Source: a virus
Length of the DNA: 47,996 bases
IMG/VR virus record: IMGVR_UViG_3300033148_004167
Span: 1 to 47,996 of that record
Reading direction: 5' to 3' (one strand)
Below, piece after piece: positions 1 to 47,996 of this stretch. The notes under the pieces are model-generated. The model saw only the letters and a program-made list of their open reading frames with translations, had not been told where the DNA came from and made no database searches. Position numbers and translations under genes: made by a program. Position 1 is the stretch's first letter, and every line of letters starts with the position of its first letter.

Positions 1-84
1 AGGAAAGAGATAATAGAACGATTAGAATTACTACACGACCACGAGTTTGATATTGAAAAAGTGGTAGAAATAATAAACAAGTAG
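1..84 (+). CDS. C-terminal fragment of duplicated small protein (cut by window edge)
   Basis: This reading frame is open from base 1 to a TAG at 82-84 and encodes 27 residues. Bases 1-104 are identical to 375-478, which is the end of the next gene plus its trailing spacer. The fragment is therefore the tail of a tandem copy of the 108-458 gene, or a duplicated segment at an assembly edge. Function unknown. The glutamate/isoleucine-rich end predicts a helix. Confidence 0.6.
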   Translation, partial: RKEIIERLELLHDHEFDIEKVVEIINK

Positions 85-89
85 AACCT

Positions 90-104
90 TAAATCATAGG
101 GGGT
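90..104 (+). repeat. AAATCATAGGGGGT ribosome-binding repeat, copy 1
   Basis: The 14-mer AAATCATAGGGGGT occurs just before three consecutive starts: here, at 464-478 and at 689-702. It supplies a G-rich SD. The first two copies belong to the larger 104-bp duplication; the third stands alone and overlaps a stop codon. Confidence 0.7.
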
Positions 105-107
105 TAG

Positions 108-458
108 ATGAAACCAAAACAGCAGAGTGAGAAAAAGTGTTATACACTAAAAGAAAATTGTCCTAAAAAATATGATTTAGAGAGTGGTTTTGATACTTGT
201 TTTTCAATGGATTGTAAAGCGAGAACTGGAAAACAAGGAAAGCCACAAGAGGTTAAAAGTGAGGTTGATAAAAAAATAAAGGAAATAGTAGATACATTTA
301 TAAATACAACAGAAAATAAATATTGGTTAGAATCAAGAATAAAGTTACTAACCCAACAAGTAATAGGGGAAGAAAGGAAAGAGATAATAGAACGATTAGA
401 ATTACTACACGACCACGAGTTTGATATTGAAAAAGTGGTAGAAATAATAAACAAGTAG
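108..458 (+). CDS. hypothetical protein, cysteine motif N-terminus, helical C-terminus
   Basis: The 116-residue product has four cysteines in the first 36 residues (C11, C18, C31, C36), which could bind a metal, followed by a lysine/glutamate-rich helical half. The start follows an AGGGGGTTAG ribosome-binding stretch. I do not recognise a family. The last 28 codons plus 20 bp of spacer are duplicated exactly at the left window edge. It belongs to a run of small co-directional genes with short spacers. Confidence 0.75.
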   Translation: MKPKQQSEKKCYTLKENCPKKYDLESGFDTCFSMDCKARTGKQGKPQEVKSEVDKKIKEIVDTFINTTENKYWLESRIKLLTQQVIGEERKEIIERLELLHDHEFDIEKVVEIINK

Positions 459-481
459 AACCTTAAATCATAGGGGGTAAT

Positions 482-697
482 ATGGAAAGAGAAATTAAAT
501 CAATTAGTTTAGAGTATCCAATGTCAACTGAGGGTGTAAATCTGTCTTATGATGTTGGTAGGAATGGGGTAACTAAAATAGTTAAAATGTCACGTAGCAC
601 GGAGCCATATTGCTTCCATGTGTATTATGAAATTTGGGAAGGAAAAAAATTAGTTGCTGAATTACATCATTATAGTTCAATAGTATATAAATCATAG
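482..697 (+). CDS. hypothetical protein (71 aa)
   Basis: Small mixed alpha/beta protein with no cysteine pair or membrane segment, family not recognised. It starts after TAGGGGGTAAT, and its own stop codon lies inside the next copy of the same AAATCATAGGGGGT element. The next gene's SD is thus formed by this gene's last codons and stop, suggesting linked translation. Confidence 0.7.
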   Translation: MEREIKSISLEYPMSTEGVNLSYDVGRNGVTKIVKMSRSTEPYCFHVYYEIWEGKKLVAELHHYSSIVYKS

Positions 698-702
698 GGG
701 GT
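689..702 (+). repeat. AAATCATAGGGGGT ribosome-binding repeat, copy 3
   Basis: Third copy of the 14-mer. Here it contains the terminal Lys-Ser-stop codons of the upstream gene and the SD of the downstream gene. The surrounding bases do not match the other copies, so selection or transfer of the short element alone is possible. Confidence 0.6.
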
Positions 703-708
703 AGGTGT

Positions 709-1059
709 ATGAAAGGGAAAAAGGTTTTTGAAAATGAGATAAATAATATTGATATGCCTTGTGGAGAGATGAATATATCTGAATTTAAGCCAGTGTTAGA
801 TGAAGCAATATCTATAGGGGCAACTAAAATAAGAATCTACCAAACAAGAGATGAGTATGGTGATTTAGATAATTCGGAAATAGCTTTTATTAAGGTTTCT
901 ACTGAAACAGATAAGGACTATAAAAGCAGATTGAAGCGTCAAAGGGTGCAAGCAAAAAGAATGAGAGAAACAAAGTTAAAAAGAAAATTAGAGCAAGAAA
1001 AGAAAAAACAAGAAAAAGAAATGCTATTATACAAAGAATTAAAAAAGAAATATGAGTAA
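709..1059 (+). CDS. hypothetical protein with charged C-terminal helix
   Basis: The 116-residue product has a mixed N-terminal half and a C-terminal half, from about residue 75, of almost only K, R, E, Q and L, typical of a long charged helix or coiled coil. Family not recognised. The SD is GGGGGTAGGTG before ATG. It is the last of the three genes preceded by the AAATCATAGGGGGT element. Confidence 0.75.
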   Translation: MKGKKVFENEINNIDMPCGEMNISEFKPVLDEAISIGATKIRIYQTRDEYGDLDNSEIAFIKVSTETDKDYKSRLKRQRVQAKRMRETKLKRKLEQEKKKQEKEMLLYKELKKKYE

Positions 1060-1088
1060 ACTTAAATCAAAAAAGTAGAGGAGTATAT

Positions 1089-1949
1089 ATGATAGATTTA
1101 ACAATTTCATTACTCAATTATAATGGTAAGGAATTACTTAAAAAATGTTTAGAATCAATATACAGGGAAACTAAAGGAATAATATTCAAGGTTTATGTTG
1201 TTGATAACGCTTCTACTGATGGGAGTGTTGAGATGATAAAAAGAGATTTCCCTCAGGTTAGGCTTATAGAAAATAATGAAAATAGATATTTTGCTAAGGC
1301 ACATAATCAGGTTTTGAAAAGTGTTAAAGATACAGAGTATTTCTGTTTACTAAATAACGATACGCTTATATGCGATAATGCTCTTACTAATATGGTCAGG
1401 GCTATGAAAATAAGGGATATACAGATTGCTGGCCCAATGTTAGTTAACAAGGATGGCTCTAACCAAAGATCATGCAGTCGGAACCCATCACTAATTTATG
1501 GCATATTTCAATCCTTGCATATCAATACTATATTCCCTAACAATTCAGTAAAAAGGCATAAGGATTATGCTGAATGGGAGCAGATTTATCCATGTGCTGT
1601 TGATACTGTAGGAGGTTCGTGTATATTTATTAATTCTCATGTATTTAATTCTATTAATTACCTTGATGAACAATTTGTTATATACTGGGAAGAACTGGAT
1701 TTATGTCGGAGGGCATCAAAGTTCTGGAAAATATGGTATTTACCACACGAGAAGATAATTCATTATTGGGGTGTAGATATGAGACAGCACGATAAAAATA
1801 AAATGGAAAAAATATACAGGCAGAGCATGAAATATTATTATTGGAAGCACGAGGGATTTATAGATTGGATAATAATATGTATCTGTCAGTATATAGGGAA
1901 TATAATATTATTTATTAAAAGGAGGAGCAGATGGAAGAAATCAAAATGA
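1089..1949 (+). CDS. GT2-family glycosyltransferase
   Basis: A GT-A fold glycosyltransferase that should move a sugar from an activated donor to an acceptor. The N-terminal strand-loop is at residues 1-12, the nucleotide-binding VVDNASTD motif at 37-44, the metal-binding N-N-D equivalent of DxD at 89-91, GGSCIF at 175-180 and the catalytic-region EELDLCRR at 201-208, followed by the usual W..YLP..KIIH segment. At 286 residues it is full length for a rhamnosyltransferase-like single domain. The C-terminus has a hydrophobic patch (about 258-275), perhaps for membrane association. Phage GT2 enzymes are known to modify host surface glycans, DNA or virions; the acceptor here is unknown. It overlaps the KTSC gene by 19 bp. 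Confidence 0.88.
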   Translation: MIDLTISLLNYNGKELLKKCLESIYRETKGIIFKVYVVDNASTDGSVEMIKRDFPQVRLIENNENRYFAKAHNQVLKSVKDTEYFCLLNNDTLICDNALTNMVRAMKIRDIQIAGPMLVNKDGSNQRSCSRNPSLIYGIFQSLHINTIFPNNSVKRHKDYAEWEQIYPCAVDTVGGSCIFINSHVFNSINYLDEQFVIYWEELDLCRRASKFWKIWYLPHEKIIHYWGVDMRQHDKNKMEKIYRQSMKYYYWKHEGFIDWIIICICQYIGNIILFIKRRSRWKKSK

Positions 1950-2173
1950 ATTTGGTGGTATCTTCAAATGTAGACAGTATGGGGTATGATGAAGCAAAGA
2001 AGGTTTTACAGGTTAAATTTAGTACCGGGAAAACTTATCAATATTTCGGAGTACCTTCAGCTATATGGATTGAATTAGGAAAAGCAGTTTCTGTTGGGAG
2101 TTACATAAATAAATTTGTGGCAAGGAGTTATAAATTTAAAAAGTTAGAGGAAAAGAAAAATGAAACCGATTGA
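1931..2173 (+). CDS. KTSC domain protein
   Basis: The 80-residue protein matches the KTSC domain pattern: a serine/aspartate start, a Y-D.A...L.V.F.tGk.Y.Y..VP strand pair (residues 18-42) and the G.Y.n..... end. KTSC is a small domain common in phages and sometimes fused to lysyl-tRNA synthetase; its role is unknown. The ATG at 1931 is preceded by AGGAGG with good spacing and overlaps the glycosyltransferase end. A second in-frame ATG at 1946 is possible. Confidence 0.8.
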   Translation: MEEIKMNLVVSSNVDSMGYDEAKKVLQVKFSTGKTYQYFGVPSAIWIELGKAVSVGSYINKFVARSYKFKKLEEKKNETD

Positions 2174-2408
2174 TTTTAAAGAAAAAACAAAAGTATTAGT
2201 AAAGCCTCGTAGTATGACAGATAAAGAATGTGGTTCATTAGCAATTTGGAATGAAGATAAAGAAGTATGTATTAGTTGTTGGAAAGGAACCTTAAAGGAT
2301 AAATTGAGATTTTTATTTACAGGTAAGATTTGGTTGCATGTTTGGTTTGGAGAAACACAACCTCCTGTATGTGTTGAAACTAAGTTTCCATTCGGAGAAA
2401 AGAAATGA
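2160..2408 (+). CDS. hypothetical protein (82 aa)
   Basis: Unrecognised protein rich in tryptophan and lysine. It overlaps the previous gene by 14 bp and ends in GGAGAAAAGAAATGA, which supplies the SD and an ATGA junction for the next gene. The overlaps suggest coupled translation. Confidence 0.65.
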   Translation: MKPIDFKEKTKVLVKPRSMTDKECGSLAIWNEDKEVCISCWKGTLKDKLRFLFTGKIWLHVWFGETQPPVCVETKFPFGEKK

Positions 2409-2884
2409 TATTTGGTTGGTTATATGAGCGTAAAATAATTAAGAGTGGAGATTTATTATTTAAGCTTTGGTGCTGGTTAGCATTTCAGAAGTGGTATCAA
2501 ATATCTTTAATACCTTATCATATAGCAGCAGGATTGTATTATGGATATGAACCTAGAGAGATATATAAATTTTGCAAAATGATAATAACAGTAAAAGGAG
2601 GTGATGGGATGAGAGCATATGTAGGTGAAACAGGATTAGCTAAAACTTTTCAAGGAGGCTTTGAAAAGGAAATAAAATGTCCGCATTGTGAAGAAACAGC
2701 AAAGATTATGTTTGTTGTTAAAGAAGAAAAGCCGGGAAAGAATCAGGAGAGAGCAGAGCAAGTAGTTGATTTACATAAAACTACTGGCGAAAAAGGTGGC
2801 TTATGGGTGCATGATAATATAGCTTGTGCGAATTATTTATGTCCGCATTGTTTTAAGGTGACAGCTATAATGAATCAAGCGTAA
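2405..2884 (+). CDS. two-part ORF: hydrophobic N-terminal part plus zinc-ribbon protein with its own internal start
   Basis: The ORF encodes 159 residues. Residues 1-66 are rich in W, Y, L and I (possible membrane-associated peptide). Residues 69-159 look like a separate zinc-ribbon protein with two CPHC knuckles (about residues 98-101 and 148-151). Just before Met69 (ATG at 2609) lies AAAAGGAGGTGAT, a full match to the 16S rRNA tail, which argues that the second part is also made alone. No stop separates the parts. Functions unknown. Confidence 0.7.
   Translation: MIFGWLYERKIIKSGDLLFKLWCWLAFQKWYQISLIPYHIAAGLYYGYEPREIYKFCKMIITVKGGDGMRAYVGETGLAKTFQGGFEKEIKCPHCEETAKIMFVVKEEKPGKNQERAEQVVDLHKTTGEKGGLWVHDNIACANYLCPHCFKVTAIMNQA
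2609..2884 (+). CDS. internal in-frame product: small zinc-ribbon protein
   Basis: This is the likely independently translated C-terminal part of the 2405-2884 frame. The SD at about 2596-2605 (AGGAGGTGAT) matches the 16S rRNA tail fully, and the ATG at 2609 follows after three bases. The product has two CxxC knuckles typical of a zinc ribbon with a 40-residue insert between them. Whether the long form, the short form or both exist cannot be decided from sequence. Confidence 0.55.
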   Translation: MRAYVGETGLAKTFQGGFEKEIKCPHCEETAKIMFVVKEEKPGKNQERAEQVVDLHKTTGEKGGLWVHDNIACANYLCPHCFKVTAIMNQA

Positions 2885-2885
2885 G

Positions 2886-2920
2886 TTTTTACTCTGCTCT
2901 TAAAGAGAGCAGGGATAAGA
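2886..2920 (+). repeat. intergenic stem-loop H0 with GGGATAAG tail
   Basis: CTGCTCT (2894-2900) pairs with AGAGCAG (2906-2912) around a five-base loop. The element has the form TTTACTCTGC...GCAGGGATAAG, the same outer sequence as the stem-loop after the gene ending at 38155, more than 35 kb away, although the inner bases differ. There is no strong T-run after the stem, so a plain intrinsic terminator is unlikely. Confidence 0.7.
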
Positions 2921-2947
2921 ATTTAATAAATAAAATAGGAGGAAAGA

Positions 2948-3178
2948 ATGGAAGATTTAGCAGGAGTAGTAGCCAAAGCTTGGTGTGGAGAAAAGACTTC
3001 AGGAAAAAATATGGATGTAGAATTAGCAAAAGAATTTATAAAGATAATAAAAGAAGATAGAGAAAGGATGATAAGGTTATTTTATTTGTATGATAGATTA
3101 AGGTGTAATAAAGGATGTCAGGATTGTGATAAGGAAAGCAAGTCATTAGTAAAGAAAGTGAGAGAGGGAGGAGAATGA
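2948..3178 (+). CDS. hypothetical protein with C-x3-CxxC cluster
   Basis: The 76-residue protein has a helical N-terminal part and a C-terminal cysteine cluster (NKGCQDCDK) that could bind metal or form a disulfide. The SD is TAGGAGGAAAG. The gene ends with GGGAGGAGAATGA, feeding straight into the next start by ATGA overlap. Family not recognised. Confidence 0.7.
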   Translation: MEDLAGVVAKAWCGEKTSGKNMDVELAKEFIKIIKEDRERMIRLFYLYDRLRCNKGCQDCDKESKSLVKKVREGGE

Positions 3179-3426
3179 AAACTGAATATAAGCATCTTTA
3201 TTTTATAAAACAACCACAATTAAAAAGTAGGAAAACAGAAACATGGAGTATAACAAATATACATACTGCTGAAGAAATAGGTGAAATAAAATGGTATGCT
3301 CCTTGGCGACAATATTGTAGTTTTATATCTACTATGAATGTATATAACGAGATGGTATTTAGTTCAGGATGTCATATAGATGTTGCAGATTTTATAAAAC
3401 AATTAATGGATGCGAGGAAGAAATGA
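3175..3426 (+). CDS. hypothetical protein (83 aa), resembles small phage beta/alpha proteins
   Basis: The product has a W-S-I-x-N strand region, an IGEIKWYAPWRQYCS segment (about residues 37-51) and a C-terminal helix (VADFIKQLMDARKK). This resembles small phage proteins of unknown function with the pattern 'LG.I.WY..WR.Y.F'. The gene overlaps both neighbours by ATGA and ends in RKK-stop because the codons double as the next SD. Confidence 0.65.
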   Translation: MKTEYKHLYFIKQPQLKSRKTETWSITNIHTAEEIGEIKWYAPWRQYCSFISTMNVYNEMVFSSGCHIDVADFIKQLMDARKK

Positions 3427-3548
3427 AGAAATGTAAATATAAAAAAATTGTGTATGTTCCTATGAATGGTTATGTAACATTTTGTTACGCAAAGAAACAT
3501 TACGTTACAGGTTGCAGAAAGAACTGTAAAGATAGGAGGAAGAAATGA
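3423..3548 (+). CDS. small basic cysteine protein (41 aa)
   Basis: ATG at 3423 overlaps the previous stop (ATGA) and follows CGAGGAAGAA. The product is very basic with cysteines at residues 4, 18, 29 and 34. It ends in DRRKK-stop, whose codons form the next SD. No family recognised. The tight overlap with genes on both sides is the main support for coding. Confidence 0.55.
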   Translation: MKKCKYKKIVYVPMNGYVTFCYAKKHYVTGCRKNCKDRRKK

Positions 3549-3697
3549 GTTTATTAGTTCGGGTTAGTTTATGTTGTAATGCTACTGTTCGGAAAAAGAA
3601 AGATAATAGTAAGCTTCCGAAATTGAAGGAATATATATGTAATACTTGTGATAAAGTATGTAGGACTAGATTCAGAAAAAGTTCAAACGCAGATTAG
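3545..3697 (+). CDS. small cysteine protein (50 aa)
   Basis: The start overlaps the previous stop (ATGA at 3545-3548) behind AGGAGGAAGAA. The product has a CC pair near residue 10 and a CNTC-x3-C cluster (about residues 33-40), compatible with a small zinc knuckle. Family not recognised. The next gene follows after nine bases. Confidence 0.55.
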   Translation: MSLLVRVSLCCNATVRKKKDNSKLPKLKEYICNTCDKVCRTRFRKSSNAD

Positions 3698-3706
3698 GGA
3701 GGAGTA

Positions 3707-3943
3707 ATGAATTTAGAAGAAAAAGTAAAAGCTATTTTAATTGAAACGATTGGTGTGGGACTTAGGAAGGAAAACATTAAGACTGAAGCTACACTAGAAA
3801 GTTTAGGTCTTGATTCACTGGACCAGATTGAATTTATTATGGCTGTTGAGGAGGAATTTAATATTATAATAGAGGATAGTGATTATGAGAGTTGGAAAAC
3901 ATTTGGAGATGTAGTAATTTATTTAGAAGGGAGGAAGAAATGA
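3707..3943 (+). CDS. acyl carrier protein
   Basis: At 78 residues it has the usual ACP length and the four-helix pattern. The GLDSLDQIEF motif at 34-43 places the phosphopantetheine attachment serine at residue 37, followed by the acidic recognition helix (VEEEFNIIIED). A host transferase such as AcpS could load it; no such gene is in the window. ACPs carry acyl chains in fatty-acid, lipid A or polyketide synthesis. No acyl enzyme is next to it, so the partner must be a host enzyme or lie elsewhere. The SD is GGGAGGAGTA. The gene ends in GRKK-stop with ATGA overlap. Confidence 0.9.
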   Translation: MNLEEKVKAILIETIGVGLRKENIKTEATLESLGLDSLDQIEFIMAVEEEFNIIIEDSDYESWKTFGDVVIYLEGRKK

Positions 3944-4335
3944 GAGAAATAAAATTTAGAGTAAGAAATGATAATAATAAAATCGTAGCTTATGAATATT
4001 TATTATCTTGTGATGATGGAAGTTCAGCTCAGTGGTATTATAGATTTGTAGCTATACAAGGTCAATTTTTAGGAGTTTCTGGTATATGTGGTAGAAGGGA
4101 GCAATGTATTGGTAGGAAAGATAAAAACGAAAAGGAGATATATAAAGATGATATTATAAAAATAAAATGTACTCCTTCTATAAATCTTGTAGTAGTTTGG
4201 AGTGAGAAATATGGTTGTTTTCAATTTAAAGGTAAGCATTCAGAACATTGGAATGTATATGATAATTATGGTATGTATAAAGTAATAGGAAATATCTGGG
4301 AGAATCCAAAATTGTTGAAGGGAGGGAAGGAATGA
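3940..4335 (+). CDS. YopX family protein
   Basis: Starts MREIKFRV, the typical opening of YopX proteins, and contains the family signature 'q.iGrkDKNeKEIYkdDIIkIK' (about residues 62-83) and the closing 'vIGNIWENPKLL'. YopX proteins are common in phages of Gram-positive and other bacteria; function unknown. I chose ATG 3940 (ATGA overlap, SD GGGAGGAAGAA) over an upstream in-frame ATG at 3892 that lies inside the ACP gene. A second YopX-like gene is at 42567. Confidence 0.85.
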   Translation: MREIKFRVRNDNNKIVAYEYLLSCDDGSSAQWYYRFVAIQGQFLGVSGICGRREQCIGRKDKNEKEIYKDDIIKIKCTPSINLVVVWSEKYGCFQFKGKHSEHWNVYDNYGMYKVIGNIWENPKLLKGGKE

Positions 4336-4526
4336 TTTGGCAAGATTGGAAGCAAGATGAACCTACAGTTCTAGAGCCAGAATGGTGGCATATTATAGTA
4401 GCTATATTATTAATAGGTATTTCATCATTATTTAATAATCAACTTATTTTAGGAATGACAATAGGACAAGCTTGGGTTATGGTAATAGTAAAGATTTGGT
4501 CAGTAGTTAATAAATATTATAACTAG
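4332..4526 (+). CDS. small membrane protein (64 aa)
   Basis: After a short polar, tryptophan-rich N-terminus the product has hydrophobic segments at about residues 18-35 and 39-60, so one long or two short membrane helices. Family not recognised. ATGA overlap with the YopX gene and SD GGGAGGGAAGG support the start. Confidence 0.65.
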   Translation: MIWQDWKQDEPTVLEPEWWHIIVAILLIGISSLFNNQLILGMTIGQAWVMVIVKIWSVVNKYYN

Positions 4527-4536
4527 GGAGGGAGAG

Positions 4537-4968
4537 ATGATTGAAAAAATTGGTTGTTTTTCTATTTGTTGTGATGGTTGTGATGAGGAATTTACTATTG
4601 ATGGAGATTCGGTTTTGAGATGCGATAACATAGAAGATACTCGAAGATGTATTAGTGATGATGGGTGGATAAGTTTAGGCTATAAAGTTTTTTGTCCAGC
4701 GTGTTCTGCTAAGCTTGATGATGGAGAATTAAAAATCCCAGCTATGTTCCATTCTCATTCAGGTTATTATTTTGAAAGGATTGATTTGGATAGAGTGAAG
4801 ATTACAAAGATAAATGAGAAAAATTCAATAAAAGAATTTGAAGTTATATTTGATGCTGATACATGGTGTTCAATAATGGCTTCAGTTTCAGCTATAGGAG
4901 AGAATGGAGAAACTTTTGGGATGGCTGAAAATTTACATAAAGGGATTGCGGAAGGAAAAAAGAAATGA
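4537..4968 (+). CDS. zinc-ribbon-like phage protein (143 aa)
   Basis: Cysteine pairs CCDGC (about residues 11-15) and CPAC (about 53-56), with further single cysteines between, form a likely zinc site of a type seen in small phage proteins ('C..C..eF......lAr..a...GW..lg...fCP.C'). The C-terminal 80 residues form an alpha/beta part with 'FDADTWCSIMASVS', a pattern seen in several small phage proteins. Function unknown. SD is GGGAGGGAGAG. Confidence 0.75.
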   Translation: MIEKIGCFSICCDGCDEEFTIDGDSVLRCDNIEDTRRCISDDGWISLGYKVFCPACSAKLDDGELKIPAMFHSHSGYYFERIDLDRVKITKINEKNSIKEFEVIFDADTWCSIMASVSAIGENGETFGMAENLHKGIAEGKKK

Positions 4969-5219
4969 GCAGAACAGTTACTGGTATATTTCCGTATAAA
5001 AACACTCCTGCGCAGAAGAAGGCAAGTGTAAACATACCGGATAATTTACATGATTCAACAGGTATGAATAAAAAGAAATTAGGAAAAGATAGGAAGGTAA
5101 GGGAAGCGAAAAAGAAAAGAGGATGTCAGAGATGTAATAGTTATAGTATATGTTTTCCATTTGTTAAAAAGATGTGTAAGAAGTTTTCAGTTTATAAAAT
5201 AACTTACGCAAGGATGTGA
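4965..5219 (+). CDS. hypothetical basic cysteine protein (84 aa)
   Basis: ATGA overlap with the previous gene. The C-terminal third is basic with CQRCNSYSIC and FVKKMCKKF (about residues 54-73), a possible metal site. The N-terminal third is polar and probably disordered. Family not recognised. Confidence 0.6.
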   Translation: MSRTVTGIFPYKNTPAQKKASVNIPDNLHDSTGMNKKKLGKDRKVREAKKKRGCQRCNSYSICFPFVKKMCKKFSVYKITYARM

Positions 5220-5229
5220 AGGAGAAAAA

Positions 5230-5439
5230 ATGAGTGGATATGATGGGTTTAATTGGCAACAGGATAATAGGATAAATAGTATTGAAAGTGAAGTTAAACG
5301 TAAAGCTGATGATTGGAAAGTTAGTAACCTCGAAACGAAAATATTAAATCTTAGTAGCGAAATTAATAATTTGAAAAGTGAAATAGAAACATTAAAGAGT
5401 ATGATATATGAATTAAAAAATAAAGAGGAGCAAGTTTAA
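5230..5439 (+). CDS. small coiled-coil protein
   Basis: From residue 18 the sequence shows heptads of I/L/V with K, E and N (SEVKRKADDW...LETKILNLSSEINNLK...), predicting a parallel coiled coil of about 45 residues. SD is AAGGAGAAAAA. The stop overlaps the start of the next gene by one base (TAATG). Function unknown. Confidence 0.7.
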   Translation: MSGYDGFNWQQDNRINSIESEVKRKADDWKVSNLETKILNLSSEINNLKSEIETLKSMIYELKNKEEQV

Positions 5440-5618
5440 TGGCACATGAAAAATTTATAATGAGAATCAAGGAAGGATTGGACAGAATGAAGAAACCTTT
5501 AAAAAGAGGTAGTGTAGAAAATTTTCATACGAGTAGGGAAAAGAGAAGTTATGACCAAGGTGTTAATATAGGAATAAATATTGCTTTAAGAATACTAGAA
5601 GGTGAGGAGGGAAGATGA
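5439..5618 (+). CDS. hypothetical protein (59 aa)
   Basis: ATG at 5439 shares a base with the previous stop and follows GAGGAGCAAG. The product is basic, ends in a helix (INIALRILEGEEGR) and closes with GGTGAGGAGGGAAGATGA, the SD and ATGA junction of the next gene. The central segment 'tSREKRSYDQGvNiGiniAL.il' resembles small phage proteins with a conserved Y-D-x-G motif. Function unknown. Confidence 0.6.
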   Translation: MAHEKFIMRIKEGLDRMKKPLKRGSVENFHTSREKRSYDQGVNIGINIALRILEGEEGR

Positions 5619-5797
5619 GTCAGAAAGAGAAAGAGTTTTATATTAAATGTAGTATATGTGATACAGCTTATATGGCAATGATTACAATAAGTATGAAACA
5701 TATAGGGAAAGATAATAAGAGTCCAACAATAGCAATATGTAAAACTTGTCTAAAACAAATAAAAGAGAATACGGAAGATATTAAATTTAAGGAGTAA
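5615..5797 (+). CDS. small zinc-finger-like protein (60 aa)
   Basis: Two CxxC knuckles (CSIC at about 12-15, CKTC at about 43-46) separated by 27 residues give a treble-clef or zinc-ribbon pattern. ATGA overlap upstream; the next gene starts two bases after its stop. Function unknown. Confidence 0.7.
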   Translation: MSQKEKEFYIKCSICDTAYMAMITISMKHIGKDNKSPTIAICKTCLKQIKENTEDIKFKE

Positions 5798-5799
5798 AA

Positions 5800-6054
5800 A
5801 TGCCTATATTTGAATGTACAAAATGTCATTGTGTAGATAATACTGCTTGTGCTGATTATTGGGATAGGGTTATTTCAAAGAAGAAGAAACCACTTTGTAC
5901 TGAATGTGAGACAGGGAAGTGGCATAATATATTTCCTAAAAAATCAGCTAAAGGATATTTAATAGGAAGTGATGGATTCTTATATCATGAAGATGAAGAT
6001 TTAGAATGGAGAAAAAAACATCAAGGATTTAAAATTACAGGGGAGGTAAAATAA
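5800..6054 (+). CDS. zinc-ribbon-like protein (84 aa)
   Basis: CTKC and, about 26 residues later, CTEC form a likely zinc site (residues 6-9 and 35-38). The C-terminal 'KW.....KKSAKGYLIGSDGFLYHEDE' resembles small phage proteins of unknown function. The stop overlaps the next start by one base. Confidence 0.7.
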   Translation: MPIFECTKCHCVDNTACADYWDRVISKKKKPLCTECETGKWHNIFPKKSAKGYLIGSDGFLYHEDEDLEWRKKHQGFKITGEVK

Positions 6055-6341
6055 TGTTTGATAAAAAGAACACAGAGAAAATATTAGACGGATTACAGAA
6101 GTTAACTTATGAGGTGAAATTTAATAAGGGATATGGTCCATGTTATGAGTGTAAATGGCATGGGGATAAAAGATGTGATACTTGCGACCAAGATAATAAT
6201 AAATTTGAACAGAAATATATTAAATGTCCTTTCTGTGGTGAAGATGGTTTTGATTTAATAGGTTTGAAATCTCATTTAGAAAATGGGGATTGTGAAAAGT
6301 ATAATAATATAAAAAGTTTACCGAGATTATTTAAGGGATAA
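6054..6341 (+). CDS. multi-cysteine zinc-binding protein (95 aa)
   Basis: Cysteine pairs CYEC (residues 30-33), CDTC (41-44) and CPFC (59-62), plus a His-x-Cys near residues 75-80, could hold two zinc ions. The CPFCGEDGF...L..H motif resembles a C2H2/C2HC knuckle that may bind nucleic acid. SD GGGAGGTAAA. This is the last gene before a promoter-bearing gap. Confidence 0.7.
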   Translation: MFDKKNTEKILDGLQKLTYEVKFNKGYGPCYECKWHGDKRCDTCDQDNNKFEQKYIKCPFCGEDGFDLIGLKSHLENGDCEKYNNIKSLPRLFKG

Positions 6342-6395
6342 AAGATGAAAAAATCAAGATATAATATTTTATTCTCATTAGTTATTTTAAAACCC

Positions 6396-6424
6396 TTGAC
6401 ATTTATATTAATATAAGTTATAAG
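6396..6424 (+). promoter_or_regulatory. sigma-70-type promoter
   Basis: TTGACA at 6396-6401 and TATAAG at 6419-6424 are separated by 17 bp. Transcription would start near 6430-6432, only a few bases before the ATG at 6435, so the first mRNA would be nearly leaderless. Confidence 0.7.
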
Positions 6425-6434
6425 GTATTAAGTT

Positions 6435-6647
6435 ATGGAAAATAAATTTGTTAGATATTGTTCTACTAACCTAAATTTTTTAGTTCCCTGCCAAGTAGGA
6501 TGGATTGATTATCCTCAGGAACCTTCCGATAATATTCGTACCTGTAAAGATGAACCTTGTATGGAAAATTGTAGAAATCTTGTTAGCTCTAAGTTTGCGG
6601 ATTTACCTATTGTAGTAAAGATGATTGGAAACAATTCTTTATCTTAG
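6435..6647 (+). CDS. hypothetical cysteine protein (70 aa), possibly leaderless
   Basis: Product with six cysteines (CQVGW and CKDEPCMENC near residues 19-46). The start lies about 11 bases after a -10 box, leaving little or no 5' leader; the only SD-like bases (TAAGG) lie inside the -10. Translation as a leaderless mRNA is likely. Family not recognised. Confidence 0.65.
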   Translation: MENKFVRYCSTNLNFLVPCQVGWIDYPQEPSDNIRTCKDEPCMENCRNLVSSKFADLPIVVKMIGNNSLS

Positions 6648-6656
6648 GATTCTATA

Positions 6657-6869
6657 ATGACAAACTTTAAAAAGAAATGGTATGGGCACTGTAAAGAATG
6701 TGGGAAAGATTTATATGTGATGGGAGGGCTGGCGATAGGTGTTCCGATAGAGTTCAACATCTTTAATGGTAAGGATAAGGTATGTGATGAATGTATAAAG
6801 AAGAACCCGGAGAAGTATAAAATAAAAGCAGAGGAGACAATAAATGAAACTAACAAAGAAGCAGACTAA
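6657..6869 (+). CDS. small zinc-finger-like protein (70 aa)
   Basis: CKEC (about residues 12-15) and CDEC (about 43-46) with an intervening glycine-rich turn (VMGGLAIGVP) suggest a zinc ribbon; C-terminal acidic helix. Start follows TTAGGATTCTATA, a weak SD. It overlaps the next gene by 26 bp. Confidence 0.65.
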   Translation: MTNFKKKWYGHCKECGKDLYVMGGLAIGVPIEFNIFNGKDKVCDECIKKNPEKYKIKAEETINETNKEAD

Positions 6870-7122
6870 GGAACTAAAGAAGCTGAAGGATTTAACAAAG
6901 ACCTTTAGAAGTATAATGTATGCAAGATTAAAGGAAAAGTATTTAAAAGATAATCTTACAGGTTGGGATTCAGTTGATACGTATGGGATAGTACGAAGAA
7001 TGTTAGAGAAGAAGGCTAAAGAAGTAATAGAGAAAACTTTTACGTTTAATGATTATATAGATTTATGTAATGTAGCTATGTTTGAATATAATCATAAGCA
7101 TGGGATTGCTAAGAGTAAATAG
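6844..7122 (+). CDS. hypothetical helical protein (92 aa)
   Basis: All-helical and basic. The C-terminal 'dYIDLCNVAMFEYN' faintly resembles the last helix of phage all-alpha NTP pyrophosphohydrolases, but the metal-binding ExxE motifs are absent, so I do not assign that function. SD is AGAGGAGACA. Confidence 0.65.
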   Translation: MKLTKKQTKELKKLKDLTKTFRSIMYARLKEKYLKDNLTGWDSVDTYGIVRRMLEKKAKEVIEKTFTFNDYIDLCNVAMFEYNHKHGIAKSK

Positions 7123-7130
7123 GAGATGAT

Positions 7131-7346
7131 ATGAAAAGAATTTTGTTTGTAGTTGAAGTAGTTGATAATCCTGCGATTGATTGGCTTCCTTCAGATGTAT
7201 GGATTAAAGAAAGATTAGATAATAAGAATCATAAGTTCATAGTAAGAGATTATAAACCTTCTAAGATAGAAAAGAAATGTATGAGCTGTAAGGTGTTCCA
7301 GTTCGCTGACAAGATAACAAAATACATCCAAAAGAATTTACCATAA
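7131..7346 (+). CDS. hypothetical protein (71 aa)
   Basis: Starts with a beta strand (KRILFVVEVVD) and ends with 'KKCMSCKVFQFADKITKYIQK', containing one CxxC pair. SD AGGAGATGAT. Last gene of the left small-gene cluster; a gene-free stretch follows. Family not recognised. Confidence 0.7.
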   Translation: MKRILFVVEVVDNPAIDWLPSDVWIKERLDNKNHKFIVRDYKPSKIEKKCMSCKVFQFADKITKYIQKNLP

Positions 7347-7732
7347 ATAATATGTTTGCGCTAAGTAACCTAACCTATATGTCTTACCCCTATAACAACA
7401 CAATACTTCCTGCCTTACTTATTATATATATATTATATAGACTCCTTCTCTTTCTCCCAGTATGCGGTAGCACGAAGGGTGAGATTGCAATTTATCAGAG
7501 ACACGTTATCAGCTGCAGTAAATTGTTCCTTTAAATGAACTTCTCCGTCGAGGTTGCGTGCTCGTCGGTAAAACTATTCTAGTTAACGTAATATATATTA
7601 TCGGAACTAATTTTATGAGGACAAAGTTAGAAAACATTTTTTGAAAAAGAGAAAGTCACCTTTCCTGCAGCGGTAGGACATAAGGCTGGGGATGGGGAGA
7701 CATAAAAAAAATCAACCGGGAGGAAAAAAAAG
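7347..7732. ncRNA. gene-free stretch with several hairpins: candidate structured RNA or packaging site
   Basis: No convincing gene lies in these 386 bp, which look more GC-rich than the neighbours. Visible pairings are GCAATTTA (7487-7494) with TAAATTGT (7519-7526); GTTC (7525-7528) with GAAC (7537-7540); CCGTCGAG (7545-7552) with CTCGTCGG (7561-7568, one mismatch); TAGTT with AACTA around 7579-7609; and TCCTGC (7663-7668) with GTAGGA (7673-7678), extended by CCTT/AAGG. The position, just upstream of the packaging genes, also fits a cos or pac site. No tRNA shape is present. Family and strand are not certain; plus is assumed for RNA. Confidence 0.4.
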
Positions 7733-8017
7733 ATGAAGGTGATAATGATAAACGAGAGGGCAGGAGTGGTGAAGAAGTTGATAGGTTCCATCATTAAAAA
7801 AGGATTTTTGAAAAAAGGATATATGTGCGGATTCGTGAACGGAATGAAGACAGCTATGAGTATAGTTCAGGGTAATGAAAACGAGATTTCTTTTGAAAGA
7901 AACGACTCATTAGAAAAAAGTAAAAGTGAGATTGTTGTTGCTACTAGTGATAAAGGGAAATTTGTAATATTAGTGTTTGATAATGAGGGGAACTTGGAGA
8001 AAATGGAAGAATTATGA
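7733..8017 (+). CDS. hypothetical protein (94 aa) at head of packaging module
   Basis: Basic N-terminal half with a helical, glycine-containing region (residues 8-45) and a C-terminal beta hairpin (EIVVATSDKGKFVILVFD). SD is CCGGGAGGAAAA. It overlaps the radical SAM gene by ATGA. I do not recognise it and do not see a small-terminase motif. Confidence 0.7.
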   Translation: MKVIMINERAGVVKKLIGSIIKKGFLKKGYMCGFVNGMKTAMSIVQGNENEISFERNDSLEKSKSEIVVATSDKGKFVILVFDNEGNLEKMEEL

Positions 8018-8880
8018 AAATAGGATTAGTAAATTTAGATAGTACAATTAAAAATATAGCACTTGAAAAAATAAGGTTATTCCATATTTTAAGAAATGAT
8101 ACAGTAGATGATATTACTCCTATCGAAAGTGATTTTTATGATAAGGTTTATTGTTCAAGTATTTTCTCAAATACCGATAAATCGTATGTAAGGAATAATT
8201 GGATATGTGGCGGTTCAGGCTTTGATATCAAAAGTAAACTTCCTAATGAAATAGAAATTATGAAACCGAAAATAAATATGGGATTTACTACAAGAGGATG
8301 TATTAGGAAATGTCCTTTTTGTATTGTTCCTGAAAAGGAAGGAAAAATTAGAATAGAAGGTGATATATATGATTTTTGGGATACTAAGTCAAAAAATATA
8401 ATTCTATTTGATAATAATATATTAGCATTACCGAAACATTTTGAAAAGATATGTTCCCAAGTAAAAAAAGAAAAATTAATAGTTGATTTTAATCAAGGTT
8501 TAGATATAAGATTACTGAATAGTAAAATCATAAAAATAATTAAAAGCATATCCCACGCTGAGCTACGTTTTGCTTTTGATAATTTGAAAGATGAAAAGTT
8601 TGTAATAAAAGGTATAGAATTATTAAAAAAGTATAAAATTAATCGTTCTATGTTTTATATATTGATTGGATTTGATACTTCATTCAAACAGGATTTATAT
8701 AGAGTTGAATTATTAAAAAAATTAAATCAAAATGTTTTTGTTCAAAAATATAATTATAATGGAAACTGGGAAAGAAGATATAATGAATTTGCAAGTTGGT
8801 GTAATCAACATAGAATGTTTAATGCATTTACATTTGAAGAATTTTGTGAAAAGAGAGGATTTAAATTAATTTATGACTAA
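8014..8880 (+). CDS. radical SAM family protein
   Basis: Contains the CxxxCxxC iron-sulfur motif at C96, C100 and C103 (GCIRKCPFC), preceded by a GFTTRGC strand as in B12-binding-type radical SAM proteins, and later segments typical of the TIM barrel (DFNQGLDIR near residues 162-170, LRFAFDN, FYILIGFDT). At 288 residues the core is present but the N-terminal cobalamin-type domain is short. The reaction is unknown; phages carry such genes near terminases and they might modify nucleic acid or protein. Overlaps the large terminase gene by 8 bp. Confidence 0.85.
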   Translation: MKIGLVNLDSTIKNIALEKIRLFHILRNDTVDDITPIESDFYDKVYCSSIFSNTDKSYVRNNWICGGSGFDIKSKLPNEIEIMKPKINMGFTTRGCIRKCPFCIVPEKEGKIRIEGDIYDFWDTKSKNIILFDNNILALPKHFEKICSQVKKEKLIVDFNQGLDIRLLNSKIIKIIKSISHAELRFAFDNLKDEKFVIKGIELLKKYKINRSMFYILIGFDTSFKQDLYRVELLKKLNQNVFVQKYNYNGNWERRYNEFASWCNQHRMFNAFTFEEFCEKRGFKLIYD

Positions 8881-10714
8881 ACGAATAAGACGTACTAAAA
8901 GGCAGAGAGCAGGAATAAAAAATAAAATCAAGAAGATGATAGCAGATGGTGTTAGTGTTGGTGATATGGCTGATAAGCTTAAGATGTCAGAAAGACACGT
9001 AATCAGATTAAAGAATCAAATTAAAAAACCTGTTGAAAAATCTGAAGAAAATGTAGACCCTTCTTTGAATAAACAAAAAACGAAACAGATAGATAAGAGC
9101 TTAAATCCAATAGAATTTGTTGATAAATATTTAGAGGTTAAACCTAATAAGATTCAGCGATTAATTATAAAAGCATTTTATGGATTACATTTTAATCAGG
9201 AAGAACATAATATAATGTTAGGATGGCAGAAAGAAGGAAAGACGACTTGGGAAGAAACTAAGAAATATAAAGAGCTTGTTTTAATAATAGGGATGAAAGG
9301 TGGAAAGACAACTCTGATTGCTATGTTTGCTTTAATAGAAGAATATTTATTATATTGTATGGGAAGGGCTTGGGAGAAATATAAATTTACTCCGGGAAAA
9401 GAAGTATATATTATGAATGTAGCTACGAATAAGGAACAAGCAAGAGATACTATTTTTGCAGAAATTAAAGCATCGATTGATAGGTCACCTTATTTTAAAA
9501 AAAGGAATCCTTATGAAGTGGGAAATAGTTTTAGATTTAATGATACGAATGTTATTATGAAATCAGGACATTCAAATTCATCTTCGCTTGCCGGAAAACT
9601 TTTAAAGTTTGTAGGACTTGATGAGCTTGATAGATTTAAAACTAGTGGTGGAAAATATTCAGCTAATGAAGTTTATAAAGTTTTAAATCGTTCAACAGAC
9701 CCTTTCCGAGAGGATGGGCATATTGCTTCTATTTCAAGTTTAGTAAATGAAAAAGGAAAGATGGTTGAATTGTTTTTAAAAAGTAAAGAGATAAAAACTA
9801 TGCTTGGATTCTGGTTACCTGAATGGGAAATGCAACAAGAGAGATATAAAATGTATCAGGAAGGTTCTACTAAAGCTGATTATTTTTTATTTAATAGTTT
9901 AAAAATTCCTATTGAGCATAAAGATGAGTTCGATAAAGACCCGGAAGGATTTCTGAGAGATAAGGCTTGTATATTAGGATTTACGAAAGGAAGATTTTTT
10001 AGGATGCCTGAAAAGATTGACGAAGCATTTCAGAAATCGAATAATGAAGGATATAAAAATGGAATAGATGAATTGAATAGATTCTTAGAAACCTTTAGAC
10101 CAGTACCCGGAAGAAAATATTTTATACATGGTGACCCTTCTTTAAATCATGATTGTTATTGGTTTGGAATGGGACATAGAGAAGGTAATAGAAAAATAAT
10201 TGATTTAATTTATAGAATGGAACCAACAAGAGAACTTGGAGAAGTTGATGCGGAAGAAGTTAAGAAATTTATTTTATCAATATATGATTTAGGTTTTAAT
10301 ATAGAAGAATTCACTTATGATATTTGGGCTATTTCAGATTTAACTCAAGCTATAAAGAAAAGAGGAAAGAAAGCTAATATTTTATATATAAGAAAAGAAC
10401 AATATGATTTATTAAAGGATAATATTTATGCAGACAATTTTAGATGTCCAATAGTAGGAGGGAAAATTGAAAATGTAAATTATAAGAATGTTTTTGAAAA
10501 AGAAGCAAAAGAACTTGAAGTTGTAGGAGATAAAGTTGACCATCCAGCTGGAGGAAGTAAGGATTGTGTTGATGTGGTTGCCGGAGTAGTTTGGAATTGT
10601 CAAAATAAAGATTCAGGAGTTATGGCAGGGTTTAGCACAAGCGGAGAAGATTCAGAAAAAGAAAGTGAAAATATTTTACCAAAAAGGAGAAAGTTATGGG
10701 AGAGAACAAGGTAA
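8873..10714 (+). CDS. terL: terminase large subunit with N-terminal helix-turn-helix
   Basis: The DNA packaging motor. Residues 1-53 form a basic helix-turn-helix (adgvSVGDMADKLKMSERHV) of the kind usual in small terminases. The ATPase follows with Walker A GMKGGKT at 140-146 and Walker B LKFVGLDELD at 244-253 (D250, E251). The RNase H-like nuclease has its first acidic residue at D421 (FIHGDPSLNHD) and a late aspartate in GGSKDCVDVVAG near 575. No separate small terminase is visible next to it, so the N-terminal domain may supply DNA recognition. At 613 residues it is complete. It overlaps the portal gene by 19 bp. Confidence 0.93.
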   Translation: MTKRIRRTKRQRAGIKNKIKKMIADGVSVGDMADKLKMSERHVIRLKNQIKKPVEKSEENVDPSLNKQKTKQIDKSLNPIEFVDKYLEVKPNKIQRLIIKAFYGLHFNQEEHNIMLGWQKEGKTTWEETKKYKELVLIIGMKGGKTTLIAMFALIEEYLLYCMGRAWEKYKFTPGKEVYIMNVATNKEQARDTIFAEIKASIDRSPYFKKRNPYEVGNSFRFNDTNVIMKSGHSNSSSLAGKLLKFVGLDELDRFKTSGGKYSANEVYKVLNRSTDPFREDGHIASISSLVNEKGKMVELFLKSKEIKTMLGFWLPEWEMQQERYKMYQEGSTKADYFLFNSLKIPIEHKDEFDKDPEGFLRDKACILGFTKGRFFRMPEKIDEAFQKSNNEGYKNGIDELNRFLETFRPVPGRKYFIHGDPSLNHDCYWFGMGHREGNRKIIDLIYRMEPTRELGEVDAEEVKKFILSIYDLGFNIEEFTYDIWAISDLTQAIKKRGKKANILYIRKEQYDLLKDNIYADNFRCPIVGGKIENVNYKNVFEKEAKELEVVGDKVDHPAGGSKDCVDVVAGVVWNCQNKDSGVMAGFSTSGEDSEKESENILPKRRKLWERTR

Positions 10715-12132
10715 GAAATGTTTTAATGAGAATGGTTTTAGGAAGTGAGATTTCTGAAGGAGTTAAAAAACAATTTTCAAAGTTGTCAGAAGCTGCAACT
10801 TCTCAATTAGGAAATGACGGAGGAGAAAACGAGGATTATGGATTTAGAGGATTAACCGGGAAAAATACTAAAAATTTAAAACTACTTGACCAGATGAAAA
10901 TGTTACAGATTTGTTTTTGGCTTTATGATAAAAACGGAATTGCGCATAGGATGGTTGAAAGATATACTGATTTTGTAGTTGGAGATGGAATAACATTTTC
11001 ATCTGAAGATAAAGAAGTTAATAAAATTCTTGAAGATTTTTGGAATGATTATTATAATCAAATGGATATTTATCAATATCAAATGGCTAGGGAAATGTCA
11101 ATTTATGGAGAGCAGAGTTACCCGGTAAGTGTTGGGGAAGGAACCGGGAGAGTAAGACTTCTTTATATTGACCCTGAAAGAATTCTAAATATTGTTACAG
11201 ACCCTATGAATGTAAGGAAACGAGTTTTATTAAAATATACTTATAAAGATAATCCTGATGGAAAAGATTTAAAGATAATTAATTTAAATGAAGATAATGA
11301 AATGCTTGAAGGGGAAACATTTTATTTTTCGATTAATAATGTTACGAATCAGCCAAGAGGTAGAAGTGATATTTTCACAGAAGCAGACCAGATAGATGCT
11401 TATGAAAATTTTCTTTTTAATGTAGGAGAAAGAGCAGATTTACTTTCGAGGGTAATAATTGATTTGGAACTTATGGGATTAGATGATAAAAAAATAAAAG
11501 AACTTGTTAAAAAGTTTAAAGTTCCGAAAGCTTTAGAGGTATTTGGGCATAATGAAAATACGAAACTTGAATTTAAAGTTCCAGATTTAGGTTCAGCGGA
11601 TGTAACAGTTGGAGCGAAGGTTTTATTAAATCATATTCTTGCAGGTGCTGGATTTCCTCCTCATTGGTTTGCTGGTGGAGAAGGGTTAACGAGAGCTACA
11701 GCAGTAGCAATGGATTTACCAACTAAGAAACAGTTAAAAACAAGACAGAGATATTTTAAATATATGATAAGTTTTATTTTTAGGTTTTGTATTCATTCTG
11801 CTATAAGTAAAGGAAAATTAAAAGAAAATCAAAAAGATGCAGTAGTAAATATTAATCTTCCTAAGATAGAAGAAAAGGAAATCCAAATGGTTGCAGGTGC
11901 TTTAGTAAATCTTTCAAATTCTTTAATGGTAGCAGAAGAACAGAAGTGGCTTTCTCATAAAACTGCAACAGAAGTTTTTAAATATGTATTATCAAACATA
12001 GGAATGGAGATGAAAAAGGAAGAAGCTGAAGCAGTAGTTGAAGGTATTGACCCTAAGTTAAAAGACATATATATGAAAAAAGATAAACCTAAAGAAATTA
12101 AAGAAAAAAAAGAAGTAGGTGAGGAAGAATGA
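10696..12132 (+). CDS. portal protein
   Basis: Forms the dodecameric channel at the packaging vertex. The 478-residue product lies between terminase and head morphogenesis protein and shows portal features: 'NGIAHRMVERYTDFVVGDGITF' (about 75-96), a 'REMSIYGEQSYPVSV' segment, the 'YIDPERI' strand and the 'AGFPPHWFAGGEGLTRATA' clip/stem region (about 310-330). The C-terminus is charged and probably disordered. SD AAAGGAGAAAG lies inside the terminase end; ATGA overlap with the next gene. Confidence 0.92.
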   Translation: MGENKVRNVLMRMVLGSEISEGVKKQFSKLSEAATSQLGNDGGENEDYGFRGLTGKNTKNLKLLDQMKMLQICFWLYDKNGIAHRMVERYTDFVVGDGITFSSEDKEVNKILEDFWNDYYNQMDIYQYQMAREMSIYGEQSYPVSVGEGTGRVRLLYIDPERILNIVTDPMNVRKRVLLKYTYKDNPDGKDLKIINLNEDNEMLEGETFYFSINNVTNQPRGRSDIFTEADQIDAYENFLFNVGERADLLSRVIIDLELMGLDDKKIKELVKKFKVPKALEVFGHNENTKLEFKVPDLGSADVTVGAKVLLNHILAGAGFPPHWFAGGEGLTRATAVAMDLPTKKQLKTRQRYFKYMISFIFRFCIHSAISKGKLKENQKDAVVNINLPKIEEKEIQMVAGALVNLSNSLMVAEEQKWLSHKTATEVFKYVLSNIGMEMKKEEAEAVVEGIDPKLKDIYMKKDKPKEIKEKKEVGEEE

Positions 12133-12956
12133 CAAGGCGACAGATATTAGAAAAAACTGCGAGAGAAACCTTAAAGAATTTAAACTTGAATCGGAAATCA
12201 ACTGTTAAAAGTTTGATTGCTGAACTCGAAAAAACTAAAAAGGAAATAACAACTACTCTTAAAGGTGTTAAGAGATTTGAAATGGGTTATCTTAGGAATA
12301 TTTTAAATAGTATAAATGAAAAAATTGACGAATATTCCGGGAAGATGAATTCAGCTGTTATTTCGAGTAGTAATTTTGCTTTAAATCAGGGAGCAGAGTT
12401 AATGCCTAAAATTTTAAAAGATATAGGATATAATTTTACTTTCGGGAAGTTATCAGATGAATTAATAGTTACCGGGAAAAATTTTACTGTGGGTTTAATT
12501 AAAAATATGTCAAATGAAATGAAAAGTGATGTTTCTTTTCAAATTAGAAAAGCAATTTTAACAGGAGATAATACTTTTAATACTGCAAGGAAGCTTGATA
12601 GTGTTATAGGAGTTACGAAGAAAACTGGTTATCTAAATCGGTCAGATGTTATTTCTAGAACTGAAATTAATAGAGCTTATTCATTAGCGAAACATCTAAG
12701 AGATGAAGATGTGGTAAAAGTGTTACCTGATTTACAGAGAATTTGGAGAACAGGGTTTAATCCGAGAAATAAAGATATGGGAGGAGGGCGTGGATTCATT
12801 TCTCATTCAGCAGTAGATGGACAGATAAGAAAAATAAACGAACCTTTTGATGTAGGTGGAGAAAAATTACAATATCCACGTGACCCTAATGGAAAACCTG
12901 AAAATATAATTAATTGTAATTGCTTTGAAGAACCTTATATGGAGGATTGGGCTTAA
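12129..12956 (+). CDS. head morphogenesis protein (Mu F / SPP1 gp7 family)
   Basis: The 275-residue product has a long helical N-terminal region and the family's C-terminal signature: 'SRTEINRAYSLA' (about 176-187), then 'W.tgfnPR..D....sHsAvDGQirkinepFdVgGEkLqYPrDpnGkPeniINCNCFeepy'. This minor head protein binds the portal and is usually present in a few copies in the procapsid. ATGA overlap with the portal gene; no truncation. Confidence 0.92.
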   Translation: MTRRQILEKTARETLKNLNLNRKSTVKSLIAELEKTKKEITTTLKGVKRFEMGYLRNILNSINEKIDEYSGKMNSAVISSSNFALNQGAELMPKILKDIGYNFTFGKLSDELIVTGKNFTVGLIKNMSNEMKSDVSFQIRKAILTGDNTFNTARKLDSVIGVTKKTGYLNRSDVISRTEINRAYSLAKHLRDEDVVKVLPDLQRIWRTGFNPRNKDMGGGRGFISHSAVDGQIRKINEPFDVGGEKLQYPRDPNGKPENIINCNCFEEPYMEDWA

Positions 12957-12989
12957 GAGAAAAAATAAAAATTATAGGAGGAAAAATCA

Positions 12990-14774
12990 ATGCCATTTTT
13001 AAACGAACATTCAGCAAGATTACAGAACCCGGATAAGTTTGACCCGGAAACTTTCAGGAGAAATGCTTCAGATGTTTTCGGAAAGAAATTGCCTGCAGGA
13101 GTAGGAGCAATTTGGGCTAAGTTTAAAAATCAATCAGGAAAGGATGATGCCGTAATACTTCAAGCAATAAGATTTCCTAAAGATAAGTATACAGTAGAAC
13201 AGGCAAAGAAATGGCTTGAAGATAATAATATTAAATACATTAGTTTTGAAGCAGCAAAGAATATTAATGAATCGGATGATTTAGCACTCGTGAAAGATTT
13301 AAAAGATTGTTCAAGGCAATATTCAGATTTAAAAATAGGAAAGAAAATTATTTTATCGGAATCAGAAATTTTAGAAGATTCGGAATTGATTATAAAGGAA
13401 ATGCTTTTAAGAGGAAAGCAGAAATTTACTCCAGAGAATTGGAAAAATAAATCAATAGAATTATATGGTGGAATATTTAATAAGCTTAAAAAATCTGGAG
13501 TTTCTATTCCTGAAAGTGTAGAAAAGTTTTTACCGGGTCAAGGTCAAGGAGTAGGAAATTCTAAGCAAGGGATGGGAGGTAGGGATTTTTGTTGGTGTCC
13601 GAAATGTAAAAAAAATATAAGGCATGAAAGAGGAATCCCTTGTATAAAACAAAAATGTCCAATATGTGGTAATATGTTAGAACCAATTTCTCCTATTGAA
13701 GAATCAAAACATAAAAGAGATGAATGTATGAAAGAGGGTTGTGAGAAAAAACCTTTATATGAAGCTTTATGGGCAGAGGGAATGGGACACGCTTGGTTTT
13801 GTGAAAGTGATTTTAAAGAATGGGTGATTACTGGAGATGGTAAAGGTGATATAGTTTATGTAAAGGAAATTAAAGAAGGAAAAGCAAGTAATAAATTTTC
13901 AGAAAATACTAATCCTAATATTTGGGAAGAATTAAGGAAAACTTTAAAAGAACAAAATGGATTAAAAATAGAAAATTGGACTTCTGAAATATTAGCGAAA
14001 GAAACTGAAGATGAACTTGCGAATAGATTAAAAGGTATTTATGAACTTTGGACTATAACCGGAGCAAAGGAATTTGACGAAGAAATAATGAGAGCTTATA
14101 AAGTATTGATAAATGAATTTCAAAAAAGAAAGATTACCTATGAACCGATAGCTGAATTTGAAAAAATGATTGTTAAGAGCATTAATATGAAAGAAAATAG
14201 ATTTACTTTAAGAATAAAATATAATAAGGATATTAAAGAATCAATATTATCTCCTATATATGAATTGCTTATTGATACAGGAAGGGAACATATAGAGAAA
14301 TTTAAGTTAGGAAAAGATATTTTAAAAGAATCCGAAATACCTGTTGAATTTACTTTTATAAATATAAATACACCTGATGGAAAAGATTTTAAGGAATGGA
14401 TGGGTTGGCAGGGTGAGCTTCCTTCTAAAATAAATGGCGGTTCTGTTTATGGAAATTTAACTGAATCTATTTTAAACATAGAAATAAAAGATTCAGGAAC
14501 TTTTGAGATTATTGAAAGTACAGATGATTTTCGTTCAGTTAAATTTAATGGTAAAGTTTTAAATGGATATTGGATTATGGAATCTAGGAAAGGTGGTTGG
14601 ATTCTTTTAAAAGGACAGGATAAAAGTGAATTAAAAGAAAGTAGTAATGTTTCGATTACAGGAGATTTTGTATCATTAGGTGGAGGGTTTACCACTACGG
14701 ATATATCTTATAATGGGAAAGTTTATACATTATCATCTACCGGAAATGGTAAACTTATACTTACGAAAGATTGA
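12990..14774 (+). CDS. large head-region protein with EHxxRL domain and zinc ribbon
   Basis: Residues 1-90 match a phage domain with the pattern 'nEHsaRL..Pdkfd...FRR........avilQaiRFPKdkyTveqAkkWLednnI', often found beside or fused to prohead proteases. A zinc ribbon follows (CWCPKCKK, then CIKQKCPICG, about residues 200-227) and another cysteine pair at about 249-253. The rest of the 594 residues is unrecognised, ending in a small beta domain. It sits between the head morphogenesis and protease-capsid genes, so a structural or assembly role is inferred. SD is TAGGAGGAAAA. Confidence 0.75.
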   Translation: MPFLNEHSARLQNPDKFDPETFRRNASDVFGKKLPAGVGAIWAKFKNQSGKDDAVILQAIRFPKDKYTVEQAKKWLEDNNIKYISFEAAKNINESDDLALVKDLKDCSRQYSDLKIGKKIILSESEILEDSELIIKEMLLRGKQKFTPENWKNKSIELYGGIFNKLKKSGVSIPESVEKFLPGQGQGVGNSKQGMGGRDFCWCPKCKKNIRHERGIPCIKQKCPICGNMLEPISPIEESKHKRDECMKEGCEKKPLYEALWAEGMGHAWFCESDFKEWVITGDGKGDIVYVKEIKEGKASNKFSENTNPNIWEELRKTLKEQNGLKIENWTSEILAKETEDELANRLKGIYELWTITGAKEFDEEIMRAYKVLINEFQKRKITYEPIAEFEKMIVKSINMKENRFTLRIKYNKDIKESILSPIYELLIDTGREHIEKFKLGKDILKESEIPVEFTFININTPDGKDFKEWMGWQGELPSKINGGSVYGNLTESILNIEIKDSGTFEIIESTDDFRSVKFNGKVLNGYWIMESRKGGWILLKGQDKSELKESSNVSITGDFVSLGGGFTTTDISYNGKVYTLSSTGNGKLILTKD

Positions 14775-14800
14775 AAAATAAATCTTTTTTTTAAAAAGCC

Positions 14801-14829
14801 TTGACAAATTAAAAGAAATGTACTATAAC
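14801..14829 (+). promoter_or_regulatory. sigma-70-type promoter for the capsid gene
   Basis: TTGACA at 14801-14806, 17-bp spacer, TATAAC at 14824-14829. It lies in the only sizeable gap of the head module and directly before the capsid gene, as expected for the most highly expressed virion protein. It shares TTGACAAAT with the promoters at 34963 and 35173. Confidence 0.8.
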
Positions 14830-14888
14830 TATATCAATAGAATAGATTCAAACTGCAACTAGCAAAATCCTTTCCAAAGGTAAAGTAG

Positions 14889-14930
14889 CTAAAGCAAAGA
14901 GAATAAAATTTTTTATTTTTGGAGCTTTAG
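14889..14930 (+). promoter_or_regulatory. inverted repeat enclosing the capsid ribosome-binding site
   Basis: CTAAAGC (14889-14895) is the exact complement of GCTTTAG (14924-14930), whose last G is the first base of the GTG start. The SD bases GGAG (14921-14924) fall at the edge of the loop. If formed, the hairpin would partly hide the start of the protease-capsid frame and could lower its use relative to the internal start at 15491. Confidence 0.5.
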
Positions 14931-17503
14931 TGAAATTCAAAACAAACTATCTCGCAAGACTAATTGAATCAAAGGACAAAAACGGAAAAGAATGGGAAGT
15001 TGTCCTTATTCAAGCAGGCAAATCTCTTAATGGCAAAACATACCTCCCAGAAGTTCTTAAGAAAAGATTAAATCTTTTTGAGAATGCGAAAGCTTATGCT
15101 TATGAGTTCAAAGGAAAAATTTGGAATCATTTGCCTGAAGCAATTCGTAGAATTATCCCTGAAGGTTGCATAAAAAATATTGTTGGATGGTACGAGAATC
15201 CGTATTATGCAAGTTTTAAAGATGATTCGGGAGAAACCCAAGAAGGTATTCTTGCTAAATTCCATATAGCAGAAAATGCGGAATGGTTAAGAAAATTTTT
15301 AAAAGATGCTTGGGAGCATGGCAAAAAATCCTTGTTAGGTTTTTCTATTGATGGGGATGGCGATGTTAGCAAAGAGGGGATAGTAGAGGATATAAGAAGT
15401 ATAGATGAGATTACAATTGTTTCAAATCCGGCAGCAGGCGGTCAGCTTTGTAGATTGCTTGCGGGATTAGACATTATCGGGGAGGCTCAAATGGATTGGT
15501 TGAAAAAATTATACGAGTTTGCAAAAAGGATTAAGGAAGGTCTTATTGAGGGAATTGATATAGAGAAAATAACTCCTGAACAGGAAATTACTCTTATCAA
15601 AGGAATTGTTGAAAGTGAAGATATTTTTACAAAGGAATTAAAGGAAGATGCTTTTATTTCTGAATTTGAAAATAAGCTTATTGAAATGATTGAAGCCGGA
15701 AAAGTTAAAGAAGCTATAACTTATTTGAAGCAGTTGAAAAGTAAATTAACTGCTAGTGCTCCTGCAAAAACAGAACCTGCGAAAACCGAGCCTGCTAAAA
15801 CTGAACCAGCGAAAACTGAACCAGCGAAAACTGAACCTGCAAAAACAGAGCCTGCAAAGACGGAGCCTGCAGCTGGTACTACGGAATCAAAGACAAAAGA
15901 ACTTGATGAAGCTATTTTAAAAGCAAATAAGATGGTTGAGGAAACTCATAAAGCGAATTGCGAAGCTATGCTTATAAAGGTTCTTTCTGAATCGAAACTT
16001 CCTGAAGCTATAAAGGAAAAAGTAAAAGAACAGTTTAAAGAAAAGACTTTTGAGAAAGTAGAACTTGATAAAGTGCTTGATTCTGAAAGAAAGACACTTG
16101 ATAAACTTGCAGAATCACTTGGGATAGAAGGTTTAGGCAGCACGAAAGCTGAAGTTACTGCAGATGCACAGGATAAACTTCAGGTTGCTTTAGATTTAAT
16201 GGTTGACCCTGAAGCAGAAGTAGATACGAAACTTAAAGAATCAGTTGGTGGAAAAGGTTTTAGAGGATTAAAAGAAGCGTATATAGCATTTAATCCGAAT
16301 GACCCTGATGTTAGTATGGGTATTAATCCTTTAAAGAAAAGACTTACAGAAAATATTATTACTACTGATTTTTCATATGCTCTTGGAACTTCAATGACAC
16401 GTAAGATTGGGAAAGAATATGTTAAAGTTGAATTTATGTTTGACCCGATTGTAGCTAAAGTTCCACTTTCAAATTTTAAACAGCAAGAGATAATTAGATG
16501 GGGAGGTTATTCAAGGCTACCAACAGTAGCACAGAGAGGAACATATCAAGATTTATATGAGCCTCATGATGAACAGGCAACCTATACTCCGGGTAAGAAA
16601 GGTGGAGTAATTTATGTATCTCGTGAAACAATAAAAAATGATGACCTTCGTTTCATACAGACTATTCCTAAGAAGGTTGCAAAAGCTTCAAGGGCTACAC
16701 TTTCTTTTGATTTAGCTAATTATATACTTGCGAATTCTACTTATACACCTTCAGGTACAGCTTGGGCGACAGCAGCTTACAAAAATTATTCTACTGATAA
16801 TCTTTCTTATGACCATTTAACAGATGCTAAAGTAGAAATGAGAGGAAGAAGGGAAAGAGGAACATCACAGCTTGCAGGAACAGCAACTGCTGGTTCTTCT
16901 ACAACCTTAAGTGATACTTCAGAATCTGCGGTTATACTTGATAATGTTTTTGATGATTATTATCTTCGTATAGTTTATGGAACTGGAGCAGGACAGGTAA
17001 GATTAATTTCAAATACAGCAACAAGTGGGAGCACGTTTACAGTTACTCCAGCTTGGGATGTAACTCCTTCGACTGATTCTAAATATGAAGTTTCTGCTGC
17101 AAAAGCTAATGATGAAAGGATTGGATTAAAGTTAGAATATGTTGTACATGGTGATGCTCTTGAAGCGAAAATAGGTGACCTTACTACTGCACAGACTAAT
17201 CCTGAAGATGCAGCTTCTGGTCAACCTAATGCTCATAAGAAGGTAGTCCCGATTTATTGTCCTTACTTTGAAGGTGCAACTTATCAGTATTATTGGGCGA
17301 GTTTTGCAAATAAAGTACAGACGGATATTTTTGAAGTTGGTTTTGTTGACGGACAGGAAAATCCGATGGTTCTTGTTGCTGATGACCCGAAAGTTGGGAG
17401 TAATCTTACGGCAGATGATATTGTATATAAGATACGTTATGAATACGGATATACAATGGCTGATAATGCTGGTGCGAGATTAAACTTAGGAACAGGAGTG
17501 TAA
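14930..17503 (+). CDS. prohead protease - linker - major capsid fusion
   Basis: The 857-residue product combines three parts. Residues 1-180 resemble a prohead protease (candidate His67 in WNHLP and Ser139 in LLGFSIDG, then the typical ITIVSNPAAGGQL). Residues 188-440 are scaffold-like, with helices and seven PAKTE repeats near 278-315. From about 440 to the end is an HK97-fold-like capsid (TTDFSYALGTSM, VPLSNFKQQEIIRWGG, VSRETIKNDDLRFI). A beta-rich insert lies at 16875-17100. The GTG start has SD GGAG. A strong SD (GGGGAGG) with ATG at 15491 begins exactly after the protease part, so capsid without protease is probably also made. Confidence 0.85.
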   Translation: MKFKTNYLARLIESKDKNGKEWEVVLIQAGKSLNGKTYLPEVLKKRLNLFENAKAYAYEFKGKIWNHLPEAIRRIIPEGCIKNIVGWYENPYYASFKDDSGETQEGILAKFHIAENAEWLRKFLKDAWEHGKKSLLGFSIDGDGDVSKEGIVEDIRSIDEITIVSNPAAGGQLCRLLAGLDIIGEAQMDWLKKLYEFAKRIKEGLIEGIDIEKITPEQEITLIKGIVESEDIFTKELKEDAFISEFENKLIEMIEAGKVKEAITYLKQLKSKLTASAPAKTEPAKTEPAKTEPAKTEPAKTEPAKTEPAKTEPAAGTTESKTKELDEAILKANKMVEETHKANCEAMLIKVLSESKLPEAIKEKVKEQFKEKTFEKVELDKVLDSERKTLDKLAESLGIEGLGSTKAEVTADAQDKLQVALDLMVDPEAEVDTKLKESVGGKGFRGLKEAYIAFNPNDPDVSMGINPLKKRLTENIITTDFSYALGTSMTRKIGKEYVKVEFMFDPIVAKVPLSNFKQQEIIRWGGYSRLPTVAQRGTYQDLYEPHDEQATYTPGKKGGVIYVSRETIKNDDLRFIQTIPKKVAKASRATLSFDLANYILANSTYTPSGTAWATAAYKNYSTDNLSYDHLTDAKVEMRGRRERGTSQLAGTATAGSSTTLSDTSESAVILDNVFDDYYLRIVYGTGAGQVRLISNTATSGSTFTVTPAWDVTPSTDSKYEVSAAKANDERIGLKLEYVVHGDALEAKIGDLTTAQTNPEDAASGQPNAHKKVVPIYCPYFEGATYQYYWASFANKVQTDIFEVGFVDGQENPMVLVADDPKVGSNLTADDIVYKIRYEYGYTMADNAGARLNLGTGV
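15491..17503 (+). CDS. internal in-frame product: scaffold-capsid without protease
   Basis: Met188 of the fusion has its own SD (GGGGAGG ending five bases before the ATG) and is in frame. Translation here would give 670 residues comprising the scaffold-like helices, PAKTE linker and capsid. This parallels the known lambda arrangement in which the scaffold Nu3 starts in frame inside the protease gene C. It would allow hundreds of capsid copies per few protease copies. Confidence 0.6.
   Translation: MDWLKKLYEFAKRIKEGLIEGIDIEKITPEQEITLIKGIVESEDIFTKELKEDAFISEFENKLIEMIEAGKVKEAITYLKQLKSKLTASAPAKTEPAKTEPAKTEPAKTEPAKTEPAKTEPAKTEPAAGTTESKTKELDEAILKANKMVEETHKANCEAMLIKVLSESKLPEAIKEKVKEQFKEKTFEKVELDKVLDSERKTLDKLAESLGIEGLGSTKAEVTADAQDKLQVALDLMVDPEAEVDTKLKESVGGKGFRGLKEAYIAFNPNDPDVSMGINPLKKRLTENIITTDFSYALGTSMTRKIGKEYVKVEFMFDPIVAKVPLSNFKQQEIIRWGGYSRLPTVAQRGTYQDLYEPHDEQATYTPGKKGGVIYVSRETIKNDDLRFIQTIPKKVAKASRATLSFDLANYILANSTYTPSGTAWATAAYKNYSTDNLSYDHLTDAKVEMRGRRERGTSQLAGTATAGSSTTLSDTSESAVILDNVFDDYYLRIVYGTGAGQVRLISNTATSGSTFTVTPAWDVTPSTDSKYEVSAAKANDERIGLKLEYVVHGDALEAKIGDLTTAQTNPEDAASGQPNAHKKVVPIYCPYFEGATYQYYWASFANKVQTDIFEVGFVDGQENPMVLVADDPKVGSNLTADDIVYKIRYEYGYTMADNAGARLNLGTGV
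15766..15875 (+). repeat. PAKTE pentapeptide repeat linker
   Basis: Seven tandem copies of Pro-Ala-Lys-Thr-Glu separate the scaffold-like helix from the capsid part. The codons vary between copies (GCA/GCG/GCT, ACA/ACC/ACT/ACG), so the DNA is less repetitive than the protein. Such Pro/Ala/Lys/Glu linkers are extended and flexible. Confidence 0.9.
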
Positions 17504-17514
17504 AAATAGAAATT

Positions 17515-17548
17515 AGAGAGGGAGAAGTTTAAAGCTTCTCTCTCTTTT
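17515..17548 (+). terminator. intrinsic terminator after the capsid gene
   Basis: AGAGAGGGAGAAG (17515-17527) pairs with the complementary CTTCTCTCTCT arm starting at 17535 around a seven-base loop, with one G-T pair, and is followed by TTTT. It may partly stop transcription from the 14801 promoter. Confidence 0.75.
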
Positions 17549-17600
17549 AATTTAATATCGCTTCTTAATTGAAGCATTTACTCTAAAGGAGGGTAAAGAT

Positions 17601-18560
17601 ATGGGAATGGTAAATTTTAGCGGTGGAATCATGAGTGCAGGAATTCCAGTTTTAGGTTCACAAGCAATAATGTCGCAGGGAGATAGTTATTTCTTAGACC
17701 CTTTAAATGGAAGTGATGGAAACAATGGTAAGAGAATTGATAAAGCATTTAAAACCTTGGCAGCTGCTTATACAGCTTTAACAGCAGGACAGAATGATGT
17801 TCTTTATTATTTATCAGGAAGTACATCTCTTAGTATGGCAGCAACGCTTGATTGGGCTAAATCTTATACACATCTTATTGGAATTGGTGCTCCTTCTCAC
17901 GATTCACAGAGAACAAGAATTTTCCATAGTGCTAATTTTAGTCCTATGATTACGGTTAGTGGCTCTGGCTGTAGATTTGAAAATCTCTATTTTTCTTATG
18001 GAGATGGTGGAGCAGATAATCATATTTTAATGACTGTTACAGGAAGTAGAAACTATTTTGGAAATATTCATTTTTCAGCAATGTCTCATCAGACAGAAGC
18101 AGATGATGCGGATAGTATTGCAGTATTTTTAAATGGTACCGAATCTAATCTGTTTGACCATTGTAATTTTGGGAATCAGAATGTTACAAGAGGAGATGCA
18201 AACACTTTAATTTCACTTGATGGTACTACAAAAAGAAATAAGTTTGCAAATTGTTTATTTCAGGCGCAGACAGATGCGGCAACTCCTACTTTAGTTAGAA
18301 GTGAAGACTCCGCAGCAATAGACCAGCTTGGTTGCTGGTTTTATGAATGTTTATTTTGGGTTCAGGGTACAGCAATAGACCAAGCATTTGATTTACATGC
18401 CTTGGGAGCCAATAGACAGATAGCTATTACTGGTGCTTCTACAATGTTTGTAGGATGTACGGATGTAGCAGATGCAACAGGCGACCAGCAAATATTCTGC
18501 CCGAATCCGACATCAACTTCAAACATAATATTACTGGCAACAAGTCCAACGGCAGCGTAA
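17601..18560 (+). CDS. beta-helix (pectate-lyase-like) protein, likely decoration or head fibre
   Basis: The 319-residue product opens with a short glycine-rich tag and then 'YFLDPLNGSDGNNGKRIDKAFKTLAAAY', the standard entry to right-handed beta-helix phage proteins, followed by repeated short strands with N, G and F ladders (ENLYFS, GNIHFS, DHCNFG, ANCLFQ, YECLFW). It has no signal peptide, unlike the fibre-like genes downstream. Its place directly after the capsid gene suggests a capsid-associated protein; this is inference. SD AAAGGAGGGTAAAG is strong. Confidence 0.75.
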   Translation: MGMVNFSGGIMSAGIPVLGSQAIMSQGDSYFLDPLNGSDGNNGKRIDKAFKTLAAAYTALTAGQNDVLYYLSGSTSLSMAATLDWAKSYTHLIGIGAPSHDSQRTRIFHSANFSPMITVSGSGCRFENLYFSYGDGGADNHILMTVTGSRNYFGNIHFSAMSHQTEADDADSIAVFLNGTESNLFDHCNFGNQNVTRGDANTLISLDGTTKRNKFANCLFQAQTDAATPTLVRSEDSAAIDQLGCWFYECLFWVQGTAIDQAFDLHALGANRQIAITGASTMFVGCTDVADATGDQQIFCPNPTSTSNIILLATSPTAA

Positions 18561-18576
18561 GGAGAGATAAACTAAT

Positions 18577-18795
18577 ATGAATAAATTATCGAAAAAAGCA
18601 GAAGAAAAGAAAAAAGCTGCAGAAGAATTGAAGAAAAAGAAAGCAGCTGAAAAGATAAAAGCTGATGAAGATGCGAAGAAGAAAGAAGAAGAAGCAGAAA
18701 AGTTGAAGGAAACTAAAAAAACAAAAAAGGCTGAAACTCCTGAAGAGGATAAAAGACCTTTTGAAACTGGAAATCCTTCAACTGATTTGGGGTAG
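18577..18795 (+). CDS. highly charged Lys/Glu helical protein (72 aa)
   Basis: Residues 1-50 consist almost only of K, E, A and D and predict one long single helix or coiled coil; the C-terminus is short and polar. Similar charged helices follow capsid genes in some phages, but no family can be named. SD GGAGAGATAAAC. Confidence 0.65.
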   Translation: MNKLSKKAEEKKKAAEELKKKKAAEKIKADEDAKKKEEEAEKLKETKKTKKAETPEEDKRPFETGNPSTDLG

Positions 18796-18802
18796 ATATT
18801 AC

Positions 18803-18836
18803 AGGGAGAGGGCAGAAAATGTCCTCTCTCTTTTCT
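18803..18836 (+). terminator. intrinsic terminator
   Basis: GGGAGAGGGCA (18804-18813 region) pairs with TGTCCTCTCTC (18820-18830 region) around an AGAAAA loop and is followed by TTTTCTTTCT. It ends the capsid/decoration transcript. Confidence 0.8.
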
Positions 18837-18865
18837 TTCTAATAATCCTTTTAATCCTACTAGGC

Positions 18866-18893
18866 AAAGGAACAAATCTAATTGTTCCTTTTT
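18866..18893 (+). terminator. second intrinsic terminator in tandem
   Basis: AAAGGAACAA (18866-18875) pairs perfectly with TTGTTCCTTT (18882-18891) around ATCTAA and runs into TTTTT. Two terminators within 90 bp firmly separate the capsid transcript from the next block. Confidence 0.8.
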
Positions 18894-18964
18894 CTAGGAA
18901 TTCAAGAGAAGGAATTTTAAATTGCTTCTTAAATAAATTAATTTGAGTTTTAGGAGGGTATTAT

Positions 18965-19339
18965 ATGAAACACAGATTTTCCAACCATAATGTTTTAACT
19001 TCTGCTCAAAGAAGTGCCGGAACCGGAACTACAAACACTGTAAATGCAAGTTCAGAGGAATATGTTTTTGTTGAAACTATTATAACTGCAAAGAGTGGTG
19101 CTCCAACTCTTGATTTAACTTTACAATGCTCTCCTGTTGACCCTAATATAGATAATACAAAATGGGCAACTGCTGCGGTAGAATCACAAATTACAAGTGC
19201 TGCTATAGGTACTACATATCCTAAAATTTTTAGAAGTGTAGCTCATCCTGATTTTGTTGGATGGGTAAGAGTATTTTATAAGGTAGCAGGAGCATCAACT
19301 CCAAAAATAACTTTTGCTATAAATCTTCAAACAAAATAA
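18965..19339 (+). CDS. small virion-region beta protein (124 aa)
   Basis: A beta-rich protein with the pattern 'veTiitAKSGAPTLDLTLQcSPvdP......WatAAveSQITsA....YpKIfrsvAHPdFvgWVRVfYKVAGastPkiTFAInlqtK'. It resembles small structural proteins of unknown function found between capsid and tail genes. SD TAGGAGGGTATT. No signal peptide. Confidence 0.65.
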   Translation: MKHRFSNHNVLTSAQRSAGTGTTNTVNASSEEYVFVETIITAKSGAPTLDLTLQCSPVDPNIDNTKWATAAVESQITSAAIGTTYPKIFRSVAHPDFVGWVRVFYKVAGASTPKITFAINLQTK

Positions 19340-19354
19340 ACGGAGGATTATTTA

Positions 19355-20491
19355 ATGAGAAAAATTATTATTTTACTTTTTACGATTTTTGCTTTTTCTG
19401 GATTGGCTTTTTCTTGGACAGATGTAACTGGTTCAACTGTAGGTTCAAGTGGAGAAGCAGTAGGAGGACAGGAAATAAAAGATATACAGAATGATGTGCA
19501 TGATATTCCTCATTCTGCTTGGAATGTTTATAATGTTTCATCTGGTCCATATTCAAATCAAAATTGGATTTATCATGAAGGGGAATGGAAACCTTGGGAA
19601 GCTTCTAATATTGATTTAGAGGATGTGGTAACTTCTACTCCTGCAATTTCAGTTCGTTCTTTTCCTTATGATTTTGATGGTACTAATTGGGATAAAGCTC
19701 AAATTAATAATTGGTTATATGGGGTAAGCCGGAGTACAGGCATTGAGAAATTAAGGCAAGAACTTTATGGAGTATCTCGAAGCACGGATGTTGAAAAGCT
19801 TCGACAGGAATTATACGGAATTGCACGTTCTACAGATGCTGAAAAACTTAGACAAGAACTATATGGAGTTAGTAGGAGTAGTGATATTGAAAAACTTAGG
19901 CAGGAATTATATGGGGTTGCTCGTAGTACAGATATGGATTATATTATTCATCTTGCAAGCAGTATTGTTTATGGGCAGTATGGAATAGCAAGGTCAACAG
20001 ATATTGAAAAGTTAAGACAAGAATTATATGGAGTAGCAAGAAGTACAGATGCAGAGAAAATCCGGCAGGAGTTGTATGGAGTTATGCGTTCTACGGATGC
20101 AGAAAAATTAAGACAGGAACTTTGGGGTGTTGCTAGAAGTTCTGATATAGCATTATTAACCAGCATTACAGACAATAAAGATGTAGTAGTTACTTCCGGG
20201 GTAGTTAAAGAGTTTCAAGTTCCAACAGCAACCGGAACTGTACTGGATGTAGGCACAGGAGCAGTTACAACTTGGACTTTCCCGGCAGGAGCAGTTGAAA
20301 TTTTTCTTGAATCAGATGAAACAAATACAGATATAACAAGGTGGCGTTATTGGAATGAGGATGTGAAAGTAGCAGGTAATAAATTACACGTAGGTGATGT
20401 GTTAATTTTAAATAAATATAATGGTACAACTTTATTTTTTCAAACTGAAGCAGGTGACCAAAAAATAATAGTTCAGGTGCTTTACGAATAA
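19355..20491 (+). CDS. exported 16-residue-repeat protein
   Basis: Residues 1-20 form a Sec signal peptide (MRKIIILLF...GLAFS). Residues of about 120-267 hold nine copies of a 16-residue unit close to LYGVSRSTDVEKLRQE, with copy five carrying an insertion. The last 100 residues form a beta domain ('FQVPTATGTVLDVGTGAVTTW...') like small fibre or host-interaction domains. The repeat units use many different codons, so protein sequence is preserved while DNA identity is lost. It may be a rod-like spacer displaying the C-terminal domain. Function unknown. Confidence 0.8.
   Translation: MRKIIILLFTIFAFSGLAFSWTDVTGSTVGSSGEAVGGQEIKDIQNDVHDIPHSAWNVYNVSSGPYSNQNWIYHEGEWKPWEASNIDLEDVVTSTPAISVRSFPYDFDGTNWDKAQINNWLYGVSRSTGIEKLRQELYGVSRSTDVEKLRQELYGIARSTDAEKLRQELYGVSRSSDIEKLRQELYGVARSTDMDYIIHLASSIVYGQYGIARSTDIEKLRQELYGVARSTDAEKIRQELYGVMRSTDAEKLRQELWGVARSSDIALLTSITDNKDVVVTSGVVKEFQVPTATGTVLDVGTGAVTTWTFPAGAVEIFLESDETNTDITRWRYWNEDVKVAGNKLHVGDVLILNKYNGTTLFFQTEAGDQKIIVQVLYE
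19714..20155 (+). repeat. nine imperfect 48-bp protein-level repeats
   Basis: Each unit encodes a variant of LYGVSRSTDVEKLRQE. Arginine alone is encoded by CGG, CGA, CGT and AGG/AGA in successive copies, and leucine and serine codons vary as widely. Unit five is extended by eight residues (IIHLASSIVYGQ region). Confidence 0.9.
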
Positions 20492-20505
20492 CATCGGAGG
20501 AATAA

Positions 20506-23181
20506 ATGAAAAGATTACTATTAGGATTTTTATTTTTTATACTTCTATTTAATATAGGAGTTACAAGTAATAAAATAGCATACCCTAGAGCGAAATCTGT
20601 AAGATTAGTTGTTGGATTTACTTCTGATTGTGATTATATTTGTGATGGAGCTTCTGATTATGTGCAGATACAATTAGCGTGTGATAGATTAGCTACTCTT
20701 GGAGTTGCAGGGATAGTCAAATTGAGGGAGGGTGTATTCGCTTGCGATAATGGTTCGGGACATAATATTGAAACTAAAATTTCTTCTACTACTATAATGG
20801 GTAGTGGAAACGGTACGATATTGAACCACGTCGGAACTATGCCTTTGATTGATTTAGACCACGATAATTGTAAACTAACAAACTTACAAATATATTCAGA
20901 TGGAACTCCTACCTCCGATTGTATTGATATTAATGACCTAAATTGTGAAGTTTCAAATTGTTATATTAATTTATTAGGTGATAACTGGGGTTCTGCTCCA
21001 ATAGGAATATCAAATGCTGCTAACTCAAAATTTATAGATAACATAGTTTTAGTACCAAATGAAACAGATATAGAAGCTATTAGTATAAATGGTACTTCAG
21101 ATGATGTTATGGTTAGAGGGAATACGATTGTAGCTGGTTTTGAGGGTATAGATATTAGTGATGGTGATGATATACAAATTTCAAATAATAGAATTATTTC
21201 TGCTACAGGGATAGAGTTATCAAATGCAAACGCAACAAGAACTATGATAGCTGGGAATGATTTTCAAGGTTGTACTGCAGCTGTAACAGATACAGCAAGT
21301 ACAACTCCGAGAATTAGAAATAATAAAACTACAGATGGAACTTGGTTACCTGAATCAGATGATATTGATTTAGGTGGAAATAATATTACTAACGGAGGAA
21401 CTTCATCTATAGACGGAACAGGAATATATAATGTAGGATTGGCAACAGATACAATTTCAGTTCTCGCAGGAAGAGCTGGAGAGAATTTAGTTGCAGGGCA
21501 AGCAGTATATCAAAGTGGTGTATTTGGGAGTAATTTAGAATTTAGCCTAGCAGACCATTCTTCTCTTACTCACGATATAGCAGAAGCTGTTGGGATATGT
21601 TCATTAACAGCAAGTAATAATCAGCCGACATTAGTTATAACTCAGGGGAGATTAGAAGGAATTAAAACTAATTATTCTGGATGGGCGAATAATGATGAAT
21701 TATTTTTAGGATTAGATGGAGCATTAACAGATATAAAGCCTTCAAGTGGTACAATACAATTTATAGGATATGTTGGGAGAGTTCATACAAGTGCAGGTTC
21801 TATAGTAGTACAAGTACAACATCCTATTTATATAATAACATCTCCTAATGGAGAGAATATAACAATCAGAGCTGGAGATGAAGCATCTACATGGTTTGAG
21901 GATGGGCAAAGTAATCAATTAATGTCAGTAAATAAAAGTTCAGTTGAAGTTCGTATTCCTGTAACTATTGATGATGTTTTAACAGTTACTGATAATGTTG
22001 ATATAGATGATTTTTTAAGAAGGATTGGTGACCCTAATACATACCTTCGATTTCAAGCTGCCGATAATGCGAAAATAGCAGCAGGCGGGCTTAATGGTTT
22101 AGAACTTGATGAAAATACAGTTGATACAATATTTCTTGGTGATGATGATTGGGATTATATAGTTATAGGAGATACAACTACCCCAACAGTTGATGTATCA
22201 ACATTTAATTATTCTACTAAAGTATGGTCTTTTCCCGGTAAGGTAGAAGCAAAGGGGGATGTAGTTGCTGCAAATTATTCTAGTCCGGGAAATATAGAAA
22301 TAACTGGGACAATAGATACGAATGGAACTCCTACAGAAGTATACGCTATGAATCAGGATGTGCAAACTTCAGATGATGTTGAATATAATAGTGTTGAAAC
22401 AAGTACAATTGTTGCTATTGATGGTGATGGTGTTTGGTTTAGAACTGACGGAGGAACAGGTGGATTTAATTTGCATGATGATGGTTCTATGGATGCGAAG
22501 GGAAGCTGGAATATGGAAGGCCACGATGTAAATGGAGCTGATGATATAGCAGGAGCTTCCCTTAGTATTACAGGAGCATATTCAATAGGTGGAGCTGATG
22601 GAAATGATGGAGATGTATTAACAACAGATGGAGCAGGCGGGGTAACATTTGAAGCTCCCGCAGGTGGCGGTAGTGGAAAAGCTGTTATGTGGTTTTTACC
22701 CGGTTCTGCTAAATTACCTAATTCAAATTTTCCGGGACTTGAAAAAGTAACAAGAACAAATGGAGTAGATAATGTTTTAAAATTTGTATCTTCAAGTACA
22801 GCAACAGATGAACACGCTTATTATCAAACTGCTATACCTGATTTTTATGGAGGAGACGATTTAACAATTACTATATATTCTGTATTAAGAACTGCTGAAG
22901 GAGCAGATAAGGTTGCTGAAGTAAATATAGAAGCTAGGACAGTTGCTCATGATGGAGCGTGGGATGTAGCATATACAGCTATAATTACAATAGATGTAGA
23001 ACCTACAGGTGTAGCAGAAGATATGTTAATTTATTCAGGGGCGTGGGATGTAGATGGTACTTTACAATTAGTGGCAGGACAGCCATTGAGTTTAGATATA
23101 TGGGTAGATTGTAGTGATTCAACATTTTACCTAGGAGATTCAGAGTTGGAAATAATCTGCATAAAAATCGAGGAGGATTAA
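20506..23181 (+). CDS. large fibre-like beta-helix protein with signal peptide
   Basis: The 891-residue product starts with a signal peptide (MKRLLLGFLFFILLFNIGVTS). Residues 25-290 form a pectate-lyase-like beta helix ('CDGASDYVQIQLACDRLATLG', then N/G/I ladders). Residues of about 310-440 resemble fibre repeat domains ('AGENLVAGQAVY...LVITQGRLEGI'). Glycine-rich segments ('GADGNDGDVLTTDGAGGVTFEAPAGGGSG') lead to a C-terminal beta-sandwich domain (about 740-891), typical of receptor-binding tips. An exported signal on such a protein is unusual for a virion component. SD ATCGGAGGAATAA. Confidence 0.82.
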   Translation: MKRLLLGFLFFILLFNIGVTSNKIAYPRAKSVRLVVGFTSDCDYICDGASDYVQIQLACDRLATLGVAGIVKLREGVFACDNGSGHNIETKISSTTIMGSGNGTILNHVGTMPLIDLDHDNCKLTNLQIYSDGTPTSDCIDINDLNCEVSNCYINLLGDNWGSAPIGISNAANSKFIDNIVLVPNETDIEAISINGTSDDVMVRGNTIVAGFEGIDISDGDDIQISNNRIISATGIELSNANATRTMIAGNDFQGCTAAVTDTASTTPRIRNNKTTDGTWLPESDDIDLGGNNITNGGTSSIDGTGIYNVGLATDTISVLAGRAGENLVAGQAVYQSGVFGSNLEFSLADHSSLTHDIAEAVGICSLTASNNQPTLVITQGRLEGIKTNYSGWANNDELFLGLDGALTDIKPSSGTIQFIGYVGRVHTSAGSIVVQVQHPIYIITSPNGENITIRAGDEASTWFEDGQSNQLMSVNKSSVEVRIPVTIDDVLTVTDNVDIDDFLRRIGDPNTYLRFQAADNAKIAAGGLNGLELDENTVDTIFLGDDDWDYIVIGDTTTPTVDVSTFNYSTKVWSFPGKVEAKGDVVAANYSSPGNIEITGTIDTNGTPTEVYAMNQDVQTSDDVEYNSVETSTIVAIDGDGVWFRTDGGTGGFNLHDDGSMDAKGSWNMEGHDVNGADDIAGASLSITGAYSIGGADGNDGDVLTTDGAGGVTFEAPAGGGSGKAVMWFLPGSAKLPNSNFPGLEKVTRTNGVDNVLKFVSSSTATDEHAYYQTAIPDFYGGDDLTITIYSVLRTAEGADKVAEVNIEARTVAHDGAWDVAYTAIITIDVEPTGVAEDMLIYSGAWDVDGTLQLVAGQPLSLDIWVDCSDSTFYLGDSELEIICIKIEED

Positions 23182-23483
23182 TGAAAAAATTAATTTTAGT
23201 AGCAGTAGTTTTAGGTCTTTTAGGTTTAGCGACATCGGCATATCTTGAGGCAACATCAGTAAGTTCAGGGGAAAAAGATACATTTATTGAGGATTCAACA
23301 AAGCTACAGAAAGCAACAAATCTTTTAGTTGCAGCAAGAGTAGCTCTGGCAGATGACCTTGAAGTTGTAAGAGCAACATATTTAGCTGCAAGACAGACGG
23401 TATCAGATAATCATCAGCCCGGAATAGATGCTTTGGTTGCAGAGATAGCAAGCATAGAAGCTTCGCTTGAAGGGATAAAATAA
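23181..23483 (+). CDS. small exported helical protein
   Basis: Signal peptide at residues 1-20 (MKKLILVAVVLGLLGLATSA), then 80 residues rich in A, E, L and V predicting a helical hairpin or coiled coil. The start shares a base with the previous stop behind AGGAGGATTA. Function unknown; part of the exported cassette. Confidence 0.75.
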   Translation: MKKLILVAVVLGLLGLATSAYLEATSVSSGEKDTFIEDSTKLQKATNLLVAARVALADDLEVVRATYLAARQTVSDNHQPGIDALVAEIASIEASLEGIK

Positions 23484-24251
23484 ATGAGAGTTTTTTTAAT
23501 TCTACTTTTTTGCACAAGTATAGCTTCTGGAGCTATACATTATAGAGGTACAACAGGTGATTATTTAACTCATACAAATAATATAAAATTTGCTCCTGAA
23601 GCTGGAGCTTGGAATCTTTGTTTCTGGTTAAGAGTTCCTGCTGATTCTGCTAATGAAAAACTTTTTGTACCCTACTTTCATTATAATGGCGGGGGCAATC
23701 AAATTCTTATGTACTGGCAACCTAGGCGTGATGCTGCTGGCGGTTCTAATATGTTTTTTAGAGCAAGAGGTGATGGAGGGGATGAATCAATATCAGATGA
23801 TATAGGAACTAATTATGCTGATGGTGTATGGCATCATTATGCATTTACAAGACCTGCAAGTGGAACAGGAGATTGGAATTTTTACATTGATGGAGTTTCT
23901 ATATTAACGGGTGCAAGAATAAACGCAAATAGTATTAACCCCGGACAACCTGTTGAGATTGGTGAAAATGTAGATGCAGGTGGAGCTAGTATGTATGGTG
24001 ATATTGCTGGGTATCTTATAGTTAAGGGCAGGGAATTAACGAAAGCTGATATTGATAATATGTTAATTGGTAAATGGGTTTCTGATGATGATACTATGTG
24101 TTATTATCCTATGGAAGAAGGAGCTGTTAATATAGGACAAGACGGAGCAACTGCAAGTGATTATTCAGGGAATAACTTACACTTAGATGATTCAGGAACT
24201 TTAACGTATATAGATGGACCACCTATTTTGTGGAATAGAGGAGGAGAATAA
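23484..24251 (+). CDS. exported LamG / concanavalin A-like protein
   Basis: Signal peptide at 1-17 (MRVFLILLFCTSIASG). The rest matches LamG/pentraxin-like lectin folds: 'GAWNLCFWLRVPADS', 'DGVWHHYAFTRPASGTGDWNFYIDGVSI', 'GDIAGYLIVKGRELTKADIDNML', 'YPMEEG...DYSGNNLHL'. Such domains bind glycans or proteins. It follows the preceding stop directly. A role in surface glycan binding is likely by fold; target unknown. Confidence 0.85.
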   Translation: MRVFLILLFCTSIASGAIHYRGTTGDYLTHTNNIKFAPEAGAWNLCFWLRVPADSANEKLFVPYFHYNGGGNQILMYWQPRRDAAGGSNMFFRARGDGGDESISDDIGTNYADGVWHHYAFTRPASGTGDWNFYIDGVSILTGARINANSINPGQPVEIGENVDAGGASMYGDIAGYLIVKGRELTKADIDNMLIGKWVSDDDTMCYYPMEEGAVNIGQDGATASDYSGNNLHLDDSGTLTYIDGPPILWNRGGE

Positions 24252-24520
24252 TGTTTATATCAAAGAAAGTAATTAGATTATTTTTATTAGCGATAGTTTG
24301 TTTTATTGTATTTCAGGTTTATGCAGCAATCGTTAAAGAACAGGTTGTAAATTTAAAGAAGGTTAATTTTAATCTTGAAGCTGGAGATAAAATTTATGTT
24401 TTTGATAAAGAAGCAACTAAACTTAGAATATATGGTGCTCCTCCGGGAACAAAGAAATATTATTTAAAAGTTCCAGAAGGAAAAATGTTTGAAGGTACTT
24501 GGACTTTAAGAGATAAATAA
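24251..24520 (+). CDS. small exported or anchored protein (89 aa)
   Basis: N-terminal hydrophobic segment (residues 8-27, ending VYA) that is either cleaved or a membrane anchor, then a small beta domain ('FNLEAGDKIYVFDKEATKLRIYGAPPGTKKYYLKVPEGK'). No lipobox is present. One-base overlap with the LamG gene. Function unknown. Confidence 0.7.
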   Translation: MFISKKVIRLFLLAIVCFIVFQVYAAIVKEQVVNLKKVNFNLEAGDKIYVFDKEATKLRIYGAPPGTKKYYLKVPEGKMFEGTWTLRDK

Positions 24521-24532
24521 AGGAAAATTAAT

Positions 24533-24808
24533 ATGGCAAATGGAAATGGTTTTAAACTTTCTTGGTATCCAGTAATAATAGCTTTAGGATTTCTTTTTAC
24601 AGGTATAGTTACATTTACTACAATAAAAATGACAGCAAAAGCTACAGAGAAAAAAGTAGAAATAATGGAACCAAAAGTAATTGACCATGCAGAAAGAATA
24701 GGTAAAATAGAAACAGCACATAAATATATAGGTGAGAATTTAAAGGATATGAAAAAAGAACAGTCAGAACATAGAAAATTATTAGTAGAAATAAATAATA
24801 AATTATAA
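24533..24808 (+). CDS. membrane-anchored coiled-coil protein
   Basis: One membrane helix at about residues 11-32 and then a coiled coil of about 55 residues ('AERIGKIETAHKYIGENLKDMKKEQSEHRKLLVEINNKL'). The layout resembles inner spanins and small phage membrane proteins of the XhlA type reversed. It closes the run of genes with export signals. Lysis or surface role cannot be decided. Confidence 0.7.
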   Translation: MANGNGFKLSWYPVIIALGFLFTGIVTFTTIKMTAKATEKKVEIMEPKVIDHAERIGKIETAHKYIGENLKDMKKEQSEHRKLLVEINNKL

Positions 24809-24821
24809 TGGTAATTAAAAA

Positions 24822-25547
24822 ATGAGTAGTTATAAACTTACCGATTTTAATACAGCAGTAGATTATAGATTAAAACAATCAGGTGATGGAGGAGCATCAG
24901 ACCCTCTTCCAACTGCTACGATTGATGCTATAATTCAAACAGATTCTACTAATATTTATTCAAATCATAAACCATTTATGAAAACTTCTGATGTTTCTGC
25001 AGGTAGTTCATATTCAGTTACGATTAATGATACAAATTTTCCGAGTTGGTTAGAAGGTTTTTCAGATATAAAATTTATAGAATATCCGGCAGATGAATCT
25101 CAAAATCCAAATGATAATGAAATTTGTTTTGATGGTTGGCAATATTATGAAGCATCTGGAGTAAGGTATGTAAGATTTCTTAATATAACTCCTTCAAGTG
25201 GTACAATTAGATTTACTTATAATATAAAACATTCGATAGCTGCAGCTGCAGTAGATACTGTTTTTTATGATAATGATTTTGCAGCATTTTGTGATTTAGC
25301 AGCTTCTATTTGTTCTATAAGTATTGCTTCTAAATTTGGATATTTTACTGATTCTACGATAGGAGCAGATGCAGTAGAATATAGAACTAAAAGTGATATC
25401 TGGAGAGCTATAGGGAAAAACTTTTATGATTCTTATATAAGATATATGTTTCCTAAAATTTCATCATCTTTTATGCAAAAAGATTTCGATACAGTTTATG
25501 GAGAATTAAGTTTAACGAGATTAACACATGCTTCCGGGACAAGATAA
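24822..25547 (+). CDS. head-tail connector-like protein
   Basis: The 241-residue product begins 'KLTDFNTAVDYRLKQ', has a beta-rich middle and a helical C-terminal half ('FAAFCDLAASICSISIASKFGYFTDS....ADAVEYRTKSDIWRAIGKNFYDSY'). The position directly before the HK97 gp10-like gene is that of the head completion adaptor. Assignment relies on order and general pattern. One-base overlap with the next start. Confidence 0.65.
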   Translation: MSSYKLTDFNTAVDYRLKQSGDGGASDPLPTATIDAIIQTDSTNIYSNHKPFMKTSDVSAGSSYSVTINDTNFPSWLEGFSDIKFIEYPADESQNPNDNEICFDGWQYYEASGVRYVRFLNITPSSGTIRFTYNIKHSIAAAAVDTVFYDNDFAAFCDLAASICSISIASKFGYFTDSTIGADAVEYRTKSDIWRAIGKNFYDSYIRYMFPKISSSFMQKDFDTVYGELSLTRLTHASGTR

Positions 25548-26047
25548 TGGCTGATTTTAATATTGAAGTTAAATTAAATTTAAAGGGATTACTTTTAAAA
25601 GATTTTAGTAAAACAATGAGAATTTTTTCAGAAGAATTTGGAAAACTTTTTGAAGAAGGAACTGCATTTTTAATGAAGGGAGTTTTAAGAGGTACACCTG
25701 TTTGGAGAGGAGTTTTAGCAAATTCAGTTTTCAGAGAAGTAAAAGGAACCGCTTTAAATTTACATGGAACAGTTGCAACTCCTCTTAATTATTCAGGATT
25801 TATTGAAACCGGACAACCTGCTCATACTCCTAATTTTGGAAATTTAGCTGAATGGGTTCGAGCAAAAATGGGTTTATCGGGTTCGGATTTATATGCGGTA
25901 ACAAAAGTAATTTCAAGGAAAATTGCTGTTTCTGGAATAAAACCGAATTTTATGTTTAAGAAAGCTTTTGAAACTGGAAAGCTTGAATTACCAAAAATGG
26001 TTCGTAAAACTGAAAAAAGAATTATTAATAGATGGGAGAAGGGATGA
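25547..26047 (+). CDS. HK97 gp10-like tail completion protein
   Basis: Shows the gp10 family order: N-terminal helix ('MRIFSEEFGKLFEEGTAFLMKGVLRGTPVWRG.LANSV'), strand, then 'Y.gfIEtGqPAHTPnfgnLaeWvra', and the C-terminal 'kPNFMFKKAFETgk' helix. Members join the tail tube to the head. At 166 residues it is complete. Overlaps the next gene by 16 bp. Confidence 0.85.
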   Translation: MADFNIEVKLNLKGLLLKDFSKTMRIFSEEFGKLFEEGTAFLMKGVLRGTPVWRGVLANSVFREVKGTALNLHGTVATPLNYSGFIETGQPAHTPNFGNLAEWVRAKMGLSGSDLYAVTKVISRKIAVSGIKPNFMFKKAFETGKLELPKMVRKTEKRIINRWEKG

Positions 26048-26499
26048 GTTATTCAACAGTTATAACGCAAATTGATATTGTTTTAAAATCTGCAACTGGA
26101 GTTGTAGCTGGTAATGTTTATAAATATGATAGATTATCAAAGAATTGGGGTGAATATCTTTCTTCATTTAAGGATGATACGAATAGTGTAATTCATGGAT
26201 ATACAATTACAAGAGTTAATTGGGAAGAAATAAGAGAAGCAAATTATTCAAATAAAAGAACAACGAAATGGATTATAAGAGGTTATTATTCTTTAGGTGG
26301 TTCAGGTTCAACAGAAACAACTTTTCAAGGAATTATTGATAATATTGCAACAAAGTTTGCTTCTGACCCTCGTTTAAATTCTACTGTTCTTTCGGTTGAA
26401 AGTTTTAATCTTGATATTTTAGAAGCAAGAACGTTTGGTGATGTTCTTTGTCATTATGCTGAAATGAGTTTAACTACATTATCGCAAATTAATTATTAA
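26032..26499 (+). CDS. tail terminator-like protein
   Basis: The 155-residue product lies between the gp10-like gene and the tail tube, where the terminator that caps the tail tube is expected. The pattern 'TQIDIVLKSATG......YKYDRLSKNW', 'INR.NWEEI...twIIRGYYSL' and 'FQGIIDNIATKFASDPRLNSTV' fits the alpha/beta fold of gpU-like proteins. Start ATG 26032 follows AGATGGGAGAAGGG overlap; ATG at 26044 is an alternative. Confidence 0.7.
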   Translation: MGEGMSYSTVITQIDIVLKSATGVVAGNVYKYDRLSKNWGEYLSSFKDDTNSVIHGYTITRVNWEEIREANYSNKRTTKWIIRGYYSLGGSGSTETTFQGIIDNIATKFASDPRLNSTVLSVESFNLDILEARTFGDVLCHYAEMSLTTLSQINY

Positions 26500-26509
26500 G
26501 GAGGATATT

Positions 26510-26689
26510 ATGCAGAGAGTTGAATGGATAAGTAAAGAGGAAGGAATTTTAGGTGGGATAATTAGAAAAAAAGGAGATAGATTTAATGTTTCAGATAAAT
26601 TAGCGAAACAACTTATTTATCAGAAATTAGTTAAAGATGTTTATGTAAGCAAAAAGGATAAAGAGAAAAAAACTAAGGGAGGGAAATAA
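26510..26689 (+). CDS. small tail-region protein (59 aa)
   Basis: ATG 26510 follows AAGGAGGATATT, an ideal SD. The product 'MQRVEWISKEEGILGGIIRKKGDRFNVSDKLAKQLIYQ' is a short beta hairpin plus helix, similar to small proteins often found just before tail tube genes, with a lysine-rich tail. The next start is three bases after its stop. Confidence 0.75.
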   Translation: MQRVEWISKEEGILGGIIRKKGDRFNVSDKLAKQLIYQKLVKDVYVSKKDKEKKTKGGK

Positions 26690-26691
26690 TA

Positions 26692-28101
26692 ATGGGTGGA
26701 ACAACTGGAAAATTAACTCATGTTGGAGTAGCACCGGAGGTAACTTTTGGAACACCAGTAGGAGCAACTTCTTATCTAAAGTATAGTTCTGAATCTATAA
26801 CACTTTCTATTGAAGATTTAATGGAAGCTTCTTTAAATAATATTAGAGATGAAGGTGCTTCTTATTATGGTTTAAAAACAATAGCAGGTGATTCTGTTCA
26901 TGAAGTTCATCCAGCAGGTTTAGGAATTTTACTTAGAGGTGCCTTAGGTGCTCCAGCTACGACGAATAATACTGGAAGCTATACTCATGTTTATACACCT
27001 CTTGCAACGAGAAATAGGGCTACTGGCACAGCTATAGCAGGGACAGATGGTACGAAAATTGTTGTTACTGCAACTCCTTATACTGTAGATGAACATATAG
27101 GTAGGTGGGTTCATGTTATTACAGGAACGGCAGCAGGGCAGTGGACACCTATAACAGATAATACGACTTCTGAATTAACTTGTGTAACTTCTCCGGCAGC
27201 AGTATCTACTGATACTTTTGAAATTCTTGATGGTCCACAACATTGTTCTTTACCTCCTTATACAATAGAAGTTAGCAGAGATATGACCGGAGCAACTCCG
27301 GCTTTTCAATATAAAGGAATGGCTTTAAATAATTTATCTTTTACTTGTGGTGTTGGTGCAAAAATAATGTCAGCAACAGCTTCTTGGCTTGGGCAGAATT
27401 GGGGAAATATTGCAGCTACAAGTCCGAGTTTACCGACTACTGAACCTTTTATGTGGGATGATTGTGTTCTAGGAGTGGGAGGAGTAGCTGAAGCAACAGC
27501 CACAGGAGGAAGTGCATCAACTTTAGAAGATACAGGAACTTGGACAGCAACCGCACAAATAGGAAATATTGTTTTAACTACCGGAGGAACTGGACCAAAC
27601 CAGTGCCGGAAAATTATATCTAATACAACCGATGCTTTAACAGTATCTCCTAATTTTACAGTAGCTCCAGATAATACAACTACTTATAAAACTTTTATTG
27701 CGAGTAATTTAATTGAAACTATTACTTTTGGTTGGAATAATGGATTAGTTCCGGTTCCTACTATGAATAATACAAATTATATTGCTCAAATTTTAAATGA
27801 TGGATTTAGAACAGGAACGATTTCTAAAACTATTATTCCTGAAGATGTAGTTGACCATTCAACTTATTATGCAGGATGGACTACAAGGGAATGGCTATTA
27901 TTTTTTCATGGAGCACAAATTACTGGTGCTCATTATTATGATTTAGTATTTCATTTTCCTAAAGTTCTTTTTACTGCATATCCGTTAAATGTTGGTGGCG
28001 GTGGAAGGATAACAGTTGCGGCAGGTGCTAAAATAAAGTATGATGCTTCTGCTGGATATTTTTGTAAGACTATTTTACAGAATAACACAAGCGCATATTA
28101 G
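26692..28101 (+). CDS. major tail (tube) protein with two inserted beta modules
   Basis: Starts 'GKLTHVGVAPEVTFGTPVGATSYLKYSSESITLSIEDL', typical of phage tail tube proteins, and keeps tube-like strands (SVHEVHPAGLGILLRGALG, THVYTP, PPYTIEVSRDM, LSFTCGVGAKIMSATASWLGQ). At 469 residues it is larger than usual because two copies of a 70-residue beta module are inserted at 27018-27234 and 27487-27710. These likely project from the tube surface. Followed by a strong terminator. Confidence 0.85.
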   Translation: MGGTTGKLTHVGVAPEVTFGTPVGATSYLKYSSESITLSIEDLMEASLNNIRDEGASYYGLKTIAGDSVHEVHPAGLGILLRGALGAPATTNNTGSYTHVYTPLATRNRATGTAIAGTDGTKIVVTATPYTVDEHIGRWVHVITGTAAGQWTPITDNTTSELTCVTSPAAVSTDTFEILDGPQHCSLPPYTIEVSRDMTGATPAFQYKGMALNNLSFTCGVGAKIMSATASWLGQNWGNIAATSPSLPTTEPFMWDDCVLGVGGVAEATATGGSASTLEDTGTWTATAQIGNIVLTTGGTGPNQCRKIISNTTDALTVSPNFTVAPDNTTTYKTFIASNLIETITFGWNNGLVPVPTMNNTNYIAQILNDGFRTGTISKTIIPEDVVDHSTYYAGWTTREWLLFFHGAQITGAHYYDLVFHFPKVLFTAYPLNVGGGGRITVAAGAKIKYDASAGYFCKTILQNNTSAY

Positions 28102-28146
28102 TAAATATTCTCTTTGATAATGCAGCGGATTTAAAGAAGCGGTTAA

Positions 28147-28207
28147 AGGGAGTGCCTTATAGTTGAATTAGGATTTCTCGACTACAAAGCACTCTCTATT
28201 TTTTTTT
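28147..28207 (+). terminator. terminator after the tail tube gene
   Basis: AGGGAGTGC (28147-28155) is complementary to GCACTCTCT (28189-28197, one G-T pair) and is followed by a run of about nine T. It would reduce expression of the downstream tail genes relative to the abundant tube protein. Confidence 0.85.
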
Positions 28208-28219
28208 AAAGGAGACAGC

Positions 28220-28627
28220 GTGGATATAAAACGAGAATTTATTGAAAAGAAAGAAGCAGAATTAGAAGTAATTTATTATAAGTTTCCGAAAACAGGAAAG
28301 AAATTTAAATTCACTATTAAGCCATTACTTTCTGCTGATTTTATTACTGATGAAATTTTAAAAGAAGCTATGAAAGATTTAAGTAATGGACAATCAATGG
28401 ATGAAGCAAGTAAGATTGCTGCTGAGAATTTTAAAAAGAAATTTCAAAGTTTAGGACAAGATTCTGCTTTTACAATGGTTATAGAAAAAGGTTTAGTATT
28501 TCCAAAAATAGTTAATAAGACTGAAGATTTAGTTGATGATGAATTACCTTTTTCTTATTTAGATGCGGATATGAAAAATTTTATTTTAAAAAATTTAATG
28601 CGTATTTCTCCGATTTTTAGAGGATAA
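28220..28627 (+). CDS. tail assembly chaperone candidate
   Basis: The 135-residue product lies between tail tube and tape measure, the place of tail assembly chaperones. It begins with GTG after AAAGGAGACAGC. The sequence ('TIKPLLSADFITDEILKEAMKDLSNGQSMDEASKIAAENF') is mainly helical after a beta start. No second overlapping frame and no slippery site are visible, so the usual frameshifted longer form seems absent. Confidence 0.65.
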   Translation: MDIKREFIEKKEAELEVIYYKFPKTGKKFKFTIKPLLSADFITDEILKEAMKDLSNGQSMDEASKIAAENFKKKFQSLGQDSAFTMVIEKGLVFPKIVNKTEDLVDDELPFSYLDADMKNFILKNLMRISPIFRG

Positions 28628-28629
28628 TT

Positions 28630-30384
28630 ATGGCCAGCATATTAGAAATATTATTAAGAGCTAAAGGTGGAGATTCCACAAAAGGTGAGCTCAAAAAAGT
28701 TAATAAAGAGGCATCTGAATCTACTAAGATTTTTGCTGCTCTTGGTTCTATGCTTTCAGTTGGGATTCTTGCGAAAGGTATTAAGGATTCTATTGCTGCA
28801 TATAAGGTGCAGGAATTAGCAGTTACTAAATTAAATTCAGCACTTAAAGCACAAGGAGTTTTTACTGAAGCACTTTCTAAGAAATTACAAGAGGAGGCTT
28901 CAGCTTTACAACAAGTTACTATATTTGGTGATGAAGCTATTTTAGCAAGTCAAGCTTTTGCTATGAGTATGGGATTGAGTGCTGATACTGTTTCAAAAGT
29001 TACTCCTGTAGTTTTAGATTTTGCTTCTGCTATGGGTCTTGATTTACAAACTGCATTTAGAGTTGTAGGTTTAGCAGGAGCTGGTGATACAGGAATGTTA
29101 AAGCGATATGGAGTTATTGTAGACGAAGCAGCTTTAAAGTCAGATGGATTTAATGCTGTTCTAGGTGTAATGCAAAAGAATTTTGGAGGAACAGCTAAAG
29201 CGGTTGCTAAATCTGGCGTTGGACCAATGGAACAATTTAAAAATACTATGGGCGATTTGATGGAAGTTATTGGTGAAACTTTAGTTCCCGGTATTAATAC
29301 ACTCTTAGGTCTTTTAGTTAAAATGGGAAAAGCAGTAACTGGAGATAATGAAAAAGTTGAAAAACAAGCAGACCTTCATAAAAGAGTTACGACAGCACTT
29401 AAAGACCAAAGTATAAGTCAGACAGACCATATTTTACTTTTGAAAGCAGTTGAAAGTAGAAATGATAGAATTTTAGAAAGTATAATGAAACGTATAGAAG
29501 GAGAAAAAGGTGCACATGAAGTAAGAGTAGCGCAAAGTAAAGCTTGGGCAGAAAGATTAAAGAAGGAACAAGAAAAAGAAGAAGAAATAAGACAAAAACG
29601 AATTAAAGAAATAAAAGATACTACAGAAAAAGAATATGATATTAGAAGGGAATTGAGAGAGCTTAATTTAAAACAGATTTTAATTGATATTGAAGAACAA
29701 ATAGCAGCTGAAGAAGATGGTTCAGAAAAGAAAAAAGCATTAGAACTTGCACTTGTAGATTATAAACAAGCTTTAAGATTAGATGATGCAGCAAGGGTAG
29801 CTGAAGTTCAAGATTCTATTACTTCAAGTATAGAAAGTAATTTAACTGATATGTTACTTGCTGAAAAATCTTTTGGTGATGGTGTTAATGATATATGGAA
29901 AGGAATAGGAAGGACTATAAGTGAAATGTTAATTAAAACAGTTATAGAAGAAAAAGCTGCAGCAATTATTAGAATAGCTGCAGAACAGGCAGTAGCTTCA
30001 GCAAAAGCTATTTCTGCTTATGCTGGAATTCCATTTATAGGAATTGCTTTAGGTATAGCTGCGGTTGCAGCAATAACTTCTGAAATAAATAAAAATAAAA
30101 CTTTTCAAGGTGGTGGCACTGTTCCGGGAGCTGAAGGAGTTCCGGTTCAAGCTACTGTTCATGGAGGAGAGGAAATAGTGACACCTCAACAACAAAGACG
30201 TGGAGCTGGAAGGGGTGTAAGTATAGGAACTATTTTAATTCAATTTCCTAATGTTACGTCTTTTTCGGATTGGATGAATGCTTCTCCAGCAGTTGTAAAA
30301 CAAGTTACTGAAAGAAAAATTTTACAAGCACTTTCAACCTTAGAAGATGAAGGGAAAGTTAAAGAAGGAACGGTGTTAATCTAA
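28630..30384 (+). CDS. tape measure protein (short)
   Basis: Opens with 'SILEILLRAKGGDSTKGELKKVNKEASES', typical of tape measure proteins, followed by long helices, a small helical repeat ('TVSKVTPVVLDFASAMGLDLQTAFRVVGLAGAGDTGMLKRYGV'), a charged coiled coil (about 295-400), a hydrophobic segment (about 450-500) and a C-terminal glycine-rich 'VPVQATVHGGEEIVTPQQQRRG' as in many tape measures. At 584 residues it predicts a short tail, near 90 nm by the usual 1.5 angstrom per residue. One-base overlap with the next start. Confidence 0.88.
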   Translation: MASILEILLRAKGGDSTKGELKKVNKEASESTKIFAALGSMLSVGILAKGIKDSIAAYKVQELAVTKLNSALKAQGVFTEALSKKLQEEASALQQVTIFGDEAILASQAFAMSMGLSADTVSKVTPVVLDFASAMGLDLQTAFRVVGLAGAGDTGMLKRYGVIVDEAALKSDGFNAVLGVMQKNFGGTAKAVAKSGVGPMEQFKNTMGDLMEVIGETLVPGINTLLGLLVKMGKAVTGDNEKVEKQADLHKRVTTALKDQSISQTDHILLLKAVESRNDRILESIMKRIEGEKGAHEVRVAQSKAWAERLKKEQEKEEEIRQKRIKEIKDTTEKEYDIRRELRELNLKQILIDIEEQIAAEEDGSEKKKALELALVDYKQALRLDDAARVAEVQDSITSSIESNLTDMLLAEKSFGDGVNDIWKGIGRTISEMLIKTVIEEKAAAIIRIAAEQAVASAKAISAYAGIPFIGIALGIAAVAAITSEINKNKTFQGGGTVPGAEGVPVQATVHGGEEIVTPQQQRRGAGRGVSIGTILIQFPNVTSFSDWMNASPAVVKQVTERKILQALSTLEDEGKVKEGTVLI

Positions 30385-30752
30385 TGGCTGATACAATGAG
30401 ATTGACTTATACAGGAACTGATGTGAATTTTGCTCCGGGATTTGGATTTGCAAAACCTGATGTTTTAGATGTTATACATAAAAGAGCAAAGGATGGAACA
30501 TTAAAATCTTATAAACATTTTTATAAATTTCGTTGGGAATGTCCAGTTTCTTGGTTCGATTCAACAGATGCGGATAATATAAATTTATGGTGGAGTAATG
30601 TTTATGATTGCACTTATATTCCTGATTTAATAAATGCTCCGGGAACTTCTTATACTGTTAGAATTGTAAATTCAAATAGACCTCTTTTAAGTTTTACTGG
30701 ACCAAACTGGGAAACTTATTATTCAGGAACAATAATTTTGGAGCAAACTTAA
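30384..30752 (+). CDS. minor tail protein (distal tail candidate, 122 aa)
   Basis: Beta-rich product ('LTYTGTDVNFAPGFGFAKPDVLDVIHKRAKDGTLKSYKHFYKFRWECPVSWF') resembling small minor tail proteins located between tape measure and tail tip genes. One-base overlaps at both ends show tight coupling. The exact role is inferred from position. Confidence 0.65.
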   Translation: MADTMRLTYTGTDVNFAPGFGFAKPDVLDVIHKRAKDGTLKSYKHFYKFRWECPVSWFDSTDADNINLWWSNVYDCTYIPDLINAPGTSYTVRIVNSNRPLLSFTGPNWETYYSGTIILEQT

Positions 30753-32215
30753 TGCAGAATATAGCAGGAGCATTACAAACAAAATTTGAATTAGGGACTT
30801 CTACTCCTGAAAGAGTTTTTAATTATAAAGGAGTTGATAAATCTTCTTATGTAAGTTCTTATGGGGTTGTTTCAAGAAATGCCGAATCAATAACTGCCGG
30901 GAATGTTGCACTTCAGATTATAAATACTGACCAAACTTGGAATGATATTTTAGCAAATCCTGAAAATCATATTGGAGTAGGATTAGCTGCTTCAACTATT
31001 CAATTGGGATATACAGGGACTGGATTCATAACTTTATTTACAGGTAAATTAGATGATTCTGATTTTGCGGAAGTTGACAGTGTAGGCTTAACATTTAGGG
31101 ATGCGATTTCAGATTTTACAAAAAAGCACGTTGGTTCTTCTCAAAGTCCTGCAGATTATTATTCTTCTGCGAGTTATACGATTTTTACAGATGCAGATTG
31201 GAGTCCCGGAAGAAACCCTGCTGATATAATTTGGCATTTATTAACTTATTGGGGAGGATTAGACGCAACGGAAGGAGCAGGAAATACTGATATAGATTGG
31301 ACGACATTTTCTGAATTTAAAAATACTCTTGCTTCGATTAATTATTTAGTACAAGCTAAATTTGAAGGTCAGACATTAACGAATGCTTTAAAAGAAATTT
31401 GTGGAAAAACTAATTCAACAGTATTTTCAGAAATGGATGGAAAGATATATTGTAGGTATTGGTTGGGTTCAGATACAGCTGATATACAAACATATACTGA
31501 TGCTAAATGGTTTGATTTACCGAAAGTTAATCAAGATAAACTTGCTATAAAAAATAGTTATGAAGTTTATTTTGGATATGCTTTTCCGCAAATAAATACC
31601 GGAGTTTGTGCATCTGCTACTGCTACAACAATTACAGTTGCTGGCAATCCGTGGGTTGCTGGTGCTTATAAAAATATGTTTGTTCATATTCAAACAGGAA
31701 CAGGAGTTGGGCAAACCAGAATGATAGCAAGTAATGATACGAATACTTTAACGATTAATTTTGATTGGGCAGTTAATCCGGTTGCAGCTGATACGTTTGA
31801 AATTTTAGATTATAAAGAAGCAACTTTTGCAGGTTCTTATACAAGTGATGATGCAAATTCTCAAACAGATTACGGAGTACAAAAAGAGATAATTGATTCT
31901 AAAAATGTTTGGTTTAAGGATTCATCTTCAGCACAAGGATATGGAGAACGAGCTGTAATAGCTAATAAAGACCCTATTCAATACGTAACCTTTACTTCAG
32001 GTCTTTACGCTTATAGACAGCAATTATGGGATGCTTTATATCTTACTGAAAGTTTTTACTCTTGGACTAATCAAGGTTTTAGAATTGAAGATTTATCTTA
32101 TGATATTAATAATGAAAAAGTAAGTATTGAAGGAAGGCTCACAACTTTATATCATTATCTTGTTCTTGACCATGCTGATTATGGTAAATTAGATTCAGTA
32201 AATGTTTTAGCTTAA
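30752..32215 (+). CDS. tail tip / baseplate hub protein with inserted beta module
   Basis: The 487-residue product shows 'RVFNYKGVDKSSYVSSYGVVSRNAESITAGNVALQIINTDQTWN', 'IQLGYTG.....LFTGKLDD' and 'LTNALKEICGKTNSTVFSEMDGKIYCRYW', patterns seen in tail tip hub proteins with a gp27-like fold. A 70-residue beta module, the same as in capsid and tube, is inserted at about 31602-31810. No lytic domain is visible. Confidence 0.75.
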   Translation: MQNIAGALQTKFELGTSTPERVFNYKGVDKSSYVSSYGVVSRNAESITAGNVALQIINTDQTWNDILANPENHIGVGLAASTIQLGYTGTGFITLFTGKLDDSDFAEVDSVGLTFRDAISDFTKKHVGSSQSPADYYSSASYTIFTDADWSPGRNPADIIWHLLTYWGGLDATEGAGNTDIDWTTFSEFKNTLASINYLVQAKFEGQTLTNALKEICGKTNSTVFSEMDGKIYCRYWLGSDTADIQTYTDAKWFDLPKVNQDKLAIKNSYEVYFGYAFPQINTGVCASATATTITVAGNPWVAGAYKNMFVHIQTGTGVGQTRMIASNDTNTLTINFDWAVNPVAADTFEILDYKEATFAGSYTSDDANSQTDYGVQKEIIDSKNVWFKDSSSAQGYGERAVIANKDPIQYVTFTSGLYAYRQQLWDALYLTESFYSWTNQGFRIEDLSYDINNEKVSIEGRLTTLYHYLVLDHADYGKLDSVNVLA

Positions 32216-32224
32216 GGAGGATTT

Positions 32225-32449
32225 ATGGCATTTGGAGCAGTAGAACCTAGAATGATTATGTGTCCGGTTTGTAAGAAGAAAACGAAAGAACCTTTTTTTG
32301 GTATTGGATTTCCGGGTTGGCTTCGTTTAATGGATGTTGTAGATGATAAAACAAAAGAAAATCCTATTGTTTGTCCTGAATGTAGAAGTCAATTAATGGA
32401 ATGGTTAAATGGAAAAGCAAAAATGATTTTAAATGAAAAGAAAAAATAA
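32225..32449 (+). CDS. zinc-ribbon protein in tail module (74 aa)
   Basis: CPVC (about residues 14-17) and CPEC (about 50-53) form a clear zinc ribbon. SD AAGGAGGATTT. Finding a cytosolic-type zinc ribbon between tail tip and fibre genes is unusual; an assembly or small structural role are both possible. Confidence 0.75.
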   Translation: MAFGAVEPRMIMCPVCKKKTKEPFFGIGFPGWLRLMDVVDDKTKENPIVCPECRSQLMEWLNGKAKMILNEKKK

Positions 32450-32461
32450 AAGGAGAAATAA

Positions 32462-33571
32462 ATGTCTTTTACAGTTCTAACTTTTGCAAGTCTTGAAGTT
32501 TTATCTTCAACAAAAATGACTCAACTTTATGGGAATACTTATTATTTTAAAGCTGAAAGTGCTGTTCCTGTTGGAGCTTGGACTTTTACTCCTCCGAGTG
32601 CTATTATTCCTGTAACTATTGACCAAAATTATGATGACCATGCTTTAAGAATAGATACAGAAGCGACAACTGTAACTAAATACGGAATTTATATGACTTG
32701 TAAAATGGGGGCATTTTTTCAACAAGATATAAGTAATGGTTATGCTATGTGGTGTACAAGAAATATGGCTGAAGCTGGTACTTATCCATTAATTAATTTT
32801 TATGAAGTTAATGCAAATAGTACTAATCCGGTTTTATATATTTCAAATGCCGGGAGTGGTTATGGAATGCAATCTATTGCTGCAGGTACTCCGGGAGTTT
32901 GGGGTGAATCTACGAAAGCAGGAGCAGGGGTAGGAGTTTATGGTACTGTTAATCATGCAACTAATTTTGGAGTATATGGAATACAGGGAAATGCTACGAA
33001 TGGGTCAGTTGCTGTTACTGGACTTACAGCAGCTGGTGATAATAATTATGGTTTTTTTACAGCAGATAATATTTCAGCTGCGAATAAAGGAGCATTTATT
33101 TCTGATGTGTTTATAAATCAAGATTCAGTTAATCTTAAACCAGGTGATTTAGTTAAACTTAGCAGTGACCCGATTTATTTTGAGCCTTATAAAAATCCTA
33201 GAATTCCTGTTTCTGGAATAGTTTTATCAGATAAAGATGATGATATAGAAATGCTTGGTGTGGTTGCTGAACCTGCTGGTCCACAAATGGAAAGTACAGA
33301 TGATGAAAAAGATTTTACTGATAATGAATCTACGGAAATTAAACCGGGAGGGAGAGTATATGTTCCAACTTGCGGAACATTTGCTCATTGTAAAGTTGAT
33401 ACAAGTTATGGTGCGATAAAAAGAGGATATAGATTAACATCTTCTAAAACAAAAGGGTGCGCAAGAGTAGCTGATGTAACTGTTGATAAGTTTATTTTTG
33501 CGAGAGCATTAGAAGAAGTTGCTGCTAATTCAGGTATTAAATATATTTCAATTCTTGCGAGTTCGAGGTAA
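32462..33571 (+). CDS. tail fibre-like / host-interaction protein
   Basis: The 369-residue product has a beta-rich N-terminal half, a glycine/alanine/tyrosine repeat region ('GVWGESTKAGAGVGVYGTVNHATNFGVYGIQGNATNGSVAVTG', about 145-185) typical of fibre shafts, and a C-terminal domain ('LKPGDLVKL......PVSGIVLSDKDDDIEMLGVVAEP....KPGGRVYVPTCG') like fibre-tip or decoration domains. No signal peptide, unlike the fibre gene at 20506. SD AAAGGAGAAATA. Confidence 0.7.
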   Translation: MSFTVLTFASLEVLSSTKMTQLYGNTYYFKAESAVPVGAWTFTPPSAIIPVTIDQNYDDHALRIDTEATTVTKYGIYMTCKMGAFFQQDISNGYAMWCTRNMAEAGTYPLINFYEVNANSTNPVLYISNAGSGYGMQSIAAGTPGVWGESTKAGAGVGVYGTVNHATNFGVYGIQGNATNGSVAVTGLTAAGDNNYGFFTADNISAANKGAFISDVFINQDSVNLKPGDLVKLSSDPIYFEPYKNPRIPVSGIVLSDKDDDIEMLGVVAEPAGPQMESTDDEKDFTDNESTEIKPGGRVYVPTCGTFAHCKVDTSYGAIKRGYRLTSSKTKGCARVADVTVDKFIFARALEEVAANSGIKYISILASSR

Positions 33572-33576
33572 AAAAT

Positions 33577-33849
33577 ATGACAATATTAAAAAATGCAGTT
33601 TCTGAAAGTAAAATTACTATTGGAGCAAAAAAACATTTAAAGGATGTAGATAAAATTTATGGTGATAGGGAAGTTAAGACAGTTCAATTAAAAAATAAGG
33701 TTGTTAAAAGTGATAAGTCATTTCATATAGAATCTTTTTTTATGAAAAAAACAGACCCTAAAAATAAAAACCTTAAAGAAGAAAAACATAAAGTAAGATA
33801 TGTTAGGAAGAATAACAGAATTTCTATTATTCATTTGGATAGGGAATAA
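33577..33849 (+). CDS. hypothetical protein (90 aa)
   Basis: Very basic alpha/beta protein ('HKVRYVRKNNRISIIHLDRE' end). Starts six bases after the fibre-like gene without a clear SD, suggesting coupling. Family not recognised. Confidence 0.6.
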   Translation: MTILKNAVSESKITIGAKKHLKDVDKIYGDREVKTVQLKNKVVKSDKSFHIESFFMKKTDPKNKNLKEEKHKVRYVRKNNRISIIHLDRE

Positions 33850-33852
33850 GAA

Positions 33853-34338
33853 ATGAATTTATTTAAATTAGTTATGAACTTTTTGTTTAATATTAATTCT
33901 GAACCTCGTGTTATTCAGAATACTAAGAGAGAAAAATCTGAATTGAATTTAAAACTTAAGAGAATATATTTGAAAAATACCTATACAATCGGAAAACTCT
34001 TTATTGATAATGTTTATTTTTGTGATACAGTAGAGGATAAATACAGAGATTTAGAAAAAGAACGTAAAGTTTATGGAGAAACAGCTATACCTTATGGAAG
34101 CTATGAAATGATTTTATCTAAGTCAACTAGATTTAAAAAGATACTTCCTGAAATATTAGATGTACCATATTTTACTGGAATTAGAATTCATTCCGGGAAT
34201 ACTAGTAAAGATACAGAGGGTTGTATCTTAGTAGGAAAGAATAAAATAAAGGGAGGTGTTATAGATTCAAGAATTACCTTTAATAGTTTAATGAAGAAAT
34301 TAAAAGGGATAGAAAATTTAACTATAAATATCGTGTAA
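33853..34338 (+). CDS. DUF5675 protein, candidate peptidoglycan-degrading lysin
   Basis: Residues 36-160 match DUF5675, a phage family in lysis cassettes related in pattern to L,D-transpeptidase-like folds: 'TYTIGKLFIDNVYFCDTVED', 'YGETAIPYGSYEMILSKS' (74-91), then 'GIRIHSGNTSKDTEGCILVGK' with conserved His113 and Cys124. Enzyme activity for the family is inferred from gene context. The N-terminal hydrophobic stretch (residues 4-15) could act as an uncleaved export signal. Adjacent to a holin candidate. Confidence 0.8.
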   Translation: MNLFKLVMNFLFNINSEPRVIQNTKREKSELNLKLKRIYLKNTYTIGKLFIDNVYFCDTVEDKYRDLEKERKVYGETAIPYGSYEMILSKSTRFKKILPEILDVPYFTGIRIHSGNTSKDTEGCILVGKNKIKGGVIDSRITFNSLMKKLKGIENLTINIV

Positions 34339-34347
34339 GGAGGGAAC

Positions 34348-34548
34348 GTGTTTCAGAAAATATTAGATAAAATATTAAATCTTTTTTGTAGGGAATTTCT
34401 TGTAATCTGTATGATTTTCTTTTTGATTGTTAATTCTAAAAGTCTAGGTTTTGATAAGGAAATCATAATGGCGATGTTAGGATTTTTAGGAGTTTATACA
34501 GGTGGTAAGATTTATAAAGAATCGAAAAACGGAAAAGGAGATAAATAA
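34348..34548 (+). CDS. holin candidate (66 aa)
   Basis: GTG start behind AAGGAGGGAAC. Two hydrophobic segments (about residues 14-28 and 37-55) and a charged tail (KESKNGKGDK) fit a small class II-type holin. Its place after the DUF5675 gene and before the module terminator supports a lysis role. Confidence 0.7.
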   Translation: MFQKILDKILNLFCREFLVICMIFFLIVNSKSLGFDKEIIMAMLGFLGVYTGGKIYKESKNGKGDK

Positions 34549-34550
34549 TT

Positions 34551-34874
34551 ATGGATTCAAAAGAACTCGCAAAAAGAATTGATGAAGAAGTTGGGCAGTA
34601 TCCTTCTTTAGTTCAGAATCTTATAAAAGGAACTTTGGATTTATTGAAAAATGAAGTGAAGGAAGGTAAGGTTTTAGTATCTGAATTACTTGAAAGTGAG
34701 GAAAAGTTTTTTCAAACTATTACAGATATAGTTGATTTAAATTGGGACACTGGAATTTTTGATGCTTTCGATAACAAGTATATCCGTAAAGTAGTAGAAG
34801 GAGTTTTGAAGCCTATATTAAAAAAATGTTTTGGAGAAAATTGGCTTCAGGATTTGCGTAAAATTATTGCCTAA
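34551..34874 (+). CDS. hypothetical helical protein after the holin (107 aa)
   Basis: All-helical acidic protein ('MDSKELAKRIDEEVGQYPSLVQNLIKGTLDLLKNEV'). It starts after a two-base gap in the lysis block. Not recognised; late phage genes with such pattern sometimes assist lysis, but nothing in the sequence proves this. Confidence 0.65.
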   Translation: MDSKELAKRIDEEVGQYPSLVQNLIKGTLDLLKNEVKEGKVLVSELLESEEKFFQTITDIVDLNWDTGIFDAFDNKYIRKVVEGVLKPILKKCFGENWLQDLRKIIA

Positions 34875-34885
34875 ATTAAAAAAAT

Positions 34886-34950
34886 AAAAGAGAGTCCACA
34901 TATCCACTTCCTCGATATACCCTTTATCCCAAAGGGAACTCTCTTTTTTT
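34886..34950 (+). terminator. strong terminator closing the structural module
   Basis: AAAAGAGAGT (34886-34895) is perfectly complementary to ACTCTCTTTT (34938-34947) and followed by a T-rich tail. The 42-base loop holds smaller structure and AGTCCACA, the complement of the TGTGGACT motif found after three genes further right. Confidence 0.9.
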
Positions 34951-34962
34951 TATTTTTAGGGC

Positions 34963-34991
34963 TTGACAAATTCTAAGGGATTTAGTAAAGT
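34963..34991 (+). promoter_or_regulatory. promoter of the repressor-like gene
   Basis: TTGACA at 34963-34968, 17-bp spacer, TAAAGT at 34986-34991 (four of six -10 matches). Expected transcription start is about 34998, the A of the ATG, so the mRNA should be leaderless. Confidence 0.65.
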
Positions 34992-34997
34992 ATATAC

Positions 34998-35183
34998 ATG
35001 AAAAACAAAATAATACTTTTAAGAGTTTCCGAGGTTGAGCATAAAGCAATTCAGAAATACTGTAAGTGTAGACGGATAAGCATATCATATTTTATAAGGA
35101 ATTTACTCAATATGGTCGTATCGTCGGTGGAACTGCCTAAAAGGGTTGTATATACAAATTCTAAAAAAACCCTTGACAAATAG
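34998..35183 (+). CDS. small DNA-binding protein candidate (ribbon-helix-helix-like), leaderless
   Basis: The 61-residue basic product begins with a strand (KIILLRVSEVEHKAIQKYC) followed by a helix-turn-helix pair ('RRISISYFIRNLLNMV'), the layout of ribbon-helix-helix repressors. There is no SD; the ATG sits at the predicted transcription start, as in lambda cI. Its last codons contain the -35 box of the strong promoter at 35173. A regulator of the rightward operon is likely; target sites could be the CAGAG repeats downstream. Inference. Confidence 0.7.
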   Translation: MKNKIILLRVSEVEHKAIQKYCKCRRISISYFIRNLLNMVVSSVELPKRVVYTNSKKTLDK

Positions 35184-35201
35184 GTATATATCTGTTATAA
35201 T
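35173..35201 (+). promoter_or_regulatory. perfect consensus extended -10 promoter for the right operon
   Basis: TTGACA (35173-35178), exactly 17 bp, TATAAT (35196-35201), preceded by TG at 35193-35194. All 12 core bases match. Transcription should begin near 35208, directly before the first CAGAG repeat. No other promoter of this quality is seen in the window. Confidence 0.92.
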
Positions 35202-35241
35202 ATATCATAGTAAAAAATCGCAGAGTCAAAGGAGAGAGAGA

Positions 35242-35475
35242 ATGGAAAAAACGCAGAGCCAGAAACAAACCTTAAACACACCGAAACAAATTAAGCTTAG
35301 AGCAGTAAAAAAAGTTTATGATTTTTTAGGCGATAGTTTTATATCAAAGGGTGCGATTGTTATAGCAGATAAGCACCCAAGTATATCATATACCTACATT
35401 ATTAAATTTCCCTATGGAGAAACTATATGGTGGTGTTCAATGTATGATACTGATAAATTTGAAATAGTAAGATAA
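35242..35475 (+). CDS. hypothetical protein with N-terminal QSQK tag (77 aa)
   Basis: First gene after the consensus promoter. ATG 35242 with SD AAAGGAGAG is preferred over an in-frame ATG at 35146 that lies upstream of the promoter. Residues 4-8 are TQSQK, shared with three other small proteins. The body is a beta-rich SH3-like domain ('AVKKVYDFLGDSFISKGAIVIADKH...YIIKFPYGETIWW'). Function unknown. Confidence 0.75.
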   Translation: MEKTQSQKQTLNTPKQIKLRAVKKVYDFLGDSFISKGAIVIADKHPSISYTYIIKFPYGETIWWCSMYDTDKFEIVR

Positions 35476-35520
35476 TAAGAGGGGTTCTGCCCCTTTTCCT
35501 AAATCCTAAAGGGTTTAGAA
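35476..35520 (+). repeat. double stem-loop H1
   Basis: First hairpin AGGGG (35480-35484)/CCCCT (35490-35494). Second hairpin TAAATCC (35500-35506)/GGGTTTA (35511-35517) with loop TAAA. A CAGAG element and SD follow. The double structure recurs as H2 with a different first stem and a conserved second stem. Confidence 0.8.
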
Positions 35521-35546
35521 AATAGCGCAGAGCTAAAGGAGGTAAT

Positions 35547-35678
35547 ATGAAAAACCAAGTCAAAATTAAATTCAACTTAAAAACTAAGGAATATAAGCTG
35601 TTTGTAAATGGTGTTATGATTGTAGCTTGTAAGCTAAAATCTAGTATTGATTCATTTGCTAGTTGCTTTAGGAACTAA
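35547..35678 (+). CDS. small basic protein (43 aa)
   Basis: ATG behind GCAGAGCTAAAGGAGGTAAT, combining a CAGAG element with an ideal SD. The product is beta-rich and basic ('KIKFNLKTKEYKLFVNGVMIVACKLKSS'), compatible with a single small domain. Flanked by H1 and H2. Family not recognised. Confidence 0.7.
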   Translation: MKNQVKIKFNLKTKEYKLFVNGVMIVACKLKSSIDSFASCFRN

Positions 35679-35683
35679 TATAA

Positions 35684-35723
35684 GAGAGGGTTTGCCCCTC
35701 TCCTTGAATCCTTATAGGGTTTA
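35684..35723 (+). repeat. double stem-loop H2
   Basis: GAGAGGG (35684-35690) pairs perfectly with CCCTCTC (35696-35702). The second hairpin TGAATCC (35705-35711)/GGGTTTA (35717-35723) is nearly the same as in H1. A CAGAG element and SD follow, as after H1. Confidence 0.8.
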
Positions 35724-35757
35724 AAGATTAGGGCAGAGCTAAAGGGAGGTAGTAAAA

Positions 35758-35979
35758 ATGGTAGTAAAATCGCAGAGCCAGAAAGATAAATTAAATGAAA
35801 ATGTAGGGACAACAAGAACTATTAGAAATGGAGCAATCATGAGAGATGTTAAGCGAAATAGAGATGTTAAGGTTATTAAGGAAATTTCATTTGTAAAAGT
35901 ATTAAATATAAAATACGGAATATTTACAGTAAGCATAAAGGGGAGAATTTTTCAGGTAGATTATACAGATATAAAATAA
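35758..35979 (+). CDS. hypothetical protein with N-terminal QSQK tag (73 aa)
   Basis: SD GGGAGGT within a CAGAG element. Residues 5-9 are SQSQK, encoded by a second CAGAG element just after the ATG. The rest is basic and beta-rich ('VKVIKEISFVKVLNIKYGIFTVSIKGRIFQVDYTD'), unlike the 35242 protein in sequence apart from the tag. Function unknown. Confidence 0.72.
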   Translation: MVVKSQSQKDKLNENVGTTRTIRNGAIMRDVKRNRDVKVIKEISFVKVLNIKYGIFTVSIKGRIFQVDYTDIK

Positions 35980-35981
35980 CT

Positions 35982-36020
35982 TTTTACCCTTCCTTTATAT
36001 AAGAGGGAAGGGATAAGAGG
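35982..36020 (+). repeat. stem-loop H3 with GGGATAAG tail
   Basis: CCCTTCC (35987-35993) pairs with GGAAGGG (36006-36012), 12-base loop, followed by ATAAGAGG. Same form as H0 and H8 but another stem sequence. A CAGAG element at 36031 follows. Confidence 0.8.
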
Positions 36021-36053
36021 TTAAAAAAAAGCAGAGCTGAAGGGAGAAAAAAA

Positions 36054-36275
36054 ATGCAGAGCCAAAAAATTAAATCTAAAAAGTTAAAATTAATTATTAA
36101 AAAATGGGATTGTCCTGTTTGCGGTGGGAAGGGAGAAGATAGAGGATTTATTTCTATAGTATTACCAGTATTTTGTGTAAAAAAGCCATATCCTTGTAAG
36201 AAATGTGGTACAGAAAAACATTCAAAAACATATAGTAAATATAATGATATTATTGCAAAACAATTAGCAAGATAA
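36054..36275 (+). CDS. QSQK-tagged zinc-ribbon protein (73 aa)
   Basis: Begins MQSQK, encoded by a CAGAG element directly at the ATG; another element and SD GGGAG lie just upstream. CPVCGGKGE (about residues 20-28) and CKKCG (about 48-52) form a zinc ribbon of the DnaJ-like CxxCxGxG type. Probably a small nucleic acid- or protein-binding factor; role unknown. Confidence 0.75.
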   Translation: MQSQKIKSKKLKLIIKKWDCPVCGGKGEDRGFISIVLPVFCVKKPYPCKKCGTEKHSKTYSKYNDIIAKQLAR

Positions 36276-36289
36276 TAGGATTTTAAAAA

Positions 36290-36451
36290 ATGCAGAGTCA
36301 GAGAAAAATTAAATCAAACTTATCTAAGAATCAATGGTATGAAACCCTTCCTGAAAGTAGGATGTCATTTCTTGGGGTCACCTTGACCCAACCTTTGGCT
36401 CTGCGACCTATTAGTAAGGAAGGGATTTTTCAAAAAGGGGAGGTGATATAG
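36290..36451 (+). CDS. possible QSQR-tagged small protein (53 aa)
   Basis: ATG 36290 starts MQSQRKIKS, like its neighbours, but the upstream SD is weak (AGGA) and no CAGAG element precedes it. The frame runs over a compound inverted repeat (36345-36424), so most of the product may not be under protein-level constraint. It could be a decayed or stem-loop-invaded member of the tagged family. Confidence 0.4.
   Translation: MQSQRKIKSNLSKNQWYETLPESRMSFLGVTLTQPLALRPISKEGIFQKGEVI
36345..36424. repeat. compound inverted repeat H4 with inverted CAGAG copy
   Basis: The outer arms CCCTTCCT (36345-36352) and AGGAAGGG (36417-36424) match the stem of H3. Inside is a perfect inverted repeat GGGTCA-CCT-TGACCC (36375-36389) and an inverted CAGAG element (36393-36407). 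The arms could be an H3-like stem split by an insertion. Confidence 0.75.
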
Positions 36452-36452
36452 A

Positions 36453-36614
36453 ATGTCTAATATGAGCTATTGTAGATTCCAGAATACTCTAGGAGATTTA
36501 AGAGATTGTCAGGAGAATCTAGGAGATGAGGAATTAAGCAAGGAGGAAGAGAGAGCAAGGGAAAGACTGATAGAAGTATGTAAGAAAATAGTTGATGAAG
36601 TTGAAGATAATTAA
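36453..36614 (+). CDS. small conserved phage protein (53 aa)
   Basis: ATG behind GGGGAGGTGATATAGA, an SD complementary to nearly the whole 16S tail. The product starts MSNMSYCRFQNTLGDLRDCQENL, a pattern ('MSYCRFeNTl.DLrdC') common among small phage proteins of unknown function, followed by an acidic helix. The start overlaps the end of the preceding frame region without sharing bases. Confidence 0.8.
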   Translation: MSNMSYCRFQNTLGDLRDCQENLGDEELSKEEERARERLIEVCKKIVDEVEDN

Positions 36615-36650
36615 TTGTGGACTTATCTGTTATCCTAAAGGGATAAGAGG
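36615..36650 (+). repeat. stem-loop H5 with TGTGGACT motif
   Basis: TGTGGACT follows the stop codon directly. TTATCC (36630-36635) pairs with GGATAA (36641-36646) around TAAAG; CTTATC upstream offers an alternative pairing. GGGATAAGAGG closes the element. Confidence 0.75.
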
Positions 36651-36674
36651 TAAAATAAAATTAAGGAGATTTAA

Positions 36675-37151
36675 ATGAATAGTATTTTTAAAGAAGGACA
36701 AGTTTATACGATTTATACGATAAGTGAATTTATGGCAACAACAGTTAAAAAGCAGTTTAAGGTTAAAGGCTTTCAAATAAATAAATTTGGTGGGATGGTG
36801 GATGTAATATTTCAACCTATAGGAAAAAGAAAATTATTTATATTACCTGCTAAAACAAGAGCTTTTCAAACTGCTCCGGTAAAAGATTTTGGTGGAGCTA
36901 TTTTTGAAGGATTAGACCAACCATTTTTAGTAGATTCAGAAACCTCTTCATTTTGCGGAAATGCTTGTTATAATTTTATAGGTAATTCTGAAGAAATTAA
37001 AAAATGGATTAATGATAAACAATTAAATCCAAATTTTGATAAATCAGTAGTTGTAGCAAAGGATAATGAAAAGGAAGTAGTTGTTTATCCTGAACTTAAT
37101 AAGGGAAATCATGCGGTAATTTCAAGGATATTAGAGAAGCAACTAGTATAA
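36675..37151 (+). CDS. hypothetical protein (158 aa)
   Basis: SD TAAGGAGATTTA. Beta-rich N-terminal domain ('FKEGQVYTIYTISEFMATTVKKQFKVKGFQINKFGGMVDVIFQPIGKRKLFILP', about 5-60) like a small SH3/OB-type barrel, then an alpha/beta part. Not recognised. Largest gene of the stem-loop array apart from the 37520 frame. Confidence 0.75.
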   Translation: MNSIFKEGQVYTIYTISEFMATTVKKQFKVKGFQINKFGGMVDVIFQPIGKRKLFILPAKTRAFQTAPVKDFGGAIFEGLDQPFLVDSETSSFCGNACYNFIGNSEEIKKWINDKQLNPNFDKSVVVAKDNEKEVVVYPELNKGNHAVISRILEKQLV

Positions 37152-37200
37152 CTTTTTATCTTACCTTTTGGTTAAGCAGAGGGTAAGGCTAAGTGGTTAA
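37152..37200 (+). repeat. stem-loop H6
   Basis: CTTACC (37160-37165) pairs with GGTAAG (37182-37187); ACC-TTTT-GGT inside the loop offers an alternative small hairpin. GCAGAGGG lies in the loop. It occupies the gap between two genes like the other members. Confidence 0.65.
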
Positions 37201-37226
37201 GCTTTAAAAGGAGGAGGTGATAAAGA

Positions 37227-37463
37227 ATGATAAAAACTGAAGTTCAAGAAATAAAAGAAGTATTTGAATATCTAGATGGGTTAAGAGAATCAGGTGAAAC
37301 AAATATGTTTGGTGCGAGAGTTTATATAGTAAATGAATTTAGTATTGAGAAAAGTAAAGCAGGAAAATTATTATCTGCTTGGATGAAAAGTTTTGATAAA
37401 GATTTATCAGCACTAGCAAGAGCAGAGAAAGTATTTGCTGATGAATTAAGTAAGGAAGAATAA
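37227..37463 (+). CDS. hypothetical helical protein (78 aa)
   Basis: SD GGAGGAGGTGATAAAGA is very strong. The product 'MIKTEVQEIKEVFEYLDGLRESGETNMFGARVYIVNEFSIEKSKAGKLLSAWMKSF' resembles short helical phage proteins with an 'YL..Lr.SG.tNMfga..yl...f.l....A...l..Wm' pattern. Function unknown. Confidence 0.78.
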   Translation: MIKTEVQEIKEVFEYLDGLRESGETNMFGARVYIVNEFSIEKSKAGKLLSAWMKSFDKDLSALARAEKVFADELSKEE

Positions 37464-37505
37464 TTGTGGACTTTCTTGTTGCCTTATAAAAGGTAAGAAG
37501 AAAAA
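37464..37505 (+). repeat. stem-loop H7 with TGTGGACT motif
   Basis: TGTGGACT follows the stop codon. CCTT (37482-37485) pairs with AAGG (37490-37493) around ATAA, and CTTTCTT upstream can extend against AAGAAG downstream across an internal loop. The next SD follows at once. Confidence 0.65.
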
Positions 37506-37519
37506 AGGAGATAAGGCTA

Positions 37520-38155
37520 ATGACTTTGGAAGGAAAGGGAAAAGTATTGTACGCAGGTGAAGCGATATTTGGAAAATATTATACTACTATTAAAAGCGGA
37601 ATAGTTGTAAAAGCTTTAAGGTTTTCTAAAAATGGTAGGATAATACTTCAAAGCACCGAAACGGAAAATGAGTTAACAGTAGTAGAGCAATATTTGCTTA
37701 GAGAAGTTAATCAGGAGGAGGTGAGAAAAGAAATGGCGAAAAAGGAAGTAGTGAAAAATGGTAAGAAGCAAAATGGTAAGGTGAAAAAAGCAAGTAAGAT
37801 TTGTATTGATTATGCTTTACTTGCTCCTTTTATGAAGTCAGGATTGCCTGTAAGGGTAGCTGATATTTTAGGAAAGGTTAAGGTTGAGGAAACAACCCGG
37901 ACACCTTACTATAGGATTTATGCGACACTCGATAAGCAAGTTACAGCGAAGGTTTTGAAGAAAGCAGGAAAGGGGACATTTCAGCTTATAGGTTCAAATA
38001 AAAAGGCAGTAGTGAAATCTACCGAAAAAACGAAAGTTAAGAAAGTGAAACCTAAAACGAAAAAGAAGGTGGAAACAAAACCTAAAGAAGAAACTCAGAA
38101 ACCGGAGGAAAAAACGGAATCGGAAACACCTGCCGGAGAAGAAAAACCTTTATAG
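37520..38155 (+). CDS. two-part ORF: SH3-like N-terminus plus basic C-terminal protein with its own internal start
   Basis: Residues 1-70 look like a small beta domain ('GKVLYAGEAIFGKYYTTIKSGIVVKALRFSKNGRIILQST'). From Met72 (ATG 37733) a very basic region begins, with a short folded part ('ICIDYALLAPFMKSGLPVRVADILGKV', about 94-120) and a long K/P/E-rich tail. GGAGGAGGTGAG just before 37733 is a strong SD, so the second part may be made alone. DNA binding by the basic part is plausible but unproved. Confidence 0.75.
   Translation: MTLEGKGKVLYAGEAIFGKYYTTIKSGIVVKALRFSKNGRIILQSTETENELTVVEQYLLREVNQEEVRKEMAKKEVVKNGKKQNGKVKKASKICIDYALLAPFMKSGLPVRVADILGKVKVEETTRTPYYRIYATLDKQVTAKVLKKAGKGTFQLIGSNKKAVVKSTEKTKVKKVKPKTKKKVETKPKEETQKPEEKTESETPAGEEKPL
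37733..38155 (+). CDS. internal in-frame product: basic K/P/E-rich protein
   Basis: SD GGAGGTGAG ends eight bases before the ATG. The 140-residue product contains lysine-rich flanks and a compact helix-turn segment, with a tail like histone-H1-type or linker proteins. The internal start is in frame with the longer product. Confidence 0.5.
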   Translation: MAKKEVVKNGKKQNGKVKKASKICIDYALLAPFMKSGLPVRVADILGKVKVEETTRTPYYRIYATLDKQVTAKVLKKAGKGTFQLIGSNKKAVVKSTEKTKVKKVKPKTKKKVETKPKEETQKPEEKTESETPAGEEKPL

Positions 38156-38158
38156 TGA

Positions 38159-38192
38159 TTTACTCTGCCTTTTATGAGAGGGCAGGGATAAG
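38159..38192 (+). repeat. stem-loop H8 with GGGATAAG tail
   Basis: CTGCC (38165-38169) pairs with GGCAG (38181-38185). TTTACTCTGC...GCAGGGATAAG is the same frame as H0 at 2886-2920, with a different core. The bases after it (38193-38290) contain no gene I can see. Confidence 0.75.
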
Positions 38193-38298
38193 TAACTAGA
38201 ATATGATAAATCGGTCAGGAATAGGGTATTTGAGGGCTTAAAATAGGGAAATAGAGGTTATATAGGGTTATATCAAATAAGGGTAAGAAGGAGCAATA

Positions 38299-38481
38299 AT
38301 GACTATATTAGAATATCTTGAAATTCAGATTAAAATGAAAGAGGCGGTATATAAATATTATGATGGATTTACTTATAATACGGATATGCAACTTAAAGCT
38401 GATGTAATAGAAGAAGAACTCAAAGTGCTCCGGGAATTAAAAAATAAATGTTTAAAAAAAGGAGGTGATAGAAAGTGGTAA
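38299..38481 (+). CDS. small helical protein (60 aa)
   Basis: SD AGAAGGAGCAAT. Product is helical ('TILEYLEIQIKMKEAVYKYYDGFTYNTDMQLKADVIEEELKVLRELKNKC') and ends in a GGAGGTGATAGA-coded tail that is the SD of the next gene, which it overlaps by seven bases. Function unknown. Confidence 0.7.
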   Translation: MTILEYLEIQIKMKEAVYKYYDGFTYNTDMQLKADVIEEELKVLRELKNKCLKKGGDRKW

Positions 38482-38717
38482 CTATAACGATTAATACTTG
38501 TGATGAATGTCATCATTTAAGTAGTTCAGGTGCATTTACAAAAGGTGGGGCAAAACCAATATGTGGGAATAGTGATTCATGTGAATCAAGAAAAGTTAAA
38601 GATAAATATGATTGGCGTAATAGAGTATTAAAAACAAGTAAGAATACTGATAAATTAGTTATGCCTGATTGGTGTCCATTAAAACAAGCTGAAGATTTAT
38701 CAAGAGGTTTACATTAA
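38475..38717 (+). CDS. small cysteine/histidine protein (80 aa)
   Basis: GTG start behind AAGGAGGTGATAGAAA. CDECHH (about residues 9-14), two further cysteines and a terminal PDWCPLK suggest a metal site; the pattern 'CdeChh......pyCgns......CPl' occurs in small phage proteins. Function unknown. Confidence 0.75.
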   Translation: MVTITINTCDECHHLSSSGAFTKGGAKPICGNSDSCESRKVKDKYDWRNRVLKTSKNTDKLVMPDWCPLKQAEDLSRGLH

Positions 38718-38734
38718 AAAAAGGAGGTGATTAA

Positions 38735-38932
38735 ATGTTACTAAAGAAAGTTTTTAAATGTGATGGTGAAGGTTGTAATAAAACTATCGAATTAGAGAAA
38801 GGAGAAAATTATCAAACTAAAGGTGGTTGGTGGTTAGTACCTTCTTCGCAGAGTAATACTAAATTAGCACAAGATTTATGTCCTGTATGTAGAAAGAAAA
38901 AAGGGTATTACTTTATAGGTGAAAAAAAATAG
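38735..38932 (+). CDS. small zinc-finger-like protein (65 aa)
   Basis: SD AAGGAGGTGATTAA. CDGEGC (about residues 9-14) and CPVC (about 49-52) with 'GGWW.v' between form a treble-clef-like pattern common in phage proteins. Its stop is followed directly by the H9 structure. Confidence 0.75.
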   Translation: MLLKKVFKCDGEGCNKTIELEKGENYQTKGGWWLVPSSQSNTKLAQDLCPVCRKKKGYYFIGEKK

Positions 38933-38997
38933 TGTGGACTCCCTTGCCTGTCTTTCTTGCTTGTAGTCCACAGCTACGCAAGAAGGGTGGGCAGGGG
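38933..38997 (+). promoter_or_regulatory. H9: two interleaved inverted repeats
   Basis: TGTGGACT (38933-38940) is complementary to AGTCCACA (38965-38972). The 20 bases at 38941-38960 pair with 38978-38997 along their whole length (15 Watson-Crick, 5 G-T pairs). The order A-B-A'-B' makes the two stems exclude each other, like a switch; with stem B fully formed a true pseudoknot has no linker. Located directly upstream of the SD at 39005. Confidence 0.8.
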
Positions 38998-39016
38998 ACA
39001 TTTAAAGGAGAAAAAA

Positions 39017-39520
39017 ATGATTAAAGATTTAGAAGAACGTCTTGGAACAGCAATTAAAAAAGGTGAACGTGAAGATAAGATAAAGTTAAGTATTGAAGAT
39101 TTTTATATAATTCATGGGAAAAAATATCTTTCTATTACAGGGATTATAAAAATAGCAAGTAAAATGAAAGAAAAAGAAATAGTTTTAAGATTAAAAAAAG
39201 CTATTAAAAAGAAAGATATTAAAAAAATAAAAAAAATAAGAAGTTTATTTGTAAAAAAATATGTAGGAAAATTTATTATTCCTGTTGATGTAAAGGAGAA
39301 AAAAATGGCAAAAATTAAATTAAACAAATTACAAAAGAAGCATATTAAAGGAATAGAATGGTTAATATTTGGTAAGCGTTGTACAGGTAAAACATTTTTA
39401 TTAAGACATATTTTTGAAAAAGCAATGAAAGAAAATGAATTTAATATACGTTGTTTTGAAGATTTAAAAAATGATTTATATTATTTAATAAAAAATTTTG
39501 AATCTAAAGGGAGTAAATAA
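39017..39520 (+). CDS. fused ORF: basic helical protein plus P-loop fragment with its own internal start
   Basis: ATG 39017 with SD AAAGGAG is preferred over an ATG at 38957 that lies within H9. Residues 1-96 are basic and helical with a wHTH-like start. From Met97 (ATG 39305) the product holds a Walker A motif (GKRCTGKT, about residues 121-128) in a very short P-loop segment lacking Walker B. The 17-mer TAAAGGAGAAAAAAATG precedes both starts identically. This may be a fusion by stop loss that kept the second SD. Confidence 0.7.
   Translation: MIKDLEERLGTAIKKGEREDKIKLSIEDFYIIHGKKYLSITGIIKIASKMKEKEIVLRLKKAIKKKDIKKIKKIRSLFVKKYVGKFIIPVDVKEKKMAKIKLNKLQKKHIKGIEWLIFGKRCTGKTFLLRHIFEKAMKENEFNIRCFEDLKNDLYYLIKNFESKGSK
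39305..39520 (+). CDS. internal in-frame product: short P-loop protein (71 aa)
   Basis: The start context TAAAGGAGAAAAAAATG (39291-39307) is identical to that of the long form. The product has 'IEWLIFGKRCTGKTFLLRHIFEKAM', a phosphate-binding loop and helix, but is too short for a full ATPase. It may be a truncated ATPase or an NTP-binding microprotein. Confidence 0.5.
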   Translation: MAKIKLNKLQKKHIKGIEWLIFGKRCTGKTFLLRHIFEKAMKENEFNIRCFEDLKNDLYYLIKNFESKGSK

Positions 39521-39931
39521 ATGGAAAATACAGATTGGTTAAAGCAACCGAAAAGAATGTTTGAAAAAGAAATATTAGCAAATGGATTTACGGATATAAA
39601 ACTTTCCGCAAGGGAATTGACGGATGTAGCGGTTAAGTATCATGTAGTTATATCTGTTTGTATGTTTTGCGGAAGGTATTTAAGGCATCAAGCAAGCGGT
39701 GGAGCAACAGGCGGTTTATCGCACGGAGAATGTGATGTTTGCCATAGCTTTCATTTACAGAGGATTGGGGTATGGAAAAAATTAAACAATATGCGGAGCT
39801 TGAAAAGGTTTACTCCTAATATGCGAAAAAGGTTTGTTGATTATCATAGGCAAGTTGAGGTAATAGATAACATTTTAGCATTTAGAAGATATACGCATGA
39901 ACATAGAGGATTGATGGCGAAACCTGCTTGA
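39521..39931 (+). CDS. zinc-finger-like protein (136 aa)
   Basis: CMFC (about residues 47-50) and CDVC (about 71-74) with histidines nearby form a zinc finger ('CMFCGRYLR......GLSHGECDVCHSFHL'). The pattern 'iSHGiCp.C' is known from many phage and bacterial regulators of unknown function. C-terminal half helical and basic. Starts directly after the preceding stop. Confidence 0.75.
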   Translation: MENTDWLKQPKRMFEKEILANGFTDIKLSARELTDVAVKYHVVISVCMFCGRYLRHQASGGATGGLSHGECDVCHSFHLQRIGVWKKLNNMRSLKRFTPNMRKRFVDYHRQVEVIDNILAFRRYTHEHRGLMAKPA

Positions 39932-39940
39932 AGGAGAAAA

Positions 39941-40393
39941 ATGAATAACAAAATTGATTTAGAGTATGCAAAGAAATTTAAAGAGTTGGGAGTGAAGCAG
40001 GAATCAGAGTTTTATTATATAGCTCCAAAAGAGAGCACTTCATATGAATTAGTAAGTATAGAAAGGATTCGTTTATATAGGGAAATATATACAAAAGGCG
40101 TTGCTAAAATTTCTGCCTTCACAGTAGGAGAATTAGGGGAAATGTTGCCTTATGATTTTTCCGTTCCTTATAAATACGAAAAGATAGATTTAACTTCTAA
40201 TGTATATATGGAATGTAGGATAACTTGTTGGATAGATTCAAGCAGAACTCCAAGATTATATGGTATCAATATTGAAAGTCAGTATGAAGCAAGAATGATA
40301 TTTAAGGATGTTTATGATAAGTCTGAAGCAAATGTAAGGGCAAAAATGCTGATATATCTTATTGAGAATAAACTTGTGGGGATTCCAAAATGA
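39941..40393 (+). CDS. hypothetical phage protein (150 aa)
   Basis: Begins 'NKIDLEYAKKFKELGVKQESEFYYIAPKES' and contains 'ISAFTVGELGEMLPYDF', a pattern common to small phage proteins ('...aftv.eLgemLp......'), then ends 'VRAKMLIYLIENKLV'. These are widespread in phages, function unknown. SD GAAGGAGAAAA; ATGA overlap with the next gene. Confidence 0.78.
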   Translation: MNNKIDLEYAKKFKELGVKQESEFYYIAPKESTSYELVSIERIRLYREIYTKGVAKISAFTVGELGEMLPYDFSVPYKYEKIDLTSNVYMECRITCWIDSSRTPRLYGINIESQYEARMIFKDVYDKSEANVRAKMLIYLIENKLVGIPK

Positions 40394-40641
40394 GTCTATA
40401 TAAAAATCCTTCTACTCCTCCGGTAACTGAATCTTGGAATGAATCCTCTAGGAAGTTTGTTGATAAGCTTAAAGAGGTATCTAAAATAGAGGTTGATTCT
40501 TGTCACCTCTGTAAGTATTCTAAGGAGAGTATGGTTGCTGAATGGTTTAGATGTCCTTATAGGAAAGGAAAGATGGTCCACTATAAGACAGCTTTAGAAT
40601 GTGGAAGAAAAAAACTAGCGAAGGAATTTGGAGGGAAATGA
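40390..40641 (+). CDS. hypothetical cysteine protein (83 aa)
   Basis: CHLC (about residues 38-41), C54 and C71 could form a metal site. The product ends FGGK, with the codons serving as SD GGAGGG for the next gene. ATGA-type overlaps on both sides. Not recognised. Confidence 0.65.
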   Translation: MSLYKNPSTPPVTESWNESSRKFVDKLKEVSKIEVDSCHLCKYSKESMVAEWFRCPYRKGKMVHYKTALECGRKKLAKEFGGK

Positions 40642-41027
40642 TGATAGTTTATAAGGTAGTATCTAAAAAGAGGGAATCAGTAGTTGTAAATCAAGAGGCG
40701 CATAGAAAAGCAGGACTTACTTTGAAGTATAAAAAAGGTTCTATTGTTAAGGCTAAGAGAGGAACTTTAGGGATATGGTGTTATCGTGATAGACAATCTG
40801 CTGAAGGTTTTTCGTATTCTTGGGGTGGACGTGTTATTAAAGTTGAAGGTATAGGGAGAGAAAAAAAGGTAGTAGCAAAATCTGGAGATTATCTTATGGA
40901 ATCTATAAAAAGATTTTATGAAAATTATAGAAAATATAAAAAACTTAATGTTGCATTCTTATATAATAGTTATTCTATGGTGCCAGAAGAAATGGTATTT
41001 TTTAATAAGGTAAAAGTTTTAACCTAG
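40641..41027 (+). CDS. hypothetical protein (128 aa)
   Basis: Start chosen at 40641 (GGAGGG five bases upstream); ATG 40638 is equally in frame. Pattern 'YKVVSKKRESVVV......LKYKKGSIVKAKRGTLGIWCYRDRQSAEGF' is that of small phage proteins with a mixed alpha/beta ADP-ribose-like fold of unknown function. Overlaps the previous gene by one base. Confidence 0.7.
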   Translation: MIVYKVVSKKRESVVVNQEAHRKAGLTLKYKKGSIVKAKRGTLGIWCYRDRQSAEGFSYSWGGRVIKVEGIGREKKVVAKSGDYLMESIKRFYENYRKYKKLNVAFLYNSYSMVPEEMVFFNKVKVLT

Positions 41028-41035
41028 AGGAACTT

Positions 41036-42550
41036 ATGAAATATCTAAAAGCATTCTGGATTTTATTAGTAGCTACATATAAGGTTATGGATGTAAGTTG
41101 TAGATATTGGAGTTCAACTGAAAGGCTTAGTAAGGCTATAGATAAAAAAAGTAAAGAGTTAAAATCTTCTGGAGTATATGAGCATGTAGGTATAGATTTC
41201 GCAAATAGTCAGATGGAAGCTTGGGAAAGAATAGGAGAGTTTAATAATTCAGTAGATGAAGCAATAATTAAATCAAGGAGGGGTAAAATGAAAGGTTTGA
41301 AGAATTGGAAGAGTTCAGATGAGAAGTGGGAAGGAATTAAAAGTAAAGCAAGGAAGCATACTTTAAATTGGGATAATGATAAGATAGGGAATAAATGTGG
41401 TTTTTGTGAGGAGTTTCAGGTAGCTGGTAATTGTAAGGAAAGTTGTCCTTTATTTGGTGAATATTGCAGGAATGACCATCGTGATTCAGTAATGTCTAGA
41501 TTAAAAATTGAATTAGAAAAATATAATTGGGGAAATGTGATTGATTTAAGTAATAAGATGTCAGGTAAAATAAAAGATTGCAAGAGTTACTTTAAGGAGG
41601 AATTTAAATTTAAGGTTGGCGATATGATTGAAAATACTGATGTTTTATATTGGGGTAATGCTAATGAGATAAAGTGGGAAGTTGGTAATATTTTTACTAT
41701 TACTGCTATTGATGATTTATATTGTGGTTGGCAAGGTGGTGGAATAGAAGTTAAAGAAATAAATAGTAATGAAAAATATTGGTATGGACCAACTTTATTT
41801 AAACCTTTTGTCTATTCAATAAAAACAGCAAAATTAGGGGATTTAATACAATCAGGATTAACAGATTATAAAGCAGTTGTTTTAGAAATTAAAGATAATA
41901 AAAGAGTAATTGTTAGATTTACAGGTGATAATTCAGAAGGGGCTACTGATTTAGATAGGGAGAATAGTTGGACTTTAATTCAACGTAACTATATATTTGA
42001 AGTTAAGAAAAAAGAATTTAAATTTAAAATTGGTGATAGTGTTTACCGACCAAAAAATAAAAAACTAGGATTAAAAACTTGTTATTGTGAAATAAAAAAT
42101 ATTAAAGATGGATATGCTTTTGGAGATTGGCTTTATGATGATGGGTTTATTTCAAGAAATTGCAAAGTATCACTTGATGATATAGAATATTTTATTTATT
42201 CAGAAAAAACTGCAATGGAAAAAGATTTAGTAACCTTAATCAATAAAGATGGTACAAGTGAAGATTGGCATAAAATAGGTGATAAAGGAATTGTGAAATC
42301 TATTAAAGAAAGCAATGCTACAGTAACTATTGATTGGATAGACGGAGAAGAATATTTACATTCAAAGCAAGTTTTTATAGATAGATTTAAGCTTCTTCAG
42401 CGTAACTATAAAGAAGTTAGGAAAGTAACCGAGAAATTACCTCTAACTAATAAAGAATGGGATTACATTACAGAAAATATTAATATGTATAATGATTTAA
42501 GACAAAGAATAAATAAAGTTATTGAAGAAAAAATTAAAGAAAATTTATAA
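41036..42550 (+). CDS. multi-domain protein with duplicated SH3-like unit (504 aa)
   Basis: The N-terminal 110 residues are helical. A cysteine cluster follows (CGFC...C..SCPLFGEYC, about 122-143). Then come two related units of about 135 residues. Each begins EFKFKxGD, has a 'Y(S)..KTA' segment and a 'VVLEIK/IVKSIK' strand, and ends near QRNY. The SH3/KOW-like strands suggest nucleic acid or protein binding. The 43176 gene begins with the same EFKFKMGD motif. Function unknown. SD AGAGGAAC. Confidence 0.75.
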   Translation: MKYLKAFWILLVATYKVMDVSCRYWSSTERLSKAIDKKSKELKSSGVYEHVGIDFANSQMEAWERIGEFNNSVDEAIIKSRRGKMKGLKNWKSSDEKWEGIKSKARKHTLNWDNDKIGNKCGFCEEFQVAGNCKESCPLFGEYCRNDHRDSVMSRLKIELEKYNWGNVIDLSNKMSGKIKDCKSYFKEEFKFKVGDMIENTDVLYWGNANEIKWEVGNIFTITAIDDLYCGWQGGGIEVKEINSNEKYWYGPTLFKPFVYSIKTAKLGDLIQSGLTDYKAVVLEIKDNKRVIVRFTGDNSEGATDLDRENSWTLIQRNYIFEVKKKEFKFKIGDSVYRPKNKKLGLKTCYCEIKNIKDGYAFGDWLYDDGFISRNCKVSLDDIEYFIYSEKTAMEKDLVTLINKDGTSEDWHKIGDKGIVKSIKESNATVTIDWIDGEEYLHSKQVFIDRFKLLQRNYKEVRKVTEKLPLTNKEWDYITENINMYNDLRQRINKVIEEKIKENL

Positions 42551-42566
42551 TAAAAAGGAGAATGAT

Positions 42567-42932
42567 ATGAGGCTTAAATGTAGATTTTGGGATGGGAAGA
42601 AGTATATTTATATTGATTTAAAGGACAGGGCATCTTGGAGAAAGTGGAGAGTTGAATTTTGTTTTATGAATTATGAAGCTGAATGGTTTACGGAGTTTCA
42701 TGGCAGAAAATCTAAAGAAATTTATGTGGGAGATGTTATTAATTTTGTTTACGGAAAGGGTTTTATAGTTTGGGAACAGAAAATCGGAAAATTACTTATC
42801 AGGATGCCTTATAAAGATAAAGGTGAAGATAAGGTTATTGATTACGGACTTGGGCATGCTGTAGTTAAATCTGTTTATGTAATAGGAAATTTAAAAGAAA
42901 ATCCTAATTCGTTAACAGAGGAGGAAAAATGA
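42567..42932 (+). CDS. YopX-like protein
   Basis: Starts 'MRLKCRFWDGKKYIYIDLKD' and has the YopX order: 'FTEFHGRKSKEIYVGDVINF' (about 48-67, in place of TGlkDkngkeIyegDiv), strand core, and closing 'SVYVIGNLKENPNSLTEEE'. ATG 42567 with SD AAAGGAG is preferred over 42522 inside the previous gene. Second YopX-type gene of the window. ATGA overlap with the next gene. Confidence 0.8.
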   Translation: MRLKCRFWDGKKYIYIDLKDRASWRKWRVEFCFMNYEAEWFTEFHGRKSKEIYVGDVINFVYGKGFIVWEQKIGKLLIRMPYKDKGEDKVIDYGLGHAVVKSVYVIGNLKENPNSLTEEEK

Positions 42933-43183
42933 ATCATAGGAAAACTTTAATTAGGAAATTAAAATCTCAAAATAGAAAGCAGAGGAACTTACTTAAACTT
43001 TGTAGTCCTGCTGCTACAAAAAAATACCTTGAAAGCATTAAGATTTTCAAGGAGGAAATAGAAAGATTAGAGGATAAAAATAAAACATTAAAAAAGGAGG
43101 TGTTTAAATTTAGGGCAAGAGAAGAAGTGTTTAAGAAAAAAGGATTTTTTAAAAAACTTTGGGAGGTTATTAAAAATGTTTGA
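42929..43183 (+). CDS. small basic coiled-coil protein (84 aa)
   Basis: Basic helix ('LIRKLKSQNRKQRNLLKLC') followed by heptads ('YLESIKIFKEEIERLEDKNKTLKKEVFKF'). Overlaps both neighbours. Possibly a DNA-binding accessory protein; not recognised. Confidence 0.7.
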   Translation: MNHRKTLIRKLKSQNRKQRNLLKLCSPAATKKYLESIKIFKEEIERLEDKNKTLKKEVFKFRAREEVFKKKGFFKKLWEVIKNV

Positions 43184-43448
43184 ATTTAAATTTAAAATGG
43201 GTGATGAATTAAAAGATACACTTACAGGATTTTCAGGTATTGTTGTTGCTAGGAGTCAATATTTAACAGGTTGCAATAGGTATAGTTTACAGAAACAGAA
43301 ACTTACAAAAGAAGGTAGACCGGAAAAATGGGAATCCTTTGATGAGGATATGCTTATTAAAATAAGTGGTGGAATAAATTTAAAGAAGAAGAAAAAGCAG
43401 GAAGGTGGAGTTCATCAGATGGAAGCATCGGATATGAAACAGAAATAA
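43176..43448 (+). CDS. SH3-like small phage protein (90 aa)
   Basis: 'FEFKFKMGDELKDTLTGFSGIVVARSQYLTGCNRYSLQKQKLTKEGRPEKW' matches the known phage pattern '..lGd.v.d.vTGf.GvvtaR..YltGc.rY.vqp' of unknown function. The opening EFKFKMGD repeats the motif found twice in the 504-residue protein. SD inside the previous gene (GGGAGG). Confidence 0.8.
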   Translation: MFEFKFKMGDELKDTLTGFSGIVVARSQYLTGCNRYSLQKQKLTKEGRPEKWESFDEDMLIKISGGINLKKKKKQEGGVHQMEASDMKQK

Positions 43449-43459
43449 GGAGATAATTT

Positions 43460-44146
43460 ATGACACAGAAAACAAAAATAATAGTTGAGCAAAATCATGA
43501 ACAGAAATTAGAAAAGTTTGAACCTCGTTATAAAGAATTAGTTCTTGAAGCAAAAGAATTAAAGATTGTTAATGAGGAAACTAATAAAAGAGGCGTTGAT
43601 TTAGTTAGGGAACTTAAAGAACTTTTTAAATGGTATGAATCATTTCTTGAAATGTGGATAGGTGATTTTAAAGTTGCAGTAAAAAAGAGAGAAAAAATAG
43701 TTAAACCTTATATGAAATCTCTTAAAGAAATTATAGGAAAAGATTCTTATAATGGTTTGCGTGGACAGTTAGCAGATTATGAAACTAAAAGACAGGAGGA
43801 AGCAAATAAAGAAGAAGAAAGATTACGAATAAAACAGCAAAAGGAATACGATAAAAAAGTTGTGAAAGCTGAAAAGAAAGATGAAATCCCTCCTCCACCT
43901 CCTCCTCCGATAAAAGTTGAAACAAATAAAGAAAAAGATGTATCTTATAGGGATGATTGGACTTACGATAAGGAAAATATTGAATTAAGTAAAGTACCTG
44001 AAACTTTAATGGGTGTAAGCATAAAGATGCTTGATGATAAAGCAGTATCAAAATTAATAAAAGGAGGAGTTAGAGAAATACCCGGTTTAAGAATATTCGC
44101 AAAAAAGGTTCCTATTATTAGAGAAGAAAAATTAGAAGATTTATAA
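43460..44146 (+). CDS. coiled-coil phage protein preceding the SSB gene (228 aa)
   Basis: Long helical N-terminal half with coiled coil (residues 15-150), a proline-rich break (PPPPPPP near 155) and a C-terminal domain 'VSYRDDWTYDKENIELSKVPETLMGVS.KMLDDKAVSKLIKGGVREIPGLRIFAKK'. The last part is the typical end of a family found beside phage recombination and SSB genes ('PGvri....'). A role in replication or recombination is inferred by context. SD AAGGAGATAAT. Confidence 0.8.
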   Translation: MTQKTKIIVEQNHEQKLEKFEPRYKELVLEAKELKIVNEETNKRGVDLVRELKELFKWYESFLEMWIGDFKVAVKKREKIVKPYMKSLKEIIGKDSYNGLRGQLADYETKRQEEANKEEERLRIKQQKEYDKKVVKAEKKDEIPPPPPPPIKVETNKEKDVSYRDDWTYDKENIELSKVPETLMGVSIKMLDDKAVSKLIKGGVREIPGLRIFAKKVPIIREEKLEDL

Positions 44147-44172
44147 GTAAAAATTTAAGAAAGGAGAATTGA

Positions 44173-44685
44173 ATGAACGAAGAAATATTTAATTATGATG
44201 ATTCAATTGAAGGGATTAAAAGTAATGTGATTGAGAAAGGCAGGTACAGATTTAAGACTATGGATATTTATAAAAAGACTTCTGATAACGGAAATGCTCT
44301 TGCTATAGTGACTCTTGAAATTTGGGATGTAGATAAAACGCAACGTAAAGGACAGATAAAAAGGTCATTGATGACTGAAAAGGTTCAGAAGATGTCTTTT
44401 CTTTGGCATAACTTTTTGTTTTCAATCGGTATTAGGAGTAAGGGAGTAATTAATATTCCTAAAGAAAAGCTTATTGGTTCAGAAGGATTAATTGATTTAG
44501 GTTTAGAAAAAAACAGGAATGAACCGAGTTTAGAACAGAATAGGATTTTAAATTTCTCACCTATAGAACAGGCTACTGCTCCGATTCCGGGTGTTCCTGC
44601 TACGACTAAAAAACCAGAAGAGAAGGGAAAAGAAAAGACTGAAGAAAAAACAAAAGAAGATAACGTGGATGTAGGAGATTTATGA
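44173..44685 (+). CDS. DUF669-like single-stranded DNA-binding protein
   Basis: The pattern 'G.YrfkTmdIykKTSdnGNalAIVTLEIWDvdktqRKGqiKrSLMteKVQKMSFLWHNFLfSIGI' fits DUF669-type proteins, found beside phage recombination genes. The low-complexity K/E/P stretch (about 135-162) and acidic end (DNVDVGDL) resemble the protein-docking tail of SSBs. It should coat single-stranded DNA during replication or recombination. ATGA overlap-style coupling to the nuclease gene. Confidence 0.8.
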   Translation: MNEEIFNYDDSIEGIKSNVIEKGRYRFKTMDIYKKTSDNGNALAIVTLEIWDVDKTQRKGQIKRSLMTEKVQKMSFLWHNFLFSIGIRSKGVINIPKEKLIGSEGLIDLGLEKNRNEPSLEQNRILNFSPIEQATAPIPGVPATTKKPEEKGKEKTEEKTKEDNVDVGDL

Positions 44686-45167
44686 TGGTAAGCAAGAAAC
44701 AGGAGCAGGAAGAATTAATAAATCGTTTCAAAATTCTTACAGATACAAGAGAACAACAGCCTTATGGTTTTCCTAATACTAAAATTGTTACTTTACCTTA
44801 TGGGGATTATACTGTTGAATATGATGGTAAAAGTTATCTTGATAAAATCTGTATTGAACGAAAGGGAAGTATATCAGAATTGTTTTCTTTTTCTGGTAAA
44901 GGGCGTGAACGATTTATTAGGGAACTTGAAAAGATGAAAGATGTCAAGTTTAAATATATTCTTATTGAAGGTGATTTTCTTTCAATAGTGAATGACCAGC
45001 CTCCGGGGATTCTTCCTGCTTCTAATGTGTATGCTACGATATTTTCATTTATGATTAAATATCAGATTACTCCGCTTTTTTTTAATAACCATCAGAATGG
45101 TAGAAGTGCATTATATAAGATATTACAGTTTTTTGTGAAGTATGAGATTTTGAAAATAGGAGTTTAA
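44682..45167 (+). CDS. ERCC4-type (XPF-like) nuclease
   Basis: Single-domain nuclease of the XPF/ERCC4 type with motif 'LTDTREQQPYGF' (D21, E24), 'LPYGDYTV' (GDY at 41-43) and 'IERKGSISELF' (ERK at 59-61), the family's metal-binding signature with Ser in place of the usual following Asp. At 161 residues it lacks the HhH dimerisation domain. Phage members are thought to cut branched DNA in recombination or repair. Sits between the SSB and primase genes. Confidence 0.9.
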   Translation: MMVSKKQEQEELINRFKILTDTREQQPYGFPNTKIVTLPYGDYTVEYDGKSYLDKICIERKGSISELFSFSGKGRERFIRELEKMKDVKFKYILIEGDFLSIVNDQPPGILPASNVYATIFSFMIKYQITPLFFNNHQNGRSALYKILQFFVKYEILKIGV

Positions 45168-45169
45168 TT

Positions 45170-45397
45170 ATGGATGGTAAAGAGATTGTAATTCCTACGG
45201 ATATATGTTTAAAAAATAGTGTTATAACTTCTGTTAGTTTAAGGGAATTAAAAAAACCTATTATCATTTCTGTAAGTAAAAAAGGTATTAGGTTTTCAAC
45301 AAAAAATGGTAATCAAAAATTAAGTCAATTTATAACTACGGAACAGATTTTAAATGGTTTCTTAGAGATGATAAAAAAATCTAAGGAGGGAAAATGA
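45170..45397 (+). CDS. hypothetical beta protein (75 aa)
   Basis: Follows the nuclease stop after two bases. Strand-rich ('KEIVIPTDICLKNSVITSVSLRELKKPIIISVSKKGIRFSTK') with a C-terminal helix. Not recognised. ATGA overlap with the next gene through GGAGGGAAAATGA. Confidence 0.65.
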   Translation: MDGKEIVIPTDICLKNSVITSVSLRELKKPIIISVSKKGIRFSTKNGNQKLSQFITTEQILNGFLEMIKKSKEGK

Positions 45398-45795
45398 AAT
45401 TTATAGTAACTACGGATGTAATTAGTAATTTTGTAGGTGGAACATTAGAAGCATTAAAATTGAGTTGGATTCATTGGTTTGAATTAGAAAAAGCAAAGAA
45501 GTCGAATAATTCAGATAATGCTCCGTCTGGTGGAAGTGGAACTTGTGCTTGTTGTGAATTAAATGATTATATGTTTATTAAGTTTAAAATTTCTCCCTCA
45601 GTAGCTTGTAATAAAATGTGTGCATTAAATGATGAGCATTGTTGTGGTGGATTCTGGCACCCAAGTAGTAAGTGGGAAAATCCGGGAGAAGTAAGAGTAT
45701 TTATTCAAGATGTATATTTTCAGGCATTAATTCAAGAGTATGGATTTACTAAAGGGATGATAAAAATACAAAAAGAATTAAGGATAAAAAAATGA
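45394..45795 (+). CDS. cysteine-rich protein (133 aa)
   Basis: Cysteines at CACC (about 50-53), C70, C74, CC (about 82-83) near histidines suggest bound zinc. The central 'GTCACCELNDYMFIKFKISPSVACNKMCALNDEHCCGGFWHPSSKWE' resembles phage proteins of the 'C.lC......C..CPl....CC...W' type. Function unknown; ATGA overlaps with both neighbours place it in the replication operon. Confidence 0.7.
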   Translation: MKFIVTTDVISNFVGGTLEALKLSWIHWFELEKAKKSNNSDNAPSGGSGTCACCELNDYMFIKFKISPSVACNKMCALNDEHCCGGFWHPSSKWENPGEVRVFIQDVYFQALIQEYGFTKGMIKIQKELRIKK

Positions 45796-47996
45796 ATATA
45801 GGAATTATCGAGAAAATTAAACAAAGCCAAACCCTTGAAAGTTATGTTGAGGAATGCACAGAATTAAAATGGAAAAGCATAGGTGCTTCAAAAGATATTA
45901 GCCCTTGTCCTCTATGTGGAGGTTCTGATTGTTTTAGACTTGCCCCGGATGGTTTTATAAAATGTTTTCAGTGTGGTTCATGTGCTTTCGATATTATAAA
46001 ATTTCGTAGTATATATGAAAATATTACATATAAAGAATCTATTGAGCTTTGGGCTAAAGACTTAGGCATAAAGAAATATAAAAAAGAAGATATTGATTGG
46101 ATTTCTATTAAGGAAGATATAAATGATTTATTTATTAATACTCTTTGGACTTCTCAAACTCTTTATCAATGGAGGGGTTTAAAAGTTACTCCTTTAAATT
46201 ATTTGCTTGAATATAGAAAGCATTCCCACGAAGCTATTCTACATTTTAAAATTGGGTTTAATGATGGAACTGTTTTAGAAAAAATATCTAAAAAATATGA
46301 TAAGGAAAGTGTTAAAGCGAGTGGGTTAAGTTTTATTCCTGAAGGTTGTTTTGTATATCCTTTTATAGTAAATAATTCTATTTCATATTTTAGAAGTAAA
46401 GACCCGAATCATTTAAGAAAACAACAAATGCCTAAGACTTCAAGGTTGAAAAATTCTTATTGGTATAATCAAGATATTATAAAAAATGGAATAGAATTGA
46501 TTTGTGTTGAAGGAGAAGATGATGTTGTTTCTCTTTGGGATTGTGGAATTGATGCGGCAGGTTCTTGTGGTCCATTAACTAGAGAACAGATTGATTATTT
46601 AAAAGGATTTGAAATACTTACCTTATACTCTTGCTTTGATTCTGATATAGAAGGAAAGCGAGATATGGAAAGACTTGTAAAGAATTATAGTAATTGTGAT
46701 ATTTTTGTAATGAAATTTCCGGGAGATAAAAATGATATAGATGAAGTTATAAGAGATTCAGAAGATAAAAAAGAAATAGTTGAAGAGCTTAAAATAAAAG
46801 CAGATAGACCTTCTCCTGAAATGAGCAGTAGAATTAGGGAGAAGCCTGATGGTTATTATGTTTCTAAATGGATAAGCGAAAAAGAAGTTGAGGTGAAAAT
46901 AACAAATTGGATTGGAAAGGTTGAAGCTATAATAATTCAAGCAGAAGATTTAAGGGTGAGGAAAGTAGAAATAAAACACGGTTCTTATAAGAATACTGTT
47001 TTTATGGATGGAACTGTTTTAAGTAATTCCGGGAAGTTTAGGGAATTTCTTTTAAACAACTGTAATGAAACTTGTCTTTTTCAAGGTAATGATAATGATT
47101 TAAATTCTCTTGTGCAGTTCTGGGGCGTAGCTTATAAACCAAAAATAGTTAAAGAAACTGAATGTGTAGGTGAAATAAACGAAGGGTTTATTGCCGATAA
47201 TGTTTTTATTTCAAATTCTGAAGAGATTAAACCTTTACAGGATGGGTATCTTATGCTCACGGATAAGGAGTCAATTAAAATTCCTGAACTTACTACACAG
47301 GCAGGAATGAGGTCGGAAATACCCTATTATCCGCTTACAGAACCAGCCGGAGGTATAGAAGCCTTTAAGGAAAATGTTTTTAAATTGCTTGTAAAGAATA
47401 GGAATTTAAAGGTTGCGATTTCAATAGGTTGGCTTAAGGCTTGTCTTTGGAGTAAGATGTTTTATAATATTTATAGATGGTTTCCTATTTTAATGATTCA
47501 TGGTAAGAAGGAAAGCGGAAAGAGTTTTTTAAGTGAATGGCTTATGAGTATGATTGGATTAAGGGAAGTAAAAAAGGTTTCCTTACGTGAAGGTGGTACC
47601 ACAAGTGTAGGTATCGAGAGGCGATTGGCTTATTATTCTAGTTTACCTGTTTGGGCAGATGATTATAGAAATAAGGAAGGTGAGGGACAGAAGTTTCATG
47701 GGTTCTTCAGAAACATTTTTGATAGGTCGTCTGCTTCAAAAGGAATAAAAAATAATGCTTTAAAAATTAGACAGGTTATAGTAAGAGGTTGTTTAATAAT
47801 AGATGGTGAAACGGCAACTAATGATGCCGGACTTAATTCAAGACTCGTAACTTTTGAAATAACACAGAAGGAAAGGAATGATAAATATTTTGAGGACATA
47901 TTAAAAGTGGAACCGGAATTTTCAAAAATAGGATTCAATTGGATTAAGAATAGATTATCTTCGTTTGATGGTTTTATATCTAAATATAAAGAAATA
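45792..47996 (+). CDS. primase-helicase (cut by window end)
   Basis: ATG 45792 overlaps the previous stop and the frame stays open to the last base, giving at least 735 residues. The N-terminal zinc finger is of C4 type (CPLC at 39-42, CFQC at 58-61). The TOPRIM fold carries VEGEDD near residue 237 and FDSDIEG near 282. A P-loop ATPase follows (GKKESGKS near 570-577, WADDY as Walker B near 620). The order matches primase-helicase fusions that prime and unwind at the fork. The end lies beyond the window. Confidence 0.9.
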   Translation, partial: MNIGIIEKIKQSQTLESYVEECTELKWKSIGASKDISPCPLCGGSDCFRLAPDGFIKCFQCGSCAFDIIKFRSIYENITYKESIELWAKDLGIKKYKKEDIDWISIKEDINDLFINTLWTSQTLYQWRGLKVTPLNYLLEYRKHSHEAILHFKIGFNDGTVLEKISKKYDKESVKASGLSFIPEGCFVYPFIVNNSISYFRSKDPNHLRKQQMPKTSRLKNSYWYNQDIIKNGIELICVEGEDDVVSLWDCGIDAAGSCGPLTREQIDYLKGFEILTLYSCFDSDIEGKRDMERLVKNYSNCDIFVMKFPGDKNDIDEVIRDSEDKKEIVEELKIKADRPSPEMSSRIREKPDGYYVSKWISEKEVEVKITNWIGKVEAIIIQAEDLRVRKVEIKHGSYKNTVFMDGTVLSNSGKFREFLLNNCNETCLFQGNDNDLNSLVQFWGVAYKPKIVKETECVGEINEGFIADNVFISNSEEIKPLQDGYLMLTDKESIKIPELTTQAGMRSEIPYYPLTEPAGGIEAFKENVFKLLVKNRNLKVAISIGWLKACLWSKMFYNIYRWFPILMIHGKKESGKSFLSEWLMSMIGLREVKKVSLREGGTTSVGIERRLAYYSSLPVWADDYRNKEGEGQKFHGFFRNIFDRSSASKGIKNNALKIRQVIVRGCLIIDGETATNDAGLNSRLVTFEITQKERNDKYFEDILKVEPEFSKIGFNWIKNRLSSFDGFISKYKEI

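Follow-up and report, generated by a model that had tools for sequence, protein, structure and literature searches.

Predicted Sec Signals on Cement- and Fibre-Family Proteins Encoded between the Capsid and Adaptor Genes of a Tailed Phage and Its Relatives

INTRODUCTION

In the textbook view, tailed-phage particles are assembled entirely in the cytosol, and the slot beside the capsid gene is a place where these phages often hold genes for capsid "cement" proteins. In epsilon15, the cement gene gp8 lies next to the capsid gene, as does a cement-family gene in the slot of the phage described here; gp8 has no signal peptide, whereas its family members in relatives of our phage often carry Sec signals. 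To our knowledge, the cement proteins of BPP-1, epsilon15, Pam1, GP4, and KHP30 have not been described as exported. Virion proteins made with Sec signals are familiar from the coat proteins of filamentous phages, which are membrane-extruded ssDNA phages; the present phage has such signals too but is a tailed dsDNA phage with a terminase, a portal, and a tape measure. Phage-coded exported proteins within or near late genes are likewise represented by lambda Lom and Bor and T5 Llp, yet these are single outer-membrane proteins or lipoproteins, while here we describe a run of soluble fibre- and cement-like proteins. A literature search, with most subscription journals outside its coverage, turned up no account of tailed-phage decoration proteins that bear signal peptides.

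RESULTS

Gene content between the capsid and adaptor genes

The window, that is, the whole stretch of DNA analysed, is the 47,996-base IMG/VR record IMGVR_UViG_3300033148_004167 of an uncultivated virus, classed as linear. It holds a tailed-phage gene set comprising a terminase (8873), portal (10696), head morphogenesis protein (12129), protease-capsid fusion (14930), adaptor (24822), gp10-like gene (25547), and tape measure (28630). The fusion and the adaptor border a slot with the following content:

14930..17503, + strand: protease-major capsid protein fusion (phrog_29592, phrog_133, phrog_4523); upstream slot border
17601..18560, + strand: beta-helix-like protein without a signal, fold judged by eye; homologues in most near relatives
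18577..18795, + strand: small charged protein; a comparable small gene at the same place in most near relatives
18965..19339, + strand: capsid cementing family protein without a signal (family profile A7; phrog_427)
19355..20491, + strand: predicted exported repeat rod, signal MRKIIILLFTIFAFSGLAFS followed by WTD; both the signal and the start of the mature protein are conserved (8/8)
20506..23181, + strand: predicted exported 891-residue spike/fibre-like protein with a beta-helix segment, signal MKRLLLGFLFFILLFNIGVTS followed by N
23181..23483, + strand: predicted exported small protein (Sec test), signal MKKLILVAVVLGLLGLATSA followed by Y
23484..24251, + strand: predicted exported LamG/ConA-like protein (PF13385, E 2e-13), signal MRVFLILLFCTSIASGA followed by I
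24251..24520, + strand: predicted small exported or signal-anchored protein, shortly 5' of the adaptor; position conserved
24533..24808, + strand: membrane anchor with coiled coil; L016 and the closest relative have a protein of similar architecture
24822..25547, + strand: head-tail adaptor, homologues of which adjoin a gp10-like gene in 60+ loci; downstream slot border

The capsid profile also matched two tail-block genes of the window (26692-28101 and 30752-32215), probably on account of an insertion domain that they have in common with the capsid protein. Elsewhere in the window, a radical SAM protein (8014-8880; phrog_9298, E 4e-61) is encoded immediately 5' of the terminase gene, and the phage also codes for an acyl carrier protein (3707-3943; PF00550) and a family-2 glycosyltransferase (1089-1949). 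The near-identical leader TTAAATCATAGGGGGT occurs at 88-107, 462-481, and 689-708, 5' of the consecutive genes 108, 482, and 709.

Predicted export signals in six consecutive genes

The initial annotation had described a run of five genes starting with Sec signals or N-terminal signal anchors, followed by a sixth encoding a membrane anchor and a coiled coil. We called signals by rules of our own (a positive n-region, a hydrophobic core, and small residues at -3/-1) together with conservation; all signal calls reported here are of this kind. The run was confirmed: 19355, 20506, 23181, 23484, and 24251 satisfy the Sec/signal peptidase I rules for n-region, core, and -3/-1 residues, and for 24533 a membrane anchor was preferred over a signal peptide. 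The test flagged 8 of the 78 window genes, 6 of which form the consecutive run 19355-24808, compared with 4 of 192 antisense or out-of-frame open reading frames of the same AT-rich window and 35 of 3,900 shuffled sequences. These null rates rule out AT-rich composition as a chance source of the signals. A purine-rich ribosome site lies 5' of the signal-bearing ATG in 19355, 20506, 23181, and 24251, and the start of 23484 abuts the stop of 23181; when we looked for the downstream start sites that the initial annotation had raised as a counterargument, no in-frame start with a ribosome site bypassed any of the signals. What that annotation had lacked was the capsid-cement-family gene preceding the run (18965) and the recurrence of the run in relatives.

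The individual products turned out to be largely as first described. The LamG domain of 23484 was borne out, and signal-bearing LamG proteins were also found in L010 and L016. The beta-helix proposed for 20506 was recovered as a NosD-type segment barely over the cutoff. The C-terminal domain of 20506 is common to a tail-block gene of the closest relative, and signal-bearing homologues of the protein are present in two other phages (L012:6292 and L101:15365). The middle domain of 20506 is possibly of the cement type, as suggested by an alignment to Phage_cement_2 of 93 columns with 30% identity and a pairwise E of 0.005, at a probability of only 7.5%; a Pfam search gave no hit. The AlphaFold model of the 19355 protein had no usable fold (pLDDT 34), and no homologue of 23181 was found among the relatives searched. 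A lipobox of the kind present in superinfection-exclusion lipoproteins (Llp/Cor type) was looked for in the six proteins of the window and was absent. We also considered 24533 and 24251 as a spanin pair and rejected it, 24251 having no o-spanin lipobox cysteine; the match of 24533 to the Rz-like spanin family phrog_739 was weak (E 0.048).

Recurrence of the exported set in near relatives

Initial single-sequence scans gave few or no relatives, and tblastn searches of 50,697 phage records with 20506, 19355, the adaptor, the jelly-roll protein, the L029 cement protein, and the L017 fibre protein as queries gave no match. Loci were collected more widely with capsid and portal profiles from viral contigs and bacterial genome assemblies. 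The comparison with relatives that the initial annotation had proposed showed that seven related phages have a comparable exported set in this slot. In the closest of them, IMGVR_UViG_3300032053_000095 (L004), the capsid protein is 71% identical and the exported set occupies the same place; this slot was read across the ends of an apparently permuted contig, where the junction interrupts one frame; a terminal repeat was not seen. The other six are L010, L012, L016, L099, L101, and L102.

Gene content of the slot varies among these phages while the order is broadly conserved. The capsid gene is followed by a beta-helix protein and a small charged gene (each in most of them), the cement-family gene corresponding to 18965, the rod of the 19355 family, and a fibre or spike, joined in several phages by a LamG protein or lipoproteins; the series closes with a small membrane protein and, shortly 5' of the adaptor in most of these phages, a small exported protein. 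Members of the 19355 family have a variable shaft, and in all eight phages they start with a signal peptide. Right after it, the mature protein always opens with W followed by T or I, and GST comes a few positions further on (W[TI]...GST). Most exported slot products are without a second membrane anchor or lipobox, although lipoprotein-type signals are present in some genes of L012 and L016. In the Microcystis phage Mae-JY22, whose capsid protein is about 30% identical, the adaptor follows the capsid gene directly. A need for disulfide bonds was rejected as the reason for export, the cysteine content not being clearly raised except in L010. On the reverse strand of L004, a repeated ACGCCGGAG-type leader was seen 5' of several consecutive small genes beyond the lysis region.

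Enrichment of predicted signals in the slot of the wider family

Both borders were present in 66 loci; the slot contains genes in 30 of them, and one or more signals in 23 of these 30. The labelling of slots is approximate, as L023, L061, L079, and L087 had been scored as non-exported or empty yet hold jelly-roll genes with signal-like N-termini. Export-like N-termini were found in 45 of 81 slot genes versus 36 of 962 virion genes flanking the slot in these loci (Fisher p of about 2e-34, only indicative because the loci are related), and in 20 of 34 slot genes when the five near relatives then known were left out. On the capsid-protein tree the exported state requires about nine changes and has therefore arisen or vanished repeatedly. 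In the distant phages L104, L106, L108, L111, and L113-L115, the slot is empty or its genes have no signals. The control phages lambda, HK97, and epsilon15 yielded a single signal peptide, that of lambda lom, among 63 virion-block genes. Slot genes that by eye resemble methyltransferases or glycosyltransferases were noted at L108:14500-16612 and L106:14182, where no exported slot genes are present.

The loci from bacterial assemblies lie mostly in Proteobacteria and deltaproteobacterial groups, including desulfobacterial genomes. Two of them, L077 and L079, come from a cultured strain, Dongia deserti SYSU D60009, in whose genome they are probably prophages. The presence of several relatives in bacterial assemblies, together with fibre, beta-helix, and LamG architectures like those of bacterial adhesins, would fit lysogenic conversion, in which the exported proteins serve the host in adhesion or biofilm formation and not the particle. 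We consider this unlikely, since the genes are tightly packed on the same strand within the late virion block and their families match those of phage virion proteins, not adhesins.

Cement and fibre families among the signal-bearing proteins

The profile of the 18965 family, which includes the signal-bearing L028 member, matched the BPP-1 cementing protein (PDB 3j4u_H, E 1.1e-4) and no other structure, and proteins of the family match phrog_427, to which epsilon15 gp8 belongs. Both 18965 and its exported relatives are thus linked by family to Bbp16 of BPP-1 and to gp8. Five members (from L028, L125, L126, L129, and L130) carry a signal, in which a hydrophobic N-terminal stretch closes with A, followed by [DE]D. 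Each of the five matches phrog_427; a profile built of these five alone did not recover 3j4u. In L029:12112, a Phage_cement_2 domain (PF09956, over the cutoff) is preceded by a signal peptide, and proteins of L028 and L125 are slightly under the cutoff; the profile of these signal-bearing proteins also matches the neck-fibre protein 8keg. L017:11744 is a fibre protein of the GP4 Gp80 type with a signal.

A further family, a jelly roll of about 150 residues, comprises 19 open reading frames, all of which lie in the slot after correction of starts and have a signal-like N-terminus. Its model (pLDDT 88) resembles domains of phage fibres as well as the capsid cement proteins of Pam1, GP4, and KHP30 (Z 8.6-9.0); the jelly roll is a common fold, however, and unrelated proteins score equally well. 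Profile comparison gave no clear link between this family and cement families. The GP4 cement proteins are trimeric and sit on the shell (PMC9698820). Judged from these families and their predicted signals, a single locus is repeatedly exporting cement or fibre proteins.

Because signal assignment is prediction only, the hydrophobic N-termini could in principle be non-functional as signals and act as structural arms of cytosolic virion proteins. We regard this as very improbable. In the alignment of 16 jelly-roll members the signal part is the variable one (27% identity on average versus 46% in the mature part), yet alanine stands at -1 of an AxA-type site in 16/16; the mature start is also conserved throughout the 19355 family, and ribosome sites precede the signal-bearing starts.

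Noteworthy here are the Wzy_C (O-antigen-ligase-like) membrane genes, over the cutoff at L028:8930, L029:12591, L043:15414, and L125:3270, each of which adjoins an exported cement or jelly-roll gene. In L017 and L130, TPR proteins (L017:11294 and L130:7053) occupy the position that Wzy_C genes hold elsewhere. The Wzy_C neighbours would suit an envelope role, in which proteins with virion-type domains and signals act late at the envelope, masking receptors or blocking superinfection; with receptors masked, progeny would not be lost on debris, as is known for T5 Llp. The lipoprotein-type signals of L012 and L016 and the LamG domains of several relatives point the same way, and the C-terminal domain that 20506 has in common with a tail-block gene could compete for the same ligand. 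However, cement-family domains are unexpected in receptor masking, and a late virion location is unusual for exclusion genes, lambda lom and bor being exceptions. Moreover, the five signal proteins of the window would remain in the periplasm, as they have no lipobox and a domain for outer-membrane translocation was not found. On balance an envelope role, at somewhat lower odds, is the main rival to decoration of the particle. Ligases for protein O-glycosylation are also found among Wzy_C proteins, and the adjoining gene could instead glycosylate the exported slot protein.

DISCUSSION

The slot between the capsid and adaptor genes is, as read from its gene families, a decoration or cement locus, many of whose products are predicted to be made with cleavable Sec signals. 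Export of these proteins is well supported by the conservation of the signals and of the cleavage-site residues in relatives. It suggests that part of the coat, or something built of coat parts, leaves the cytoplasm before the cell bursts. The new element is the export, as the cement and fibre kinds of protein are already known.

We favour, at a rough probability of 0.4, a reading in which the mature slot proteins would coat the particles from the periplasm at lysis. After export the proteins would be processed by signal peptidase I, and soluble fibre, lectin-fold, and cement-type proteins would collect in the periplasm; once holin and endolysin open the cell, they would attach to the exterior of finished capsids, so that dressing of the particle would end outside the cytosol. 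In the window phage, the cement protein 18965 would remain in the cytosol, with an outer layer formed by the exported rod, spike, and lectin. Of the two options offered by the initial annotation, completion of the virion outside the cytosol has thus gained ground, the exported slot genes including capsid-cement families, while a role on the cell surface retains some support from the Wzy_C neighbours and lipoproteins.

The preference for decoration comes from the identity of the exported proteins and their locus of origin. It is supported by the conservation of slot and signal, by exported cement-family members at the very locus where epsilon15 has its cement gene, and by the rarity of second anchors and lipoboxes. 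It is weakened by the missing signal of the window's own cement protein, by the dilution that lysis would bring unless binding is tight, and by the ties of the jelly-roll structure matches with unrelated proteins. The lipoproteins, the membrane coiled coil, and the Wzy_C neighbours also count against decoration, as they look envelope-directed.

Tentatively, then, and with less than even odds, we may be dealing with a tailed-phage lineage that completes its capsid outside the cytosol, with Sec-exported and trimmed cement and fibre proteins, in some phages perhaps glycosylated by Wzy_C proteins in the periplasm, dressing the particle at lysis. The question can be tested, related loci (L077 and L079) being present in a cultured strain. 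Cement relatives with conserved export signals, from several families at one locus, would either break the rule of assembly in the cytosol or show virion parts at the envelope, and either answer would be new within the literature searched.
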